A stretch of 64,000 bases of DNA from Halobaculum saliterrae (GTDB lineage Archaea > Halobacteriota > Halobacteria > Halobacteriales > Haloferacaceae): positions 1 through 64,000 of the forward strand of contig NZ_WUUS01000010.1 of the NCBI RefSeq assembly GCF_009831625.1, in the 5' to 3' direction. Position numbers and translations under genes: made by a program. Of this stretch, positions 1 to 64,000 are shown piece after piece. How positions within the stretch are numbered: position 1 is the stretch's first letter; the number at the start of each line of letters is the position of its first letter. The notes under the pieces are model-generated. The model was not told the origin of the DNA. It did not search any database and worked only from the letters and a program-made list of their open reading frames with translations.

Positions 1-329
1 GCGTGGAGGCGTCGCCGGCCGACGCGCCGGCGCTCGCCACCGCCGCGCGGCTCGTCCGCGACTACGCCTCCCCCGAGCCGGTCGCGCTCGTCGTCTCCGA
101 CGACGCGGCCGCCGCCGCCGGCGACGGGACGGTCGACGTGACGGCGGCCCTTCGAGCCGGCGTCGAGGCGACGACGGCCGAGGACCCGGACGGGTCGGGC
201 GGCCCCGACGACACGGACCGTGACGGCGAGTCCATCGACGTGATCGGCGACGACCGCCTCGGCGAGGCCCGATTCGCCGGCGGCGACGTACAGGCGTTCA
301 TCGGCGCGTTCAGGGAGGCCCTGCGATGA
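1..329 (+). CDS. C-terminal part of a DHH/RecJ-like phosphoesterase (partial)
   Basis: The frame is open from the left edge, so the true start lies outside the window and only about 109 C-terminal residues are present. The stop overlaps the next start as ATGA. No catalytic motif lies in this fragment; it is Ala/Asp/Glu-rich and ends in a short segment with alternating small and hydrophobic residues, as at the end of DHHA1 domains. The naming leans on context: in haloarchaea, as I remember it, a RecJ-like DHH protein often precedes pcc1 and rps3ae. It could be another protein; the upstream sequence would decide. Confidence 0.5.
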   Translation, partial: VEASPADAPALATAARLVRDYASPEPVALVVSDDAAAAAGDGTVDVTAALRAGVEATTAEDPDGSGGPDDTDRDGESIDVIGDDRLGEARFAGGDVQAFIGAFREALR

Positions 330-706
330 CCGGGGACGACCTCGCGCGCACCGCGCTGGTCGAGACGACGCACGCGGACGCCGACGTCGCGTCGACGATC
401 GCCGCGGCGACCTCGCCGGACAACACTGACGACATTCGGACGGAGGCGGACGGAACGACGGTCACGACCCGAATCACGCGGGAGACGACCGGCGGCTTCC
501 TCGCCTCGGTGGACGACTACCTCGTGAACCTCGCCGTGGCCGACGATGTGGTCGCGACGGGACGGGGAACGGAGGACGACGCGAACGACGCGGAACGGTT
601 CCGCGACACCAACGACGCGGACGGCATCCGCGACACCAACGACGCGGACGGCATCCGCGACACCAACGACAGCGACACCGCAGACACGGACACACACGAC
701 ACATGA
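326..706 (+). CDS. pcc1: KEOPS complex subunit Pcc1
   Basis: The product is 126 aa. Residues 1 to about 85 look like the small alpha/beta Pcc1 fold, which drives dimerisation of the KEOPS complex that helps Kae1 make the tRNA modification t6A. The core ends near the segment SVDDYLVNLAVAD, typical of the last Pcc1 helix. Family members are usually about 80-90 aa; this one has a 35-40 residue acidic tail made largely of a nine-residue repeat (RDTNDADGI). The start overlaps the preceding stop by 4 bases and the stop overlaps rps3ae, so it is an internal operon gene. The tail is probably disordered. Confidence 0.8.
   Translation: MTGDDLARTALVETTHADADVASTIAAATSPDNTDDIRTEADGTTVTTRITRETTGGFLASVDDYLVNLAVADDVVATGRGTEDDANDAERFRDTNDADGIRDTNDADGIRDTNDSDTADTDTHDT
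601..672 (+). repeat. 27-base tandem repeat inside pcc1 (about 2.7 copies)
   Basis: Units 601-627 and 628-654 are identical, and 655 to about 672 is a partial third copy. The period is a multiple of three, so the repeat is in frame and encodes nine-residue units in the acidic tail of Pcc1. It looks like replication slippage rather than a regulatory or CRISPR repeat. Confidence 0.9.
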
Positions 707-1344
707 GCGAACGATCAGTCTCACGACAACGACAGGGGAAACGCTGGTACACCGTCCTCGCGCCCGAGCAGTTCGACCGAGCCGAGCTCGGCGACACGAT
801 GGCCGAGGAGCCCGAACAGGTCGTCGGCCGCACGGTCGAGACCACGCTGGGCGAGATCACCGGTGACCAGGGACAGGACAACGTCAAGCTGACGTTCAAG
901 ATCACGGACGTCGGGTCGGACGCCGCGTACACGGAGTTCATTCAGCACGAGCTCACACGCGATTACCTCCGCTCGATGGTCCGCCGCGGCGCCTCGAAGG
1001 TCGACCTGCACATCACCGTGCGCACGACCGACGACTACCGCGTCCGCGTCAGCCCGGTCGCGTTCACGACGAAGAAGGCCGACCGCTCGCAGGAGCAGGC
1101 CATCCGCCAGATCATGATCGACCTGGTGGAGGACGCCGCCGAGGAGCGCTCCTTCTCGGAGCTCATCGACTCCGTCGTCGAGGGTCGCCTCTCGTCGGCG
1201 ATCTACGGCGAGGCGAAGACGGTGTACCCGCTTCGCCGCGTCGAGGTCCAGAAGCTCTCACTCGAGGCGCGGCCCGAGGAGATCGCCGCGGAGGAGGAGA
1301 CCGCCGTCGACGTGGACGACGACGACGTCGCCGTCGACGAGTAG
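703..1344 (+). CDS. rps3ae: 30S ribosomal protein S3Ae (eS1)
   Basis: The 213-aa product is the archaeal/eukaryotic small-subunit protein eS1 (S3Ae). The N-terminus has the usual K-R/K-W segment (QGKRWYTVLAP), followed by the conserved blocks around LKLTFKITDV-like (residues 63-72) and LRSMVRRGASKVD (89-101), with an Ala/Glu/Asp-rich C-terminus after about residue 190 as in other haloarchaea. Length matches the family. The start ATG overlaps the pcc1 stop (ATGA), so translation is probably coupled and the ribosomal gene shares the operon with the tRNA-modification subunit. Confidence 0.95.
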   Translation: MSERSVSRQRQGKRWYTVLAPEQFDRAELGDTMAEEPEQVVGRTVETTLGEITGDQGQDNVKLTFKITDVGSDAAYTEFIQHELTRDYLRSMVRRGASKVDLHITVRTTDDYRVRVSPVAFTTKKADRSQEQAIRQIMIDLVEDAAEERSFSELIDSVVEGRLSSAIYGEAKTVYPLRRVEVQKLSLEARPEEIAAEEETAVDVDDDDVAVDE

Positions 1345-1467
1345 ACGACCGACCACCGACGTTTTTGCCGGCGGAACTCTCCCGGACAGCGACGCGCGGT
1401 CGCGTTCGAACAGCGACGCCCGAGCGTGCCAGCGCCGCGTTGTCCGAGGTGACACCACGTAGGCGAG

Positions 1468-1644
1468 TTACAACGCCACGTGACGGGTGATGAGCGCCAC
1501 GTCCGCCGACCCGCACTCCGGGCACTCGTCGACGACGGCGCCGACCGGCGCCCGCACGCGCTCGTCGCAGCCGCGGCACCGGTACAGGTCCGCGCGCTCG
1601 GGGACCAGCAGGGTGGCGATCCGGTCGACGATCCCGGTTGACAT
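1468..1644 (-). CDS. Small CxxC...CxxC zinc-ribbon protein
   Basis: The product is 58 aa with four cysteines at 23, 26, 41 and 44 (YRCRGC and CPECG), a one-domain zinc ribbon. I chose the ATG at 1644 over the in-frame ATG at 1665 because a TATA-like element lies 27-30 bases upstream of 1644, fitting a leaderless transcript. Nothing else in the protein identifies a function; such ribbons in haloarchaea are mostly uncharacterised and may bind nucleic acid or protein. It is transcribed toward rps3ae. Confidence 0.75.
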   Translation of the reverse strand: MSTGIVDRIATLLVPERADLYRCRGCDERVRAPVGAVVDECPECGSADVALITRHVAL

Positions 1645-1670
1645 AGCACTGTTAACATTCAACACGATAG

Positions 1671-1676
1671 GATAAA
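1671..1676 (-). promoter_or_regulatory. TATA-like element for the zinc-ribbon gene
   Basis: On the minus strand this reads TTTATC, centred about 29 bases before the ATG at 1644. The spacing suits a leaderless haloarchaeal promoter and supports that start. Confidence 0.55.
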
Positions 1677-1762
1677 CGTGTTGTGCCGGACCGGAGCTCG
1701 ATTGGACCGGGGGACCCGATCGTCACGTCCGAAGACGAGTCCGGAACGGCGGATTCCGAGCG

Positions 1763-2182
1763 TTACTCCTCGACGCGGACGACCCCGACCATTCCCGCCT
1801 GTTCGTGCGGGATGCAGTAGTACGTGTAGTCCCCGGGGACCTCGAAGGTGTGTTCGAAGCGCTCGTTCGCGGAGATGGCTCCCCGGTTCCCGTCCCACGC
1901 GTCCGCGGCGGCCGCCTCGGAGTCGTACCCGCCCGTGGCGAAGTAGTCGGCGTTCTCGGGGATCTGCTCCTCGTACGCCGTCACCGAGTGTGCACGCGTC
2001 GAGGTGTTCTCCCAGACCAGCGTGTCGCCGACTGACACCGTTATCTCGTACGGGCGGAACGCCTCGGCGGTCATGCCGACGTCGTAGTCGTCGCCCGCGG
2101 ATCCCGGGAGAACGGCCGCACACCCGGCCAGCGGGAGCGAGGCGGCGGCGCCGGCGGTCGCGAGGAAGCGGCGTCGGTCCAT
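1763..2182 (-). CDS. Halocyanin-like blue copper lipoprotein
   Basis: The 139-aa product is a type-1 copper protein of the plastocyanin/halocyanin family, a mobile electron carrier on the outer face of the membrane. It starts with a twin-arginine signal (MDRRRFLATAG) and a lipobox ending at Cys21 (LAGC), so it is probably Tat-exported and lipid-anchored. The copper ligands are visible: His65, Cys123, His126 and Met131 in the order expected of the fold. It contains one copper domain. A TATA-like stretch lies near 2205-2212 on the minus strand. It diverges from the phospholipid synthase at 2282. The redox partner cannot be read from the neighbours. Confidence 0.9.
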   Translation of the reverse strand: MDRRRFLATAGAAASLPLAGCAAVLPGSAGDDYDVGMTAEAFRPYEITVSVGDTLVWENTSTRAHSVTAYEEQIPENADYFATGGYDSEAAAADAWDGNRGAISANERFEHTFEVPGDYTYYCIPHEQAGMVGVVRVEE

Positions 2183-2281
2183 GGTCGAACGGTAGGAGCG
2201 GATCGCTTTATGCCGATCGGTCCGGGCGTCGGATCGGATGGAAAGCCATACGACCGGCCACGCCGTCGGCCCGACTGAACC

Positions 2282-3049
2282 ATGAGCGACCGGCCGCGCT
2301 TCCTCTCCCGGTTGGGGCTGGCTGACGCCGTCACCGCCGGGAACGCCGCCCTCGGGACGCTCGCCGCGGCCGCGGTGGCGTTCGACCCGACGATCGCGGC
2401 GCGGCTGGTGCTCCTCGGGGCGGTCGCCGACGGACTCGACGGCGTGGTCGCGCGCCGGTACGGCGGGACCGCGATCGGCCCCCACCTCGACTCGCTGGCG
2501 GACGTGGCCTCCTTCGGCGTCGCCCCCGCGCTGATCGTCGCCGCGACGGTGACCGGGGCCTACCCGTTCGAGTCGTCGCCCCTGCTGTTCGTCGCCGGGC
2601 TGGTCGTCCCCGCTGTCTACGTCGCGCTCGCGGTGATCCGGTTGGCCGTGTACAACGTCGAGGACGAGGGGGCGAAAACGACCCACGGCGTCCAGACGAC
2701 GCTCGCGGCGACGGTGATCGCTGCGTCCGTGCTCGCGGGGCTGGACTCGCCCGTGGTGGTGTTGAGCCTCGCCGCAGTGTCGGCGCCGCTGATGGTGACG
2801 CCCGTCAGGTATCCCGATCTCCACCCGCAGGACGCCCTCGTGATGGGGGTCGTGCAGGCGTGCGCGATCCTGTTCGCGGGGATGGCCGGCGAGTCGTTCG
2901 CGTTCGCCCTGCTGTTTCTCGCGCTCGGCTACCTCGTGCTCGGACCGCGCTTCTACTGGCGCGACGTGAGCGAGTCGGTGGGGGAACCCGACGAGGGCGC
3001 GAACGGATCGCCAGATGGCGACGGGGCCGATCCCGAACCCGGCGCCTAG
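2282..3049 (+). CDS. pssA: CDP-alcohol phosphatidyltransferase, archaetidylserine synthase type
   Basis: The 255-aa polytopic membrane protein carries the CDP-alcohol phosphatidyltransferase signature near residues 55-80 (DG-x2-AR ... G-x3-D-x3-D), with the catalytic aspartates present. The family transfers a polar alcohol to a CDP-activated lipid; in haloarchaea the PssA-type member makes archaetidylserine, which with PssD gives archaetidylethanolamine. Established work in Haloferax links PssA/PssD to ArtA-dependent processing of PGF-type surface proteins. About six to eight hydrophobic segments follow the motif; the C-terminal 30 residues are acidic and cytosolic-like. A putative sorted protein is encoded at 51229-51753, far away. 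Confidence 0.82.
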   Translation: MSDRPRFLSRLGLADAVTAGNAALGTLAAAAVAFDPTIAARLVLLGAVADGLDGVVARRYGGTAIGPHLDSLADVASFGVAPALIVAATVTGAYPFESSPLLFVAGLVVPAVYVALAVIRLAVYNVEDEGAKTTHGVQTTLAATVIAASVLAGLDSPVVVLSLAAVSAPLMVTPVRYPDLHPQDALVMGVVQACAILFAGMAGESFAFALLFLALGYLVLGPRFYWRDVSESVGEPDEGANGSPDGDGADPEPGA

Positions 3050-3090
3050 CTCGGCCGCGTGTCGAACGGCCGCTCGTCGAACGCGAATGG

Positions 3091-3726
3091 CTATCCGACG
3101 ATCCGGTCGTACACCCGCTCGGTCCAGTCACCACCGTAGATCCCCTCCGGAAGGCACTCGCGCCACTCAACCCCGCGGACGGTCTCGTCGTCGTCACCCA
3201 ACGCGGCGAGGTCCACCGGAAGCGTCGACTCGGTCGCCCGGAGCTCGAAGTGCACGACGCGGAACGGGGTGTCCGGGACCGCCTCGGCGGGGGACGCCTC
3301 GTCGGCGGCCGGTCCGTCCGCCGCCGCAATGACCTCGTCGTGGATCGCGTGCGGCCGAACCGCGTCGGCGGCGACGCCGGTCTCCTCGCGGACCTCGCGC
3401 TCGACCGTCGACGCCAGCGGCTCGTCGGGGAGGGCCGTGCCGCCGGGGAGCGCCCAGCCTCGGTCCGCGAGGTCGACGACGAGCACGCGGTCGGCCGGGT
3501 CGAGCACGACGCCGGCGGCGACCCAGCCCTCCCGGATCGCCTCGTTTTCGGTCCGAAGCCGGCGAAGCGCCTCGGGCGAGCGCGTCGACTCGACCCTGTT
3601 CACGATCAGGTCGTCGTGCTCGCGGCGCGGGTCCCGTGCGGGGAAACCCTCCGCGGGTTCGCGGGGATCGTCGGGGTCGCCGGGACCCACAGGGTCGGCA
3701 CCGGCCGAGGCGGGGTCGTCGCTCAT
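3091..3726 (-). CDS. NUDIX hydrolase
   Basis: The 211-aa protein has a complete NUDIX box (G-x5-E-x7-R-E-V-x-E-E-x-G-V) about the middle, beginning GGTALPDEP, so it should hydrolyse a nucleoside diphosphate linked to another moiety with Mg2+. An N-terminal extension of about 65 residues is Pro/Asp/Gly-rich, then an Arg/Glu-rich helix precedes the fold. An insertion rich in Ala/Asp (about residues 135-150) follows the box. The substrate cannot be told. The gene faces hisD and is followed tail-to-tail by pssA. A competing ATG 4 bases upstream is in another frame. Confidence 0.85.
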   Translation of the reverse strand: MSDDPASAGADPVGPGDPDDPREPAEGFPARDPRREHDDLIVNRVESTRSPEALRRLRTENEAIREGWVAAGVVLDPADRVLVVDLADRGWALPGGTALPDEPLASTVEREVREETGVAADAVRPHAIHDEVIAAADGPAADEASPAEAVPDTPFRVVHFELRATESTLPVDLAALGDDDETVRGVEWRECLPEGIYGGDWTERVYDRIVG

Positions 3727-3798
3727 GCATCGACCAGCCGGCGCGACTCGGATACGCGTTCCGGGAACGGTTTACCCCCGCCCCTCCAGAACGTACAC

Positions 3799-5079
3799 AT
3801 GAACCCGAGACAGGTCGCCGACCTCTCGCCGGACGAGCGGCGGGCGTTCTTCGAGCGCGACGCCGGCGTCGACGCCGTCCGCGGGGACGTTCGCGACATC
3901 GTCGAGCGCGTCCGCGACGAGGGCGACGCCGCGCTCCGGGAGTTCTCCCGCGAGTACGACGGCGTCGAGGTGGCGAACATCGACATCACCGACGAGGCCG
4001 AGCGCGCGGTCGAGGCCGTCGACGACGACGTGCTCGCGGCGATCCGCGAGTCGATCGCGAACGTCCGCGAGTTCCACGAGGCACAACTCCCCGAGGACTG
4101 GACCCGGGAGTTCGAGGACGGCCGCGTGCTCGGAAAGCGGTTCCGTCCCCTGGACCGCGTCGGCGTGTACGTCCCCGGCGGCACCGCCGCGTACCCGTCG
4201 TCGGCGATCATGGGCGTCGTGCCGGCGACGGTGGCCGGCGTCGACCACGTCGCCGTCGTGACGCCCCCCGCCGAGGAGATCAACCCGGCGACGCTTGCGG
4301 CGATCCACGAGGCGGGCGCCGACGCCGTCTACTCGGCCGGCGGCGCCCAGGGGGTTGCCGCGCTCGCGTACGGCACCGAGACGGTCACGAGCGTTCGAAA
4401 GGTCGTCGGGCCGGGCAACAAGTGGGTCACCGCGGCCAAGGCGGAGGTCCGCGGCGACGTCGAGATCGACTTCCTCGCCGGCCCCTCCGAGGTGCTGGTG
4501 CTGGCCGACGAGACCGCCGACCCCGCGGCGGTCGCCGCCGACCTGATCGCGCAGGCGGAGCACGACCCGAACGCCTCCGTCGTCGCGGTGACGGACGACG
4601 AGGCAACGGCCGACGCCGTCTGTGCGGAGATCGACACGCGGGTCCCCGAGCGCGAGCGGACCGAGACGATCGAGTCCGCCCTCGACAACGACGCCTCCGG
4701 CGTGCTCGTCGCCCGCTCGATGTCCGAGGCGGTGCTGTTCGCCGAGGAGTACGCGGCCGAGCACCTCTCGATACAGGCCGACGACGACGAGGCGCTGCTC
4801 GACCGGATCTCGAACGTCGGCTCGGCGTTCCTCGGCGGGTTCACCCCCGTTGCGGCGGGGGATTACGCCTCGGGGACGAATCACGTGCTGCCGACGAACG
4901 GCGGCGCGAAGGCGTTCGGGGGCCTGTCCACGGACACGTTCCTGCGCTCGTCGACCGTACAGCGGCTCTCGGAGGACGGGCTTCGTGACCTCTCGGGGAC
5001 GGTGACGGCGCTCGCCGAGGCCGAAGGGCTGGAGGCCCACGCCGAGAGCGTCCGGACGCGCTTCGAGGACGAGAATTAG
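3799..5079 (+). CDS. hisD: Histidinol dehydrogenase
   Basis: The 426-aa protein catalyses the last two steps of histidine synthesis, oxidising L-histidinol to L-histidine with two NAD+ and a zinc ion. Recognisable family blocks include the GVYVPGG segment, AAGGAQGVAALAYGT-like region, GPGNKWVTAAK, AGPSEVLVLAD, QAEHDPNA (Zn-ligand Gln and His) and the glycine-rich C-terminal NHVLPTNGGAK block. Length matches the family. The start at 3799 is about 27 bases after a TTTACC element at 3771, which fits a leaderless message. No other his gene is in the window, so the pathway is scattered, as is common in haloarchaea. Confidence 0.96.
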   Translation: MNPRQVADLSPDERRAFFERDAGVDAVRGDVRDIVERVRDEGDAALREFSREYDGVEVANIDITDEAERAVEAVDDDVLAAIRESIANVREFHEAQLPEDWTREFEDGRVLGKRFRPLDRVGVYVPGGTAAYPSSAIMGVVPATVAGVDHVAVVTPPAEEINPATLAAIHEAGADAVYSAGGAQGVAALAYGTETVTSVRKVVGPGNKWVTAAKAEVRGDVEIDFLAGPSEVLVLADETADPAAVAADLIAQAEHDPNASVVAVTDDEATADAVCAEIDTRVPERERTETIESALDNDASGVLVARSMSEAVLFAEEYAAEHLSIQADDDEALLDRISNVGSAFLGGFTPVAAGDYASGTNHVLPTNGGAKAFGGLSTDTFLRSSTVQRLSEDGLRDLSGTVTALAEAEGLEAHAESVRTRFEDEN

Positions 5080-5185
5080 CCGGACCCTTACCCACGAGTG
5101 TGCAGCGCTGCCCCCGAAACGTCGCTACCGGCGAGGCGTGCGAGTCGGCGTCAAGGTTTTACCCGAGTACGGGGATCGCCTAGAC

Positions 5186-5554
5186 ATGAGTACTGACGCG
5201 TCCGGAGGAGGCGAGCTCGACACCGCCGTCACGGTCACGCCGTCGGCGGCGGAGGAGGCGGTCTCGCTGATGGAGAGCGAGGGGATGGACGTGGACGTGG
5301 GTGGGCTTCGCCTGTTCGTCCAACAGGGTGGCTGTGCGGGGCTGTCGTACGGCATGCGCTTCGACAACGAGCCCGAGGAGGACGACCGCATCACCGAACA
5401 GCACGGGCTTCGGGTGTTCGTCGACCCGGCGTCGATGAACTACATCGGCGGGTCGACGCTCGACTACGAGTCCGGGCTGCAGGCGGCGGGCTTCCACGTC
5501 GAGAACCCGAACGTCGAGGCCGAGTGCGGCTGCGGCGAGTCGTTCCGGACGTAA
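5186..5554 (+). CDS. A-type iron-sulfur carrier (IscA/ErpA family)
   Basis: The 122-aa protein has the three invariant cysteines of A-type carriers: Cys50 (QQGGC) and the C-terminal pair Cys114 and Cys116 (ECGCG). These proteins receive Fe-S clusters from a scaffold and pass them to apoproteins. The N-terminal 15 residues are a haloarchaeal extension. The start ATG at 5186 is preferred over one at 5138 because a TTTTAC element at 5157-5162 lies about 27 bases upstream and the extra N-terminal residues have no family counterpart. No suf or isc genes adjoin it. Confidence 0.9.
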   Translation: MSTDASGGGELDTAVTVTPSAAEEAVSLMESEGMDVDVGGLRLFVQQGGCAGLSYGMRFDNEPEEDDRITEQHGLRVFVDPASMNYIGGSTLDYESGLQAAGFHVENPNVEAECGCGESFRT

Positions 5555-5622
5555 GCCGACCGGTCAGCCCCTCGTTTCCTCGGACCGCATTTCGACGCCG
5601 ACCCTCGTCCGCTCGCGGACGC

Positions 5623-5656
5623 TGTTCTCGTCCGTGCGCGGCGTTGTTCTCGTCCG
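5623..5656 (+). repeat. Direct repeat upstream of the DUF5816 gene
   Basis: TGTTCTCGTCCG occurs at 5623-5634 and again at 5645-5656, exactly 22 bases (about two helical turns) apart. The second copy ends about 21 bases before the TATA-like TTTAAC at 5677-5682 of the gene at 5706. This geometry suits a dimeric regulator, but no known site matches. Confidence 0.4.
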
Positions 5657-5705
5657 AGCGACGTCGACCCAGACTGTTTAACAGCCGGCGCCGCCTCTGT
5701 AGGAT

Positions 5706-5948
5706 ATGACTCTCGACGCCGTCGAAACGGCCGCCGGAGAGCTGTACGTCGACCGCGCTGACGGCGAGCGCGGATCGAAGTCGCCATTCTACCACGTGTA
5801 CGCCGACGAGGCCGGCGAGACCAGATGGGGATACTTCTGCGGGAACTGCGAGACGGTGAACAACGCGATGGACTCGATGGGGCGCATCGAGTGCAACGAG
5901 TGCGGCAACATGCGCAAGCCCGAGGAGTGGGACGCCGCCCACGAGTAG
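5706..5948 (+). CDS. Small zinc-ribbon protein, DUF5816-like
   Basis: The 80-aa protein carries two CxxC knuckles, Cys45/Cys48 (FCGNC) and Cys63/Cys66 (CNECG), in a single zinc ribbon, with conserved aromatic residues around WGYFCG and a C-terminal KPEEWDAAHE tail. I recognise this as the haloarchaeal DUF5816 type from memory. Its function is unknown. TTTAAC at 5677-5682 is placed for a leaderless start at 5706, and a 12-base direct repeat precedes that promoter. Confidence 0.8.
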   Translation: MTLDAVETAAGELYVDRADGERGSKSPFYHVYADEAGETRWGYFCGNCETVNNAMDSMGRIECNECGNMRKPEEWDAAHE

Positions 5949-6031
5949 CGTTGCCGAGGGAGCGAGGCGAGCGGGACGAAGCTACGGGGAACGAACACGG
6001 AAGATAAGTGGCAGCCGGTCGCAGTCGGCCC

Positions 6032-6622
6032 ATGCTCGAACTCCCCCTCGCTCAGTCGGGAACAGCACTCGTACGCGAGGCGATCGAACGGTTCCTCACC
6101 GACGTCGCCGACGCCCTGCCGAACGTCATCGCCGGCGTCGTCTTCCTGCTCATCGCCGGCATCGCGATGAAGGTGCTCATGACGGTCCTTCGGGAGGCCC
6201 TGAAGCGGACCATCGCCGGCGAATCGCCCGTCTACCGGCAGTTCGTCGCCACCATCGTCGCGGTGTTCCTGTGGTTCGGCGTCGGCCTCTCGTTTCTCTC
6301 CATCGTCGGCCTCGACGGGATCGCCACCTCGCTGGGCACGGCCGCGGGGTTCGTCGCGCTCGGCATCTCCTACGCCACGTCGGGAATGATCGCCGACGCG
6401 GTCGCCGGCGTCTATCTCCTGCGTGACGAGGACTTCAACCCCGGCGACACCGTCGATATCGGCGGCACGGTCGGCGTCGTGAAGTCGATCGAGCTCCGCA
6501 AGACCCGCCTCACGGTCGACGAGGACACCGTGGTCCGCGGGAACGCCGAGATCGAGAAGAAGTGGACGAAGATCGGCGACGCCGTCACGGACCAGGAGAT
6601 CCCGTCGTCCGCGGGCGACTGA
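6032..6622 (+). CDS. Small MscS-family membrane protein
   Basis: The 196-aa protein looks like a shortened mechanosensitive channel: two or three hydrophobic helices (about residues 25-55, 65-90 and 90-125), the last Gly/Ala-rich like the MscS pore helix TM3, followed by the start of the beta domain (FNPGDTVDIGG, then a VVKSIELRKTRL segment). The C-terminal alpha/beta domain of full MscS proteins is missing. I chose ATG 6032 over GTG 6008 because the hydrophobic part begins soon after it. It probably forms or modulates a small osmotic-stress channel. Two longer MscS-family proteins lie at 9460 and 54790. Confidence 0.78.
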   Translation: MLELPLAQSGTALVREAIERFLTDVADALPNVIAGVVFLLIAGIAMKVLMTVLREALKRTIAGESPVYRQFVATIVAVFLWFGVGLSFLSIVGLDGIATSLGTAAGFVALGISYATSGMIADAVAGVYLLRDEDFNPGDTVDIGGTVGVVKSIELRKTRLTVDEDTVVRGNAEIEKKWTKIGDAVTDQEIPSSAGD

Positions 6623-6714
6623 ACGGGCGGGCCCCGGACGGAGCGTGACCAGCGGATCGGTCGTCGCTCAGACCAACGTGACCTGTGTTACCATGTCAAG
6701 CCTTCTGCCGCGAG

Positions 6715-6720
6715 TTTAAA
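6715..6720 (+). promoter_or_regulatory. TATA-like element (TTTAAA) for the gene at 6745
   Basis: TTTAAA is centred 27 bases before the ATG at 6745, in a gene-free stretch of 122 bases, so the transcript is probably leaderless. Confidence 0.55.
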
Positions 6721-6744
6721 TCCGATGAGGTGGTAGTGTTCCCT

Positions 6745-7740
6745 ATGTTCGTGGGTCACGCGCTGGCGGCGTTCGCACTCGTCGCTGTGGTCGCCCGCCG
6801 CCTCGGCGAGCGACCCGCGCGTGCGCTCACGTTCGGCGTCGTCGCGGCGCTGTTCGCCGCCGCTCCCGACGTGGACATCGGCTACGCGCTCGTCGGCGTC
6901 GTCTCCGGCCTCGGCGCCGAGGCGGGGGCGCTCGGACTCGCCGAGTCGTTCTGGTCGACGGGGAACCTCGTCCACCGTTCCGTCACCCACTCGCTGGTCG
7001 TCGCCCCCGTCGTCGCGCTGGCGGCCGCGGCGTGGGTCGACGGCCGCGCGAGCGCCAAGGCGGTCGCGCTCGCGCTCGTCGCCGGGCTGGTCGCGGTTAC
7101 GGCCACCGTCAGCGGCGCGCTCGGCGCCGTCGTCACGGTCGCGTTCGTCGTCACCGCGCTCGCGCTGGCGGAGGCGATCCGGCGTCGGACCGACCTGACG
7201 CCGCGAGCGACGTTCGCGCTCGCGCTCGCCGGCCTCGCCTCGCATCCCTTCGGCGATCTGTTCACCGGGGAGCCGCCCGCGTTCCTCTACCCCCTCTCCG
7301 CCGACGTGGTGACCGCCCGCGTGTCGCTGTCGGCGGACCCGACCCTCCACCTGCTCGGCGCGTTCGCGCTGGAGTTGGCAACGATCTGGGCGGCCGCGCT
7401 GGTGTGGAGCCGCCTCCGCGCCGAACGGGACGGTCGGCAGACCCACATGCTCGACGTTCCGCGTCGCGTCGACCCGCTCGCGGTCGCCGGCGCGGGCTAC
7501 GCCGCCGGCGCGTTCATCATCCCGGCGCCGACGCTCGATCTCTCGTATCCGTTCGTCTTCACGGTGCTCGCGGTCGGCGCCGTCGGGATCGCGCCGGTGC
7601 GGATCCGCCGCCGAGGCCGTGCGGCGCTCTCGCCTGAGTTCGCCCGTCCCGGGGCCGAGCGCGCCCTGTTCACTGGCCTGACGGCGGTGACGTTCGCGTG
7701 GCTCGGCTACCTGCTCGCGTACCTCGCGGGCGTCGCCTGA
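6745..7740 (+). CDS. YdjM/LexA-binding-type metal-dependent membrane hydrolase
   Basis: The 331-aa protein belongs, by its N-terminal FVGHALAAF segment, APDVD motif and NLVHRSVTHS block, to the membrane-bound hydrolase family typified by YdjM (PF04307-like). The His and Asp residues of those motifs could bind a metal. Some eight to ten hydrophobic segments follow. An upstream in-frame start at 6685 is rejected in favour of ATG 6745, which has a well-placed TTTAAA. The substrate is unknown. The same-strand gene at 7815 has its own promoter. Confidence 0.75.
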   Translation: MFVGHALAAFALVAVVARRLGERPARALTFGVVAALFAAAPDVDIGYALVGVVSGLGAEAGALGLAESFWSTGNLVHRSVTHSLVVAPVVALAAAAWVDGRASAKAVALALVAGLVAVTATVSGALGAVVTVAFVVTALALAEAIRRRTDLTPRATFALALAGLASHPFGDLFTGEPPAFLYPLSADVVTARVSLSADPTLHLLGAFALELATIWAAALVWSRLRAERDGRQTHMLDVPRRVDPLAVAGAGYAAGAFIIPAPTLDLSYPFVFTVLAVGAVGIAPVRIRRRGRAALSPEFARPGAERALFTGLTAVTFAWLGYLLAYLAGVA

Positions 7741-7783
7741 ACTCCCGGAGCGGCGGCGGATCCCCGGGCGGGCAGGTCGACCC

Positions 7784-7791
7784 TTTTAAAA
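7784..7791 (+). promoter_or_regulatory. TATA-like element (TTTTAAAA) for the gene at 7815
   Basis: This is a palindromic AT-box in GC-rich surroundings, centred about 27 bases before ATG 7815, as expected of a leaderless promoter. Confidence 0.6.
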
Positions 7792-7814
7792 TGCATCCCT
7801 CCTTAGCGGGTTCC

Positions 7815-8453
7815 ATGACGCAGTCGGGGCTCCGGGCCGTCGTCGAGGAACGACGCACGAACGCGGTGATCGGCTGGACGATCCTCGCGTTCCTCGCGGC
7901 CAGCGGAGCGAGAGAGCTGCTGTCGGGAGAACAGGTGTGGGGAGCGCTCGTGCTCGCGCTGGTCGCGATCGCGATCGTGCCTCCGGTCGCGTTCCGTTCC
8001 GCGACGGCGATGCTGCCGTGGGAGGTGTTGGGGCTGGCGTCGCTGCCGGCGATCGGCCGGACGCTGATCGTCGGTGAGACCGTCGGCGGGATCACGTTCT
8101 CGGGACGGGTGACGACGTATCTCGCGGTCGCCACGGTCGCGCTCATCGTCGCCGTCGAGCTGAACCTGTTCACCCCCGTCCGCATGACCCACTCGTTCGC
8201 CGTCTTCTTCGTGACCATCGCGACGATGGCCGCGGCGGGCGTGTGGGCCGTCGTGCGGTACTTCTCGGACACGCTCCTGGGCACTATGCACATGCTCAAC
8301 GGGCGACCGGAACACGCGATCGAGACGGCGCTGATGTGGGACTTCGTCGCGGCAACGGTCGCGGGGATCCTCGCCGGTCTGCTGTTCGAATACTACTTCC
8401 GTCGCCGCAACACGGGGGCGGAGCGGGTCGACCTCGAGGTGACCGAGGCGTGA
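7815..8453 (+). CDS. Polytopic membrane protein of unknown function
   Basis: The 212-aa protein has about six predicted transmembrane helices between residues 18 and 195 and a short basic then acidic C-terminal tail (EYYFRRRNTG...). No catalytic motif is visible. Its stop overlaps the start of the next gene (GTGA at 8450-8453), and the next product is also a membrane protein, so the two are probably translated together and may form one complex. A similar pairing is common in haloarchaea by my recollection, but no function is known to me. Confidence 0.75.
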   Translation: MTQSGLRAVVEERRTNAVIGWTILAFLAASGARELLSGEQVWGALVLALVAIAIVPPVAFRSATAMLPWEVLGLASLPAIGRTLIVGETVGGITFSGRVTTYLAVATVALIVAVELNLFTPVRMTHSFAVFFVTIATMAAAGVWAVVRYFSDTLLGTMHMLNGRPEHAIETALMWDFVAATVAGILAGLLFEYYFRRRNTGAERVDLEVTEA

Positions 8454-9124
8454 GAGTCCGCGACGTGCTCGGAGTCTCCGCCGAGAGACAGCGACAGGCG
8501 ACCCGCGTGATGCAGGTGTTGATGGTCATGTTCCTCGGGATCGGGATCGAGCGCGGCTCGACGGGGCTGATCGTCAACGGCCTCGTCGCGCTCGGGGTGA
8601 CGTTCCTCCCCGCGGCGCTGGAGCGCGAGTACGACCTCCCGATGGACGCCGGACTGACGCTGTGGATCACCACGGCCGTCTTCCTGCACGCGCTCGGCGT
8701 CGCCGGGGTGCCGGGCGTCACCGGCAACCTCTACGCGGAGGCGAGCCCGATACCCTTCTGGGACCACATCACCCACGCGCTGTCGGCGTCGGTCGTCGCC
8801 GCGGTGGGCTACACCGTCGCCCGGGCCGTCGACGAGCACACCGAGTCGGTGTACCTGCCGTCGCGGTTCATGTTCGTGTTCATCCTGACGTTCGTCGCCG
8901 CCTTCGGCGTGGCCTGGGAGGTGCTCGAGTTCGCGATCGGAGGGATCGCCGCCGCCGTCGGCTCCGGGAGCGTCCTCACCCAGTACGGGCTCGAGGACAC
9001 GATCTACGACCTCGTGTTCGACCTCGTCGGGGCCGTGATCGTCGCCGTCTGGGGGACCGCCCACCTCACCGACGTGGCGGGCGCGGTGACCGAGCGGATC
9101 GACCGTCGCCGCGAGACGCGCTGA
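8450..9124 (+). CDS. DUF2238/YjdF-like membrane protein
   Basis: The 224-aa protein starts at a GTG that overlaps the preceding stop. It has five or six hydrophobic helices, and the conserved pieces WEVLEF (central) and [13 protein letters not shown] (C-terminal) resemble the DUF2238 (YjdF) family, whose Glu and Asp residues lie within membrane helices. An additional polar segment with [11 protein letters not shown] contains two histidines near the membrane. The biochemical role is unknown. An N-terminally longer frame exists, but it would overlap the upstream gene deeply. Confidence 0.72.
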
Positions 9125-9245
9125 GGAGGGGACGGCAGGAGGGGGCGACCTCGTCCGCCCGGCGCACCCCGGCGGCCGGCCGTGCCCGGGCTCGACCGAG
9201 CCCGCGGACACCTTTTTGGGTCCCGCCGGAGATCGTTCCTGTGAG

Positions 9246-9446
9246 ATGGTCTTCAAGAAGATCACGTTGATCGGCCGGAGCAACGAGAGTTTCGACGACG
9301 CCGCGGACGACGCGATCGACCGCGCCGAGGAGACGATCGACGACGTCCACTGGGTCGAGGTGGAGGAGTTCGGCGTCGAGGTCGCCTCCGCGGACGGTCG
9401 GGAGTATCAGGCGGAGGTCGTGGTCGCGTTCGAACTGCAGGAGTGA
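9246..9446 (+). CDS. Dodecin (flavin-binding dodecamer)
   Basis: The 66-aa protein is a full-length dodecin. Trp36 and Gln55, the residues that sandwich and hydrogen-bond the flavin in the Halobacterium protein, are both present ([10 protein letters not shown] and REYQAEV). Dodecins assemble as hollow dodecamers storing riboflavin or lumichrome and protecting against flavin photochemistry. A T-rich stretch at 9212-9217 sits about 30 bases before the ATG. The gene stands alone, converging on the MscS gene at 9460. Confidence 0.93.
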
Positions 9447-9459
9447 GGCCGTCGGGGAC

Positions 9460-10518
9460 TCAGTTCTCCCCGGGCCCGGAACCCGCGCCGGAGCCGTCGG
9501 CGACGCCGTCGCCCTCCGTGACGTGCGACTCGTGGGTCGCACGCTCGTGTGAGACGGTTCCCTCCTCGCGCATCGCCACCTGCGCGACGCCGCTGGTGTC
9601 GTCGAACACGAGGTGACTGTGGGGGTAGGCGAACTCCACGTCGATGGAGTTGTCGTCCTCGAGGATGTTCCAGACCGCGGTCTGGACCTGCGATCGGACG
9701 GTCAGCGGCTTGAACGGGTTCTTGGCCCAGTAGCGCAGAGTGATCTCGACGCCGTGATCGCCGAAGCTGTCGATGTAGCAGGTGGGCCTGGCGGGGTACC
9801 GTGCGACGCCGATCCGGATGTCGGGGCCGCCCTCGATCACGGCCTCACAGGAGGCGGCCGCACGCTCGATCAGGCTCCGGGCGCGGTCGACGTCCGACTC
9901 GTAGGTGATGAGGATCGGCAGCGAGAGTCGCGTGCGCTCGTCCTCGGCCGAGAGGTTCGTGACCCGGTGGTCGCGGATGTAGGAGTTGGGGATCACCTCG
10001 AAGGTGTTGTCGACGGTGAACACCTTCGTGTAGCGGAGGGTGATGTCGTCGACGAACCCCCGCGTGCCGTCCGGGAGTTCCACCATGTCGCCGATCTCGA
10101 ACGGCTGGTCCGCGAGCACGAACACGCCGCTGATGATCGACCCCACGATCGGGGCGAGGACGACGGCGACGACCGCCGAGAACACCGTGACCGAGAGGAC
10201 GATGTTGCCCAGCTCCACGCCCGCCGCGGAGAGGCCCGCCGCGCCGAACAGCAGGACGACCACCAGCCGGATCCCCCTGAGGATGACGTGCGCGACCGAC
10301 TCGCGGGCGAACCGGCGGGCGACGGGCCGCCCGAGCAGGCGGAGCGCGTAGGTGGAGACGACCGTCCCGAACGCGAGAAACAGGACGACCACGGCGATCG
10401 CGACCCCGGGAACGGCCAGCGCCGACTGGTAGGCGTCCCCCAGCCGATCGAACAGACTCGTGATCGCGGTCGCGAGCGGCGTCGCGGTCGCCACTGCCGC
10501 GGTCGTCCCCGGGTGCAT
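9460..10518 (-). CDS. MscS-family mechanosensitive channel
   Basis: The 352-aa protein has an N-terminal helix, then TM segments at about 30-60, 75-100 and 105-135, the last Ala/Gly/Val-rich like the MscS pore helix, then the beta domain (FEIGDMVELPDGTRGFVDDITLR, IPNSYIRDHRV) and the alpha/beta C-terminal domain. This is the complete small-conductance channel layout, opening on membrane tension to release solutes. The C-terminal 40 residues are an acidic, His/Thr-rich tail. The ATG at 10518 was chosen because upstream codons in this frame lie across the divergent promoter region of the PAC2 gene. Confidence 0.88.
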   Translation of the reverse strand: MHPGTTAAVATATPLATAITSLFDRLGDAYQSALAVPGVAIAVVVLFLAFGTVVSTYALRLLGRPVARRFARESVAHVILRGIRLVVVLLFGAAGLSAAGVELGNIVLSVTVFSAVVAVVLAPIVGSIISGVFVLADQPFEIGDMVELPDGTRGFVDDITLRYTKVFTVDNTFEVIPNSYIRDHRVTNLSAEDERTRLSLPILITYESDVDRARSLIERAAASCEAVIEGGPDIRIGVARYPARPTCYIDSFGDHGVEITLRYWAKNPFKPLTVRSQVQTAVWNILEDDNSIDVEFAYPHSHLVFDDTSGVAQVAMREEGTVSHERATHESHVTEGDGVADGSGAGSGPGEN

Positions 10519-10647
10519 ATCGCGGGGGTCGGCACCGACCCGAAAAAGCGTTCCCCTAACGCCGTCGGGCGGGGTCGTCGGCCGTTCGATCGCCCGGCGA
10601 ACGGAACGCCCGGTACTGCTAACACGGGCTCGCCCGTACCGAACTCC

Positions 10648-11496
10648 ATGAGAGAAACCGTCGAGGGGACGACGTTCCACGTCGCGACCGAGCGTGAGCC
10701 CGCAAGTACCGTCATCGGTGGGTTCTCCCAGTTCGGTCTCGCGGGGCTGACGGCGGTCGACTTCCTGGTGGATCACCTCGAACTCGAACAGACCGGACAC
10801 CTCAGCGCGGAGGGGCTCCCGACGATCACCCCGTTCGAGAACGGACGACCGCGGCACCCAACGCGGCTGTTCTCCCGGGACGACCTCGACGTGACCCTCC
10901 TCGTGGGGGAGCTGTTCGTCCCGAACTCGCTCGCGGAGCCGTTCTCGCGGGCGGTCCTCGACTGGACCGAGCGGGCGAACGTCGACGAGATCGCCGTCCT
11001 GTCGGGCGCGCCCTTCCCCCACGAGCCGACGGAGCACCACACGTTCTACGTCGCCAGCGACGACTATCGGGCGATGCATTTCCCCGAGAGCGACCCCGAC
11101 GACGATCGCGGGGAGGCCGCCGCACCGGACACGGCCGGTGCGACGGATGCGACGGACACGACCCACGCGACCGATACGACCGACTCTGTGGACCCGGGGA
11201 CCGTTCGCCCGATGGCGAACGGCTTCCTCGACGGAACGAACGCGGCGTTGCTGGCCCGGTCGATGGAGTCGGACCTTCGCGGGTGCGTGTACGTCACGCC
11301 CGTCCACCCGCAGACCCCGGACGTCGACGCCGCCATCCGGCTCGTCGAGGCGGTCGAGGAGGTGTACGGACTGGACGTCGACACCGGCCCCCTCGAGGCG
11401 TTCGCCTCGCAGGTCGGCGACTACTACCGATCGCTGGCCGACCGGCTGGAGGAACAGGCCGAGGAGGAGCAGCCGTCCGACCGCATGTACATGTAG
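10648..11496 (+). CDS. PAC2 family protein (proteasome assembly chaperone-like)
   Basis: The 282-aa protein has the PAC2 layout: a Rossmann-like core with [12 protein letters not shown], a central segment [10 protein letters not shown], and the C-terminal block with [15 protein letters not shown] and [17 protein letters not shown]. Archaeal members are annotated as proteasome assembly chaperones because they resemble eukaryotic PAC2, though the archaeal role is not firmly shown. Between the two halves (about residues 150-185) lies a Thr/Asp/Ala-rich insertion built of short repeats ([13 protein letters not shown]), probably a flexible surface loop. A coiled stretch of Glu/Gln ends the protein. 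Confidence 0.83.
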
Positions 11497-11554
11497 CCGG
11501 CGAGGACGACACAGCTCCGACGACGTTCTGGTACGACCTTTCGAAAACGGATAC

Positions 11555-11570
11555 TACTCGCATTTCAGTA
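11555..11570 (+). promoter_or_regulatory. Putative TrmB-type operator in the trmB promoter
   Basis: The sequence is TACT-CGCATTT-CAGTA, an inverted TACT/AGTA repeat. It differs by one base from the Halobacterium TrmB consensus TACT-N7/8-GAGTA as I remember it. It lies 33-48 bases before the trmB start, overlapping the BRE side of a TATA-like region (about 11569-11579), where binding would block initiation. Confidence 0.5.
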
Positions 11571-11602
11571 AAACCCTTAGGGGCGGGTGCAAACAGGGAG
11601 GT

Positions 11603-12640
11603 ATGACCGACGATCTCAGGACGACGATGGAGCGGGTCGGCGAGCGGTTCAACCTCGGCGAGTACGAGATCGACGCGTACCTCGCCGTGTTGGAACACGG
11701 CGAGCTCACGGCGTCGGAGATCGCCACCGAGACCGACATCCCGCAGCCGCGCGTGTACGACACGGTCCGGAGCCTCTCGGACCGCGGTCTGGTGGAGCTG
11801 CGGGAGTCGCGGCCGATGAAGATCGTCGCGGTCGACCCCGACGAGGCGTTCGGCGACATCCGATCGTCGCTGTCGGAGATGGTGGACGAACTGGAGGCGC
11901 GATACACCGCCCCGACGCGGGACACCGAGGCGGTGTCGCTGGTGAAGTCGCGCTCGACGATCCTGCGGTATCTGGAGGAGGTGATCGAGTCGGCCGAGTA
12001 CGAGCTGGCCGTCTCGCTGACGCCGGACCTGCTCCGACGGTTCCGCGACGCGCTCGAGCGCCGCGTCGACGACGGCGTCGCCGTCGAGTTGCTCGTGACG
12101 CCGGCCTCGCGAGCCCCGTCGCCCGCGGAGTTCGACTACGACGCGGTCGCGACCGAGACGCGGAGCCGCCGCGGGATCACAACGCCCGTCATCGCGGTCG
12201 CCGACGGCGAGTACTCCGTGTACGCGACCCAGGACGCCCTCAGGGACGATCGCGACCGCTACGGCGTCATCTTCAACCGCTCGGCGCTGGGGTTCCTCGT
12301 GAGCGGCTTCTTCGGGACCGTCCTGTGGTCCACCGCGGAGACCGTCGCGACCGACGGGGAGGAACGGCCGTTCCCCCGCACGTACGCGTCGATCCGCCGG
12401 GCGGTGAAGGACATTCACGAGGTCGGCGGCGAGTTCGAGGCCTCGATCTCCGGTCGGGACGTGGAGACCGGGAACGAGATCCGCGTCGAGGGGCCAGTCG
12501 TCGACTACGAGTACGACGCCTCCGAGCAGGTCGCCTCGTTCACCGTCGACGACCCCGACGGCGGCCGGGTCAGCGTCGGCGGCCTCGTCGCCGCCTTCGA
12601 GGACGTCGAGGGACAGGAGATCGAACTGCGGCGGCGGTAG
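11603..12640 (+). CDS. trmB: TrmB-family sugar-sensing transcriptional regulator
   Basis: The 345-aa protein has a winged helix-turn-helix at about residues 18-80 ([16 protein letters not shown]...[13 protein letters not shown]) and a short helix that normally forms the dimer coiled coil (about 85-110). A phospholipase-D-like sugar-binding domain (about 120-245) and a C-terminal beta-rich domain (about 250-345) follow. This is the layout of TrmB, which in Halobacterium controls central carbon and cofactor genes in response to glucose. A purine-rich GGGAGGT directly precedes the ATG. A TrmB-like site lies in its own promoter and another upstream of pccA, so feedback control is plausible. Confidence 0.85.
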
Positions 12641-12755
12641 TCGAACCGCACCTGCGGCGGTCGTGCGCTACCGAGGGGGGTCGAACCGGCCGAACGTCCT
12701 GTCGCCGTGAGAACGGCGGAAACCGACAAGTGCGTCGGCGACGACCTGTCAGTCG

Positions 12756-12920
12756 ATGGGTCTGTCCTGGTCATCCCTGTCGGACGACATCGCCCCTTCC
12801 ACCGTCCTCGTCGTCGGCTTCCTGCTGTTCGTGTTCCCGGAGCCGGCGACCTCGGCGTTCGGAGCCGGACTGTTGCTGTTGGGCGCGGCGTGGTGGTTCT
12901 ACGAGTGGGACCGTCCGTGA
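12756..12920 (+). CDS. 54-residue small membrane protein
   Basis: A short frame ATG 12756 to TGA 12920 encodes 54 aa with two close hydrophobic stretches (about residues 14-29 and 34-47) joined by a PEPATS turn, ending in aromatic and charged residues (WWFYEWDRP). That is a typical small haloarchaeal helical-hairpin protein. Function is unknown. It stands alone between trmB and a convergent peptidase gene. The frame's pattern of hydrophobic residues and the absence of a competing gene support it, but only modestly because of its length. Confidence 0.55.
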   Translation: MGLSWSSLSDDIAPSTVLVVGFLLFVFPEPATSAFGAGLLLLGAAWWFYEWDRP

Positions 12921-12997
12921 CCCCCGCGCCGTCCCCCGCGGGGCCCCCGTTCCGGTGAAGGACCGTCGGTCCACGGGCACGCGTCGTCGACCGACGG

Positions 12998-14062
12998 TCA
13001 GATGTCGACCGTGAACGGCGCGTAGTCGGGCGCCCGTTCGGCCATCGTGCCGAACAGATCCGCGACGGCGACGAGGTCGGCGGCGTCGATCACCTCGACG
13101 GGCGTGTGCATGTAGCGGTTCGGGATCCCGACGTTCAGCGAGGGGATCCCCCCGCGGGTGGTGAAGAACGCGTCGGCGTCGGTCCCAGTGCGGATGCCCG
13201 ACGCCTGCAGTTGGGTGTCGATGTCGTCGGCGTCGGCGGCCGCGCGCGCCAACTCGACGACGCGGGGGTGGTTCGCGGACCCGCGGGCGACGACCGGCCC
13301 GCCCCCGAGTTCGACCGGCCCGCGGTACTCGTCGTTCACGTCGGGGTTGTCCGTCGCGTGGGTCACGTCCGCGGCGACGGCCACGTCCGGATCGAGGTCG
13401 AAGCCGATCATCTCCGCGCCGTTGAGCCCGATCTCCTCCTGAACCGTCGAGACGGCGTACACGGTCGCGTCGACGCCCGCCTCGACGGCCCGCCGGAGCC
13501 CCTCGGCGACGGCCCACGTCCCCACGCGGTTGTCCATCCCGCGGGCGGCGACCCGGTCGCCGTGGAGGTCGTGGACCGTCGAGGAGAACGTCACGGGGTC
13601 GCCGACCTCGACGAGCTCCCTCGCCTCTGCCTCGTCCTCGGCGCCGACGTCGACGAACTGCTCGGCCACGTCCTCGATCTCGTCGTCCTCGGGGTCCCGG
13701 AGGTGGATGGCGGTCTGCCCGATCACGCCCTGCACCGGGGTGTCGGCGGCGTGGACCGTGACGTGTTGCCCCTTCGAGACGGTCCGATCGGAGCCGCCGA
13801 CGCGGGTGAGGCGAAGGAACCCCTCGTCGGTGATCCGCCGGACCATGAACCCGATCTCGTCGGCGTGACCGGTGAACGCGATGCGCGGCCCGTCGCCGTC
13901 GCCCTCGTGGACCGCGACGGCGTTGCCGTACGCGTCGGTCCACACGTCGTCGGCGAACTGCCGGACGTAGTCGACCCAGACGCGCTGACCGTCGGTCTCG
14001 AACCCCGAGGGTGAGGGGGTCGTGAGCAGGTCATCGAGGAACGCCCTGCGGGTTGAATCCAT
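12998..14062 (-). CDS. M42-family metallopeptidase (TET-type aminopeptidase)
   Basis: The 354-aa protein fits the M42 family, which forms dodecameric tetrahedral aminopeptidases with two metal ions per subunit. Visible family blocks are TPSPSGFE at the start, the metal-ligand motif FTGHADEIGFMV (His, Asp), GMDNRVGTWA (Asp), TVQEEIGLNGAE (catalytic and metal Glu), ADVTHATD (Asp) and the C-terminal NRYMHTPVEVI (His). All metal ligands seem present. The ATG at 14062 gives a normal N-terminus; an upstream in-frame start at 14197 adds 45 residues with no family match. A paralogue is encoded at 15394-16488. Confidence 0.9.
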   Translation of the reverse strand: MDSTRRAFLDDLLTTPSPSGFETDGQRVWVDYVRQFADDVWTDAYGNAVAVHEGDGDGPRIAFTGHADEIGFMVRRITDEGFLRLTRVGGSDRTVSKGQHVTVHAADTPVQGVIGQTAIHLRDPEDDEIEDVAEQFVDVGAEDEAEARELVEVGDPVTFSSTVHDLHGDRVAARGMDNRVGTWAVAEGLRRAVEAGVDATVYAVSTVQEEIGLNGAEMIGFDLDPDVAVAADVTHATDNPDVNDEYRGPVELGGGPVVARGSANHPRVVELARAAADADDIDTQLQASGIRTGTDADAFFTTRGGIPSLNVGIPNRYMHTPVEVIDAADLVAVADLFGTMAERAPDYAPFTVDI

Positions 14063-14195
14063 ACCGGAGGTCCGCGTCCGAGCCCAAATGAAGCCGCCGG
14101 TCCCGGCGACCGACTGCGGGACGGGCGATCGGGCCAGTTCCCGGCGGGGTGACACGATCCAAACGAATAACCGGATACCGGACCATCTGTAGGGC

Positions 14196-14468
14196 ATGGC
14201 GAACTACACGCTGTTCGAACTGCACTTCCACGACGGGATCGACGTCGGCTCCTCCTCGCTTGGGGGCGCGACGGGCGACGACGACGAGGCGGAACCCCTC
14301 GAGGCGGACGACGCGGACGGGGACGACGGGTCGTCCGGACTGGGCAAGGCCGTGGGGGTCCTCGCGGTCGTCGCGGTACTCGTCGCGCTCGCCGTCGGCG
14401 CGAAGAAGGTGCTGAGCGACGACCTGGAACCGATCGAGGAGCTCGACGATCTGGACGACGAGATCTGA
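14196..14468 (+). CDS. Small acidic membrane-anchored protein
   Basis: The 90-aa protein has a conserved-looking N-terminus (MANYTLFELHFHDG), a highly acidic linker (about residues 28-48), one hydrophobic helix (about 52-70) and an acidic tail ending DDLDDEI. This looks like a single-span haloarchaeal protein of unknown role; the N-terminal His/Phe pattern may be a binding motif. An A-rich stretch at 14161-14170 lies about 30 bases before the ATG. It is divergent from the M42 gene and convergent with the AstE-like gene. Confidence 0.7.
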   Translation: MANYTLFELHFHDGIDVGSSSLGGATGDDDEAEPLEADDADGDDGSSGLGKAVGVLAVVAVLVALAVGAKKVLSDDLEPIEELDDLDDEI

Positions 14469-14486
14469 GCCGGACCGCCCCGAGGC

Positions 14487-15341
14487 CTACGCGGATCGAT
14501 CGGCCAGCACGCCGACGCGGTCGGCCGCGTAGCCGAACACGTCGTCGTAGCCGTACGGCGACATCAGCGCCGGATAGAACGACTCGTCGGCGGTGAACAC
14601 CTCGCCGTCGGCGGCCGCGAACCGTTCGCCGACGGTCACCTCGGCGAAGTTCTCGACGAACACCTCGTACTCGTCGGCCGCCGGCTTCGCCACGGCGTCG
14701 ACCAGTTCGAACACGTCGACCGAGTTCGAGCCCCCGTACTGTTCGCTCTTGAGTTCGCCGCCGTCGGCGGCGTGTTCGGGGCCGGTCCCCGTGGGCGGCG
14801 CCGTCGGGAGCGCGCCGGTCGCGGCGAGGAACTCGCGTACCAATCGGTAGCCGTTCTCGGCGGCGGTGTCGGTCCCCTGGAGCCCGCACTCGACCTCGAT
14901 CGTGTGCGGGTGCTGGACGAGCCGGCCCTCCGCGAGCCCCTCCGTCTGTAGCAGCTTCGACACCGAGAGGTGCGGGACGATGGCGCGGGCGATCTCGTCG
15001 ACGGTCTCGGCGACCGCGAACGGCTCGGCGGTCGACTGGGTCGAGTGGAGGGCGAGCACCGTGGTCCCCTCGAGTTCCGCCATGAGGTGGTGTGCCAGCT
15101 GTGACTCGTGGGTGTCGCCGTTCGGGTCTCCGGGAAACGCGCGGTTCAGGTCCTCCTCGGTGTAGCGGACGCCCGCCTCGATGGCCGCCTCGTTCGCGAC
15201 GATCAGCTTCACCGGACGCTCCACGTCGGGGTCGGCCGCGAGCAGTCGGTCGACGGCCCGCGGTCCGCAGGGCTCGTCGCCGTGGATCCCGGCGACGACG
15301 GCCACCTCGGGAACGCCCTCGCCGAGCTGGTGAACTTGCAT
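14487..15341 (-). CDS. AstE/AspA-family zinc hydrolase (succinylglutamate desuccinylase/aspartoacylase type)
   Basis: The 284-aa protein belongs to the M14-like AstE/AspA family of zinc amidohydrolases, which cleave N-acyl amino acids or related amides. The zinc motif GIHGDEP (His, Glu) is near residue 20 and the third ligand is in VLALHSTQS; the segment NRAFPGDPNGD is also characteristic. The start at 15341 puts the beta strand before GIHGDEP at the usual distance; the ATG/GTG at 15365 adds eight residues. The substrate is unknown. It sits between two M42 peptidase genes on the same strand, so a peptide- or acyl-amino-acid-salvage role is possible. Confidence 0.82.
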   Translation of the reverse strand: MQVHQLGEGVPEVAVVAGIHGDEPCGPRAVDRLLAADPDVERPVKLIVANEAAIEAGVRYTEEDLNRAFPGDPNGDTHESQLAHHLMAELEGTTVLALHSTQSTAEPFAVAETVDEIARAIVPHLSVSKLLQTEGLAEGRLVQHPHTIEVECGLQGTDTAAENGYRLVREFLAATGALPTAPPTGTGPEHAADGGELKSEQYGGSNSVDVFELVDAVAKPAADEYEVFVENFAEVTVGERFAAADGEVFTADESFYPALMSPYGYDDVFGYAADRVGVLADRSA

Positions 15342-15393
15342 ACCGTCTGTCGGTCGGGGACGCATTTGAGCGTCGTGGTTCCGGAGCCGGCGC

Positions 15394-16488
15394 TCAGGGC
15401 TCGAATCCGCCGTTGATCCCGCCGTCGTCGACGTCGCTCGCGGCGGTGCCCGTGGCAGACCACAGACCCGTCGCCCCCGCCTCGGCGACCGTCACGAGCA
15501 GGTCGACCGTCGCAGCGAGGTCGCCGACGTGGGCCGTCTCCACCGTCGAGTGGTGGTATCGAACCGGGATCGAGACGGCGCCGACGGGCGTCGACCCCGC
15601 AGCCGTCTGGAGCGCGCCCGTATCGGTCCCGATGTTCCCGGCGACCTCGCGCTGGAACGACACGTCCCGATCGTCCGCGAGTTCCTCGAGCCGCTCGACG
15701 ACGGACGGCGTCGGCACGACGGTCGCGTCCTTGTGCTTGATCGCGACGCCGTCGCCGAGCGTCGTCACGCGGTCGGCGGGGGCGACCCCCGGAACGGCGC
15801 GTTCGAGCGTCCCGTCGACGGCGATCGCCACGTCCGGGTCGACGTCGACGCCGACGCCCTCGGCACCGCGAAGGCCGACCTCCTCCTGTGTCGTCGCGAC
15901 GTAGTGGACAGTCGCGTCCGGTTCCGCACGGGCCGCCGCCCGGAGCACCGCCCACACGCCCGCGCGGTCGTCGAGCGACTTGCCGCTCACGCACTCGCCG
16001 ATGCGCTCGGTCGGGGCGCGCATCGTCACCGGATCGCCGACCGAGACGCGCTCGCGCGCCGCCTCGGCGTCGAGTCCGAGGTCGATCGCCACGTCCTCGA
16101 CGTCCTGTTCGGACTCGGTGTCGCGGACGTGTGCCGGGACCGCGCCGACGACGCCGTCGACCGGGTCCTCGCCGTCGTCGGCGTGGACTCGAACGCGAGC
16201 CGAGCGGAGGATCTCGGGGTTCCAGCCGCCGAGCGGGCTCACCCGAACGAACCCGTCGTCGTCGACGTGGCGAACCATGAACCCGATCTCGTCCATGTGC
16301 GCGGCGATCAGGAGTTCCGGGGCGTCCTCGTCGCCCTCGACCGTACCCACGACGTTCCCCATGGCGTCGGTCCGGAGGCGGTCGACGTGTCCGTCGAGTT
16401 CGTCGGCGACGAGTTCGCGCGGTTCCGTCTCGAAGCCGACGGGACCGTGGGACTCCGTGAGTTCGCGGAGGAGGCCGAAGCCGTTCAT
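15394..16488 (-). CDS. M42-family metallopeptidase, second copy
   Basis: The 364-aa protein is a second M42 metallopeptidase. It shows GPVGFE near residue 18, the metal site AAHMDEIGFMV, KSLDDRAGVWA, TTQEEVGLRGAEG, IAVDGTLE and the C-terminal VRYHHSTVETAH. All expected metal ligands (His, Asp, Glu, Asp, His) can be placed. It differs clearly from the copy at 12998, for example in lacking the THATD segment, so the two probably favour different N-terminal residues. It lies just upstream of the AstE-like gene (52-base gap) and may be co-transcribed with it. Confidence 0.9.
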   Translation of the reverse strand: MNGFGLLRELTESHGPVGFETEPRELVADELDGHVDRLRTDAMGNVVGTVEGDEDAPELLIAAHMDEIGFMVRHVDDDGFVRVSPLGGWNPEILRSARVRVHADDGEDPVDGVVGAVPAHVRDTESEQDVEDVAIDLGLDAEAARERVSVGDPVTMRAPTERIGECVSGKSLDDRAGVWAVLRAAARAEPDATVHYVATTQEEVGLRGAEGVGVDVDPDVAIAVDGTLERAVPGVAPADRVTTLGDGVAIKHKDATVVPTPSVVERLEELADDRDVSFQREVAGNIGTDTGALQTAAGSTPVGAVSIPVRYHHSTVETAHVGDLAATVDLLVTVAEAGATGLWSATGTAASDVDDGGINGGFEP

Positions 16489-16596
16489 GGCGGTCGAACC
16501 GTCCGCGTGGCGAAAAGTGCGGGGGTCGCGGCTGTCGAGGGTGGTGGCCGGACAAGACCGGACCGGACCGGACGGGGACGGAGTGCGCTCCCTCGC

Positions 16597-17082
16597 TCAG
16601 TGCTCCAGCGACTCGACGTACTCGTAATCCGCCTCGTACGCGGTCGCGCGCTGTCCGTCGAGTTCGATCTCCCAGCCGTCGAGTGCCGTCGGGTCGTCCA
16701 ACGCGCGATCGAGAGTCCCGCGCACGTCGTCGACGGCGACGCCGTAGAAGTCGGCGGGGACCCCCTCGAGGTACCCCAGCGCCGTCTCGAAGAGGCTGCG
16801 CATGCCGTCGTCGTTCTCGAAGTCGACGTGCTTGTACGCGCCGGCGGCGACCTGCACCATCCCGTGGAGGAACGCGCTCTCGACGGAACCGCCGCCGTAG
16901 TTGTACCACTCGTCCTCGAAGCAGTCGTGCGACTCGTGGTAGTCGCCGGCGTTGAACAGCCGCACGCCGTGTTCGGTGGCTCGGCGGAGGGTGGCGTGTT
17001 CCCAGACGCGCTCGTCGGCGCGCCAGCCGGTCGGGTTCCCCAACGGCGGCGCGACGCTCATATCGCGCGTGTGGTCGTCCAT
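16597..17082 (-). CDS. DUF309 family protein
   Basis: The 161-aa protein carries the DUF309 helical core: [21 protein letters not shown], with its HExHxxxE-like His/Glu pattern, followed by [14 protein letters not shown]. The family is widespread, small, helical and uncharacterised; its histidine and glutamate residues suggest a metal site. The start may be ATG 17082 or the internal ATG at 17061, since the first seven residues are not part of the fold. It is encoded on its own between the M42 gene and a divergent membrane protein gene. Confidence 0.85.
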
Positions 17083-17201
17083 GTGGAGGAGTCCGCGCGC
17101 GAGGGCCCTAACACCATCGTCGATCGGAGGAGACGGGTCGACGCGGTCGGGGAACCCGACGAACGGTTTTACTGTCGTCGGCGCCGAGTGGTTCGTATCC
17201 G

Positions 17202-17483
17202 ATGGCTCTACTGCGACGAGTGGCGGCGTGGGTGCGGTCGATAGGGAGACGGGCCCGACGCGACGCGTCCCGGACGTGGCGCGTGTTGAGCGATCCCGGG
17301 GCGCGCCCGGCCGTGCTGTACGCCCTCGCGCTCGCCGCCGCGGGGGCGAGTTTCCTCCTGTTTCTCACGGGCGACGGCGGGAGCCCCGACGGTGTAGAGT
17401 TCGGACTCCTCATGGGGTCGTTCGGGACCGTGTTGTACATGTCGCTGCGACAGGCGGGATCCGCACCTCGCCGGGGTCGGTGA
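17202..17483 (+). CDS. Small basic membrane protein
   Basis: The 93-aa protein has an Arg-rich N-terminus (residues 5-27), then two hydrophobic helices (about 36-55 and 65-82) and a basic tail. Arginine-rich ends are unusual for the acidic haloarchaeal proteome and would anchor the cytosolic side by the positive-inside rule. Function is unknown. A TTTTAC element near 17166-17171 lies about 33 bases before the ATG. It precedes tRNA-Leu on the same strand. Confidence 0.65.
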
Positions 17484-17582
17484 CGGGGCGTCGACAGCAC
17501 GGGAGCACATGGACGAGGCGTCGCCGGCAGCCGTCGAAAACCGGAGCATTAACCCGCCGGGGAGTCGTCCGCGGAACTGCGT

Positions 17583-17666
17583 GCGAGGGTAGCCAAGCTC
17601 GGAAACGGCGGCGGACTCAAGATCCGCTCCTGTAGAGGTCCAAGGGTTCAAATCCCTTCCCTCGCA
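17583..17666 (+). tRNA. tRNA-Leu (anticodon CAA)
   Basis: The 84-base gene folds as a class II tRNA: acceptor GCGAGGG (17583-17589) pairs with CCCTCGC (17659-17665) and A is the discriminator base. The anticodon stem GCGGA/TCCGC encloses CTCAAGA, giving anticodon CAA (codon UUG). The T arm AGGG-TTCAAAT-CCCT is intact and there is a longer variable arm. CCA is not encoded and no intron is seen. A TATA-like CATTAA lies at 17548-17553, about 33 bases upstream. Confidence 0.95.
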
Positions 17667-17712
17667 TCGCCGGGGTCCACCCCCGTGATGCGGAAGACGC
17701 TCGCGGAGCGCT

Positions 17713-17723
17713 CTTCCCTCGCA
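17713..17723 (+). repeat. Copy of the tRNA-Leu 3' end (possible attachment-site remnant)
   Basis: CTTCCCTCGCA here repeats the last 11 bases of the tRNA gene (17656-17666), 57 bases downstream in the same direction. Short duplications of a tRNA 3' end mark integration sites of mobile elements. Eleven bases is short, no integrase is nearby, and the interval also holds an imperfect hairpin (about 17690-17715), so this is a weak call. Confidence 0.3.
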
Positions 17724-17863
17724 AAACTCACTCGGAACACCGGTGAGCGACAGGTGTACCGTGGACTCGATATCCGTCCCTGTAGCCGCCCCACCATCGC
17801 GGCGACCGACTGCCGAACGGGAACGTGAAGAATGCGGCGTGACCCGCCGCGGTCGAACCTGCG

Positions 17864-17914
17864 TTTTGGCTTGCCTAAATTCCGAAAGCGACTTGTATTG
17901 TTAGGTTGGCCTAA
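17864..17914 (+). promoter_or_regulatory. Two DtxR-like palindromes in the promoter of the gene at 17919
   Basis: The downstream site TTAGG-TTGG-CCTAA (17901-17914) is a perfect 5-base inverted repeat and follows the first half of the DtxR consensus TTAGGTTAGCCTAA with one change. The upstream site TTTTGG-CTTG-CCTAAA (17864-17879) is a near-palindrome of the same type, 36-37 bases away. The region is unusually AT-rich for the window. The downstream site ends 4 bases before the ATG, so a bound DtxR/Idr/SirR-type metal regulator would cover the start of a leaderless transcript. Confidence 0.6.
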
Positions 17915-17918
17915 ACCT

Positions 17919-18188
17919 ATGTCACGGAGAGCGAACCGGGCCGAGGGCCCGTTCTCGACCGGCAATGAGGATCCCGACGGATCGACGGAACGACCGGCGG
18001 ACGGTCGGTCCACGATGCTCGCGCGGACGTGGGCCATCACGGGTCGGTACGACGATCCCGCCGACCACGGGATCCCGGAGCTCCCCGAGTGGGGTGTCGG
18101 CCGGACCGGTGGTCGGCTGTCGTTCCTCCCGGAGGAAGGGGGCGAACCGTTCATCAGCGCCGGGAACCCCGTTCGGGCGCGACGCTGA
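17919..18188 (+). CDS. Small hypothetical protein, probably iron-regulated
   Basis: The 89-aa protein has a disordered, Gly/Asp/Arg-rich first 30 residues. A core with LARTWAITGRYDDPADHG and PELPEWGVG follows, then a C-terminal motif GEPFISAGNPVRARR. I recognise the ending (PFI-A-x-PV-RR) as recurring in small haloarchaeal proteins of unknown function, but cannot name a family. The start at 17919 lies directly after a DtxR-like palindrome; an internal ATG at 18015 would give 58 aa with just the core. Its operator suggests expression under iron or manganese limitation. Confidence 0.6.
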   Translation: MSRRANRAEGPFSTGNEDPDGSTERPADGRSTMLARTWAITGRYDDPADHGIPELPEWGVGRTGGRLSFLPEEGGEPFISAGNPVRARR

Positions 18189-18323
18189 TCGGGGAGGAAC
18201 CCACCTCATCACGGTCGGTGCCCGTCGATTGCACGTACCGTTCGCGGGCGATCGAGAGAACGCGGTCGACGGATGGCGGTGTCGGGTTCAGCCGAGCGTT
18301 CGTCGGACGGTCGATCGGAGCCG

Positions 18324-18575
18324 TTACTCGCCGCCGTCGGTCGCGACGCCGAGCAGCTCGTCGGCGACGCGTCCCGCCTCCGCCGGATCCGGTCGCGAGC
18401 CGTCGCGGACCTCGTCGCCGAGGACGGTCGCGAGGTCGGCGACGTCGTCGCCGCCGCCGGCGGCGTGGACGCGCTCGAACGCCGGTCGGTAGCCGGCCGC
18501 ACAGCGTCGTCCGCCGTCGGTCGTCGTCGCGTCGATGACGTACTCGATCTGCTTGACCGCCTCGCCTGGGCGCAT
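18324..18575 (-). CDS. Hypothetical haloarchaeal protein (83 aa)
   Basis: No family recognised. The product is mostly helical, beginning RPGEAVKQIEYVIDA and ending in an acidic segment. It has one cysteine and no membrane helix. ATG 18575 was chosen over GTG 18590 because a TTAAG-type AT box on the minus strand (18600-18605) is 25-30 bases upstream. It lies in the sparsely coding stretch after tRNA-Leu. Confidence 0.5.
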   Translation of the reverse strand: MRPGEAVKQIEYVIDATTTDGGRRCAAGYRPAFERVHAAGGGDDVADLATVLGDEVRDGSRPDPAEAGRVADELLGVATDGGE

Positions 18576-18722
18576 GGAGGATCGATCCACGTACTGCGGC
18601 TTAAGTTCGGTCTGAGTCGTATTCGAGTAAACAGTCTTCAGCCCCGCTCCCGGCGGATATCGCCTGATCGGTGTCGAACCACAACTCGCGTTCGAGTAGT
18701 CGATCCCGCGACGCCGAACCCC

Positions 18723-19040
18723 TCACGGGAGCCGCCTGCGCATCGCGTCGAGGTACTCGGCGGCGACCGGCGGATCGTCGGCCGCGAGGTCGGCGACGCG
18801 GTCGCACCCGTGAACGAGCCGTCGCCTGTGCTCGCCGTCGGGCAGCTTGTTGCGAGCCACCGTTCGAACCGTCTCGACGGCGGCGACGGCCTCCTCGGGT
18901 CGTCCGTCCCGGACGGCGACGCGGGCCGACTCCACCAACTGCGTGAGCACCGACTCGACGTCGGCCGGGAGATCGTCCGGGTCCACGGGGGCCGGGAGTC
19001 GGGGGATGTCGCTCCGCTCGACCTCGTCGTCGTCGGACAC
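18723..19040 (-). CDS. Hypothetical haloarchaeal helical protein (105 aa)
   Basis: The product begins VSDDDEV and is rich in helical, acidic segments. A patterned core (about residues 30-100) contains VESVLTQLVESARVAVRDGRPEEAV, a repeat-like helical pair, and ends VAAEYLDAMRRRLP. The GTG start at 19040 is supported by TTTTATT on the minus strand at 19065-19071, 28 bases upstream, whereas the longer frame from 19226 would run through that promoter. It resembles a TPR-like or four-helix haloarchaeal protein; function unknown. Confidence 0.6.
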   Translation of the reverse strand: MSDDDEVERSDIPRLPAPVDPDDLPADVESVLTQLVESARVAVRDGRPEEAVAAVETVRTVARNKLPDGEHRRRLVHGCDRVADLAADDPPVAAEYLDAMRRRLP

Positions 19041-19275
19041 GTTCGAGAGGTAGTCACACCCGAGAATAAAACTCTCGCGGGACGCGAGGCGCGACCGCGG
19101 CCGGCATCCGGCGGTCGAACGACCCACCGATCGAGTCGTCGACCATCGGAGACCCGCGTCCGAGGTGGGCCCGCGACCGCCTCGTCGACCCGAATCCGGC
19201 GATGCCCCGCGACTCGACCTCGACACGCCGTCCGGAACCGACGGCTATTCCGGGCTGGTGCCCGAGGGGGTGCGC

Positions 19276-20097
19276 ATGACAGCGCAGGGCTCCGAATCCG
19301 AGGCCGACCGAGCGGCGGTCGCGGAGGCGGCCGCGCGGGCGGGGGCGGCCGTCGCGGGCGAGCGGTTCCGCGACGGCATCGACGTGGAGCAGAAGAACGG
19401 GAAGACGGACGTGGTGACGGAGGCGGACCGGGCGGGACAGCGGGCCGTCATCGAACGGATCCGCGAGGACTACCCGGACGACGCCATCGTCGGCGAGGAG
19501 GAGGACGAGCTGAAGTCGGTGCCCGACACCGGTGCCGTCTGGGTGATCGACCCCATCGACGGGACGAACAACTACGTCCGCGACATCAGGGCGTTCGCGA
19601 CGGCCGTCGCCGCGGTCGTCGACGGCGAGCCCGTCGCGGCCGCGAACGTCCTGCCCGCGATGGACGACGTGTACGTCGCCGACGCCGATGGAACGTCCCG
19701 GAACGGGACGCGCGTGACCGTCAGCGACCGGACGGACCCGGAGACGGCGGCGGTGTCGCCGACCGTCTGGTGGGACTTCGACGCCCGCGACGAGTACGCC
19801 CGCGCGTGCGCCGAGATCGTCGAGCGCTTCGGCGACATGCGGCGGTTCGGCTCCGCGCAGGTGACGCTCGCGATGGTCGCCGAGGGGGCGCTCGACGCGA
19901 CGATCACGAACGTCGACTGCAACCCCTGGGACACCGTCGCCGGCGTCCACATGGTTCGGACCGCCGGCGGCACGGTGACCGATCTCGACGGCGAGCCGTG
20001 GCGCCACGACTCGTCGGGACTGGTCGCCTCGAACGGCGGCGTGCACGAGGAGGCGCTGGCGGCCGCGCGGGCGGTCCGGTCGGTGGCCGAGCAGTAG
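19276..20097 (+). CDS. Inositol monophosphatase family protein
   Basis: The 273-aa protein belongs to the Mg2+-dependent inositol monophosphatase/FBPase superfamily. It has the metal-binding motifs GEEE (about residue 75), DPIDGTNNY (about 95-103) and the C-terminal NPWDTVAG, and the conserved threonine in KTDVVTEAD. Archaeal members may dephosphorylate inositol-1-phosphate, fructose-1,6-bisphosphate or PAP; sequence alone does not decide. Length fits. The start ATG at 19276 follows a region without matching residues. The Lrp gene follows after 74 bases on the same strand. Confidence 0.88.
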   Translation: MTAQGSESEADRAAVAEAAARAGAAVAGERFRDGIDVEQKNGKTDVVTEADRAGQRAVIERIREDYPDDAIVGEEEDELKSVPDTGAVWVIDPIDGTNNYVRDIRAFATAVAAVVDGEPVAAANVLPAMDDVYVADADGTSRNGTRVTVSDRTDPETAAVSPTVWWDFDARDEYARACAEIVERFGDMRRFGSAQVTLAMVAEGALDATITNVDCNPWDTVAGVHMVRTAGGTVTDLDGEPWRHDSSGLVASNGGVHEEALAAARAVRSVAEQ

Positions 20098-20171
20098 CCG
20101 GTCGAACGCGAACGAGCGGCACGGGTCACGCGAACCCAAACCGCAAAGGTGCAGAGGCGGCAGATGCCGCT

Positions 20172-20621
20172 ATGGAACTCGACGACACCGACCGAGAGAT
20201 CCTCCGGATCCTCCAGGAGGACGCGCGGACGCCGTTCAGCGAGGTGGCGCGTCGGATCGACATGTCGAGCGCGACGGTCCACGACCGGGTCTCGCGCTTG
20301 GAGGAGGCGGGCGTGCTGCGAGGGTACCGCGCGGAGGTCGACCCGAAGGCGCTCGGCTACGGCGTCTCGGCGTTCGTCGGGCTCCGGGTGCGACAGGGCC
20401 ACGAGGAGGAGGCGCTCGAGACGCTTCGGGCCGTCGAGGGCGTCCGCGAGGTGCACCTCACGACGGGCGAGTACGACGTGATGATGCGGGTGTACGCGGA
20501 GTCGACCGACGACCTCCGCGACCTGATGTTCGGCCAGATCGCGACGATGGACGGGTTCGACCGGTCGCAGACGATGGTGATCCTCGGCACGGACTACGAG
20601 GAAGTCGGCGTGCCGATCTGA
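20172..20621 (+). CDS. Lrp/AsnC family transcriptional regulator
   Basis: The 149-aa protein has the AsnC helix-turn-helix (residues about 3-50: DDTDREILRILQEDARTPFSEVARRIDMSSATVHDRV) joined to a C-terminal RAM effector domain (about 65-145). Lrp-type proteins form octamers and typically sense amino acids or related metabolites. The target cannot be read from the neighbours, which are an inositol-phosphatase gene upstream and a Bat-type regulator downstream. Length is typical. Confidence 0.92.
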   Translation: MELDDTDREILRILQEDARTPFSEVARRIDMSSATVHDRVSRLEEAGVLRGYRAEVDPKALGYGVSAFVGLRVRQGHEEEALETLRAVEGVREVHLTTGEYDVMMRVYAESTDDLRDLMFGQIATMDGFDRSQTMVILGTDYEEVGVPI

Positions 20622-20720
20622 GGTTCGCCAGTCAGGGGTGCGCGACGGGCGCCCATCGAATCCGTATATCGATGCCCGCGTCGGGTGGCGGCCGGCCGGT
20701 ACCCACACCGCGGGCTCGTG

Positions 20721-20752
20721 CGCATATCGCCTCCATCGCGTATCGCCTCCAT
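20721..20752 (+). repeat. 16-base tandem repeat upstream of the Bat-type regulator
   Basis: CGCATATCGCCTCCAT (20721-20736) is followed directly by CGCGTATCGCCTCCAT (20737-20752), 15 of 16 bases alike. It lies 82-113 bases before the ATG at 20834. It may be a pair of regulator half-sites or simple slippage. Confidence 0.45.
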
Positions 20753-20833
20753 AGGTGAGTATCGTGCCCGTACGGAAGCAGGGTCGCGTCGTACGCCCCG
20801 GCTACTAATCCATCCGGAGTGCCGCCGTCCTCC

Positions 20834-21478
20834 ATGTCGACTGTCGCTGAGTTCACTATCGTCCCCGACGACTTCCCCCTCGGGAGCCTCATCGCGAACC
20901 GACCGGAGGTGAGGATACGTCTGGAACAGGTCGTGCCGACCCGTTCCGACCCGATCCCGTACTTCTGGGTGTACGGCTCCGATTCCGAGGAGATCGTCGA
21001 GGCCCTCCGGGACAGCCCCGAGGTGAAACGGACCCAGGTGGTCGATGACGTGGACGGGGAGCTCCTCGTCCGCGTCGAATGGAACCCCAGCGCCGACGGG
21101 ATCATACGTGTCACCCGTGAGACGAACGTCACCCTCGTGTCCGCGGAAGGAACGGACGAGGGGTGGACACTGGAGGTCAGAGGAGACGACGCCGATGCGA
21201 TCAAGGAGTTTCAAGCGAAGTGCAGGGAGTCCTCGATCCACCTGGAGTTACGGACACTCCATACGCTGATGCCGCTCGTGGGGTCCGACGAGTACACCCT
21301 CACCGAACGACAGCGCGACGCGCTGATCGCCGCATACGAGCGAGGGTACTTCGACTCGCCGCGACGGGTAACCCTCGAGGAGTTGGGATCGGAGTTCGGA
21401 ATCACGGGACAGTCCTTCGGGTCCCGCCTTCGACGAGGGACGAACCGGCTCATCAAAGCCGCCCTCGTCGACCTCTGA
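20834..21478 (+). CDS. Bat-type helix-turn-helix regulator
   Basis: The 214-aa protein ends in the bacterio-opsin-activator HTH: LTERQRDALIAAYERGYFDSPRRVTLEELGSEFGITGQSFGSRLRRGTNRLI (about 160-210). That signature of the Bat family is frequent in haloarchaea. The N-terminal 150 residues form the usual sensory-like half without PAS or GAF domains. The family controls diverse genes, phototrophy included in Halobacterium. A TATA-like CTACTAA lies about 28-33 bases upstream. The HalOD1 gene follows, and together they might form a small signalling unit. Confidence 0.88.
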   Translation: MSTVAEFTIVPDDFPLGSLIANRPEVRIRLEQVVPTRSDPIPYFWVYGSDSEEIVEALRDSPEVKRTQVVDDVDGELLVRVEWNPSADGIIRVTRETNVTLVSAEGTDEGWTLEVRGDDADAIKEFQAKCRESSIHLELRTLHTLMPLVGSDEYTLTERQRDALIAAYERGYFDSPRRVTLEELGSEFGITGQSFGSRLRRGTNRLIKAALVDL

Positions 21479-21487
21479 GGTGACAAC

Positions 21488-21509
21488 CGGGTCCCCTGTG
21501 GGTGACCCG
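21488..21509 (+). terminator. Inverted repeat after the Bat-type gene
   Basis: CGGGTC (21488-21493) and GACCCG (21504-21509) can pair, and the inner CCC/GG(T) extends the stem with one mismatch around a TGTG loop. It begins ten bases after the stop of the upstream gene. There is no T-run, so termination is only a possibility; it may be an operator of the next gene. Confidence 0.3.
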
Positions 21510-21573
21510 TCTAAATACCTTCTTCATGTGAAGGAGAACAGTTCAACCCGGGACCTCTCGTAGTACGGCTCGT

Positions 21574-21909
21574 ATGCGGTACAAAGACATGGGGAGGCAG
21601 ACCGGTTCCGCTGTCGGAAGCGCCGTCGATGTCAGCAACGGGATGGCGGTAGTCGATCGGACGGCCATCGAGGGGACCGACGCGACCGCGATCCTCGCGG
21701 TAGTGGCCAGGGTCGCCTCCGTCAGTGGAGTGGATCCACTCGAACTCCCTCCGCTGTACGACGTGATCGATCCCGACGCGTTGAACGCGATATTCTCCGG
21801 TCGAGCGGAGGACGGATCCGACGGCGGGGTCACGGTCTCCTTCGAGTACGCGGATCATCGCGTGCGCGTTTCCGGGTGCGGAACCGCGACCGCGACTCCC
21901 CTGAAGTAG
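21574..21909 (+). CDS. HalOD1 output-domain protein
   Basis: The 111-aa protein has the HalOD1 signature in its second half: VARVASVSGVDPLELPPLYDVIDPDALNAIF, ending in a beta hairpin with FEYADHRVRVSG. HalOD1 domains occur at the C-termini of haloarchaeal response regulators and as stand-alone proteins; the mechanism is unknown. Starts at 21574 and 21589 are both possible. The likely TATA element (TAAATACC, 21510-21517) is about 60 bases upstream, so this message may have a short leader, unlike most genes here. Confidence 0.82.
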   Translation: MRYKDMGRQTGSAVGSAVDVSNGMAVVDRTAIEGTDATAILAVVARVASVSGVDPLELPPLYDVIDPDALNAIFSGRAEDGSDGGVTVSFEYADHRVRVSGCGTATATPLK

Positions 21910-22086
21910 CGACGGTACACGGCCTCCGACGGCCCGCTGTGACGGTGGTGAGCGGTTCGTGAGAGCGTCGCTCTGGAACCGGTCCCGGACGCGGGTGCGG
22001 TGAAGCCGACAGTTCCGACCGCGGGAATATCGGGCTCGACACCGACACGACTACACGCCCACCCCCGCCTTCTTCGATAGACCGAC

Positions 22087-23262
22087 ATGAAGGCGATCAA
22101 GGACAGCGTCCACGACTACATCACCCTCGACCCCGTCGCCACCGATCTCCTCGACACGCGCACCGTGCAGCGGCTGCGCCACATCAAGCAGCTCTCCACC
22201 GTCCGGCTCGTCTACCCCTCCGCGTCCCACACCCGCTTCGAGCACTCGCTCGGGGTATACCACCTCGCCGACCGCGCGCTCGAGTACCTCGGTGTCGACG
22301 GCGACCGCGCGCGACACCTCAGGGCCGCCGCCCTCCTCCACGACGTGGGCCACGGTCCCTACGGCCACCAGACCGAGGAGGTGATCCGCCGCCGAACCGG
22401 CGTCGACCACGACGAGCTCGGGGACCTCCTCGGCGACACGGACGCCGGCGAGGTGCTCCGCGACCACGGCCTCTCGATCGACCGCGTCGCCGCGATCGTT
22501 CGCGGCGAGGGGGAGCTGGGACAGCTCGTGTCGGGGGAACTGGACGTCGACCGGATGGACTACCTGGTGCGCGACGCCCACCACACCGGCGTCCCCTACG
22601 GCACCATCGACCACGAGCGCCTCGTCCGCGAACTCACGTACCGGGACGGGGCGCTCGTGCTCGCCGAGGGCAACGTCCAGACCGCCGAGTCGCTGCTGCT
22701 CGCGCGGGCGCTCATGGACGCGACCGTCTACCGACACCACGTCTCTCGCGTCGCAGGCGCGATGCTCGAACGCGCCTCCGAGCGACTCCTCGAATCGGAC
22801 GCCGGAATCGACGTGCACCGGTTCCGTCGGATGGCCGACCACGATCTGCTCGTCGCGCTGCGCGAGGACGTGCCCGAGCTCGGCGAGCGCATCGAGTACC
22901 GCGACCTGTACAAGCGCGCGATCTGGGCGGACCTGTCGGCGACGCCCGCGGACGTGGTCGAGCTCGATCACGCCGACGAGCGCGCGGCCGAGCGCGAGAT
23001 CGCCGACCTCGCCGACGTCGACGACCGCGAGGTGATCGTCGACGTGCCCGGCCGGCCGACGTTCACGGAGGCCGGCAGCCGCGTCGTCGTCGACGGCGTC
23101 CCACAGCGCCTCGAGGACGCGTCCGAACTCGTCCCCGGACTCCGGGCGTCCCAACGTGCCGGCTGGCGGATGGGCGTGTACGCGCCCGCCGAGCACACCG
23201 ACGCGGTCGCGGCCGCCGCCGAGGACGTGCTCGGCGTCCGGGCGGGACCGATCAGGGACTGA
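22087..23262 (+). CDS. HD-domain phosphohydrolase (SAMHD1/dNTPase-like), copy 1
   Basis: The 391-aa protein is an HD phosphohydrolase: IKDSVHDYITLD start, HTRFEHSLGVYHLA (His48 and His53) and LLHDVGHGPYGH (His85-Asp86). The later aspartate lies in SGELDVDRMDYLVRDAHHTGVPYG (about 155-178). This set matches the SAMHD1/dGTPase-like branch, which hydrolyses dNTPs or related phosphoesters. A helical middle and a C-terminal alpha/beta domain (residues about 300-391) follow. A paralogue lies directly downstream in the same direction with a 104-base identical block, pointing to tandem duplication. Confidence 0.88.
   Translation: MKAIKDSVHDYITLDPVATDLLDTRTVQRLRHIKQLSTVRLVYPSASHTRFEHSLGVYHLADRALEYLGVDGDRARHLRAAALLHDVGHGPYGHQTEEVIRRRTGVDHDELGDLLGDTDAGEVLRDHGLSIDRVAAIVRGEGELGQLVSGELDVDRMDYLVRDAHHTGVPYGTIDHERLVRELTYRDGALVLAEGNVQTAESLLLARALMDATVYRHHVSRVAGAMLERASERLLESDAGIDVHRFRRMADHDLLVALREDVPELGERIEYRDLYKRAIWADLSATPADVVELDHADERAAEREIADLADVDDREVIVDVPGRPTFTEAGSRVVVDGVPQRLEDASELVPGLRASQRAGWRMGVYAPAEHTDAVAAAAEDVLGVRAGPIRD
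22528..22631 (+). repeat. 104-base block identical to 23804-23907
   Basis: Every base from 22528 to 22631 is repeated at 23804-23907, in frame in both HD genes. The neighbouring sequence diverges at once at both ends (CTC/TTG before, A/G after). It encodes the conserved stretch around DVDRMDYLVRDAHHTG. Silent positions are identical too, which suggests gene conversion rather than protein constraint alone. Confidence 0.9.
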
Positions 23263-23362
23263 CCCGGGGCCGGGCGACGCCCGCCACCGCTCGCGGCTCG
23301 GTCGGGTCGTCGGGGGCCGCGTCGCCCACAGTTTATGAACGATGCCGGCGAAGCGCGGGTCA

Positions 23363-24610
23363 ATGACGACGATCAAGGACTCCGTCCACGACCATATCTC
23401 CGTGGACGGGGTCGCCGAGGACCTCCTCGACACGGGGCCGGTCCAGCGGCTTCGGCGGGTCGCCCAGCTCGGGACGGTGAAGCTGGTGTATCCCTCCGCG
23501 AACCACACCCGGTTCGAGCACTCCCTCGGGGTGTACCACCTCGCCGACCGCGCGCTCGACTCGCTGGGCGTCGGGGGGATCGAGGCGGAGCGCGTCCGCG
23601 CGGCCGCGCTGTTGCACGACATCGGCCACGCGCCGTTCTCGCACAACGTCGAGGAGCTGATCCACCGTCACACCGGGCTCTATCACGACGACGTGACCGA
23701 CCTGCTCGTCGACACCGAGGTCGGCGACGTGCTCGCCGACCACGACCTCGACCCCGAGCGGGTCGCTGGACTCATCGCCGGCGAGGGGCAGTACGGACAG
23801 TTGGTGTCGGGGGAACTGGACGTCGACCGGATGGACTACCTGGTGCGCGACGCCCACCACACCGGCGTCCCCTACGGCACCATCGACCACGAGCGCCTCG
23901 TCCGCGAGCTGACGTTCGCCGACGGGAACCTCGTGCTCGACGAGGGGAACGTCCAGACCGCCGAGTCGCTGCTGATGGCGCGGGCGCTGATGACGCCGAC
24001 CGTGTACGCCCACCCCGTCGCGCGGATCTCGAAGGCGATGCTCCGCCGGGCGACCGAGCGCCTGATCGCGACGCCGGACATCTCCGCCGAGCGCGTCCGT
24101 CGGATGGACGACTACGACCTGATCGGCGCGCTGCGGATGACCCCCGAGACGGAGGCGTTCGCCGACCGGTACGACCGACGCGACCTGTTCAAACGCGCCG
24201 TTTGGGCCGAGTACGACGACACCCCGGACTCGCTTCGCGAGGGGGACCACGGGACGATCCGCGATCTGGAGGCCGACATCGCCGAGCGCGCCGCGGTCGA
24301 CCCGTCGGAGGTCGTCCTCGACGTGCCGGCGGCGCCGTCGATGACGGAGTCGACCTCGGAGGTGCTCGTCGGGGGGAAGGTCCGCCGGCTGGGCGACCAC
24401 TCGCCGCTGGTGAGCGCACTGCGGACCGCTCAGGAGCAGCAGTGGCGCATGGGCGTGTACACCCTCGCCGACGCGACCGACCGCGTCGGGAAGGCGGCCG
24501 TCGACGTGCTCGGTCTCGACATCGATGGAACGCTCGTCTCGGACGTTCGCCAGCGAGTCCACGCGACGCTCGACGAGTTCGAGACCGGCGGCGCGGGGAC
24601 CGGCGAATGA
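23363..24610 (+). CDS. HD-domain phosphohydrolase (SAMHD1/dNTPase-like), copy 2
   Basis: The 415-aa paralogue of the preceding gene has the same motif order: IKDSVHDHISVD, HTRFEHSLGVYHLA, LLHDIGHAPFSH and LDVDRMDYLVRDAHHTG. It has a longer C-terminal end. I chose ATG 23363 over 23342 because the protein then aligns with copy 1 from its first residues, and TTTATGA at 23332-23338 sits about 28 bases upstream. So each copy has its own promoter. It overlaps the amidohydrolase gene by 4 bases (ATGA), linking this HD enzyme to a purine- or pyrimidine-like deaminase/hydrolase. Confidence 0.88.
   Translation: MTTIKDSVHDHISVDGVAEDLLDTGPVQRLRRVAQLGTVKLVYPSANHTRFEHSLGVYHLADRALDSLGVGGIEAERVRAAALLHDIGHAPFSHNVEELIHRHTGLYHDDVTDLLVDTEVGDVLADHDLDPERVAGLIAGEGQYGQLVSGELDVDRMDYLVRDAHHTGVPYGTIDHERLVRELTFADGNLVLDEGNVQTAESLLMARALMTPTVYAHPVARISKAMLRRATERLIATPDISAERVRRMDDYDLIGALRMTPETEAFADRYDRRDLFKRAVWAEYDDTPDSLREGDHGTIRDLEADIAERAAVDPSEVVLDVPAAPSMTESTSEVLVGGKVRRLGDHSPLVSALRTAQEQQWRMGVYTLADATDRVGKAAVDVLGLDIDGTLVSDVRQRVHATLDEFETGGAGTGE
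23804..23907 (+). repeat. 104-base block identical to 22528-22631
   Basis: Second copy of the identical block, located in the downstream HD gene in the same frame; the distance between copies is 1276 bases. Confidence 0.9.
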
Positions 24611-25704
24611 GCCGCGAGCGCGACGGGGAGGCAACCGCCGAACGGGGGAGTACCGACGGGGAGACCGTCGACACCTCCGGTGTCACCACCTACGAGGGGA
24701 CGATCCTCGTCGGCAGCGACTTCGAGGCGGTCGAGGGGCGACTCGTGGTCGAGGACGGGACGGTCGCGGCGATCGAGGAGGCGTCGGTCGCCAGCGACGA
24801 CATCGTCTGCCCGGCGTTCGTCAACGCCCACACGCACATCGGCGACTCCGTCGCGAAGGAGGCCGGCGGTGGGCTCGACCTCGACGACCTCGTGGCGCCG
24901 CCGGACGGGCTGAAACACCGGATCCTCCGGGACACGCCCACGGAGGAGAAGGTGGCGGCGATGCGGCGTTCGCTGCGGTACATGCACGCGACGGGGACGA
25001 CCGCGCACGTGGAGTTCCGCGAGGGGGGCGTCGCCGGCGTCGAAGCGATCGAGGCCGCAAGCGACGGCCTGCCGGTCGAGTCGGTCGTCCTCGGCCGGGA
25101 GACGGTCGAGGCGATGGAGCACCCGTTCGCCGCGGGCTTCGGCGCCAGCGGCGCCCGCGACGCCGACTTCGACGCCGAGCGCAACGCCACCCGGCGCGCG
25201 GGGAAGCTGTTCGGCATCCACGCGGGCGAGCGCGACTCGCTGGACGTCGGGGCCGCGATGGATCTCGACCCGGACCACATCGTCCACATGGTCCATCCCG
25301 ACGAGACGCACCTCGACCGGCTCGCGGACGCCGAGTGGCCCGTCGTCGTCTGCCCGCGCTCGAACCTCGTCACGGGGGTCGGCGTTCCCCCCGTTCGCGA
25401 ACTGCTCGACCGCACGACCGTCGCGCTGGGCACGGACAACGTGATGCTCAACGCCCCCTCGATGTTCCGCGAGATGGAGTTCGCCGCCAAGTTCACCGAC
25501 GCCTCCGCCGTCGAGGTGCTCCGGATGGCGACTGTCAACGGCGCCGAGATCGCGGGGCTCGACTGCGGCGTGCTCGCGGAGGGCCGACCCGCCAGCCTGG
25601 TCGTCCTCGACGGCGACAGCGACAACCTCGCGGGCGTCCGCGATCCCGTCCGCGCGGTGGTTCGGCGGGCGGGCGAGGGCGACGTGAAGGCGGTTCGCCC
25701 GTAG
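24607..25704 (+). CDS. Amidohydrolase-superfamily enzyme (deaminase/chlorohydrolase-like)
   Basis: The 365-aa protein carries the amidohydrolase metal motifs in order: NAHTHIGD (His75, His77), GIHAGE (His), HMVHPDE (His), and LGTDN (Asp) after VCPRSNL. This is the pattern of the ATZ/TRZ/cytosine-deaminase-like branch with a mononuclear metal. The substrate is probably a nucleobase or another cyclic amidine. The first 25 residues are a charged extension. The start overlaps the upstream HD gene (ATGA), so the pair is coupled; a joint role in nucleotide clearance is an inference. Confidence 0.83.
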   Translation: MSRERDGEATAERGSTDGETVDTSGVTTYEGTILVGSDFEAVEGRLVVEDGTVAAIEEASVASDDIVCPAFVNAHTHIGDSVAKEAGGGLDLDDLVAPPDGLKHRILRDTPTEEKVAAMRRSLRYMHATGTTAHVEFREGGVAGVEAIEAASDGLPVESVVLGRETVEAMEHPFAAGFGASGARDADFDAERNATRRAGKLFGIHAGERDSLDVGAAMDLDPDHIVHMVHPDETHLDRLADAEWPVVVCPRSNLVTGVGVPPVRELLDRTTVALGTDNVMLNAPSMFREMEFAAKFTDASAVEVLRMATVNGAEIAGLDCGVLAEGRPASLVVLDGDSDNLAGVRDPVRAVVRRAGEGDVKAVRP

Positions 25705-25741
25705 CAACACGTTCACGGGTCGAGCCTCCGACGCGACGACC

Positions 25742-26137
25742 ATGGATCCCGACGACCTGCCGTCACCGGGGACGACCCTGCGGTACGAACGGACCTTCTC
25801 CGTCGAGGAGGTGGAGGCCTTCGCCGACCTCTCTGAGGACCGCGGCGAGCACCACGAGGTGCCCGACGAGGACGGTCGACTGCTCGTCCACGGCCTGCTC
25901 ACGGCGACGATGGCGACGAAGATCGGCGGCGACCTCGACGTGCTCGCGCGGACGATGACGTTCGACTTCCACCGACCCGTCTACACCGGCCAGCGGATCG
26001 GCTGTGAGGTCACGGTCGAGGCCGTCGACCACGGCGACGACGGCGACCGAGCGGAGGTCGAGGCGGACGTGGTCTGTCACCGCGACGGCGACGAGGTCGT
26101 GCTCACCGGCGGGTTCGAGGGCGTCGTGTTGGCGTGA
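25742..26137 (+). CDS. MaoC-like hot-dog-fold dehydratase
   Basis: The 131-aa protein has the hot-dog features of MaoC-like enoyl-CoA hydratases: FADLSEDRGEHHEVPDEDGRLLVHGLL, where the conserved (G/N)xxH and VHGLLTATM helix lie, and a second half with FHRPVYTGQRI. The usual A-S/T-G-D-x-N-x-x-H signature is altered (SEDRGEHH), so activity is not certain; it may instead bind an acyl thioester. Single-domain length is typical. The neighbours downstream are a small cysteine protein and a BKACE enzyme, which also uses CoA esters. Confidence 0.72.
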   Translation: MDPDDLPSPGTTLRYERTFSVEEVEAFADLSEDRGEHHEVPDEDGRLLVHGLLTATMATKIGGDLDVLARTMTFDFHRPVYTGQRIGCEVTVEAVDHGDDGDRAEVEADVVCHRDGDEVVLTGGFEGVVLA

Positions 26138-26239
26138 CCGCTCCGGCCGCCGGTCGGTCACGGTTCGAGCGTGAGGCCGCCCGGTTACGCCGGCGTCACC
26201 GACGCGCGCTTTGATGACGCCGGGCGCCGTGCGTCGCGT

Positions 26240-26434
26240 ATGGCCTGTCCACACCTCGAGTACCGCGAGTCCGATGGCGATCGGGAGTTCGACACCGCCC
26301 GGGCGTTTTGCACCGTCACGGGTGAGTTCGTCCAGCCGGTGCACGCCGACATCTGCAACGAGCGCTACGGACTCGATCCGGAGTCCGACTGCGAGATCTT
26401 CCGCGAGCACGCGGGACTGGACTGGGACGAATGA
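26240..26434 (+). CDS. Small cysteine-rich protein (64 aa)
   Basis: The product has Cys3, His5, Cys24, Cys39 and Cys51 (ACPHLEY, FCTVTGEF, DICNERY, DCEIFREH), a likely zinc site. It resembles small conserved haloarchaeal proteins of unknown function. ATG 26240 was chosen because CTTTGATG at 26210-26217 lies at promoter distance and the longer frame from 26171 contains no conserved-looking residues. Its stop overlaps the BKACE start (ATGA), so the two are translated together. Confidence 0.7.
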   Translation: MACPHLEYRESDGDREFDTARAFCTVTGEFVQPVHADICNERYGLDPESDCEIFREHAGLDWDE

Positions 26435-27276
26435 CCTACGAGGAGTACCTCGACGGCAAGCCCGTCGTCATCACCGCCGCGCTCACGGGGGGCATTCAGG
26501 GGAAGGAGGCACATCCCGACCTTCCCGAGACGCCGGCAGAGATCGCCGAGGCAGCCGCTGCGGTCGAGGACGCCGGCGCGGCGGTCGTCCACCTGCACGC
26601 CCGCCGGGACAACGGCGAGCGCGCGTTCTCGACCGAGCGGTTTCAGGGGGTCACGGACGCCGTCCGCGACGCGACCGACGATGTCATCGTCCAGCACTCG
26701 ACGGGCGGCACCGCCGCGCCGGACGCCCTCCGCGCGGAGCCGCTGCGGACGGATCCGACACCCGAGATGGCGAGCCTCGACATGGGGCCGATGAACCGCG
26801 GTCGGCGACTCACGAGCGAGAACACCCGCGACACGATCGACGGCCTCCACGCCGAGATGCGCGAGCGGGGGATCAAGCCGGAGCTGGAGGTGTTCAACAA
26901 CGGCCACCTCAACGAGGCGTTCCGGATCCTCGACGACCTCGACGAGCCGCCGTACCTCAACCTCATCTTCGGTCCCGGAACCCTCGCGCCGCCGTCGCCG
27001 GCGAACCTCCAGCGGATGGTCGACCAACTGCCCGAGCACGCAGAGTTCAACGTGATCGGGTTCGGTCCGCATCAGCTCCCGCTGACGACGCAGTCGCTGA
27101 TCCTCGGCGGACACGTCCGCGTCGGGCTGGAGGACAACAGCTACCTCCGGAAGGGGGAGCTGGCGACGAACGAGGCGCTCGTCGCGCGGGCGGCGCGGAT
27201 CGCCGAGGAACTCGGCCGGCCGGTCGCGACGCCCGCGGAGGCGCGCGACCTGCTCGGCGTCGAGTCTCGGCGCTGA
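26431..27276 (+). CDS. Beta-keto acid cleavage enzyme (BKACE family)
   Basis: The 281-aa protein matches the BKACE (3-keto-5-aminohexanoate cleavage, DUF849) family: ITAALTGG near the N-terminus, AAVVHLHARRDNGE with the zinc-binding HLHAR motif, IQVHSTGG-like QHSTGG, the SLDMGPMN block, ELEVFNNGH and the C-terminal VRVGLEDN. These zinc enzymes condense a beta-keto acid with acetyl-CoA to give acetoacetate and a new CoA ester. The exact keto acid cannot be told. The Arg of HLHARRD and the Glu in LEVFNN are preserved. Confidence 0.88.
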   Translation: MTYEEYLDGKPVVITAALTGGIQGKEAHPDLPETPAEIAEAAAAVEDAGAAVVHLHARRDNGERAFSTERFQGVTDAVRDATDDVIVQHSTGGTAAPDALRAEPLRTDPTPEMASLDMGPMNRGRRLTSENTRDTIDGLHAEMRERGIKPELEVFNNGHLNEAFRILDDLDEPPYLNLIFGPGTLAPPSPANLQRMVDQLPEHAEFNVIGFGPHQLPLTTQSLILGGHVRVGLEDNSYLRKGELATNEALVARAARIAEELGRPVATPAEARDLLGVESRR

Positions 27277-27309
27277 CCGGGGAGGGGGCGAGTCGCGAGG
27301 GAATGCGGT

Positions 27310-27801
27310 TCAGCGGACGAACACGACCGCGACGAACCCGACGAGGACCGACAGCGTCAACGCGAGTTGCGCGACCGACGAGGCGAGCATTCCCGCGAGC
27401 GTGTAGCCGGCGGCCCGGGCCGCCGCCACCGGCTCCTTGCCGGCGTACAGCTCGGCGCCGAGTACGGCGAGCGCGGTGCCGACGACGATTCCGAGCGGGC
27501 CGAGCACGAAGAACAGCGCGAGCGACGCGACGCCGGCGACCACCATCGTCGTCGTCTCGGCGCCGCCGGCCTTCGAGGCGAACGCGCCGCCGAGGTGTTC
27601 GACGGCGAACGCGATCAACCCGACGAGCACGAACACGACGACCCAGCCGACGCCGAGCGCCGGCGCCGACGGTGGCGCGAGGAAGTAGTAGACGAGGACG
27701 CCGGTGGCCGAGAGCGGTCCCGCCGGCACCAGCGGCACGACGCTCCCGACCACGCCGGCGACGAGGACGAGGACGGCCGCCGCGGTGATCAGGTCGACCA
27801 T
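27310..27801 (-). CDS. DUF456 membrane protein
   Basis: The 163-aa protein consists almost entirely of five hydrophobic segments with Gly/Ala/Pro-rich packing, including the VPLVPAGPLSATGVLVYY motif near residue 22-39 and an Ala-Gly-rich GPLGIVVGTALAVLGAELY block. These are features of DUF456, whose internal glycine-zipper regions are characteristic. Function is unknown. It follows tmcA on the minus strand after 55 bases and may be read through from it. Confidence 0.82.
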   Translation of the reverse strand: MVDLITAAAVLVLVAGVVGSVVPLVPAGPLSATGVLVYYFLAPPSAPALGVGWVVVFVLVGLIAFAVEHLGGAFASKAGGAETTTMVVAGVASLALFFVLGPLGIVVGTALAVLGAELYAGKEPVAAARAAGYTLAGMLASSVAQLALTLSVLVGFVAVVFVR

Positions 27802-27856
27802 GGGGAGGATCCGCGACGAGGACCGATAAGTTCCGTCGTCGTCACGAGCGCCGGCC

Positions 27857-30154
27857 TCACTCGTACCGCTCGCGCTCGTGGAGCGCGACCTCGTCGCCGT
27901 AGCGGTCCACCAGCGGCTGGAGCGCCCGTCCGAGGCTCCGCATGCACTCGGCGGTCGAGACGTAGTCGAGTTCGTCGGTCACGGACACCCAGTCGTGCGC
28001 CTGCAACACCTTCCGGACGAGCAGGCGCTCCTCCCGCGCCGCGAGGTCGCACTCGCCGTCGAGCAGGTGCGCGAGGGCGAGGCGTCGGAACGGACGGGGC
28101 GCCATGTCCGCGAGCCCGGGGCCGTACGCCGCGGCGACGGTCAGGCGCCACTCGTACTCGGAGACGTCGACGACCGCGTGGCCGGCGGCGTCGCAGGCGG
28201 CCAGCGCCGCGCGGACGACGTCCGGATCCAGATCGCACAGCGCGTCCGAAAGTACCGCGTCGATCCGTTCGCGGAACCAACGGCCGTGTCGACGCGCGAA
28301 CGCCCGCCCGTCGTCGCTCGTCGGGGTCACCATGAGCGCCGAGTGCTCGCCGCTGGCCGCGTTGCGCGTTGTCGCGAGGTGGACCGTTCGGTAGCCGTTG
28401 TCGGCCCAGAAGTCGAGCAGGTCGGGCGTCGCGCCGAAGCCGGTGCCGAGGTAGTCCACGTCGTCCCCGACCTCCCGCTCGATCGTACGGAGCAGTTGAG
28501 AGCCGAGCCCGCGACTCCGCACGGCGTGGTGGGTCGCGATGCGCATGACCCGCATCCCGGTCGGCGCCGCCGCGTCGGGATCGCGGAGCTGGCTCGTCAG
28601 CACGTCCGGGAGCATGTTGCCGCGGACGCGTTCGCCGTCGTACATCGCCTCCCGGGTCGTCGCGTCGAGCCCGCCCTCGCGCGCCAGCAGCGCGACCGAG
28701 ACGACGTGTCCCTCGTGGGTCAGCGCCCGCAGCGAGAGGTTCGGCGCGTCGAGCAGGCGCGCGAGGTCGTCCGGCTCAGTCCGGTAATGTGCGAGCACGA
28801 GCAGCCCAAACGCCTCCGAGAGCAGGTGCTCGTCCGCGAGCAGGTCGTCCGCGTCGACGGCGCGGTAGTCGACGGTCTCGGGCGTCGCGTCCTCCACAGC
28901 GGCGGCGACGGCCGGACGGGCGTCGAGCATGAGCGCGCGGAACGCCCATCCCTCGACCGGATCGCCGCGAGCGTAGCGGATCGGGTCGTCCATCCGCACG
29001 TCGGTCACGCGGCGGTCGGACTCGTCGAGGCGGTCGCGGAAGCGGACGGAGAAGCCGCGCCCGGCGCCCTCGTATCCGTGGACGGTCGTGACGAACGCGG
29101 CCGCCGGGGCGTCGAGCAGGCCGGCGAGCAGCCGCACCGGGAGCGCGGCGGCCTCGTCGGCGACCGCGACGTCCGCGTCGCCGGCGGCGTCGACCGCCTC
29201 CGCGGGCGGGAGATAGCGGATTCGGCCTCGGCGTGTCGCCCCGTCGGTTACTTCGGTTCCGGACGCTCCGACCCCCGACGACGCGACCTCGATCCGTCGG
29301 TCCCCGTCGACCGGGACGGCCACGTCGAGATCCGCGAGCAGGGCGCGGGCGCGCTCGAACAGCGCGCTCGCGCCGGCGAACGACGGGGCGGTGACGAGCA
29401 CGTCGCGGCCGGCGGCCGCGAGCGACGCCGCGGCGAGGCCGGCGGCGCTCGACTTCCCGCGCCCGCGGTCCGCCTCGACGACGACGGCCGAGCCGGGATC
29501 GGACAGCGCCTCCAGCGACGACAGCGCACGCGACTGATCGCGGGTCAGGCATGACTCGTAGGCGACGCCGGGGAACAGCGGGCTCGCAGGGGTCGTCGGC
29601 CCCGGCTCCGGCGGCGGCGCCTCGCCGCCGGTCAGGCCGTCGCGTTCGATCCCGTCGTCCGGGCCGCCGTCCGGATCGACCGAACCGATCGCGACGCCCG
29701 GATGGGTACGGAGGGTCTCGACGAACCGCCTCCGGAAGCGGCCCGACACGTCGTCGAGGCCGAACGGCGGCACCGCCAGCGACTCGTCGAAGTCGTCTCG
29801 GCGGTCCGGCCACTCCTCGAGCGGCGGCGCGAGCAGGACGAACAGCCCGCCGCCGTCGACGGCGCCGACCGACCGGCCGACCGCGTTGGGCGAGAACTCC
29901 GCGAACGCGTCGAGGATCACCGCCTCGCGGGTCGTCCCGAGCAGCCGCGATGCGTGCTTCGGGCGGTGGCGCTCGAAGCGGAACCCCTCGCGCGTCGACA
30001 ACAGCGCAGTCCCGTCGTCGACGTCGGCGGCCTCGACGACGGTGAAGGCGGCGTCGAGGCAGGCGTCGCGCTCGCCGTGGAGCACGAGGAGGCGCCGCTG
30101 GTTCGTCCGGCGAGCCTCCGCGCGGAGGGCGGCCGCGAGCTCGGCGAGCTCCAT
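27857..30154 (-). CDS. tmcA: tRNA(Met) cytidine acetyltransferase TmcA
   Basis: The 765-aa protein has the TmcA layout. An N-terminal DUF1726-like part is about 1-190. A helicase-like ATPase domain has Walker A near ADRGRGKSSAAG (about 220-235) and a DEAA-type Walker B (ADEAAALP). A GNAT acetyltransferase domain (about 440-600) has the acetyl-CoA loop SRGLGSQLL, and a C-terminal tRNA-binding part follows. The enzyme uses acetyl-CoA and ATP to make N4-acetylcytidine; archaeal members can act on the elongator tRNA-Met wobble base and other RNAs. Start ATG 30154; length is in the family range. It diverges from the ferredoxin gene. Confidence 0.92.
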   Translation of the reverse strand: MELAELAAALRAEARRTNQRRLLVLHGERDACLDAAFTVVEAADVDDGTALLSTREGFRFERHRPKHASRLLGTTREAVILDAFAEFSPNAVGRSVGAVDGGGLFVLLAPPLEEWPDRRDDFDESLAVPPFGLDDVSGRFRRRFVETLRTHPGVAIGSVDPDGGPDDGIERDGLTGGEAPPPEPGPTTPASPLFPGVAYESCLTRDQSRALSSLEALSDPGSAVVVEADRGRGKSSAAGLAAASLAAAGRDVLVTAPSFAGASALFERARALLADLDVAVPVDGDRRIEVASSGVGASGTEVTDGATRRGRIRYLPPAEAVDAAGDADVAVADEAAALPVRLLAGLLDAPAAAFVTTVHGYEGAGRGFSVRFRDRLDESDRRVTDVRMDDPIRYARGDPVEGWAFRALMLDARPAVAAAVEDATPETVDYRAVDADDLLADEHLLSEAFGLLVLAHYRTEPDDLARLLDAPNLSLRALTHEGHVVSVALLAREGGLDATTREAMYDGERVRGNMLPDVLTSQLRDPDAAAPTGMRVMRIATHHAVRSRGLGSQLLRTIEREVGDDVDYLGTGFGATPDLLDFWADNGYRTVHLATTRNAASGEHSALMVTPTSDDGRAFARRHGRWFRERIDAVLSDALCDLDPDVVRAALAACDAAGHAVVDVSEYEWRLTVAAAYGPGLADMAPRPFRRLALAHLLDGECDLAAREERLLVRKVLQAHDWVSVTDELDYVSTAECMRSLGRALQPLVDRYGDEVALHERERYE

Positions 30155-30235
30155 ACCTCGATGTCCCGACGCCCGGAGTTGGGTCTTTCCGTCTCCACGT
30201 CCAGCGGCCGGGAGTTTTACCTTCGTCCGGAATGA

Positions 30236-30580
<345 letters not shown>

Positions 30581-30690
30581 CGTCTGTATCTGTCATTTCG
30601 GGGCGTATACTCCCGATCTCTCGTGAGCGACGCGGCCGACGGACGGCGGAGAAACCGTTATACCTTACCCACGTGACATTAGTTTGGTGA

Positions 30691-31551
30691 ATGGCACCGA
30701 TGCACACGGCCGTACTGACGAAGGGCGTCCCGGACTTCCGTGAGGGGAAGGTCGCGTTCGACGAGGAGGGCCACCTCGAACGGGGGAACACGCCGACGGT
30801 GATGAATCCGAACGACGAACACGCGTTGCGGGCGGCGCTCCAGACCCGTGTCAGACACGGGGGTCGGGTGAGCGTCATGAGCATGGGTCCGCCGGGGTAC
30901 GAGGACGTGTTGCGCGAGGCGATGGCGTCGGTGTACGCGGACGACTGCGTGCTCGTCTCCGACAAGCAGTTCGCGGCCGCGGACACGTGGGCGACGGCGA
31001 TCACGCTCGCGACGGCGCTCGAACGCCTCGGCGACCCGGACCTCGTGTTCGCGGGGTTCAAGACCGCGGACGGGGAGACGGGCCACACCGGTCCACAGAC
31101 GTGCTGGTGTCTGGACGTCCCGGTCGTCACCCACGTCGTCGCGCTCGACATCGACCCGGAGGATCGCACGCTGCGCGCCAAGCGCCTCGTCGAGGGCGAC
31201 GTCGAGGAGATCGAGACGGTGGAGACGTCGCTGCCGGCGTTCGTCGTCGCCGACCCGGAGTTCGAGCCCAGCTACCGGACGGCGCGCCACCGGCTCGAAC
31301 GCAAGCGCCTCCGGGCGGAGGCCCGGGAGCGCGCCGAGGACATCGACGACCACCTAACCTACTGGGACCACGAGGACCTGAACCTCGACCCGGACTACGT
31401 GGGTCTCGACGGCTCGCCGACGATCGTCTCGGGGGTCGACCCGATCCCGCGGGCGCCCGCCGAGCGGGAGGCGACCGAGGTCGACCCGACGGACCCGGAG
31501 GCGATGGGGTCGGTCGTCGAGGAGTTGACGCCGTACGCGGGGGGTGACTGA
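30691..31551 (+). CDS. etfB: Electron transfer flavoprotein beta subunit (FixA/EtfB)
   Basis: The 286-aa protein is an EtfB/FixA-type flavoprotein: N-terminal VLTKGVPDF, an MNPNDEHALRAALQ segment, the nucleotide-binding stretch with VSVMSMGPPGYEDVLREAM, and FAGFKTADGETGHTGPQ. The C-terminal third is an acidic extension. Together with EtfA it carries electrons as FAD plus AMP or a second FAD; the FixABCX type can bifurcate electrons from NADH. ATG 30691 was preferred to 30700 because TTATAC at 30658-30663 lies about 30 bases upstream. The stop is 2 bases before etfA. Confidence 0.9.
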   Translation: MAPMHTAVLTKGVPDFREGKVAFDEEGHLERGNTPTVMNPNDEHALRAALQTRVRHGGRVSVMSMGPPGYEDVLREAMASVYADDCVLVSDKQFAAADTWATAITLATALERLGDPDLVFAGFKTADGETGHTGPQTCWCLDVPVVTHVVALDIDPEDRTLRAKRLVEGDVEEIETVETSLPAFVVADPEFEPSYRTARHRLERKRLRAEARERAEDIDDHLTYWDHEDLNLDPDYVGLDGSPTIVSGVDPIPRAPAEREATEVDPTDPEAMGSVVEELTPYAGGD

Positions 31552-31553
31552 CG

Positions 31554-33317
31554 ATGCCGGAGATCGACCCCGCGGAGCACGACGTCTCGGAGCTCGGCCC
31601 GAAGGTCCAGTCGATCGAGGACCCGGAGGAGCTCGAGGCGCTCCTGTCGGCCGAACGCGACGGCGAGAACCGCGACGCGGTGATCACGGTGATCGAGAGC
31701 CGGCTCGACCGGATCGCCGACGACGAGGGCGGCGGGGACGGCGACATCGACCTCGATGCGATGTCCGTCGCGGAGATCGGGAACGCCCTCCAGGACGTCG
31801 AGGACCCGGAGCGACTGCGCGACCTGCTGGATCGAGAGACGAACGGCGAGGACCGCGACCCCGTGGTCCGACTCGTCGAGCGCCGCCTGAACTCCGTCGA
31901 AGGGGGCGACGAGGGGGACACCGGCGGAGCGGTGACCGATCGCGAGCCGCCGGAGGAACGCCACCCCGAACTGGACCACCCGACGGCGGACAAACAGTAC
32001 GTGACGGCGCTGGACGACGGCACCTACCGCGACATGTGGGTGTACTGTGAGACGCAGGCGGGCGACCTGCTCGACGTCTCGCGGGAGCTGCTCGGGAAGG
32101 CCCGGGAGCTGATGGACGGCTACAACGAGGAGTACGTCGACGGGAACGCCGGCGAGGACGGCGGGGGCGAGGCGAACGAGCGCGTCGTCGCGATGCTCGT
32201 CGGCGACGACGTCGCCGACCACGCGGACGAGTGCATCGCGCTCGGCGCCGACGTCGTCGTCGTCCACGAGGACGACCGGCTCGCGCGGTTCAGGCACGAG
32301 CCGTACGCGGAGGTCGTCGCGGACATGGCTCGGTGGGGCGCGGACCCGCCCGCCCGCGACGAGGACCGCGCGCCCACGCCGCCGTCCGACGCCGACTGGC
32401 GCGACTACGACGAGCCGAGGTACCTCCTGTTCCCGGCGACGAACAACGGCAGGGACCTCTCGGCGCAGGTACAGGCGGAACTGGACTCCGGGCTGGCCTC
32501 GGACTGTTCGGGGCTGTCCATCGAGGACGCCGGCATCTCCAACCCGGTGAAGACCGGCGACCCCGGGAGCACCCGGACGTTCGAGCGCGTGCTTCACATG
32601 AAGCGGCCGGACTTCTCGGGGTTCGAGTACTCGACGATCCTCTGTCTCGACAACCCCGACCGAGAGTTCCACCCGCAGGGCGCGTCGGTGATCCCGGGGA
32701 GCTTCGAGGCCCCCGAGCCGGACCCGGGACGCGAGGGGCTGGTCGTCGACCACGAGACCGACCTCGACGACGACTGGTTCCGCGTCGAGGTGACGGAGTT
32801 CGACCGGCTCTCCGGCGGCGTCGACCTCTCGGGCCACGACGTCGTCGTCGCCGTCGGGCGGGGGATCGGAGCCGACCCGACGGGCGGGATGGAGCTCGCG
32901 CTGGAGCTGGCGGACGCATTCGAGGACGCCGCGGTCGGCGTCTCACGGGGTATCGTCACGGGGTCGTACAGCTTCGACGCGCACGTCGAGTCGTACACCG
33001 CCGAGGAGCGCCAGATCGGCGAGACGGGTCAGGAGGTGACGCCCGATGTCTACGTCGCCGCCGGCATCTCCGGGGCGGTCCAGCACAAGGTGGGCTGTGA
33101 CGAGGCCGACACCATCGTCGCCGTGAACACCGACCCGGACGCCCGCATCCGCGACTGGTGCGACTACTTCGTCGAGGGGGACCTCTTCGAGGTGCTCCCG
33201 CGGCTGACCGACGCCGTCGAGGCGGGCGGGCTCGACGCCGAGGCGATCGCGGACGGCGGGGGTGGGGTGACTCCGGGCGCCGACCCCGCGACCGACGGGG
33301 GTGGGGCGAATGAGTAG
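31554..33317 (+). CDS. etfA: Electron transfer flavoprotein alpha subunit (FixB/EtfA) with duplicated N-terminal domain
   Basis: The 587-aa protein is much longer than usual EtfA (about 310-340 aa). Residues 11-54 and 71-115 are two copies of one helical unit, with matching cores (IEDPEELEALLSAERDGENR and VEDPERLRDLLDRETNGEDR). A linker and the EtfA N-terminal domain follow (about 140-400). The C-terminal FAD domain holds VAVGRGIG, GVSRGIVTGSY, QIGETGQEVTPDVYVAAGISG and HKVGC...IVAVNTDPDA. It overlaps the fixCX start by 8 bases. The extra units may bind a partner or another subunit; this role is inferred. They have no cysteines. Confidence 0.9.
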   Translation: MPEIDPAEHDVSELGPKVQSIEDPEELEALLSAERDGENRDAVITVIESRLDRIADDEGGGDGDIDLDAMSVAEIGNALQDVEDPERLRDLLDRETNGEDRDPVVRLVERRLNSVEGGDEGDTGGAVTDREPPEERHPELDHPTADKQYVTALDDGTYRDMWVYCETQAGDLLDVSRELLGKARELMDGYNEEYVDGNAGEDGGGEANERVVAMLVGDDVADHADECIALGADVVVVHEDDRLARFRHEPYAEVVADMARWGADPPARDEDRAPTPPSDADWRDYDEPRYLLFPATNNGRDLSAQVQAELDSGLASDCSGLSIEDAGISNPVKTGDPGSTRTFERVLHMKRPDFSGFEYSTILCLDNPDREFHPQGASVIPGSFEAPEPDPGREGLVVDHETDLDDDWFRVEVTEFDRLSGGVDLSGHDVVVAVGRGIGADPTGGMELALELADAFEDAAVGVSRGIVTGSYSFDAHVESYTAEERQIGETGQEVTPDVYVAAGISGAVQHKVGCDEADTIVAVNTDPDARIRDWCDYFVEGDLFEVLPRLTDAVEAGGLDAEAIADGGGGVTPGADPATDGGGANE

Positions 33318-35016
33318 CGAGCCGGACGTCGGCTTCGACTCGGCCGCCGCCGTCGACGGCGGCGAGGCGTTCGAGGCGGTGGTGGTCGGTGCCGGCCCCG
33401 GCGGCGCGGCCGCCGCCGCCGTCCTCGCGGACAACGGCGTCGAGACCCTCGTGCTGGAGCGGGGGGTCGAGGCCGGATCGAAGAACGTCTCCGGCGGCCT
33501 GCTGTACGCCGAGGAGTCCGCGCCGTTCGCGCTCGACGACCTGTTCCCGGGAGTGCGCGAGGCGGCGACCGAGCGCCCGGTCACCCGGAACTACATGGAC
33601 TGTCTCGGCGACGGGAACGTCCACACGATCGACCTCTCCGGCGTCCACGAGCACGACACCGCCTGGTGCGACTCGGTGCTCCGGCGACGGTTGGACTCGT
33701 GGCTCGCCGAGCGCGTCCACGAGCGGACGGCCGCGGCCGGCGCCGGCCTCCTCACGGGAGTCCACGTGGACGGGCTGCTCTGGGAGGACGGCGAGATCGT
33801 CGGCGTCACCTGCGACGAGCTCGACCCGATCCGCGCGGACCTGGTCGTCGCCGCCGACGGCGTGAACAGCGAGCTCGCCCGAGAGGCGGGGTTGATGGAC
33901 TGGGACGAGCCGGAGGAGTGGTTCCAGGGCGTGAAAGCCACCGTCGACGTGCCGCCCGCGGCGGTGAACGAGCGGTTCGGCATCGACGAGAACGAGGGCG
34001 TCGCACGGCTGTTCGCCGGCGACCTGTTCGAGGGCGTCCGCGGCGGCGGCTTCCTGTACACGAACCGCGATTCGCTGTCGATCGGGACGGTGTTCCACCT
34101 CGACAGCCTCGCGGCCGAGCGCGCGGAGCCGCACGAGCTGCTCGACGCGCTGCTCACCCACCCCCACCTCGGGCGGTGGCTCCCCGACGAGTACGAGGAG
34201 CGGGAGTACGCCGCGAAGCTCGTCCCCGACTCGAAGAAGGCCGCTCACCCCTCGCCGCACAGGGGGCGGCTGCTGCTCGTCGGCGACGCCGCCGGCCAGA
34301 TGCAGGCGCAGGGGCCGATCATCAAGGGGATGAACCACGCCGTCTCCGCCGGCGGGCTCGCCGCCGAGGCGTTCCTCGAGGCGCGCAACCGTCGGGACAC
34401 CGACGCCGCGGGCGAGCGCTACGAGCGCAAGCTGCACGGCTCGGGGCTGTTCAGCAAGCTCAAGCCCCGACGATACGGCGCAGTCGGCCGCCTGGGCGAG
34501 CGGGAGGCCGTCGCGGACGCGGTCGACGACCTCGTCGACTCCCGGCTGGGTCGGCTCGGCGTGCGCGTCGCCGGCGGCGTCGTCGGGCGCGCGTTCAACT
34601 CCCCGTTCCTGCTCGGGGCGCTCCCGGACACCCGATCCGCGTACGCGACCGTCCCGACCGTGCTCGCGGAGGAGCTGGGCGCGCCGGTCGACGCGGAGAA
34701 CGGGGCGGAGCCGCCGTCGCTGGAGGAGCGCATCGGCGACCTCACCTACGACACCGACGTCGGCAACGCCCACATCGAACTCGTCGACGACGGCTACGAC
34801 GCGAGCGGCGCGGCAGTGACCGCGTGCCCGGTGAGCGCCGATGGGTTCGGCGGCGGCTGCTACCGCGAGGAGACCGTTCGGGCGAACGGCGACGAGGAGC
34901 GCGTCGTGAGCCTCGACACCCAGCCCTGCATCGAGTGTGGTACCTGTGCCGTCGTCGCGGAGACTGAGTGGACGCACCCCCGGGGCGGGAAGGGCGTCGA
35001 CTTCCACGAGGGGTGA
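33310..35016 (+). CDS. fixCX: FixC-type flavoprotein dehydrogenase fused to a FixX ferredoxin domain
   Basis: The 568-aa protein has an N-terminal FAD-binding motif (VVVGAGPGGAAAAAVL, about residues 22-37), the FixC/ETF-QO core (SKNVSGGLLY, VAADGVNSELAR, LVGDAAGQMQAQGPIIKGMNHA) to about residue 430, and a C-terminal ferredoxin domain. Cys506 and Cys540/543/546 (CIECGTC) form a [4Fe-4S] site as in FixX, ending in the WTHPRGGKGVDF block. So FixC and FixX are fused, as I recall for some haloarchaea and for ETF-ubiquinone oxidoreductases. It should pass electrons from EtfBA to quinone or ferredoxin. ATG 33310 overlaps etfA. Confidence 0.88.
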   Translation: MSSEPDVGFDSAAAVDGGEAFEAVVVGAGPGGAAAAAVLADNGVETLVLERGVEAGSKNVSGGLLYAEESAPFALDDLFPGVREAATERPVTRNYMDCLGDGNVHTIDLSGVHEHDTAWCDSVLRRRLDSWLAERVHERTAAAGAGLLTGVHVDGLLWEDGEIVGVTCDELDPIRADLVVAADGVNSELAREAGLMDWDEPEEWFQGVKATVDVPPAAVNERFGIDENEGVARLFAGDLFEGVRGGGFLYTNRDSLSIGTVFHLDSLAAERAEPHELLDALLTHPHLGRWLPDEYEEREYAAKLVPDSKKAAHPSPHRGRLLLVGDAAGQMQAQGPIIKGMNHAVSAGGLAAEAFLEARNRRDTDAAGERYERKLHGSGLFSKLKPRRYGAVGRLGEREAVADAVDDLVDSRLGRLGVRVAGGVVGRAFNSPFLLGALPDTRSAYATVPTVLAEELGAPVDAENGAEPPSLEERIGDLTYDTDVGNAHIELVDDGYDASGAAVTACPVSADGFGGGCYREETVRANGDEERVVSLDTQPCIECGTCAVVAETEWTHPRGGKGVDFHEG

Positions 35017-35023
35017 TCCGCGG

Positions 35024-35386
35024 GTGACCCGGGGAACCCGAGCGAACGACATCGCGGCGCTGGCCGAGGGCGCGGCGCGGGCGAGGCGCGCCGAGTCGAC
35101 GGCGTCGCCGGACGCGATGGCGGCCCGGCGGGCCGCCTGCGACGGACTCGGCCCGGTCGTCGCGCGCTACATCGAGGCACGTACCGGAGACCGGGAGCGT
35201 CTCTCCGCCGAGCAGCTCGACCGGCTCGACGCCGCCTGTAACGACTGGTTGGCCGTGTACGCGCGCAGGCTGGGCCGGGAGTGCGATCCCGGCGTCCCCG
35301 TTCGGACCGCCGCCGAGGCGGTGATCGACACCCACGACGTCGTCGCGGCGGCGGAGCTACTCACCGGGGTCGATGCGGACTGGTGA
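35024..35386 (+). CDS. Small helical protein after fixCX
   Basis: The 120-aa product starts at GTG 35024, eight bases after the fixCX stop, and is Ala/Arg/Asp-rich and probably helical. There is one WLAVYARRLGRECD segment and no membrane helix. Its position makes it the last gene of the fix operon. No family recognised; a haloarchaea-specific accessory subunit is possible. The GTG start is chosen by proximity. Confidence 0.55.
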   Translation: MTRGTRANDIAALAEGAARARRAESTASPDAMAARRAACDGLGPVVARYIEARTGDRERLSAEQLDRLDAACNDWLAVYARRLGRECDPGVPVRTAAEAVIDTHDVVAAAELLTGVDADW

Positions 35387-35475
35387 GGCCCGAACTCAGG
35401 CCGTCCCCGGTCGACCGTCGGGGCGACCCTGGAGGTCGGCGTACACTTATGTGTTGTGGTGTGCTACCGAACACC

Positions 35476-36210
35476 ATGGAGCTGACAGAGAATCTCACGT
35501 TCAGCCACACCGACAGGCGGGACCTGTACGAGTTCGTCGAGGAGCACGGGACGGTCCACGAGCGCGAGGCGCGGCGGGCGCTCAACCTGGACCGGACGGC
35601 GTTCGGCCATCACGCGACAGTGCTGGTGCGTGACGGCTACCTCGACTGGGAGGAGGACCACCTCAGCGTCGCCTACGAGGACAACGGCGCGACCGAACAC
35701 ACCGCCGACGGGCTGGAGTACGTCGTCCGCATCGCGACCCAGCGGGACCTGTCGGGGCTCGTCGGCGTCATCCGGCAGGTCGCCGGCGAGGGGACGTACA
35801 TCGAGGCGGAGACGGTCGCGGACGTCATCGAGCACGACGAGGTGGTGTTGCGCCACAACGAACTGGAGTCGCGACTGTTCATGGTGGCGACCGTGGACGA
35901 CGAGGTGATCGGGTGGGTGCACCTCGACCTTCCGGAGGCGGAGAAGCTGAGCCACACGGCCGTCCTGACGGTCGGCATCCTCCCGGAGTACCGTGGAAAG
36001 GGGATCGGATCGACGCTCTTGGAGCGGGGGGAGTCGTGGGCGGCGAGCCACGGGTTCGAGAAGCTGTACAACAGCATCCCCGCGACCAACGACGGCGCCG
36101 TGGCGTTTCTCACGGACCACGGCTGGGAGCGGGAGGCGGTTCGGGAGGGCCACTACACGATCGACGGGGAGTACGTCGACGAGTTGATGCTGGCCAGGCG
36201 GCTGGAGTGA
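35476..36210 (+). CDS. GNAT acetyltransferase with N-terminal winged helix
   Basis: The 244-aa protein has an N-terminal wHTH-like part (about 1-65, LYEFVEEHGTVHEREARRALNLDRTAFGHHATVLV) and a GNAT domain (about 85-240) with the acetyl-CoA motif A, LPEYRGKGIGSTLLERGESWA, and motif B AVAFLTDHGWERE. Similar two-domain proteins are common in haloarchaea and may acetylate a small molecule or protein while binding DNA or a partner. The substrate is unknown. TTATGT at 35448-35453 is about 26 bases before the ATG. Confidence 0.85.
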   Translation: MELTENLTFSHTDRRDLYEFVEEHGTVHEREARRALNLDRTAFGHHATVLVRDGYLDWEEDHLSVAYEDNGATEHTADGLEYVVRIATQRDLSGLVGVIRQVAGEGTYIEAETVADVIEHDEVVLRHNELESRLFMVATVDDEVIGWVHLDLPEAEKLSHTAVLTVGILPEYRGKGIGSTLLERGESWAASHGFEKLYNSIPATNDGAVAFLTDHGWEREAVREGHYTIDGEYVDELMLARRLE

Positions 36211-36211
36211 C

Positions 36212-36376
36212 TCAGGGCCACTCCGCCTGGCTCCCCTCCAGCGGCTCCGCGACGACCCCGTCGCGCTGAGCCAGCGATCTCGCGTGCGCGACGCAGACGT
36301 CGCGGTCGGCGTCCCAGGGGACGTGCAGGCGAACCGCGGCCTCGCGCGCACAGCCGTCCTCCGCGCAGTTCGTCAT
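36212..36376 (-). CDS. 54-residue zinc-finger-like protein
   Basis: A short minus-strand frame encodes 54 aa with Cys4, Cys9, Cys28 and His31 ([13 protein letters not shown] and DVCVAHARS), a plausible CCCH zinc site, and a C-terminal acidic tail ending AEWP. Small haloarchaeal proteins of this look are usual near metabolic genes. It starts at ATG 36376 and its stop lies next to the stop of the convergent GNAT gene (36210). No promoter is obvious. Function unknown. Confidence 0.62.
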
Positions 36377-36477
36377 CGCGGGTCGGTGTTCGACCCTCCG
36401 GGAGTTCAGTCCACCGCCGGGGAGGCACGGGCGACGCCGGTCGTCACGTTCAGGTCCCCCGCCGGCGGCGTTCGGGT

Positions 36478-37152
36478 ATGGAACCGATCGACCTCACGCG
36501 CCGAATCGAGCCCGGGATGCCGGTGTACCCCGGCGACCCGGGCGTTTCAGCCGAGTCGAGCGCGACGATGCAGTCGGACGGCTACCGCGTCACGCACCTC
36601 TCGTTCACGACCCACGTCGGGACGCACATCGACGCGCCGGCACACATGGAGCCCGAGGGATCGACGCTGGACGAGTACGACGTCGGGGACTTCCGCTTCG
36701 ACGCGCGGCTCGTCGACCTGACGGGCGAACGCGGCGACGGCGGGCTGGACGCGCGCGAGCCGATCGAGCCCGGAACCCTCCCGGACGGCACCCCGGACGC
36801 GGACATGCTCGTCCTTCGAACCGGCTGGGGCGACCACTGGGGCGACGACCGCTACTTCGATCACCCGTATCTCACGCCCGGGGCCGCGCGCCACGTCGCC
36901 GACCTCGACTGCGCCGTCGGACTCGACACGATCAACCCCGACCCCACGCCGACGGAGCGGGCGGGGGACGACGAGCCCGCGGGAACGCCCGCGCACCACG
37001 AGCTCCTCGGGGCCGGCGCGTTCATCGTCGAGAACCTCGACCTCACCGCGGATCTGCCCGAGCGGTTCACGCTTCGGGCCTACCCGCTCCGCGTCGACGG
37101 CGACGGCGCACCCGTGCGGGCGGTCGCCGAGCGATCGTCGAGGGCGGACTGA
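36478..37152 (+). CDS. Cyclase family protein (kynurenine formamidase-like)
   Basis: The 224-aa protein has the metal-binding motif [12 protein letters not shown] (residues about 42-53) with His and Asp ligands. The N-terminal [16 protein letters not shown] and a C-terminal [13 protein letters not shown] segment are also typical of the cyclase/KynB family. Members hydrolyse N-formylkynurenine or cyclic amide and ester substrates with Zn or Mn. No tryptophan-degradation gene is in the window. The start at 36478 is 4-5 residues ahead of the typical DLTR segment. Confidence 0.85.
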
Positions 37153-37241
37153 TCGGGAATCGAGACCGCCACCGTCCCCCGATCGCACGTGCCGGGAAGT
37201 GTCGTGGTGGGCCCTCACACGGGCACGAAGCATTGAACACG

Positions 37242-37248
37242 TTTATAC
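37242..37248 (+). promoter_or_regulatory. TATA box of the rpl7ae operon
   Basis: TTTATAC lies 114 bases before the L7Ae start, so transcription should begin near 37271 and leave a leader of about 90 nucleotides, longer than that of most genes here. Confidence 0.6.
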
Positions 37249-37279
37249 AGCCGTCCCGAGTACCCAGTCAGTACGACCT

Positions 37280-37345
37280 GCTCGGGGTCGTGACCCGCTC
37301 CGTCGTCAGGGACTTACGACCGGCGGAGGTGTCGAGCCACCGAGC
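37280..37345 (+). promoter_or_regulatory. Structured mRNA leader of rpl7ae
   Basis: GCTCGG (37280-37285) can pair with CCGAGC (37340-37345). Inside, CTCCGTCG (37298-37305) pairs with CGGCGGAG (37321-37328) with one G-U pair. The internal loop between them holds UGA (37291-37293) opposite GA (37334-37335), as in kink-turns, but the adjoining stem is poor. L7Ae is a kink-turn binder, so self-regulation is possible. Confidence 0.35.
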
Positions 37346-37361
37346 GGGAAGCCACACAACA

Positions 37362-37724
37362 ATGTCAGTCTACGTCGACTACGAGACCCCTGCGGACCTC
37401 GCGGAACGAAGCCTCGACGCGCTCGAGGTCGCCCGCGACACCGGCATCGTGAAGAAAGGAACCAACGAGACGACCAAGGCGGTCGAGCGCGGCAACGCCA
37501 AGCTCGTGTACATCGCCGAGGACGTCGAGCCCGAGGAGATCGTCATGCACCTCCCCGAACTCTGCGAGGAGAAGGGCATCGCCTACGTCTTCATCGAGAC
37601 GCAGGACGATGTCGGCCACGCCGCCGGCCTCGAGGTCGGCTCCGCGGCCGCGGCCGTCACCGAGACGGGCGACGCAGAGGAGGACATCGACGATATCGCC
37701 GGCAAGGTCGAGGAACTGCGGTAA
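37362..37724 (+). CDS. rpl7ae: 50S ribosomal protein L7Ae
   Basis: The 120-aa protein is the archaeal L7Ae, which binds kink-turns in rRNA, box C/D and H/ACA guide RNAs and RNase P. The RNA-binding motif [26 protein letters not shown] (about 26-52) is complete. ATG 37362 gives the canonical N-terminus ([10 protein letters not shown]). It heads the cluster L7Ae-S28e-L24e-Ndk, spaced by 6 bases, 4 bases and an overlap, the usual archaeal order. A 90-nt leader precedes it. Confidence 0.97.
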
Positions 37725-37730
37725 GCCACC

Positions 37731-37955
37731 ATGTCCGCTGAAGAGCAAGAGAGCGGCTCCACGCCCGCCGAGGTCGTCGAGATCGTCGGCAAGACCGGGA
37801 TGCACGGCGAGGCCATGCAGGTCAAGTGCCGCATCCAGGAGGGCGAAAACCAGGGCCGCATCATTACGCGGAACGTCCTGGGCCCCGTCCAGATGGGGGA
37901 CATCCTCCAGCTGCGAGAGACCCAGCGCGACGCCGACTCCATCGGAGGTCAGTAA
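37731..37955 (+). CDS. rps28e: 30S ribosomal protein S28e
   Basis: The 74-aa protein has the S28e core [21 protein letters not shown] and [12 protein letters not shown]. Haloarchaeal members start with an acidic stretch of about 13 residues, present here. It lies 6 bases after rpl7ae and 4 bases before rpl24e. Confidence 0.97.
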
Positions 37956-37959
37956 GCCA

Positions 37960-38136
37960 ATGCCCCAGCAACGAGACTGTGACTACTGCGGCGCCGACAT
38001 CGAGCCCGGCACGGGCACGATGTTCGTCGCCGTCAACGGCAGCGTCACGCACTTCTGTTCGGCGAAGTGCGAGAAGAACGCGGATCTGGGTCGCGAGGCG
38101 CGCGACCTCGACTGGACCGCCGAGGGTCGCGAATGA
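37960..38136 (+). CDS. rpl24e: 50S ribosomal protein L24e
   Basis: The 58-aa protein is L24e with its zinc ribbon Cys7, Cys10, Cys33 and Cys37 (CDYCG ... HFCSAKC). Its length is normal for archaea. Its stop overlaps the ndk start (ATGA) at 38133-38136. Confidence 0.96.
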
Positions 38137-38603
38137 GCCACGACGAGCGAACGTTCGTGATGGTCAAGCCCGACGGCGTCCAGCGCGGCCTCATCGGGGA
38201 CATCGTCTCCCGGTTCGAGGACCGCGGCCTGAAGCTCGTCGGCGCGAAGTTCATGCAGATCGACGAGGAGCTCGCCCACGAGCACTACGGCGAGCACGAG
38301 GGCAAGCCGTTCTTCGAGGGCCTCGTCGAGTTCATCACCTCCGGCCCCGTCTTCGCGATGGTGTGGGAGGGCGCGGACGCCACGCGGCAGGTCCGCAAGA
38401 TGATGGGCGAGACCGACCCCGCCGACTCCGCCCCGGGGACGATCCGCGGCGACTTCGGCCTCGATCTGGGTCACAACGTCATCCACGGCTCCGACCACGA
38501 GGACGAGGGCGCCAACGAGCGCGAGATCGCCCTCTTCTTCGACGACGAGGAGCTCGTCGACTGGGACCTCGACGCCGCCGACTGGGTCTACGAGGACGAG
38601 TAA
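38133..38603 (+). CDS. ndk: Nucleoside diphosphate kinase
   Basis: The 156-aa protein transfers the terminal phosphate of ATP to NDPs through a phospho-histidine. The catalytic His118 in NVIHGSD is present, as are [12 protein letters not shown] and [11 protein letters not shown]; the extended C-terminal 15 residues are common in haloarchaea. Start by ATGA overlap with rpl24e. Confidence 0.97.
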
Positions 38604-38797
38604 CGAGCCGACCGACGGACGCGTCGCTCGACTGCGGTTTGCGGCACCCGATTTTCATGGACCCTCGACTCGGAGCGGCTGGTCCGTCCGCGTCAGTTTC
38701 CGTGATCGATACGTCTCGGACGGCGTGAAGCGACCTCGCGCCCTCGTCTCGGGACTCCAACGACAGCATACAAGCCCGCCCCCGTGTAATTCCGCCC

Positions 38798-39790
38798 ATG
38801 GTCACGTTCCTCGCCGGCGGCACCGGCACGCCGAAGCTCCTCGACGGCGCCGCCGACGTCTTCGCGCCCGCCGAGACGACGGTCGTCGGGAACACTGGCG
38901 ACGACGTGGAGATCGGCGGGCACCTCGTCTGCCCCGACGTCGACACGGTCCTGTTCCACGGCGGCGGCGTCCTCGACACGGAGCGGTGGTGGGGGATCGC
39001 CGGCGACACCACCGAGACCCACGAGGAGCTCGCGCGGCTCGCGGACGCCGCGGACCTCGGGAACGGCCCCCGTTACCTCCCCGAGGAGGCGCAGATCACC
39101 GGCCGCGAGATCGCCCGCTGGCGGCGTTTCTCCGGCGTCGCGGAGTTCATGGAGATCGGCGACCGCGATCGTGCGGTCCATGTCACCCGCACGTCGCTGC
39201 TCGACGAGGGCCGCACCCTCACCGAGGTGACGCGCACGCTCGCCGACGCGTTCGACCTCGACATCGACTTGATCCCGATGAGCGACGACCCCGTCGCCAC
39301 GATCGTCCACACCGCGGACGGGTCGATGCACTTCCAGGAGTACTGGGTCGCGAACCGCGGCGAGCCGGCCGTCGAGGACGTAGAGTTCCGCGGCAGCGAC
39401 GCGGCGTCCGCCACGGACGCGGTCCGCTCGGCGCTTCGCGATGACGTCGTGATCGGCCCCTCGAACCCGGTGACGAGCATCGGCCCGATGCTCGCGCTCG
39501 ACGGCGTCCGTGAGGCGCTCGCGGAGACGACCGTCGTCGCGGTCTCCCCGTTCGTCGAGGACCGGGTGTTCTCCGGCCCGGCGGCGGATCTCATGCGCGG
39601 CGTCGGCCGCGAGCCGAGCACCGCCGGCGTCGCCGACGCGTACCCGTTCGCGGACGCGTTCGTGCTCGACGACGACGACGGCACCGACCTCGACCGGCCG
39701 GTCGTCCGAACCGACACGCGGATCGACGGGCCGGACGACGCCGAGCGCGTCGCGCGAGCCTGTCGGGAGGCGCTGGAGGTGGCCGAGTGA
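38798..39790 (+). CDS. cofD: 2-phospho-L-lactate transferase (CofD)
   Basis: The 330-aa protein matches CofD, which joins the lactyl-phospho (or phosphoenolpyruvyl) group to Fo during coenzyme F420 synthesis. Seen are [16 protein letters not shown] at the N-terminus, [28 protein letters not shown] and [13 protein letters not shown]. The F420-dependent enzymes themselves are not nearby. The gene stop overlaps the next start (GTGA), so it heads the operon cofD, DUS-like, CitG-like and DUF447. A CATACAAG stretch about 28 bases upstream is a possible TATA box. Confidence 0.94.
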
Positions 39791-40692
39791 CCGAAGACAC
39801 GAGGGAGGCGCCGACGGTCGCGACGGAGGAGGCGGGCGGATCGGTCGAGGCGGGAGACGCAGCCGAGCCGGCCACGGCGACCGCGGCCGATCTCGGGATC
39901 GATCCGCCCGTCGCGCTCGCGAGCCTCTCGGGCGAGGCGGACGCCGAGTGGGCGCGGGCGGGCGCAGACTACGCCGGCGCGGCGTTCCTCGGGGGTATCG
40001 CGCTCGACGCCACGAGCCGGGAGGCCGTCCGCGCGATGGTCGCCGACCGGGACCGCTCGGAGTTCCTCCCCGAGGACCCGCTCGCGTGGATCGACGAGCA
40101 ACTCGACTCGCTCGCGGGCGACGACCTCGGGCTCCGAGCCGGCGTGAACGTCCGCGCGACGAACGCGGGGGCGATCCGTGACGCGGCCGCCGTCTGTGCC
40201 GACCGCGGTGCGGTGCTGGAGGTGAACGCCCACTGCCGGCAGGCCGAACTGCGCGCCGCCGGCTGCGGCGAGACGCTGCTCGCCGACACCGGCCGGCTGT
40301 CCGGGTACGTCGCCGCGGCGGCCGACGAGGGCGCGGCCGTGAGCGTGAAGGTCCGCGCGGAGGTCGACGGCGTCGACCTCGCGGGGACGGCCCGGGCGGT
40401 CGCCGACGCCGGCGCGGACGCGATCCACGTCGACGCGATGGACACCGAGGACGTCGTGGGAGTCGTGAAGGACGCCGCCCCCGAGCTGGTCGTGATCGCG
40501 AACAACGGCGTCCGCGACCGACGGACGGTCCGAGAGTACCTCGCTGCCGGCGCCGACGCGGTGAGCGTCGGCCGGCCGAGCGACGACCCGAGAGTCATGC
40601 GCCGGGTCCGGGCGGCTGTCGACGAGTGGCCCGACGGGGAGGGTCCGCCCGATGCGACACCCGGTACGGATCCGGCGGGGGTGTCGCGGTGA
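39787..40692 (+). CDS. Dihydrouridine-synthase-like TIM-barrel flavoprotein
   Basis: The 301-aa protein starts with GTG overlapping the cofD stop. After an acidic N-terminus of about 40 residues it has a TIM barrel with family pieces: [41 protein letters not shown] and [12 protein letters not shown], which resemble FMN-binding DUS or dihydroorotate-dehydrogenase-like proteins. The catalytic cysteine loop differs (NAHCRQ), so a tRNA-dihydrouridine function is uncertain. Its placement after cofD and before a CitG-like gene suggests a cofactor-related role; this is inference. Confidence 0.7.
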
Positions 40693-41582
40693 CCGACCCG
40701 GGGGTCGCCGCGGACGTCCCGCGACGCGGCCCGGCGGCGAACGCCGAACTCGCCCTGCTACTGGAGGTGGCTGGAACCCCAAAACCCGGAAACGTCGACC
40801 GCGCTCGCGACCTCGCGGCCCTCCGGTTCGAGCACTTCCTCGCGGGCGCGGTCGGCGCCCGACCGGGACTGGAGCGCGCGGCCGCAGGCGACCCCGTCGG
40901 CGAGGCGTTCGAGGCGGCCGTCGCCGGCATGAGCGAGCAGTCCGGCGGCAACACGCAGTTCGGCTGCCTCCTCCTGTTGACGCCGCTGGTGCGCGCGGCC
41001 ACAGACGACGACCGCACGCTCTCGCCCGACGGCGTCGCCGCGGTGTGTGAGGCGACGACCGTCGACGACGCGGCAGGCTTCTACCGCGCGTTCGAGCACG
41101 TCGACGTGGCGGTCGCGGACCCGCCCGAGGGGATGGACGCGCTCGAAGTGCGCCGCGGCGCCGAGGCGGTGCCGGCGTTGCGCGATCGCGGTGTGACCCT
41201 GTTCGAGGTGATGCGCGAGTCGGCCGCACCGGTCGACGACCACGGGACTCCGGGCGACGCGAACGCCCGCGAGTGGGTCGAGGGGTTCCCCCGGGCGTTC
41301 CGGGCGGCCGAGGCGATCCGCGCGGACGACGGGCCGATCGTCGACCGCGCGGCCCGCGCGTTCCTCGACCTGCTCGCGGAGGCCGAGGACACGCTGGTCC
41401 GGACGCAGCACGGCCCCGAGGTCGCCCGAGAGGTCCGCGAGCGGGCGGCGGGGATCGGCTCGCTCGACGAGGCGGAGGCTTGGGCCGACGAGCTTGTCGA
41501 GCGGGGGATCAACCCCGGGACGACCGCCGACGTCACGGCCGCGGCGCTGTTCGTTGCGCTCGAGCGCGGGGTGTCGGTGTGA
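40689..41582 (+). CDS. Triphosphoribosyl-dephospho-CoA synthase-like protein (CitG/MdcB family)
   Basis: The 297-aa protein has the CitG pattern: LALLLEVAGTPKPGNVDRARD (the P-K-P-G-x-V-D/S motif), HFLAGA, MSEQSGGNTQFGCLLLLTPL, and a C-terminal PGTTADVTAAALF block. In bacteria CitG makes the prosthetic group of citrate lyase and MdcB that of malonate decarboxylase, but the window has neither enzyme. Archaeal members must therefore make another ribosylated cofactor, unknown to me. GTG start overlaps the upstream stop. Confidence 0.78.
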   Translation: MTDPGVAADVPRRGPAANAELALLLEVAGTPKPGNVDRARDLAALRFEHFLAGAVGARPGLERAAAGDPVGEAFEAAVAGMSEQSGGNTQFGCLLLLTPLVRAATDDDRTLSPDGVAAVCEATTVDDAAGFYRAFEHVDVAVADPPEGMDALEVRRGAEAVPALRDRGVTLFEVMRESAAPVDDHGTPGDANAREWVEGFPRAFRAAEAIRADDGPIVDRAARAFLDLLAEAEDTLVRTQHGPEVAREVRERAAGIGSLDEAEAWADELVERGINPGTTADVTAAALFVALERGVSV

Positions 41583-42337
41583 GCGACGACCCGTCCGAGG
41601 GGGTGGGCGACGGCGACGAAGCGGACGGCGACAGCGACGATACCGGCCACGCCGACGCTGACGCCGATGCCGCCGCCGACTGGCCCGTCGACCTCACAGG
41701 CGTCACCGAGTCGGTGGTCGCGACCCTGGGCCCGAACGGGCTGTGGAACCTCGCCGCGCTCGGGCTCCACGCCCCCGAGCACGACGACCGACCCGCCGAC
41801 GCGCCGGTGCGCGCGCGGACGTGGGGACGGACCCGAACGTGGCGGAACTTCACGGAGCGCGGCGGGGGCGTCGTGCAGTTCGTGACGGACCCGCGGGACT
41901 TCGTCGACGCCGCGGCGACGGTCCGCGAGGAGGAGACCCCGGTACTCGACTCGGCGGACGCGTGGGTCGAGGTCGAGGTCGAGGAGGTCGACTCGGGCGA
42001 GCGTGGCGGCACGGAGTGGGTCGACTGGCACCTCCACGTGAGGAATGCGGCGGTCGAGCGGACCGGCGTTCGGACGATCAACCGCGGGTTCGGCGCCGTG
42101 ATCGACGCGACGGTCGCCGCCTCCCGGCTGGACGTGCCCTCGTACGACACCGAGGATCTGCTCGCGCGGCTCCGCTACTTCGCGGACGTGGTCGACCGGT
42201 GCGGCGGACCCGCCGAACGCGAGGCGTTCGAGACGCTACGCGAGGCGAGCGGGTGGGATCGCCGGGACCACGACGTGAACGGTGACCGCCGTGAGGACGA
42301 GGCAGCCCGCGACGATGACGACGTTGACCGCGAGTAG
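41579..42337 (+). CDS. DUF447 family protein
   Basis: The 252-aa protein starts at GTG overlapping the CitG-like stop. After an acidic first 35 residues it has the DUF447 core: ESVVATLGPNGLWNLAALGLH, RTWGRTRTWRNFTERGGGVVQFVTDP and a C-terminal helical segment YDTEDLLARLRYFADVVDRCGG. This core resembles flavin-reductase-like split-barrel folds. It is the last gene of the operon, with a highly acidic tail. Function is unknown; association with CitG-like genes in archaea is, as I remember, common. Confidence 0.78.
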   Translation: MSDDPSEGVGDGDEADGDSDDTGHADADADAAADWPVDLTGVTESVVATLGPNGLWNLAALGLHAPEHDDRPADAPVRARTWGRTRTWRNFTERGGGVVQFVTDPRDFVDAAATVREEETPVLDSADAWVEVEVEEVDSGERGGTEWVDWHLHVRNAAVERTGVRTINRGFGAVIDATVAASRLDVPSYDTEDLLARLRYFADVVDRCGGPAEREAFETLREASGWDRRDHDVNGDRREDEAARDDDDVDRE

Positions 42338-42401
42338 CGAGGGAGCGCCCGTGTCGACCCGGAACGAACGCTTTTAGTTCGCGTTTCCTGTACTGTCCGA
42401 C

Positions 42402-42596
42402 ATGGCGATCAAACCGAAGTACGTCAAGCAGCTCGCGACGCTGCTCCTGGAGCAGTATCCGCAGTCGTTCAACACCGACTTCGAGACCAACAAGGAGAAC
42501 GTCACGAAGCTGACCAACGTGGAGTCCAAGGGCGTCCGCAACCGCATCGCGGGCTACATCACGCGCAAGAAGGCCGGCAGCGCGGCGTCGGCCTGA
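42402..42596 (+). CDS. rps17e: 30S ribosomal protein S17e
   Basis: The 64-aa protein is S17e: AIKPKYVKQLATLLLEQYPQSFNTDFETNK, with KLTNVESKGVRNRIAGYITRK. CTTTTAG at 42370-42376 lies about 28 bases upstream of the ATG, so it has its own promoter separate from the DUF447 gene before it. Confidence 0.96.
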   Translation: MAIKPKYVKQLATLLLEQYPQSFNTDFETNKENVTKLTNVESKGVRNRIAGYITRKKAGSAASA

Positions 42597-42693
42597 GGGA
42601 GTCGTCGAGTTCTCACGCGAGCCGTAGCCGGACAGCGGCGCCGCCGCCGGCCACAATCGACAGGTTGAACGACGCGGGCCGCCCGTCCCCGAT

Positions 42694-43797
42694 ATGTCGA
42701 GTTCCTCGTTCGCGGACCGGCTGGGAACGTCCCCGGAGGCGGCGTACCTCGGGGGCGTCTCCGCGGCCGTGGTCGCGATCGCCGCGGCCGCGCTCGCGTT
42801 CCCGGAGGCGGTGTACGACGGCTTCGTCTGGCACTACTTCTGGGGACCGGTGCAGGCGGACGCGAACTCCGCGGTGTGTGCGATCCGTCCCGGCAGCACC
42901 GTCGAGTACCTCTACTCCAGCGCGGAGTGTTCGGCCGCGGCCGAGCCCGTCGCGTACCCCGGCTATACGCTGGTTTCTGAGGTCGGATACGTCGTCATCC
43001 TGTTGGTCGCGCTCGCGGGCGTCTCCCTGTTTCTTCGCCGGCTGGACATCGCGCGGACGACCGACTTCTTCCTCGCGCTGGTCCCGCTGTTCGTCTTCGG
43101 CGGGGCACTCCGCGTCGTCGAGGACGCCGACAACGCGATGTCCGACGCGCTGCTCCCGTATCCGTGGGACACGCTGATCATCAGCCCGTTCATCTACTTC
43201 ACCGTCTTCGGGATCACGCTGGCGCTCGTCGTCGCGGCCGTCTGGCTGGACCGCCGCGGGACCGTCGACGGGATCGAACGCCCGATCCTGTTCGGAGGGA
43301 TCGCGCTCGACGTCGTCACGGTCGGGTTCCTCGCCGCGTTGGCGATGACGCCGGGGAACCCCGTCACGTTCTACCCGCAGGTGATCGGCGTCATCCTCGT
43401 CGGCACCGCGGTCGCGACGGCGGCGACGTGGTACGCGACGAGGGCGTGGATCCCGTGGGTCCACTCCGGCACGGGCACGGCGGGGATCGTCGTCCTCGCG
43501 GCCCACGCGCTCGACGGCGTCGCGAACGTGATCGGCCTCGACTACATGGTCGCGCTGGGCGCCGGGCCGAACCTCGTCCCGAAACACCCCGTCAACCAGT
43601 TCATCGTCGACGCCACGGGCGCGGCGTGGCCGTTCCTCGTCGTGAAGCTCGTCGCCGCGGTATTCGTGCTCGCGATCTTCGAGGAGGAACTGTTCGAGGA
43701 GTCGCCGCGCTACGCCGTCCTGCTACTCATCGCGGTGACGGCGGTCGGAATGGGTCCCGGGACGCGGGACATGTTACGCGCGACGTTCGGGATCTGA
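42694..43797 (+). CDS. DUF63 membrane protein
   Basis: The 367-aa protein has about nine hydrophobic segments and the DUF63 landmarks [17 protein letters not shown] (N-terminal loop), [17 protein letters not shown], and [14 protein letters not shown], with an invariant-looking Arg-Val-x-Glu-Asp in a helix. Many archaea have one copy; function is unknown. Length agrees with the family. It converges on pccA. Confidence 0.85.
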
Positions 43798-43823
43798 ATC
43801 GGGGGCAGTCGGCCGACGGCCGC

Positions 43824-45686
43824 CTACTCCAGCACGACGAGCACGTCGCCCATGTCGACGGAGTCGCCCTCGCCGACGAGCACCTGACTCACGACGCCAC
43901 CCTTGTCGGCGACCACGTCGTTCTCCATCTTCATCGCCTCCAGCACGCACACCACGTCGCCGGCGGCGACCTCGTCGCCCTCGCTCACGTCGACCGAGAG
44001 GATGGTACCCTGCATCTCCGCGGCGATCGCCTCGCCGTCGCCCTCGACGACGACCTCGTCGCCGCCGTCGTCCGACTCTGCCACGTCGGGACGCTCCATC
44101 CGGCCGGAGCCGCCACCACCGCCGCTCGGCGTCGGGATCGCGGGCGCGCCGCGCTCCTCCAGGCTCACCTCGAAGCGCTTGCCGTTCACCTCGACGGTGA
44201 ACTCGCGCTCGGTCGACTCCTCGCCGTCGTCCCCGGTGGTGTCGGCGTCGCCGGTTCCCCACGTCTCCTGGGCCTCCGCGAAGCGCGAGCGGTCGATCCC
44301 CTCGTCGAGGTACTTCGTCGTGTGTTTGCCGGCGACGAAGCGGTCGTCGGTGAGCATCAGCCGGTGGAACGGCACGATGGTGACGACGCCCTCGATGTCG
44401 TACTCGGCGAGCGCGCGCTTCGAGCGGGCGATACACTCCGCGCGGTCGCTCCCGTGGACGATCAGCTTCGCGATCATCGAGTCGTAGTCCGTCACGATGT
44501 CGTCGCCCTGTCGGAGCGCGTCGTCGAGGCGGACCCCGATTCCGCCCGGCGGGTCGTACGTCTCCAGGCTGCCCTGGTTGGCCGGCGCGAAGTCGTTCGC
44601 GGCGTTCTCCGCGTTGATGCGGAACTCCATCGCGTGCCCCTCGAGCTCCACCTCCTCTTGCGAGAACCCGATCTCCTCGCCCATCGCGACCCGAAGCTGC
44701 TCCTTCACGATGTCGATGCCCGTCAGCTCCTCGGTGACGGTGTGCTCGACCTGTATCCGGGTGTTGACCTCGAGGAAGTAGAAGTTCGCGTCCGGGCCGA
44801 GGAGTTCGCCGTCCCCGCGGTCGGTGTCCTCCTCGACGAGGAACTCGACGGTGCCGGCGTTCGTGTAGTCGGCCGCGCGGACGCCGCGTCGGGCGGCCTC
44901 GCCGATCTGCTCGCGCAGTTCGTCCGACAGCGCCGGCGACGGCCCCTCCTCGATGACCTTCTGGTAGCGCCGCTGGAGCGAGCAGTCGCGCTCGCCGAGG
45001 TGGCGAACGTTGCCGTGTTCGTCGGCGACGATCTGCACCTCGATGTGGCGCGGGTTCTCCAGATACCGCTCCAGGTACACCGAGTCGTTCGAGAAGTACG
45101 CCTCGCCCTCGCGTTTGGCGGACTCGAGGAGGTCCTCGGCCTCGTCGGCGGACTGGACGACCTTCATCCCGCGACCGCCGCCGCCGCCCTCGGCCTTGAT
45201 CGCGACCGGGTAGCCGTACTCGTCGCCGAAGTCGGTGACCTCCGCCACCTCCGTGACGGGGTCGGTCGTCCCCGGCACGATGGGCACGTCCGCCTCGTCC
45301 ATGATCTTCCGGGCCTTCGTCTTCTCGCCGAGCGACTCCATCGCCTCGGCGTCCGGGCCGACCCACGTGATGCCCTCCGCGTCGGCGACCTTCGCCGCGA
45401 AGTCGGCGTTCTCAGCGAGGAAGCCGTATCCGGGGTGGATCGCGTCGGCGTCGGCCTTCCGGGCGGCCTCCACGATCGCGTCCTGGTCGAGGTAGGAGTC
45501 GGCCGCGCGGGCCGGGCCGACGTTGTACGCCTCGTCGGCGTAGCGGACGTGACCGCCGTGCTTGTCGGCCTCGGAGTACACCGCGACCGTGTCGATGCCG
45601 AGCTCCTCGCACGCGCGCATCACGCGCACCGCGATCTCCCCGCGGTTGGCGACGAGCACCTTGTCGAACGGAGTGGTTTCGGTCAT
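43824..45686 (-). CDS. pccA: Acyl-CoA carboxylase alpha subunit (biotin carboxylase + BCCP)
   Basis: The 620-aa protein combines an N-terminal biotin carboxylase (about 1-455: [21 protein letters not shown]-grasp loop [24 protein letters not shown]) and a C-terminal biotinyl domain with the target lysine in EAMKMEND (Lys586). It belongs to the haloarchaeal propionyl/acetyl-CoA carboxylase, with pccX and pccB encoded upstream on the same strand. A Gly/Ser-rich linker and acidic segment sit between the domains. A TACT-N7-GAGTA palindrome lies 90-105 bases before its start. Confidence 0.93.
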
Positions 45687-45775
45687 TCTTGCGAGGTCCT
45701 TCCGCAGGCCGTCTACTCAAACCGTCGGTTCGGAATGGGCCACGAGGGCGAGAAAGCCGACGCTGGCGGAACTAC

Positions 45776-45791
45776 TACTCGACCACGAGTA
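45776..45791 (-). promoter_or_regulatory. TACT-N7-GAGTA palindrome upstream of pccA
   Basis: TACTCG-ACCA-CGAGTA is a perfect 6-base inverted repeat that fits the remembered Halobacterium TrmB consensus TACT-N7-GAGTA. It sits in the 150-base gap between pccX and pccA, 90-105 bases before the pccA start. A TrmB regulator is encoded at 11603. One such match per window can occur by chance. Confidence 0.4.
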
Positions 45792-45836
45792 CGATTCCGG
45801 CGTCGACGGACGCCGAGCGGCGCTCCAGGTTGCCGC

Positions 45837-46118
45837 TTAGAACCGGTCCGTCCGCCCGCTGGCAGTCCACGCGTCGGTGGGCGCGCCCCGGGGGACGCGT
45901 GCGCCTCGACCGCCCAGCGCCTCGAGTCGACCGGCGAACGCCCAGCGCTTGCCGTCCCACGTCTCCTCGCCGTCCTCGGCGGCCGCGGCCGCGGCGGCTG
46001 CCTCGCTGTCGCGGACGTGCGCGCCGATGGCCGCGAGGATCGCCGCGGCCTCATCGTCGTCGGCGTCGTCGGGCAGCGTCAGGCGTTCGGCGACCGCGGG
46101 TTCGTCGTCGTCAGCCAT
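45837..46118 (-). CDS. pccX: Acyl-CoA carboxylase small subunit PccX (acc operon protein)
   Basis: The 93-aa protein is the small third subunit of haloarchaeal propionyl-CoA carboxylase: an acidic N-terminus, [19 protein letters not shown] and the C-terminal segment [18 protein letters not shown], similar to the PccX of Haloferax mediterranei. It may stabilise the complex. It starts one base after the pccB stop (46120) and is followed by a 150-base gap before pccA, so it is co-expressed with pccB. Confidence 0.82.
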
Positions 46119-46119
46119 C

Positions 46120-47664
46120 TCAGATCGGGATGTTGCCGTGTTTCTTGTCCGGGAGCGAGTCGCGCTTCGACAGCAGCATCTCCAGGTCGTCGATGAGTCG
46201 CGGGCGGGTCTCCGTCGGCTCGATCACGTCGTCGAGGAACCCCTTGTCGGCGGCCGTGTAGGGGTTGGCGAACTCCTCGCGGTACTCGTCGATCAGCTCC
46301 TGACGCTTCGCCTCGGGGTCGTCGGCGTCCTCCAGTTCGTCGTCGTAGAGGATGCTCACCGCGCCCTTGGGACCCATCACCGCGATCTCCGCGGTCGGCC
46401 ACGCGTAGTTCACGTCGCCGCCGATGTGCTTCGAGGCCATCACGTCGTACGCGCCGCCGTACGCCTTGCGCGTGATCACGGTCAGCAGCGGGACGGTCGC
46501 CTCCGAGTACGCGTACAGCAGCTTCGCGCCGTGGCGAATGATCCCGTTGTGCTCCTGGTCGGTGCCGGGCATGAAGCCGGGCACGTCGACGAACGTCAGG
46601 ATCGGGACGTTGAACGCGTCACAGAAGCGGACGAAGCGGGCGCCCTTCTCGGAGGACTCGATATCGAGCGTTCCGGCGTTGACTCTGGGCTGGTTCGCGA
46701 CGACGCCGATCGAGTGGCCGTCGAGGCGGGCGAACCCGGTGACGATGTTCTTCGCGAAGTCCGCGTGTGTCTCGAAGAAGGACCCCTCGTCGACGACGCG
46801 GTCGACGACGTTCGTGATGTCGTAGGGCTTGCGTGGCTCGTCGGGAACGATCTCCGTCAGCTCCTCGTCTCGGCGGTCGGGGTCGTCCCACGGGTCGACG
46901 CGAGGCGGGTCCTCGACGTTGTTCTGCGGGAGATACGACAGCAGGCGACGCATGTCGTCGAGCGCCTCCTCCTCGGAGTCCTCCGCGAAGTGCGCGACGC
47001 CGGAGGTGCTCGCGTGGGTCTGGGCCCCGCCGAGTTCCTCGAAGGTGACCTCCTCGCCCGTGACGGTCTTGATCACGTCCGGGCCGGTGATGAACATGTG
47101 ACTCGACTCCTTCACCATGAACGTGAAGTCCGTGATGGCGGGGGAGTACACCGCGCCGCCGGCACACGGCCCCATGATCCCCGAGAGCTGCGGGATGACG
47201 CCCGACGCCTCGGTGTTGCGCCGGAAGATCTCCGCGTAGCCCGCGAGCGAGCCGACGCCCTCCTGAATGCGCGCGCCGGCGGAGTCGTTGAGCCCGACGA
47301 CCGGCGCGCCCACGTCCATCGCCTTGTCCATCACCTTGCACACCTTCTCGGCGAACACCTCGCCCAGCGAGCCGCCGAAGACGGTGAAGTCGTGGGCGAA
47401 CACGAACGTCTTCCGCCCGTTGACCTCGCCGTACCCGGTGACGACGCCGTCGCCGCGGATCCGCTTCTCCTCCATCCCGAACTTGTGGGTGTCGTGGGTG
47501 CGGAACTGGTCGAACTCGTGGAACGTACCGTCGTCGAGGAAGTAGTCGATCCGCTCGCGCGCGGTCATCTTCCCCTTCTCGTGTTGGGCCTCGATCCGGG
47601 CCTCTCCGCCGCCCTTCTCGGCGTCCGCACGCTTCTCGCGGAGCTCCTCGATGCGGTCCTCCAT
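46120..47664 (-). CDS. pccB: Acyl-CoA carboxylase beta subunit (carboxyltransferase)
   Basis: The 514-aa protein is the carboxyltransferase subunit of propionyl/acetyl-CoA carboxylase. N-terminal and C-terminal crotonase-like domains are seen with [43 protein letters not shown], and [19 protein letters not shown]. Haloarchaea use the enzyme in propionate use and in making (2R)-methylmalonyl-CoA for the 3HV units of PHBV. ATG 47664 was chosen; GTG 47670 would add two residues. The gene heads pccB-pccX-pccA on the minus strand. Confidence 0.93.
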
Positions 47665-47805
47665 CGTCACGGCAGGTCACCTCGGGTCGGAGCAGTCATT
47701 GGTTGGATGCACTGTGCGGCGAGGCGGCCCTTAGGGGTTCCGTAACAGGCTACGTCCCCTCAGGCGTCCGGGACCGATGTCTCGGCGGCATCGACCGCCG
47801 CTCGA

Positions 47806-48783
47806 CTACAGCGTTCCGCCGTCGGCGGCGGCGGCGAGCGCCGACTCGATCCGCTCCCACGTGATCTCGACGCGCGCGCCGACCTCCCCCGCGGCGATGG
47901 CGCCGCAGGCGTTCGCGACCGCCAGCGCCCGCTCCAGTTCCGCCCCGTCGAGTCGCGCCGCGAGGAAGCCCGCCGCGAAGGCGTCGCCCGCGCCGGTCGT
48001 GTCGACCACGTCGGCGTCGAAGCCGTCGTGGACGATCGTCCGGTCCCCGCCCCTGTCGTGCGCCTCCGAGCCGTCGCCGCCGTGGGTGACGACCAGCGTC
48101 GCGTCCTCCCGGAGCACGCCGTAGGCGGTCGCGCCGTCGTCGTCCTCGTCGAGCAGCGCGGCCGCCTCCCGACGGTTACAGAAGACGAGATCCGCACGCG
48201 AAAGCACCTCGGTGAAGTCGCGCTCGGCGAACTGGCGGCCGGGCGCGACGCTCACGGTGGCCCCGCCCTCGCGTGCGCGCGCGGCGAGCGCGGCGGCGAC
48301 CGCCGGCGGCTGGTTCGTCAGGTGGAGGTGGTCCGTCTCCTCCGTCAGCGCGCCGGGGGGGAGGTCCTCGGCGGTGAACGCCTCGTTGGCCCCCTCGTTC
48401 GACAGTACCATCACCTCGCCGTCGGCGTCGACGATCAGGTACTTCACCGCGGTCTCGCCGTCGGCCTCGACGAGGTGCGTCCGTACGCCCGCGCCCGACA
48501 GCTCCCGCTCGGCGAGCTCGCCCGACTCGTCGGCGCCGACGGAGCCGAACAGGGACGCGTCGAGGTCGAGTCCGGCGAGCACGGCGGCGACGTTGGCCGC
48601 GCTGCCGCCGCCGGCTTGGTGGCGACGCCGGATCTTCACCTCGCCGTCCGGGGCGGGGAGCCGGTCGACGATCAGCGTCACGTCCCAGTTCACGTGGCCG
48701 ACGCACAACACGCTCGGTTCGGGAGTCGACGGCTCGTCGTCGATACGGTCGGGATCGTCGCCGCCGTGACCGCCGCCGCTCAT
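47806..48783 (-). CDS. PfkB-family sugar kinase, possible ribose-1-phosphate kinase
   Basis: The 325-aa protein is a PfkB kinase: VGHVNWDVTLIVDRLPAPDGEV at the N-terminus, a GGSAANVAAVLAGLD glycine-rich lid, and DTTGAGDAFAAGFLAARLDG with the catalytic Asp near the C-terminus. Its start ATG overlaps the stop of ribose-1,5-bisphosphate isomerase (48780-48783). In the non-carboxylating pentose bisphosphate pathway described in haloarchaea, a PfkB enzyme phosphorylates ribose-1-phosphate to ribose-1,5-bisphosphate, which the isomerase then converts. The pairing makes that the best guess; ribokinase-like activity is the alternative. Confidence 0.8.
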   Translation of the reverse strand: MSGGGHGGDDPDRIDDEPSTPEPSVLCVGHVNWDVTLIVDRLPAPDGEVKIRRRHQAGGGSAANVAAVLAGLDLDASLFGSVGADESGELAERELSGAGVRTHLVEADGETAVKYLIVDADGEVMVLSNEGANEAFTAEDLPPGALTEETDHLHLTNQPPAVAAALAARAREGGATVSVAPGRQFAERDFTEVLSRADLVFCNRREAAALLDEDDDGATAYGVLREDATLVVTHGGDGSEAHDRGGDRTIVHDGFDADVVDTTGAGDAFAAGFLAARLDGAELERALAVANACGAIAAGEVGARVEITWERIESALAAAADGGTL

Positions 48784-49781
48784 GCGGTCGGCCCCGCCGT
48801 ATCGGTCGTCGTCGCGTCGGGCTCCTCCCACGGTCTGTCCGCACTCTCGCCGAACAGTTCGCGCATCAGCGTGACGATGCTCTCGGGCGGGAACTGCCCC
48901 GACTCGGTGACGATGGCGTCGACGTACCGCGGCGGCGTCACGTCGAAGGCGGGGTTCTCGACGGTGATCTCGCCGATCTCCTCGCGAGCGTCGGCGTCGA
49001 TGACCTCCGCCTCGTCGCGCATCTCGATCTCGACGGTGTGCCCCGTGAGCGTGTCGGGGTGGAGCTTGATCGTCTGGGCCGCGACCATGATCGGGACGCC
49101 GCGCTCGCGGGCGTTGACGGCCAGCCCGGAGGTGCCGATCTTGTTGACGACGCCGCCGTCGGCGGCGATGGAGTCGGCGCCCACGACCACGTGATCGGCG
49201 TCGTCGAGGTACCGGCGGGCCGCCGAGTCGACGATCAGCGTCACGTCGACCCCCAACTCGCGCAGTTGGGCCGCGGTGATGTGCCCCTGGTTCCGCGGGC
49301 GCGTCTCCTTGACGATCGCCGAGATGTCCTTCCCCTGCTCGACGGCGTGCTCGACACACGAGAGCGCGTCGGTCGAGTGGCAGTGGGTCATCACCGTGTC
49401 GCCGTCGCGGAGGCGGTTCGCGCCCACACGCCCGAGGTCCCGCTGGGCGCGGTCGAGGCGGTCGGTGAAGGCGGTGGTGGCCGCGACCACCGAGTCGCGG
49501 AGGGTGTCCACGTCGTCACCCTCCATCCGGCCGAGCGTGTATCGGAGGGCGTTCGGGAGCGACACCGCGGTCGGCCGCGTGTCGTACAGCCGGCGACCGG
49601 CGCGGCGCATCGTCCGTTCGAACGCCTCGGGGTCCGCGGTCTCGTCGGCCGTCTCGCGGGCCTGCGCCGCGATAGCGTCGGCGGCCGCGCCCGCGATAGT
49701 CGCCGCGCCGCGGGTCTCCATCGAGGCGATGTCGGCTGCGGTGGACTCGACCGAGTCCGAGATCGGCGGGTCGCTGGTCAT
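48780..49781 (-). CDS. Ribose-1,5-bisphosphate isomerase
   Basis: The 333-aa protein is of the eIF2B-like aldose-ketose isomerase family. The catalytic residues align with the Thermococcus enzyme (Cys133, Asp202): Cys134 in MTHCHS and Asp203 in VVVGADSI. NKIGTSGLAVNARERGVPIMVAAQT and the C-terminal NPAFDVTPPRYVDAIVTESG complete the pattern. It converts ribose-1,5-bisphosphate to ribulose-1,5-bisphosphate in nucleoside salvage. It is the upstream partner of the PfkB gene; no RuBisCO is in the window. Confidence 0.88.
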   Translation of the reverse strand: MTSDPPISDSVESTAADIASMETRGAATIAGAAADAIAAQARETADETADPEAFERTMRRAGRRLYDTRPTAVSLPNALRYTLGRMEGDDVDTLRDSVVAATTAFTDRLDRAQRDLGRVGANRLRDGDTVMTHCHSTDALSCVEHAVEQGKDISAIVKETRPRNQGHITAAQLRELGVDVTLIVDSAARRYLDDADHVVVGADSIAADGGVVNKIGTSGLAVNARERGVPIMVAAQTIKLHPDTLTGHTVEIEMRDEAEVIDADAREEIGEITVENPAFDVTPPRYVDAIVTESGQFPPESIVTLMRELFGESADRPWEEPDATTTDTAGPTA

Positions 49782-49869
49782 GCCCTCCCGGTTGGCGACG
49801 GCGGGTTATCAGTTGTCGGGTGATCGATCGACGCGGAACTCCGTACCGGGACCCGAGCGAACGGGGCGG

Positions 49870-50607
49870 TCACGCCCTCTCGGAGAGGAACCGCTCGGCC
49901 GCGGCGAGACAATCGGGCTCGTCCGCGACAGCCGAGAACCCCTCGACGAGCCGAGCGCGCTCGTCCGGGTCGGCCGATGCGGCCCGCACGTACCGTTTCA
50001 CCAGCGCCACGGACGGCGCGGGCGAAGTACAAACCGCCTCGGTCAGCTCCGTGACGGCGCCGTCCAGTTCCCCGTCGTCGACGACCCGATTGCACAGCCC
50101 CCACTCGCGGGCGGTCGCGGCATCGATCGGCTCACCGGTGAGCGCGAGTTCCAGCAGCCGCTTCCGGCCGCACGCCTCCCCGACGCGCGCGACGGCGTAC
50201 GGTGGATACGCCCCGATCGTCGCCTCCGGCAGGGCGAACGTCGCGTCGGCGGAGGCGACCGCGAGATCCGCCGCGGCGACGACCTCGAACCCGCCGCCGT
50301 ACGCCGGCCCGTCCACAGCGGCGATCACGGGGACCTCGACCTGCTCTGGACCGAACAGCGCGTCGTACAGCCGGGTCGCCAGCGTTCCCGGCGCCACGTC
50401 GTCGCCCAGCCCCGCGACCGACGCGATGTCGTCGCCGGCACAGAAGGCCTCGCCGGCACCCCTGAGCACGATCGCGCGCGCCTCCTCGGCGCCGCGATCG
50501 AGCGCCTCTCGGAACTCGGCGAGCCCGTCGAGGGTCAGGGCGTTGCGTTTCTCCGGGCGGTCGAACGTCACCGTCGCGATCTCGCCGTCCAGATCGTATC
50601 GGATCAC
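49870..50607 (-). CDS. Enoyl-CoA hydratase/isomerase family protein
   Basis: The 245-aa protein has the crotonase fold: TVTFDRPEKRNALTLDGLAEF, oxyanion-hole segments EAFCAGDDI and AVDGPAYGGGFEVVAAADLAVA, and RLLELALTGEPIDAATAREWGL. One of the two catalytic glutamates of hydratases may be replaced, so isomerase or another crotonase reaction is possible. It starts with GTG at 50607. It stands between the isomerase gene and an unknown gene on the same strand, without clear operon links. Confidence 0.85.
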   Translation of the reverse strand: MIRYDLDGEIATVTFDRPEKRNALTLDGLAEFREALDRGAEEARAIVLRGAGEAFCAGDDIASVAGLGDDVAPGTLATRLYDALFGPEQVEVPVIAAVDGPAYGGGFEVVAAADLAVASADATFALPEATIGAYPPYAVARVGEACGRKRLLELALTGEPIDAATAREWGLCNRVVDDGELDGAVTELTEAVCTSPAPSVALVKRYVRAASADPDERARLVEGFSAVADEPDCLAAAERFLSERA

Positions 50608-50714
50608 GACCCCGAGTGCGGCGGAGCGGGGACAAAAAACGACGCGACGGCGAGGTCGACCCGACCGACCGTTGCGGCGGGACTCGTCCGTCCGTTTCGA
50701 CGACAGCGCCCGGT

Positions 50715-51113
50715 TCAGGCCTCCCGCGAGTCGGGAGCGTCCAACACGGAGTGCAGCGCGCTCGCGATCTCCTCACACCGTTCGACCGTCAGCCCCTCGG
50801 CGGTCGCGATCGCCCCCGCCTCCTCGGCCGTCACCCGAACGACCGAGCCCCGTTCGAACCGCCGGATCGTGTAGCGGTAGTCGCCGAGCTCCGTTCCCCG
50901 GTACGCGTCCGCGGCGTCGAACCCGTCGCGGGCGCGGTCGACGAACGCCGAGAGGTCCGCGTCCGCGTCGAGATCCGACCGGAGGTACACCTGCTCGTGG
51001 TCGTCGTCGGTGAAGTACGTCAGACTGCGTAGCCGTTCACCCGCGGCCGTGCGAGCCGATCGTCGAAGCTGCCGATCGAGATCCGCGGAGGCGACCCCGT
51101 TCCCGGAATCCAT
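50715..51113 (-). CDS. Haloarchaeal protein of unknown function (132 aa)
   Basis: The product has TAAGERLRSLTYFTDDDHEQVYLRSDLD near the middle, then FERGSVVRVTAEEAGAIATAEGLT, and resembles a conserved haloarchaeal family (from memory, the type now labelled DUF7522; uncertain). It may be a stress or stand-alone sensor-like domain. ATG 51113 fits a TTTGAGTA promoter on the minus strand at about 51135-51142, 27 bases away, so it is leaderless. The longer frame to 51272 is rejected for this reason. Confidence 0.6.
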   Translation of the reverse strand: MDSGNGVASADLDRQLRRSARTAAGERLRSLTYFTDDDHEQVYLRSDLDADADLSAFVDRARDGFDAADAYRGTELGDYRYTIRRFERGSVVRVTAEEAGAIATAEGLTVERCEEIASALHSVLDAPDSREA

Positions 51114-51228
51114 GTGACATGGTATCACACCACGATACTCAAACCTTTCGCGTCGCTCGGGTCGGAACAATCCGTCGAGGCGCGTCCGTTCCGCTCGGAA
51201 CGCGTTCGGGTCAGCCCGCGGTCGACGG

Positions 51229-51753
51229 TCAGTGATGACGACGCCGACGGGCAGCCAGTCCCGCCCCAGCACACAGGGCCGCGGCGGCGGTCGCCACCCC
51301 GAAGCCGGGACCGCTCGTCTCGGTCCGTGTCCCGGTCGACGTCTCGGTCGGCGTGGCCGTCACCGGAACGTCGGCGGCGACGACCGTCCCGTCGGCCTCG
51401 GCGATCGACGAGCCGTCGTGCGTGACGCTCACGCTGAAGGTGGCGCCGGACGACAGGTCGGCGAGGTCGAACTCGCCGACGAACGTCCCGTTCTCGCCCA
51501 CGCCCACGTCGGCACTCTTGAAGAACCGGGGGGAGGTGTCACCGGTGGACTGTACCCGGATCGTGACGGTCTCGCCGGCGTCGAGGTCGGTCGCCCCCTC
51601 GATCGTCGCGTCCTCGACCGCGTGAACGCGGACCGTCTCGTTCACCGTCGACAGCGACGCGTCCGACGCGCCGGCGGCGACGCCGGCGAGGCCCGAAACC
51701 GCGAGTAGTACTACGCCGATAACCACGAGTCGTCCGTCGATGGAGGGCAACAT
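51229..51753 (-). CDS. Surface protein with BGTF-like domain and PGF-CTERM-like sorting tail
   Basis: The 174-aa protein has a signal-peptide-like N-terminus (residues 8-28), a beta-rich domain (about 35-130) resembling the BGTF surface domain (VTIRVQSTGDTSPRFF...VGENGTFVGEFDL), a Thr/Ser-rich stem, and a C-terminal sorting signal. That signal has GPGFG, a hydrophobic helix, then RRRRHH, as in PGF-CTERM proteins cut by archaeosortase A. It would end lipid-anchored on the cell surface. Its PGF motif is GFG after Pro. The pathway's lipid gene pssA lies far away at 2282. Confidence 0.7.
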   Translation of the reverse strand: MLPSIDGRLVVIGVVLLAVSGLAGVAAGASDASLSTVNETVRVHAVEDATIEGATDLDAGETVTIRVQSTGDTSPRFFKSADVGVGENGTFVGEFDLADLSSGATFSVSVTHDGSSIAEADGTVVAADVPVTATPTETSTGTRTETSGPGFGVATAAAALCAGAGLAARRRRHH

Positions 51754-51873
51754 GCGACGTGAGTCCCTGCACCGGCCGATGTCCTAAACCGGTCGGTAAC
51801 GACGAATCTCGTTTTTGTCACCACGGCACACGATCGTTGGGAGTTGCAAGCGCGCATCCCCCGTGTCACGGAC

Positions 51874-51892
51874 GTGGGTTCGGGAAACCCAC
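51874..51892. terminator. Hairpin between the surface-protein gene and metE
   Basis: GTGGGTT (51874-51880) and AACCCAC (51886-51892) form a 7-base stem around CGGGA. It lies in a 248-base gene-free stretch between the surface-protein start (51753) and the metE stop (52002), on metE's 3' side. No T-run follows. Nothing else recognised in the stretch. Confidence 0.3.
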
Positions 51893-52001
51893 CTGTCCTT
51901 GCGGGCTCCCCGGCCGTCTCCGGCACGTCATCCGGAGTGTCGTCGCTCTCCCGTCGCCTCGCTTCGATCGCCTCGGTCGCGGGCTGCGAAGTCGGCTCGC
52001 C

Positions 52002-53084
52002 TCAGTCGTCTGCGGGCGCGACGTCCTCGACGGCGGGCACGTCGATCTCGCCGGCGTCGAGTTCGGCCTCGACCTCGCGGGCCGCCTGCACCATGTTCTC
52101 CATCTTCGCGTAGGCGGCCTCCCGGGGAAGCAGCTTCAGGCCGCAGTCCGGACTGATCGTCAGCTTCTCCGGCGGCACGACCTTGAGCCCCTGCTGGATG
52201 TTCTCCTTGATCTGCTCGACCGACTCCACGTCGGCGACGTGGGCGTCGACGACGCCCAGCGCGAGGTCGGGCTGGAAGTTCCCGTCGGCGAAGACGCCGA
52301 TCTGTTTGTACTCGTCGTTGGCGAGTTCGACGTCGATCTCGTCGATCGGGAACTCGTTGACCTCGGGGTAGACGCGCGAGTAGTCCCCGTAACACACGTG
52401 AAGGCCGATGCGGACCTCCTCGTCGATGTCGCTGACGATGCGTTCGAGACACTCGCCGACGATGGCGTGGTCGTCCGGGGTCGTCGCCAGCGCGGGCTCG
52501 TCGATCTGGATGTAGCGGGCGCCCGCCTCGACGAGCTTCTCGACCTCCTCGTTCACCAGGTCGGCGAGGTCGTACGCCAACGCCTCGTCGTCGTCGTACG
52601 CCTCGTTGAACGCCCAGTTCGCGAGCGTGTACGGGCCGGTGATCGGCACCTTGACCGGCCGCTCGGCCACGTCGTCGACGAACTCGAACTCGTCGACCAG
52701 CCACGGCTCGTCGTACTCGACGCCCTCGACGACCGACGGCTTGTCGAAGTAGTTGTGGCCCCACACCTTCACGGGTCCGTTGAACTCGTAGCCGTCGATG
52801 CGCTCGGCGAAGAACTCGACCATCTCCTCGCGGCGCATCTCGCCGTCGACCACGGTGTCGAGGCCGGCACGTTCGTGCTCGTGGGTGATGACGCGGGAGG
52901 CGTCGTCGGTCGCCTCCGCCCACTCCGACTCGCCGAAGGAGTGGTCGTCGTCCTCGAAGCGGTCGCGTGCGCGGTTCAGCCACTTCGGCTTCGGGTACGA
53001 GCCGACGACGGTCGTCAGCAGGAAGTGGTCGCTCTCGTGACCCTCCGGGCGGAACTGCTCGCGGTTCTGGGGGTTCCGGCTCAT
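52002..53084 (-). CDS. metE: Methionine synthase, catalytic MetE-type subunit
   Basis: The 360-aa protein corresponds to the C-terminal catalytic half of cobalamin-independent methionine synthase: LTTVVGSYPKPKWL, DTVVDGEMRREEMVEFFAE, ITGPYTLANWAFNEAY, YIQIDEPAL, IGLHVCYGDYS with zinc-ligand His and Cys, and LTISPDCGLKLLP with the third zinc Cys. It probably transfers the methyl group to homocysteine from methyl-tetrahydrofolate or methyl-cobalamin. It follows its partner with a 4-base overlap (53081-53084). Confidence 0.92.
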   Translation of the reverse strand: MSRNPQNREQFRPEGHESDHFLLTTVVGSYPKPKWLNRARDRFEDDDHSFGESEWAEATDDASRVITHEHERAGLDTVVDGEMRREEMVEFFAERIDGYEFNGPVKVWGHNYFDKPSVVEGVEYDEPWLVDEFEFVDDVAERPVKVPITGPYTLANWAFNEAYDDDEALAYDLADLVNEEVEKLVEAGARYIQIDEPALATTPDDHAIVGECLERIVSDIDEEVRIGLHVCYGDYSRVYPEVNEFPIDEIDVELANDEYKQIGVFADGNFQPDLALGVVDAHVADVESVEQIKENIQQGLKVVPPEKLTISPDCGLKLLPREAAYAKMENMVQAAREVEAELDAGEIDVPAVEDVAPADD

Positions 53085-54112
53085 GCCTCCACCTCCGTCT
53101 CCGCGGCGTCAGCGTCGCCGGCGATCGCGGCCGCCTCGGCGAGCACCGACAGCTTCGCCTGATGCTTGTTCACGGGCAGGTAGAACGTCTCGGTGTTGGG
53201 CGTCACGTAGGTGGTGTCGAACGTCTGTGCGGGGATCTGGTCGTGAACCCAGCCCACGCGCTCGGCGACCGTCTCGGCGTCCTCGACGAGCGTGTTCTGT
53301 CCGTCGACCAACCCGAGCGCGATATCGGCTTTCGTCCCCAGTTCGTTGATGTACTCCAGGTTGGTATCGCGGTCGGCGGCGACGAAGTCGAAGCCGACGG
53401 CGTCCACGTCCGCGTCCATGAGGTGAGCGTACGGCGTCTCCTCGAACGCCTCCCAGTACGTCTGGACGACCACGTCGGCGTCCGTCGCGGCTGCGACGCG
53501 GTCGATCGTCTCGCTCGCCAGTTCGTTCAGGTCGTCGTCCGGGGCGTTCGTGACGTAGGACGGCTCGAGCAGGAACAGCGTCTCGTGGGCCGGGAACGCG
53601 TCGACCTCGTCGGCGAGGTAGTCGCCGACCGCGTCGAGGAACTCGGCCTCGTCGCCGTAGTGCTCGTCGCTCGCGAGGTCCGCGAGGGTGTACGGCCCGG
53701 GAAGCACGGCCTGCAGAGCGTCGCCGTCGGCCAGGAGGTCGGCCGCGGCGGACAGCTCCGCTGCCACGTCGCCGGAGGCGTGGAGGTCGCCGACGACTCG
53801 CGGGTCGCGATAGAAGTTGTTGTTGTCGTAGTACCGCACGATCCCGCCCGTCTCCACGCTGTCGTGGACGGTCAGCGGGTGCGCGAGCATGTCGTCCCAG
53901 CGGCCCTGCCCCTCGACGATCCGGTCGAGGCCGGCGTCGCGCTGGTCGGCGACGAACTCCGCGCGCACGTCGCCGTACGCGTCCGCGACGGCGGCGTCCT
54001 CGTCGCCGTCGATGAGGTCGTGTTTCTGGTGGCCCTTCAGGTTCGAGAGGTCGTCCTTCGCCCAGTCCGGGAGCGGATACAGCCCCGGCGTGGTGGCGAC
54101 TACGTCAGTCAT
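53081..54112 (-). CDS. MetE-like partner protein (N-terminal-type domain)
   Basis: The 343-aa protein is related to the N-terminal barrel of MetE: TTPGLYPLPDWAKDDLSNLKGHQK at the start, GQGRWDDMLAHPL, VLPGPYTLADLASDEHY, LFLLEPSYVTNAP and the final LPVNKHQAKLSVLAEAA. It lacks the zinc-binding His-Cys-Cys set seen in the next gene. In bacterial MetE these two halves are joined; here they are split into two overlapping genes, as is common in archaea. TATA-like ATAATAC sits about 28-33 bases upstream, with a perfect palindrome just beyond. Confidence 0.85.
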   Translation of the reverse strand: MTDVVATTPGLYPLPDWAKDDLSNLKGHQKHDLIDGDEDAAVADAYGDVRAEFVADQRDAGLDRIVEGQGRWDDMLAHPLTVHDSVETGGIVRYYDNNNFYRDPRVVGDLHASGDVAAELSAAADLLADGDALQAVLPGPYTLADLASDEHYGDEAEFLDAVGDYLADEVDAFPAHETLFLLEPSYVTNAPDDDLNELASETIDRVAAATDADVVVQTYWEAFEETPYAHLMDADVDAVGFDFVAADRDTNLEYINELGTKADIALGLVDGQNTLVEDAETVAERVGWVHDQIPAQTFDTTYVTPNTETFYLPVNKHQAKLSVLAEAAAIAGDADAAETEVEA

Positions 54113-54148
54113 CGGTAGACGGTACGAAATGCCGGGGCATAATACTTC

Positions 54149-54161
54149 TTGTTCCGAACAA
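54149..54161 (-). promoter_or_regulatory. Perfect palindrome in the metE operon promoter
   Basis: TTGTTC-C-GAACAA is a perfect 6-base inverted repeat with a one-base spacer, 37-49 bases before the start at 54112, directly upstream of the TATA-like element at about 54140-54146. The place suits a regulator of methionine synthesis, but no known motif matches. Confidence 0.5.
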
Positions 54162-54167
54162 TGCCTA

Positions 54168-54797
54168 TCAGTTATCCGGCGCCCGGTGTCGCAACGCGAG
54201 GATCGACAGCGTCTCGAACGGGTACGACTCCTCCGCGACCGTCTCCGCGCGGAGGCCTCGGTCGACGGCGTACTCGACCACCTCCGCGAACCCCGTCAGC
54301 GAGGAGACGAGCAGGAGCGCGACCCCGTCAGGAGCGAGCGCCCGCGGGAGGTCGTCGAGGAACGGCTCGATCAGTTCGCGCCCGGTCTCCCCGCCCGACA
54401 GCGCCACCTCCTGCCAGTCGTCCCACTCGTTGTCCGGGTCGGTCGGGAGGTACGGCGGGTTGAACAGGACGGTGTCGAGCGCGCCGTCGCGGAAGGGCGC
54501 GAGGAGGTCGGCGCGGACGGCCTCGACGCCCCGGTCGCGGGCGCGACGGACCGCGTGCGGGTTCACGTCGCTGCCGATCACTCGCGTGGCATCGCCCTCG
54601 GCACGGACCCGCTGTGCGACCCATCCCGAGCCGGTGCCGACCTCGAGCGTGACCCCGCGGGCGTGTTCGACGGCCGCCTCGGCGAGCAGGCTCGAGTCCT
54701 CAGCGGGCTCGTACACCGGCGCGTTCTGCCCTCTGCGCTCGGCGAGCGCGTCGCGTGTCTCAGTCGGTCCCCGGGACTCCTCGGGGTCCTCAGGCAT
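54168..54797 (-). CDS. HemK2/MTQ2-type protein methyltransferase
   Basis: The 209-aa protein is an AdoMet methyltransferase with LEVGTGSGWVAQ (motif I), GSDVNPHA and the catalytic NPPYLPTD motif. This small form matches the archaeal/eukaryotic HemK2 (MTQ2) that methylates release factor aRF1 on a Gln of GGQ. N-terminal YEPAEDSSLL is the recognised family start. The start overlaps the MscS gene end by 8 bases. It is the last gene of the ribosomal cluster. Confidence 0.9.
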   Translation of the reverse strand: MPEDPEESRGPTETRDALAERRGQNAPVYEPAEDSSLLAEAAVEHARGVTLEVGTGSGWVAQRVRAEGDATRVIGSDVNPHAVRRARDRGVEAVRADLLAPFRDGALDTVLFNPPYLPTDPDNEWDDWQEVALSGGETGRELIEPFLDDLPRALAPDGVALLLVSSLTGFAEVVEYAVDRGLRAETVAEESYPFETLSILALRHRAPDN

Positions 54798-56037
54798 CGT
54801 CGGTCCCCCGGGTTCCCTCGTTCACGCCCGAGCGGTCGTCACCGTGTCCCACGTCCTCGCGGGGAACACCGCTGTCGGTGACCCGGCGGTCGTCGGAGTC
54901 GGGTCGCCCGGACAGCTCCCGCTGCGGGAACGGGATCTTGATCCCGGCGTCCTCGAACGCCCGCTTCACCGCGAGCGTCACCCGGGTTCGCGCCTTCCAC
55001 ATCTTCCGCGCGCTGGGGTTGCTGATGTAGAACCGCAGCCGCATGCCGATCTCCGACTCGTCGAACCCCGTGAGCACGGCGTGGGGCTCCGGCGGGGACA
55101 GGACGAGGTCGTGGTCGCGCATGGCTTCCTCGGCGACCTCGATGGCCTCGTCGAGGTCCGTGTCGTAGTCGACGCCGACGTCGACGTTCAGCCGGAGGCG
55201 ACCCTTCCGCGACCGGTTCACCACGTCGGTGTCGGTGACGAGGTCGTTGGGGATCATGACGTACTCGTCGTCGAACGTCCGGATCTGCGTGTTGACGATG
55301 GTGATGTCGGTGACGACGCCCTCCTGGTCGTCGATCACGACCCAATCGCCCAGCTCGAACGGCCGGGAGAACAGGACGACGAACCCGGCAAGCACCGCCC
55401 CGAGCGTCTGGCGCGCGGCGAGCCCGAGGACGATGCCGGCGAACCCGGCGCCGACGAGCAGGCTGCCGGGGTTGACCCCCCAGACGGCGAACACGACGAC
55501 CAACGAGATCGCGTACACCGCGACCTGGACGATGTGGTGGGCGATCTCGCTTTGGTGGTCCGACAGCGCGCTTCGCTCCATCCCGAGCCGGCGGATCGTC
55601 CGCTTCGTCATGCGGGTGATCAGCGTGGCGGCGCCCAGAACGCCGATCGTCAACACCGTCCGGGCGACGTTGCGGCCGGAGAACACCTGGGTGGGAACCG
55701 CCGTGTCGAGCAGCGACACGCCCCGCCAGACGACCACCACGAACAGCCCGAACGCGACGACCGTCGTGACGACCGCGGCCGCCTGAAGCGACTCGATCGC
55801 GAGGTCCCGGTCGTCGAATCGATCCTTGAGGGGATGACCGGCCCGGCGGATCCCGGCGATGAGCGCGACCAGCGCCACCGTCGCGAGGATCGTGGCCGCC
55901 AGTTTCCCGGCGGTCGTTGGGAACAGCGACTGGATCCACGAGACGAGGTCGGCCGCCGTCGTCGCGGCCGCCTCGCCGCCCGGGACACCGGGCGTCGCGG
56001 TTCCCCCCGCCGGCGTGGTCGTTCCGTCCTGTGTCAC
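54790..56037 (-). CDS. MscS-family mechanosensitive channel
   Basis: The 415-aa protein has an N-terminal Ala/Thr-rich segment and five hydrophobic helices between about 45 and 225. The last has GVNPGSLLVGAGFAGIVLGLAARQTLGAVLAG, the MscS pore-helix look. The beta domain (RPFELGDWVVIDDQEGVVTDITIVNTQIRTFDDEYVMIPND) and an alpha/beta domain follow. The acidic tail is disordered. GTG 56037 overlaps the ksgA stop by 4 bases. Why an osmotic channel sits in a ribosome-associated operon is not evident. Confidence 0.88.
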   Translation of the reverse strand: MTQDGTTTPAGGTATPGVPGGEAAATTAADLVSWIQSLFPTTAGKLAATILATVALVALIAGIRRAGHPLKDRFDDRDLAIESLQAAAVVTTVVAFGLFVVVVWRGVSLLDTAVPTQVFSGRNVARTVLTIGVLGAATLITRMTKRTIRRLGMERSALSDHQSEIAHHIVQVAVYAISLVVVFAVWGVNPGSLLVGAGFAGIVLGLAARQTLGAVLAGFVVLFSRPFELGDWVVIDDQEGVVTDITIVNTQIRTFDDEYVMIPNDLVTDTDVVNRSRKGRLRLNVDVGVDYDTDLDEAIEVAEEAMRDHDLVLSPPEPHAVLTGFDESEIGMRLRFYISNPSARKMWKARTRVTLAVKRAFEDAGIKIPFPQRELSGRPDSDDRRVTDSGVPREDVGHGDDRSGVNEGTRGTDDA

Positions 56038-56894
56038 TGTCCCGGACCGACCTCGCTCGCGCTCCACGCCACCCGTGCCAGCGCCGCGAACGACGCCGGG
56101 GCGAGTGCTCCCGGGCGCCGGGAGAGCACGTCCCCGTCGGTCGCCGCCACGACCGCGTCGGGGTCCTCGATCCCGGAGATGTGGGCGGTGTTCCGTATCG
56201 CGTTTCGGACGGTCTTCCGCCGCTGGGTGAACAGCGCCTTCACGAACCGGAGGAAGAAGGCTTCGTCGTCGACCGCGTAGTCGGGATCGCGCGGCACGCA
56301 TCGGACGACCGCGCTCTCGACGCGGGGTTGCGGGTCGAAGGCCTCGGGCGGGATCCGCTCGACGATCTCCACGTCGGCGTAGTGCTGTGCGGACACCGAG
56401 AGGCGGCCGTACTCCGAGGACCCCGGTTCGGCGACCATCCGGTCGGCGAACTCCGCCTGAAACATCAACACGAGCGGCCGACCGAGGGGGAGCAGGCGGA
56501 ACGCGACCTCCGAGGAGACCCCGTACGGGAGGTTCGAGACGGAGGCGGTGAACTCCGGAAGCTCGACGTCCAGGGCGTCGCCAGTCACCACGTCGAGGGT
56601 GCCGGCGTCGACGGCCTCGGAGAACTCCTCGCGGAGGAACGCCGCGAGGTCGCGGTCGCGTTCGACGACCGTCACTCGGTCGCCGGCCGCGAGCAGCCGG
56701 TCCGTGAGCGCGCCCGTGCCGCCGCCGATCTCGAGGAGGTGCGAGCGGTCGGCGTCGTCCGGGAGGTAGCCCGCCAGCCGATCGAGCACGCGGTCGTCGA
56801 CGAGGAAGTGTTGATCGCGGTCGGGGTCGCCGCGGACGCCGGCACGCCGCCGGAGGTCGTCGGGATCGCGAAACTCCGGGGTAGCGTCTGTCAT
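56034..56894 (-). CDS. ksgA: 16S rRNA dimethyladenosine transferase (KsgA/RsmA)
   Basis: The 286-aa protein dimethylates the two adjacent adenines near the 3' end of 16S rRNA. Motifs are DQHFLVDDRVLDRL, LEIGGGTGALTDRLL (AdoMet site), VVERDRD, SNLPYGVSSEVAFR (catalytic NLPY), and PQPRVESAVVR. ATG 56894 gives a normal start; an ATG 13 residues upstream is less likely. It follows DUF655 after 92 bases in the classic archaeal order. Confidence 0.94.
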   Translation of the reverse strand: MTDATPEFRDPDDLRRRAGVRGDPDRDQHFLVDDRVLDRLAGYLPDDADRSHLLEIGGGTGALTDRLLAAGDRVTVVERDRDLAAFLREEFSEAVDAGTLDVVTGDALDVELPEFTASVSNLPYGVSSEVAFRLLPLGRPLVLMFQAEFADRMVAEPGSSEYGRLSVSAQHYADVEIVERIPPEAFDPQPRVESAVVRCVPRDPDYAVDDEAFFLRFVKALFTQRRKTVRNAIRNTAHISGIEDPDAVVAATDGDVLSRRPGALAPASFAALARVAWSASEVGPGQ

Positions 56895-56986
56895 TACCCC
56901 TCGTTGACCGTCGGCGGCGGTAAATCCGTTCATTCGACCCGAATCCCCGTCGTCGCCCCACGCGGACGCGAGGGCCGTCGTCGGGG

Positions 56987-57631
56987 CTACTTGTTCGCCG
57001 TGGGGGCGTCGACGCCGACGAAGATCCGGTACTTGAGGTCGTCGTCGCGCAGCTCCTCCATCACGCGCTCGACGAGCTTCTCCTTCGGGCTGTGGAGCCC
57101 CGAGACCCGCCCGCTCAGGTCCTCGAACGACTCGAAGGGGCCACGCTTGCGAGCGTCGAGGACGTTGTTCCGCAGCTTCTTGCCGATCCCGGGGAGGAGA
57201 TTGAGCTGGTGGAGCCGAAGCGAGATCGGCTCGGCGTCGTTGTAGAAGTCGACGAACCGCCTCTCGTCGGCCTCGATGATGTCCTCGACCACGTACTCCA
57301 GCTCCTGTCGCGCGCCTCGGTTGAGGTCCTCGTAGTCCACCCGGTGGGCCCGCTTGATGCCGGGCGCGGTCTCGGGTTCGATCGCAACCCGGTCGTCGAT
57401 GCCGAACTCGGCGTCGTCGGTCAGCTCGAACTCGAACAGCCGGAAGTCCCGCTCGCCGAGCCCGTACGCCACCGCGGGGCGTCGGTGCTGGGGCCGGTCG
57501 TCGTCCGCACGCCCGTGCGGGAGATACTCGAGGATGTACGCGTGAACGCCGTCGGCGGCGTCGCGGTCGGCGGCGTCTCCCGGCTGGTCGGGCGGATCGC
57601 TCGTGGCGTCCGGGTCGGGGTCGTCGTTCAT
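56987..57631 (-). CDS. DUF655 family protein
   Basis: The 214-aa protein has the DUF655 core: VHAYILEYLPHG, AYGLGERDFRLFEFEL and a helix-hairpin-helix LLPGIGKKLRNNVLDARKRGPFESFEDL (about 145-175). It probably binds RNA; DUF655 is almost always encoded between rpoF/L21e and ksgA in archaea, suggesting a rRNA or ribosome role. The first 30 residues are acidic and disordered. Confidence 0.9.
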   Translation of the reverse strand: MNDDPDPDATSDPPDQPGDAADRDAADGVHAYILEYLPHGRADDDRPQHRRPAVAYGLGERDFRLFEFELTDDAEFGIDDRVAIEPETAPGIKRAHRVDYEDLNRGARQELEYVVEDIIEADERRFVDFYNDAEPISLRLHQLNLLPGIGKKLRNNVLDARKRGPFESFEDLSGRVSGLHSPKEKLVERVMEELRDDDLKYRIFVGVDAPTANK

Positions 57632-57736
57632 GCGACGCGATAGGTCGTCGGTGGTGATAAAAGGTCGTCGCCGTCGCCGCGATCCGGCGAGCGTGAGCCG
57701 GCGGCGACCACGGTGTCGCCGAGCCGAGGACCGGGG

Positions 57737-58093
57737 TTACGCGTACTTTGCGACGACGTCGAGGATGGCGTCGAGCTCGTCGCCGTCGAGCGCGTATCGC
57801 TCCTGCGCGTACACGGCGCGGACCTCCGTCCGGTCGCGCGGGAGGAGGTCGGCGATCTTGTACGCCTGGGGCTCGTCGACCTTCTCGAGCTCGAGCAGTT
57901 CCTCGACGAGCTCCAGCGACTCGTCGGCGTCGAGGAAGGCGAACCGGTTGATGTGATCGACCGCGCGCGCCAGCTCGTAGCGCATCTCGCGGTCCTCCTC
58001 GGTCGCGCGGTCGTCCTCGACGGCGCCGAGCAGCTCCTTCGCCTGCGACACGGTGAGGAACTCCTCGCTCAGCTTCTCCTTGAAGATCGTCAT
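57737..58093 (-). CDS. rpoF: DNA-directed RNA polymerase subunit F (Rpo4)
   Basis: The 118-aa protein is the archaeal homologue of eukaryotic Rpb4: EKLSEEFLTVSQAKELL, helical core with RFAFLDADESLELVEELL, then KIADLLPRDRTEVRAVYAQERYAL. It forms the stalk with RpoE. It starts 4 bases after the rpl21e stop. Confidence 0.93.
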   Translation of the reverse strand: MTIFKEKLSEEFLTVSQAKELLGAVEDDRATEEDREMRYELARAVDHINRFAFLDADESLELVEELLELEKVDEPQAYKIADLLPRDRTEVRAVYAQERYALDGDELDAILDVVAKYA

Positions 58094-58097
58094 CGGG

Positions 58098-58391
58098 TCA
58101 CTCGGTCTGCGCCTTCAGGTGCGCGGGCTTGGCGAGGATCGTCTTCGTCTTGCCGCCGTCGACGATCTCGACCTTGACCGCTGCACCCTGCTTCCCGACG
58201 ACGGTGCCGGTGTGGCCGTTGAATCGGGCGTGGAACCGGCCGTCGTTGACCGACGGGTCCAGCTTCAGGTGGACCTTCTGTCCCTCGTCGTAGTCGGCGA
58301 TCGCGCGCTGGGGCGGCGAGGTACCGCGGTCACGGGGGTCGTTCGAGAGCTTTCCGCGCGTGCTGTGAAGGGGTCCGTTCGAGCTCGGCAT
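58098..58391 (-). CDS. rpl21e: 50S ribosomal protein L21e
   Basis: The 97-aa protein has [68 protein letters not shown], the classic L21e. ATG 58391 is the canonical start. It leads L21e-RpoF-DUF655-KsgA. Positions 58392-58523 upstream hold the promoter region. Confidence 0.96.
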
Positions 58392-58523
58392 AGTCGTGCG
58401 CACGTCTTCACCTGTCGCGGGTATAAATGGTGCGTTCCGCGATCGTGGTGAGGCCGACTCACACGGAGGCGGGCACGACCGTTCGAGTCCGCCGGAGCGG
58501 CCGAGCGACGCGTTCGGGACCGC

Positions 58524-59534
58524 TCAGGCGCCGATGTAGTCCTCGTTGATCTCCCACTCGCCACGGTCGTTCTCCACGAGGTACTCCCCGTAGTACGGCA
58601 CGCGGTCCGCGACGACCTCGCGGAACGCCTCGCGGATCTCCGGAGTCGTCATCTCGCCCATCGACTTGAGGTCGTCGTTGCGGTTGAGACAGCCCTTCAG
58701 GTACCCCTCGTGGGTGACGCGGACGCGACCGCAGTTGGCACAGAAGTCGTCGTTCTCGACGGGATCGACGATCTCCACCATCCCGAGGCCGGCCGCGTCC
58801 GGGGATTCCGCGGACGCGGCGTCGGCGTCGCCCACGTAGTAGCGCTTCCGGTCGTGCATCTCGCGGTGTTCCACGCGAACCGCGATGTCCGACAGCCAGT
58901 CGTGGACGCGCTGGATGTCGATGTTCCACTCCGGCTTCCCGGTCAGCTCCGGCATGTACTCGATGAGTTGGAGCTGGAGGCCGTCGTTCTCCGCGACGTG
59001 GTCGACCATCCCCTCGACGTAGCCGGCGGTGTGCTCGAACACGACCATGTTCAGCTTCACCGGCGCGAGTCCGGCGTCGACGGCGCATCGCACCCCCTCG
59101 AGCACCTTCTCGTAGGCGCCGGACTTGGTGATCTCGGCGAACGCGTCGGGATCGAGCGCGTCCTGCGAGACGTTGACGCGGTCGAGTCCCGCCTCGACGA
59201 GCCCCTCCGCGCGGCCCGGGAGGAAGGTGCCGTTCGTCGTCATCGAGGTCTCCATCGAGTCGGGCGTGCGGCGAACGATCTCCTCGAGGTCGTCGCGCAA
59301 CATCGGCTCCCCGCCGGTGAACTTCACCGCGTCGACGCCGAAGTCGGCGGCGACCTCCAGGAAGCGCACCACGTCGTCGGTGGACATCTCGTCGTCCTGC
59401 GCGTCCATCGGGCCGCGCGTGTCCCCCAGTCCCTCGTTGTGGCAGTAGACGCAGTCGAAGTTGCACCGGTCGGTCAGCGAGACGCGAACCCCCGTCACCT
59501 CCCGCCCGAAGTCGTCGACCAGCGGTGTCGGCAT
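58524..59534 (-). CDS. moaA: GTP 3',8-cyclase MoaA
   Basis: The 336-aa radical-SAM protein makes the first intermediate of molybdopterin synthesis from GTP. The radical-SAM cysteines are Cys24, Cys28 and Cys31 (RCNFDCVYC), and the second cluster is in [19 protein letters not shown] near the C-terminus; [14 protein letters not shown] is also present. ATG 59534 fits a TTAAAG TATA-like box on the minus strand at 59561-59566. Most MoaA start MPTPL-like sequences agree. It diverges from mrp, and two inverted repeats lie between them. Confidence 0.95.
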
Positions 59535-59579
59535 TATGTAGCGTCCTTCGTTCGGATGTACTTTAACGTGTGGGACGCA

Positions 59580-59631
59580 GAAGGTGAATTGTAACTGTTT
59601 GAGGTTACCTTCGACGTATCTATTCAGATAC
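59580..59631. promoter_or_regulatory. Two inverted repeats in the moaA/mrp divergent promoter
   Basis: GTATCT-ATTC-AGATAC (59616-59631) is a perfect 6-base inverted repeat. Just before it, GAAGGT (59580-59585) and ACCTTC (59607-59612) pair, and GTAAC (59591-59595) with GTTAC (59604-59608). They lie 46-98 bases upstream of moaA. The stretch 59535-59704 is AT-rich compared with its surroundings, with promoter boxes for both genes. Confidence 0.5.
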
Positions 59632-59704
59632 AACGATTGCGTTCAGCACGGCGCGGAGCGGCCCGTGGGAAACCCTTATTCGGAGCGCTCGCCGACTGCA
59701 AGCC

Positions 59705-60778
59705 ATGGACGAAGCCGCCGTACGCGAGCGACTCGAGGGCGTCACCGACCCCGACCTCGGGGAGGACATCGTCTCGCTCGGCCTGGTGAACGCGGTACAG
59801 GTCGACGAGGAGGAGGGCGTGATCCGCGTGTCGTTGGCGCTCGGCGCGCCGTACGCCCCCACCGAGACGGCTATCGCCGAGGACGTCCGCGACGCGCTCG
59901 CGGACACGGACTACGCGCTCGACATCTCCGCGAACGTCGAGTCCGATCTCTCGGCCGGGGAGGAGGTGCTCCCGAACGTGAAGAACGTCATCGCCGTCGC
60001 CTCCGGGAAGGGCGGCGTCGGGAAGTCGACCGTCGCGGTGAACCTCGCGGCCGGGCTCTCACAGCTCGGCGCCCGCGTCGGGCTGTTCGACGCGGACATC
60101 TACGGGCCGAACGTGCCGCGGATGGTCGACGCCGACGAGGCGCCCCACGCGACCGACCAGGAGACCATCATCCCGCCCCAGAAATACGGGATGAAGCTGA
60201 TGAGCATGGCGTTCCTCGTCGGCGAGGACGACCCCGTCATCTGGCGCGGTCCGATGGTCCACAAGCTCCTCACCCAGCTGGTCGAGGACGTGGAGTGGGG
60301 GGCGCTCGACTACCTCGTGCTCGACCTGCCGCCGGGAACGGGCGACACCCAGCTCACCATCCTCCAGACGCTGCCGCTCACGGGGGCCGTGATCGTCACG
60401 ACGCCCGAGGAGGTCGCGCTCGACGACGCCAACAAGGGACTGCGGATGTTCGGCAAGCACGACACGAACGTGCTCGGGATCGTCGAGAACATGTCGGGGT
60501 TCGTCTGCCCCGACTGCGGCGGCGAGCACGAGATCTTCGGGAAGGGCGGGGGCAAGCAGTTCGCCGCCGACAACGACCTCCCGTTCCTCGGGGGGATCCC
60601 GCTGGACCCATCGGTGCGGACGGGCAGCGACGACGGCGGACCGGTCGTCCTCGACGACGAGCCGGGCGAGGTGGGTGACGCGTTCAAGCTCGTCACCGAG
60701 AACGTCGCCAACAACGTGGGCGTCGTCCAGCGGCGGAAGGCGAGCCGCCGCGCGCAGCAGAACACGCCGACGCAGTAG
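59705..60778 (+). CDS. Mrp/NBP35-family Fe-S carrier ATPase
   Basis: The 357-aa protein has an N-terminal MIP18/DUF59 domain (about 1-85, VTDPDLGEDIVSLGLV) and a Mrp/NBP35 ATPase domain with Walker A GKGGVGKST (residues 101-109), DADIYGPNVPRM, and LVLDLPPGTGD. A CPDC pair follows in GFVCPDCGGEHEIF, which may bind an Fe-S cluster between subunits. Such proteins load Fe-S clusters onto targets. CTTATT at 59675-59680 is about 28 bases upstream of the ATG. Its divergence from moaA, itself an Fe-S enzyme, may matter. Confidence 0.93.
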   Translation: MDEAAVRERLEGVTDPDLGEDIVSLGLVNAVQVDEEEGVIRVSLALGAPYAPTETAIAEDVRDALADTDYALDISANVESDLSAGEEVLPNVKNVIAVASGKGGVGKSTVAVNLAAGLSQLGARVGLFDADIYGPNVPRMVDADEAPHATDQETIIPPQKYGMKLMSMAFLVGEDDPVIWRGPMVHKLLTQLVEDVEWGALDYLVLDLPPGTGDTQLTILQTLPLTGAVIVTTPEEVALDDANKGLRMFGKHDTNVLGIVENMSGFVCPDCGGEHEIFGKGGGKQFAADNDLPFLGGIPLDPSVRTGSDDGGPVVLDDEPGEVGDAFKLVTENVANNVGVVQRRKASRRAQQNTPTQ

Positions 60779-60897
60779 TCCGGTCCGGAACGGCGACCCC
60801 GCGGTGACCCTCGGCGCCCCTGTGGCGACCGGACCGCTGTTCGGAGCGGTCGACGGAGTCGGAAAGTGATTAGCCTCGGGCCCGCGGAGTCCGCAAC

Positions 60898-61206
60898 ATG
60901 ACCGACGAGGACGGAGCCGCGAACGCGGACGACGACCCGGACGCGCTCCGGGAGGACGAGCCCGACTGGCAGCTCGCGCCGGACTCCGAGGAGGAGTTCG
61001 CCGCCGACGCGGAGACGAGGGAGCTCCTCCGCGCCGTCGCCGAGGACGTCCGCGGCGACTCCGGCGAGTCGAAGCAGCTCTCGGCGATCCTCTATCGCGT
61101 GTCTGACCTGTACGACCCCGACGAGGACACCTCGCCGGAGGAGATCTATCTCAACGTCCGGCGCATCATGCAGATCAAGGAGCGGGGCGGACTGAAGCGG
61201 GAGTAA
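60898..61206 (+). CDS. Acidic haloarchaeal protein of unknown function (102 aa)
   Basis: The product is very acidic in the first 45 residues, with DWQLAPDSEEEF. A conserved-looking helical half follows (LLRAVAEDVRGDSGESKQLSAILYRVSDLYDPDEDTSPEEIYLNVRRIMQIKE). It has no cysteines or membrane helix. Its stop is 57 bases from the convergent gene at 61264. I do not recognise the family; it may be a haloarchaeal housekeeping protein. Confidence 0.65.
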   Translation: MTDEDGAANADDDPDALREDEPDWQLAPDSEEEFAADAETRELLRAVAEDVRGDSGESKQLSAILYRVSDLYDPDEDTSPEEIYLNVRRIMQIKERGGLKRE

Positions 61207-61263
61207 CGAGTCCGCGTCGTGAGAGCGGGCGAACGTCGACTCCGACGGGCCCATCCCGCCCGT

Positions 61264-62322
61264 CTACAGGGACAGCGCGATCTCCTCCCCCGTGTCGAGG
61301 CCGTTCCGGAGGGCCGCGTGTAGCCGCCCCTCGCCGGCCATCCAGTCGCCGACGCAGTACAGCCCCGCCCCGGCGGCCTCGCGGAAGGCGCCCGGCGCCT
61401 CCGGTCCCGACTCCGGGATGGCGTACCGCCACCCCTGGTGGTCGGTCCAGTCCGGGTCGGCGAGTCGGTCGTCGTCGAGGATCGCGGCGGCGTGCTCCGC
61501 GAGCGCGGCGACGTTCTCCGCGGGCGGGTCGTCGTAGCGATCGACGGACCACTCGTGGTTCGCCTGCACGATCAACACCGACTCGCCGTCCGGGACGTGC
61601 CCGCGTTTGCATTCCTCGCGGGAGATCCACCCGACAGCGTGCTCCTTGTCCGTGTTGACCAGCGCGTAGTACGGCCGGTCGATCCGGAACCCGTACCCCA
61701 ACACGGCGGTCCAGACGCTGCGGTAGTCGACCGCCCCGACGGCCGCCGCGAGCGCGTCGCGGCGCTCGTCGTCCCAGTCGGCCTGCCCGAGCAGTTCGGC
61801 CGTCTGCGGCGCCGGCGGGTTGAGGACGAGGACGTCGAACGGGCCGTGATCGTCGCCCGCCGCGTCGGTCGCAGTCCACGTGTCGTCGTCCCTCCTGTGG
61901 ATCGTCTCGATCCGGGTCCGCCGACGGACGGACGCGTCGGTGCGCGCGAACAGGCGCTTGGCGATCTGGGTGAGCCCCTCGGTGTAGCTCCACTTGTGCT
62001 CGTCGGCGTCGCGGCCCTCTGAGACGTCGCCGTCGGCCGTGAACGTCCAGACCGGGTCGCTGGCGTCGACCAGCCCCTCCGCATCGAGCGTCTCGGTCAG
62101 CAGTTCGGTCACGCGCTCGTCCTCGGATTTGACGTAATTGGCGCCGTAGTCGTAGCGGTACGTGTGGCCGTCGCGTCGTCGCGTCGCCGCGCGGCCGCAG
62201 ACGCCGCCGGACTTCTCCAACACGGTGACGGTCGCGTCGGGCAGCGCCTCGTCGAGCACGAACGTCGCCGCGGCGGCGCCGGCGCCGGCGCCGACGATGC
62301 CGATTCGGGTCACGGGGGTCAC
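61264..62322 (-). CDS. FAD-dependent oxidoreductase (renalase/amine-oxidase-like)
   Basis: The 352-aa protein has an N-terminal FAD motif (IGIVGAGAGAAAATFVL) and VLEKSGGVCGRAATRRRDG with the Arg of the family. The C-terminal part carries YCVGDWMAGEGRLHAALRNGLDTGEEIA, as in renalase-like oxidoreductases. The substrate is unknown. The start is GTG at 62322 or GTG at 62313. It is separated by 438 bases from the AAA ATPase gene on the same strand. Confidence 0.8.
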   Translation of the reverse strand: MTPVTRIGIVGAGAGAAAATFVLDEALPDATVTVLEKSGGVCGRAATRRRDGHTYRYDYGANYVKSEDERVTELLTETLDAEGLVDASDPVWTFTADGDVSEGRDADEHKWSYTEGLTQIAKRLFARTDASVRRRTRIETIHRRDDDTWTATDAAGDDHGPFDVLVLNPPAPQTAELLGQADWDDERRDALAAAVGAVDYRSVWTAVLGYGFRIDRPYYALVNTDKEHAVGWISREECKRGHVPDGESVLIVQANHEWSVDRYDDPPAENVAALAEHAAAILDDDRLADPDWTDHQGWRYAIPESGPEAPGAFREAAGAGLYCVGDWMAGEGRLHAALRNGLDTGEEIALSL

Positions 62323-62627
62323 TACGGGCGCCAGCAGTAAAACGGGTGGACCCGCCGTGCGGCGATCCCCGTTTCGCCACCGTCACCACCGGGCCGACGA
62401 TGCCGCCGAACCCCGCGGAGGGTACGGCGGATCGGTCGAGAGAAGGCAGCACACGGTCACGCGTTTGCCTTTCGGGAATCGACGGGTACGGTCGTTCTCG
62501 AAAGACGGCCGGAATAGGGTCGTGAAGCGGTGTAGTCGCGGTCACGGAAGCGGTGCGGAGTCACCAGCGAATCGACCGCGAGCGAGGTCCGAAGGCCCGA
62601 GCGAGCGGCGGTTTTGGCATGAACGGG
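62323..62627. other. Gene-free stretch before the structured element
   Basis: About 300 bases with no supportable gene. Frames that cross it (62162-62842 plus, 62457-62882 minus) are Arg/Ser/Pro-rich and look like noise. CTTTCG near 62479 and CGAAAG near 62505 form part of an imperfect inverted repeat. The stretch leads into the multi-hairpin element at 62628. Confidence 0.5.
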
Positions 62628-62755
62628 TTTTAGCGGGGGTCTGGCCGCAGTCGTTCGAGAGGCGCGAAGCGCCTCTCGTGATGACGAGAGACGCCGGCGG
62701 CGTCTCTCGAACCACGGGCGGCTTCGCCGCCCGCGAGGACATGCCCCCACTAAAA
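62628..62755 (-). ncRNA. Candidate structured element: three hairpins closed by a 12-base stem
   Basis: Three perfect inverted repeats follow one another: 62656-62665/62669-62678 (10 bases, loop 3), 62685-62695/62699-62709 (11 bases, loop 3) and 62715-62722/62726-62733 (8 bases, loop 3). They are flanked by TTTTAGCGGGGG (62628-62639) and CCCCCACTAAAA (62744-62755), which pair over 11 of 12 bases. On the minus strand the odd pair becomes G-U, so an RNA from that strand, directly after the Cdc48-type gene, would fold as a closed multibranch. It could be a ncRNA, a 3' UTR element or a mobile palindromic repeat. Confidence 0.5.
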
Positions 62756-62760
62756 GAGGT

Positions 62761-64000
62761 TCATTGGAACGTCCGGCCCAGTTCGCCCCCGGAGTCGTCG
62801 CGGGGTTCGCTGCTCCGGAACCGCTGTTCGATCTCCTCGTAGCGCTCCCTCGTCTCGTCGGTGACGGAGGGGTGCACCTCACCCAGCGCCTCCTCGAAGT
62901 GGGCCATCGTCACGCGGACGTTGCCGAGGGAATCGTCCACCTCCTCGGGCGACACCGACTGGATGAACTCGCGGGAGGCGTTCATCGAGGCCTCGCGGCA
63001 GACCGCCTCGATGTCGGCGCCGACGTAGCCCTCAGTGCGGCTCGCGAGTTCGTCGAGGTCGACGTCGTCGGCGAGCGGCTTGTGGCCGGAGTGGACCTCG
63101 AAGATCCGACGGCGACCCTCCTCGTCGGGCACGGGCACGTGGACGTGCCTGTCGAGGCGTCCCGGCCGCAGCAGCGCGCTGTCGATGAGGTCCGGACGGT
63201 TCGTCGTCGCGATGACGACCACGTCCTCCAGCGTCTCCAGGCCGTCCAGCTCCGTCAGGAGCTGGGAGACGACCCGTTCGGAGACGCCCGAGTCGCTGGA
63301 GTTGCGTCCGCGCTCGGTCGCGATCGCGTCGATCTCGTCGAAGAAGATGATGGTCGGCGCGTTCTCGCGGGCCTTGCTGAAGACCTCGCGGACGCCCTTC
63401 TCCGACTCCCCGACGAACTTGTTCAACAGCTCCGGCCCCTTCACCGAGATGAAGTTGGACTCGGACTCGTTGGCGACGGCCTTCGCGAGCAGGGTCTTCC
63501 CGGTGCCCGGCGGGCCGTACATGAGCACGCCCTTCGCGGACTCCATGTCCATGGCCTCGAACACCTCGGGGTAGTCGAGGGGCCACTGGATCGTCTCGCG
63601 GAGGCGGTCCTTGGTGTCGTCGAGGCCGCCCACGTCGTTCCAGGTGACGTCGGGAACCTCGACGAACACCTCCCGGAGCGCCGAGGGTTCGATCCCCTTC
63701 AGCGCCTCCTTCATGTCGCGGCTCGTGATCTCGATCGACTCGAGGATCTCCGCGTCGATCTCGTCCTCCTCCAGGTCGATCTGCGGGCGGATGCGCCGGA
63801 TGGCGTTCATTCCGGCCTCCTTCGCGAGGCTCGCGATGTCGGCGCCGACGAAGCCGTGGGTCGTCTCGGCGTACTCGTCGATGTCGATGTCGTCCGACAG
63901 CGGCATGTTCCGGGTGTGGACCTGCAGGATCTCCTTGCGGCCGTCACGGTCCGGAACGCCGATCTCTATCTCGCGGTCGAAACGACCGCCGCGGCGCAGC
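62761..64000 (-). CDS. Cdc48/VAT-type AAA ATPase (partial, C-terminal part)
   Basis: The frame runs off the right edge, so about 412 C-terminal residues are present. They hold the end of the first AAA domain ([12 protein letters not shown]...HTRNMPL), then a complete second AAA domain with Walker A GPPGTGKT, Walker [10 protein letters not shown], and [38 protein letters not shown] opens the second domain. Cdc48/VAT uses ATP to unfold proteins for the proteasome. The C-terminal 30 residues are charged. The stop is 5 bases from the three-hairpin element. Confidence 0.93.

Follow-up and report, generated by a model that had tools for sequence, protein, structure and literature searches.

The window analysed here, a stretch of 64,000 nucleotides from Halobaculum saliterrae (genome G000, contig C10), contains a compact run of four genes on one strand (Table 1). 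The first, cofD, encodes a protein that passes the equivalog cut-off for its family and belongs to F420 biosynthesis; it is followed by genes for a DUS-like protein, a CitG-like protein and a DUF447 protein. All three junctions read GTGA, so that the GTG start codon of each downstream gene overlaps the TGA stop codon before it. This confirms the four-base overlaps, coordinates and strand given in the preliminary description. An RFAP synthase gene that bears on the interpretation is encoded elsewhere in the genome.

Table 1. Genes considered in this work, with the model matches on which their assignment is based.
Feature	Position	Strand	Match
cofD, 2-phospho-L-lactate transferase of F420 biosynthesis	38798..39790	+	TIGR01819 equivalog, 387.7 bits (cut-off 257.45)
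DUS-like FMN-type TIM-barrel protein, relative of the MJ0144 family, [ND]AHCRQ loop	39787..40692	+	TIGR00736, 111 bits
CitG-like protein, relative of the CitG-like protein (orf7) of bacterial H4MPT clusters	40689..41582	+	PF01874, 204 bits (cut-off 27)
DUF447 FMN-binding split-barrel flavoprotein (predicted), relative of H4MPT-cluster orf19	41579..42337	+	PF04289/PF20766
RFAP synthase, encoded away from the window	G000:C1:140179-141129		TIGR00144, 150.8 bits (cut-off 113.5)

The DUS-like protein found only one family in a profile search, the MJ0144 family (TIGR00736), and remains under its curated cut-off of 218.7 bits, so it is related to that family but lies outside the model. The DUF447 protein carries both domains of its family (DUF447_N, 70 bits; DUF447_C, 69 bits). 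Its AF2 model matches the FMN-bound DUF447 structures 2iml, 2nr4 and 2ptf, followed by split-barrel flavin reductases, which places it among the DUF447 flavoproteins, with FMN binding in the window protein itself predicted. The CitG-like protein shares the PF01874 family with the triphosphoribosyl-dephospho-CoA synthases CitG and MdcB, but its scores of 18.3 bits (CitG, TIGR03125) and 24.8 bits (MdcB, TIGR03132) fall far below the equivalog cut-offs of 272 and 282. No partner genes for citrate lyase or malonate decarboxylase were seen among the Pfam-scanned neighbours. A literature search on DUF447, on CitG with cofD and on CitG with tetrahydromethanopterin (H4MPT) found no function.

The conservation of the gene order was followed in 80 named haloarchaeal loci, collected via the DUS-like protein. 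The order cofD-DUS-CitG-DUF447 recurs in 52 of the 80, and can therefore not be ascribed to chance. Wherever upstream sequence or a match is available (78 loci; L128 and L167 show none), cofD adjoins the DUS-like gene. CitG-DUF447 lies downstream of cofD-DUS in 54 loci and is missing from that place in 26, including those of Natrinema, Natronococcus, Natrialba, Halarchaeum and some Halobellus; in three of these 26 the pair is found a few kilobases away on the opposite strand. In-frame ATGA/GTGA overlaps occur in 48/54 loci for CitG and DUF447, in 39/54 for DUS and CitG, and in 27/78 for cofD and DUS. Across the phylum, 139 genomes have both CitG and DUF447, and in 126 of them the two genes are neighbours, an arrangement that spans archaeal families; 12 of the 13 exceptions belong to one family. 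Outside the haloarchaea one usually finds DUS-CitG-DUF447, and four further families have cofD in the vicinity. From these adjacency and overlap counts it follows that the operon is made of two cohesive pairs, cofD with the DUS-like gene and CitG-like with DUF447.

The two pairs also behave differently in evolution. A survey of 243 haloarchaeal genomes found CitG in 240 and RFAP synthase in 238, so that both are almost universal. CitG has been lost from two genomes of one genus (G008 and G049) and from Halobacterium salinarum DSM 3754 (G104), whose sister species keep it. RFAP synthase and DUF447 are absent from the same three genomes (hypergeometric 4e-6 for CitG with RFAP synthase, though with only two independent losses), and cofD, the DUS-like gene and Mch are retained in all three. 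At their cofD loci the DUS-like gene is still joined to cofD, and CitG and DUF447 are gone. These three genomes are small (2.1–2.4 Mb). Six genomes without a good DUS-like match, on the other hand, keep CitG and RFAP synthase, and in G210 and G353 cofD, CitG and DUF447 stand together with the DUS-like gene missing. Within the survey, DUS-like losses and CitG losses do not overlap. Therefore, CitG-DUF447 follows RFAP synthase in its losses, and the DUS-like gene falls outside both loss groups; the idea that all four genes form one pathway was rejected on account of these independent losses. In a control panel of 14 genomes, RFAP synthase and DUF447 are confined to four archaea, and these are also the only carriers of CitG apart from E. 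coli. Two draft genomes, G336 and G191, have CitG and Mer with no match to RFAP synthase.

The preliminary description had placed the DUS-like protein in the same pathway as the CitG-like and DUF447 proteins. This part has to be abandoned, as the losses never coincide. The DUS-CitG adjacency in other archaea also suggested a place for it in a methanopterin module, an idea dismissed for haloarchaea on the same grounds; its constant haloarchaeal partner is cofD. The altered catalytic loop noticed earlier is real: the G-C-P of Dus enzymes is replaced by [ND]-A-H-C-R-Q, invariant across the family, and the catalytic Cys is nonetheless kept. The nearest folds to its AF2 model (pLDDT 89.8) are tRNA Dus, DPD and DHOD. 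The protein thus shares the FMN-type TIM barrel and the catalytic Cys with tRNA-dihydrouridine synthases, but it has HCR in place of GCP, and the confident part of the model ends at a barrel helix (residues 268–279), with no C-terminal helical tRNA-binding domain. Moreover, the tRNA of H. volcanii is without dihydrouridine (PMC2584109). The earlier suspicion that the protein does not modify tRNA is therefore likely to be correct. Instead, it is probably a separate small-molecule flavoprotein; with low confidence we suggest that it acts on an F420 precursor, for instance dehydro-F420-0, by reducing a C=C bond.

The RFAP synthase of the genome exceeds the TIGR00144 cut-off, in agreement with an H4MPT-type biosynthesis. 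The stricter equivalog NF040726 is not reached (161 versus 328 bits); the enzyme of a bacterial H4MPT cluster also fails, with 186 bits. Against TIGR00144 the haloarchaeal protein scores 151 bits and that of a true bacterial H4MPT cluster 162, so the haloarchaeal one is not more distant, and haloarchaeal sequences are up to 35–37% identical to bacterial ones. The GLGSGTQ loop, the RGG(R/T)SG motif, the phosphate-binding loops and R26 are all retained, and D19 is replaced by N (S in one sequence). In the RFAP synthase of M. thermautotrophicus, a D19N exchange keeps only some activity (PMC6787355). According to the published annotation, haloarchaea use tetrahydrofolate and are without methanopterin-specific enzymes, and the homolog HVO_2628 probably does not catalyse the RFAP reaction (PMC8305020). 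Considering the motifs and model distances, this statement of absence should therefore be re-examined.

The same gene families meet in bacteria. H4MPT clusters of Phyllobacterium and Azoarcus hold RFAP synthase, MtdB, Mch, Fae, CitG-like and DUF447 genes, and those of Azospirillum, Thiodictyon and Paraburkholderia hold a CitG-like gene with RFAP synthase, Mch and Fae. The CitG-like gene adjoins fae in such clusters. The CitG-like and DUF447 proteins are thus relatives of members of the H4MPT gene set; from the gene order in PMC3615186 and PMC8141765 they were assigned by us to orf7 and orf19, respectively. Haloarchaea share with the (dephospho)H4MPT cluster of methylotrophic bacteria the orf7, orf19 and RFAP synthase (mptG/orf4) families together with Mch, but differ in having an F420-dependent Mer, in the absence of TIGR00284 and in the joining of CitG-DUF447 to cofD. 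With the methanopterin biosynthesis of methanogens and Archaeoglobi they share RFAP synthase, CitG-like, DUF447 and DUS-like proteins, and DUS-CitG-DUF447 are adjacent in many families; however, the DUS-like relatives outside the haloarchaea bear a methanogenesis marker 9 domain (TIGR03277), which the haloarchaeal ones do not have, and cofD is mostly unlinked. The dihydropteroate synthase-related family TIGR00284, which methanogens have and which bacterial clusters contain as DUF6513, gave no good match in haloarchaea (18–26 bits, against 357 in the non-haloarchaeal control G009), and was rejected as a further member of the haloarchaeal pathway. The haloarchaeal folate DHPS could take its place.

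The probable user of the product is Mer, the F420-dependent methylene-pterin reductase (HVO_1937 in H. volcanii), and the search for it covered 21 haloarchaeal genomes and one other. The ortholog is missing in the three CitG losers and present in 18/18 other haloarchaea tested, with scores of 291–333 bits. No match was found in G008 and G049, and H. salinarum has only a 133-bit paralog, about 31% identical to the Mer of its sister species, whereas Mer proteins within Halobacterium are 78–80% identical to one another. Haloarchaeal Mer reaches the NF002619 equivalog (453 bits versus a cut-off of 276) and remains under that of TIGR03555 (291 versus 349). By NF002619 it would be an H4MPT-specific, carrier-using enzyme, and it is lost together with the pathway. 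Among the neighbourhoods of RFAP synthase and Mer, the only consistently informative neighbour is cofE, which adjoins Mer in haloarchaea. A single case, a plasmid cluster of Halobellus limi, holds npdG and the series mer, DUF447, RFAP synthase and two methionine synthase-type genes; MetE was not seen beside any other fetched RFAP synthase or Mer locus. H. salinarum requires methionine and four other amino acids (PMC2674319). Nothing was found in the literature on methionine prototrophy of Haloferax. From the co-loss of Mer, the Halobellus limi cluster, the Mer-cofE adjacency and the need for methionine, we infer that the product of RFAP synthase, CitG-like and DUF447 is the C1 carrier of Mer, from which the methyl group is passed to methionine. 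The position of cofD within the operon would then be explained, as Mer would need both F420 and the carrier as substrates.

Taken together, the operon probably serves F420-dependent one-carbon metabolism, in which the CitG-like and DUF447 proteins act as enzymes of a methanopterin-type side chain and RFAP synthase acts first. Gene orders, co-loss, family membership and folds were observed and form the basis of this model, from which all reactions and products are inferred. CofD would make F420-0, and RFAP synthase would couple p-aminobenzoate with PRPP. The DUF447 flavoprotein, with its FMN, is the candidate side-chain reductase; by reducing the aminobenzyl C-O bond, it would open the ribofuranose ring and leave a ribityl chain. 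CitG uses ATP to form an alpha-ribosidic bond, and the ribityl chain of methanopterin carries an alpha-linked ribose 5-phosphate. By analogy, the CitG-like protein is proposed as an alpha-(phospho)ribosyl transferase that would add the second, alpha-linked (phospho)ribosyl group. The finished tetrahydropterin would bear a methylene, which Mer would convert with F420H2 to a methyl group for transfer to methionine synthase. To our knowledge, some steps in the biosynthesis of the methanopterin side chain still have no assigned gene. A wider proposal, put forward tentatively and with slightly less than even confidence, is that most haloarchaea have two C1 carriers, tetrahydrofolate and a methanopterin-type pterin for Mer and methionine, and that the CitG-like and DUF447 proteins are the missing transferase and reductase in archaea and bacteria alike.

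Several observations count against the model. Older chemical surveys of halobacteria are reported to have found folates and not methanopterin. The three losers retain Mch, which therefore does not need the proposed carrier. The absence of TIGR00284, the D19N exchange, the low number of independent losses (two), the two drafts with no match to RFAP synthase and the view taken in PMC8305020 also weigh on this side. The retention of Mch, the missing TIGR00284 and the changed D19 would all agree with another explanation, in which RFAP synthase, CitG-like and DUF447 make some other arylamine or ribosylated product, for instance a modified folate side chain, and Mer uses tetrahydrofolate, as PMC8305020 assumes. 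This is considered unlikely, since two lineages have lost Mer along with CitG, DUF447 and RFAP synthase, and the Halobellus limi cluster places mer beside genes for DUF447, RFAP synthase and methionine synthase; a folate-dependent Mer would lead one to expect neither.

The preliminary description had suggested that an unknown ribosylated cofactor related to F420 metabolism may be made or used by three of the proteins, CitG-like, DUS-like and DUF447. Its core survives: it is very likely that CitG-like and DUF447 work on a ribosylated cofactor, and the link to F420 is real, via the F420H2-using Mer. The product is probably no F420 derivative, and not entirely unknown, as the genes belong to an H4MPT set and their loss tracks RFAP synthase and not cofD. 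An F420 derivative would fit the recurring four-gene operon and the presence of cofD beside CitG-DUF447 in four other families, but cofD is kept where CitG and DUF447 are lost, CitG-DUF447 lies elsewhere in 26/80 loci, the DUS-like losses are separate, and in the bacterial H4MPT clusters the CitG-like and DUF447 genes are accompanied by one for an NAD(P)-dependent dehydrogenase, in a stretch where no gene is annotated for F420; it is thus very improbable. Still less probable is that the co-loss merely coincides with genome reduction in amino-acid-dependent haloarchaea, with the gene order as a relic: the small loser genomes and the four further amino acids needed by H. salinarum would suit it, but the equally small G203 (2.2 Mb), G221 (2.3 Mb) and G116 (1.9 Mb) retain all the genes, cofD, the DUS-like gene and Mch survive in the losers, and CitG and DUF447 are precisely removed from an otherwise intact operon.

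If the model of a methanopterin-type carrier for Mer is true, the accepted idea of a replacement of methanopterin by folate in haloarchaea would be wrong for most of these organisms. The model would also explain the purpose of F420 in haloarchaea, which was called enigmatic in PMC8305020, and would account for the methionine requirement of Halobacterium salinarum. Beyond the haloarchaea, it would provide candidate genes for the side-chain steps of methanopterin biosynthesis.

The operon of the window lies between a ribosomal L7Ae/NDK block on one side and ribosomal protein S17e on the other. S17e likewise comes after DUF447 in Natrinema (L122), which indicates that the placement of the operon is conserved, at least at that locus. 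Further along in the window, an acyl-CoA carboxylase pair (biotin carboxylase with carboxyltransferase) adjoins a DUF63 membrane protein.

Relatives of the DUS-like protein outside the haloarchaea carry a methanogenesis marker 9 domain (TIGR03277) at the C-terminus, whereas the haloarchaeal protein lacks it. The slot held by the DUS-like gene in other families, immediately 5' of CitG, is occupied by an FAD-binding oxidoreductase in archaeal family f13. In families f12 and f20, cofD and CitG are separated by a DUF763 protein together with a phosphoesterase of the calcineurin-like type; the latter could serve the same pathway as a phosphatase.

A haloarchaeon without the DUS-like gene (G312) encodes a second RFAP synthase with a far higher model score, possibly gained by transfer. 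In Halobellus limi, npdG and mer share a single plasmid-borne cluster with DUF447, RFAP synthase and two genes of the methionine synthase type; it is possible that this cluster represents a transferable F420-dependent methionine module.

Coordinates of the features discussed (L, fetched loci)
Feature	Position	Remark
L7Ae/NDK block	window 37362-38600	upstream flank of operon
S17e	window 42402-42596	downstream flank of operon
DUF63 protein	window 42694-43797	
Carboxylase pair	window 43827-47670	minus strand
DUS-like protein with marker 9 domain	L085 7759-8889; L078 8237-9376	outside haloarchaea
FAD-binding oxidoreductase	L084 8653-9720	f13
DUF763 protein and phosphoesterase	L083 6921-9466; L091 7929-9694	f12, f20
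Second RFAP synthase	G312:C1:131130-131960 (L252)	288 bits
Halobellus limi cluster	L251 3053-8689	plasmid NZ_CP031312.1
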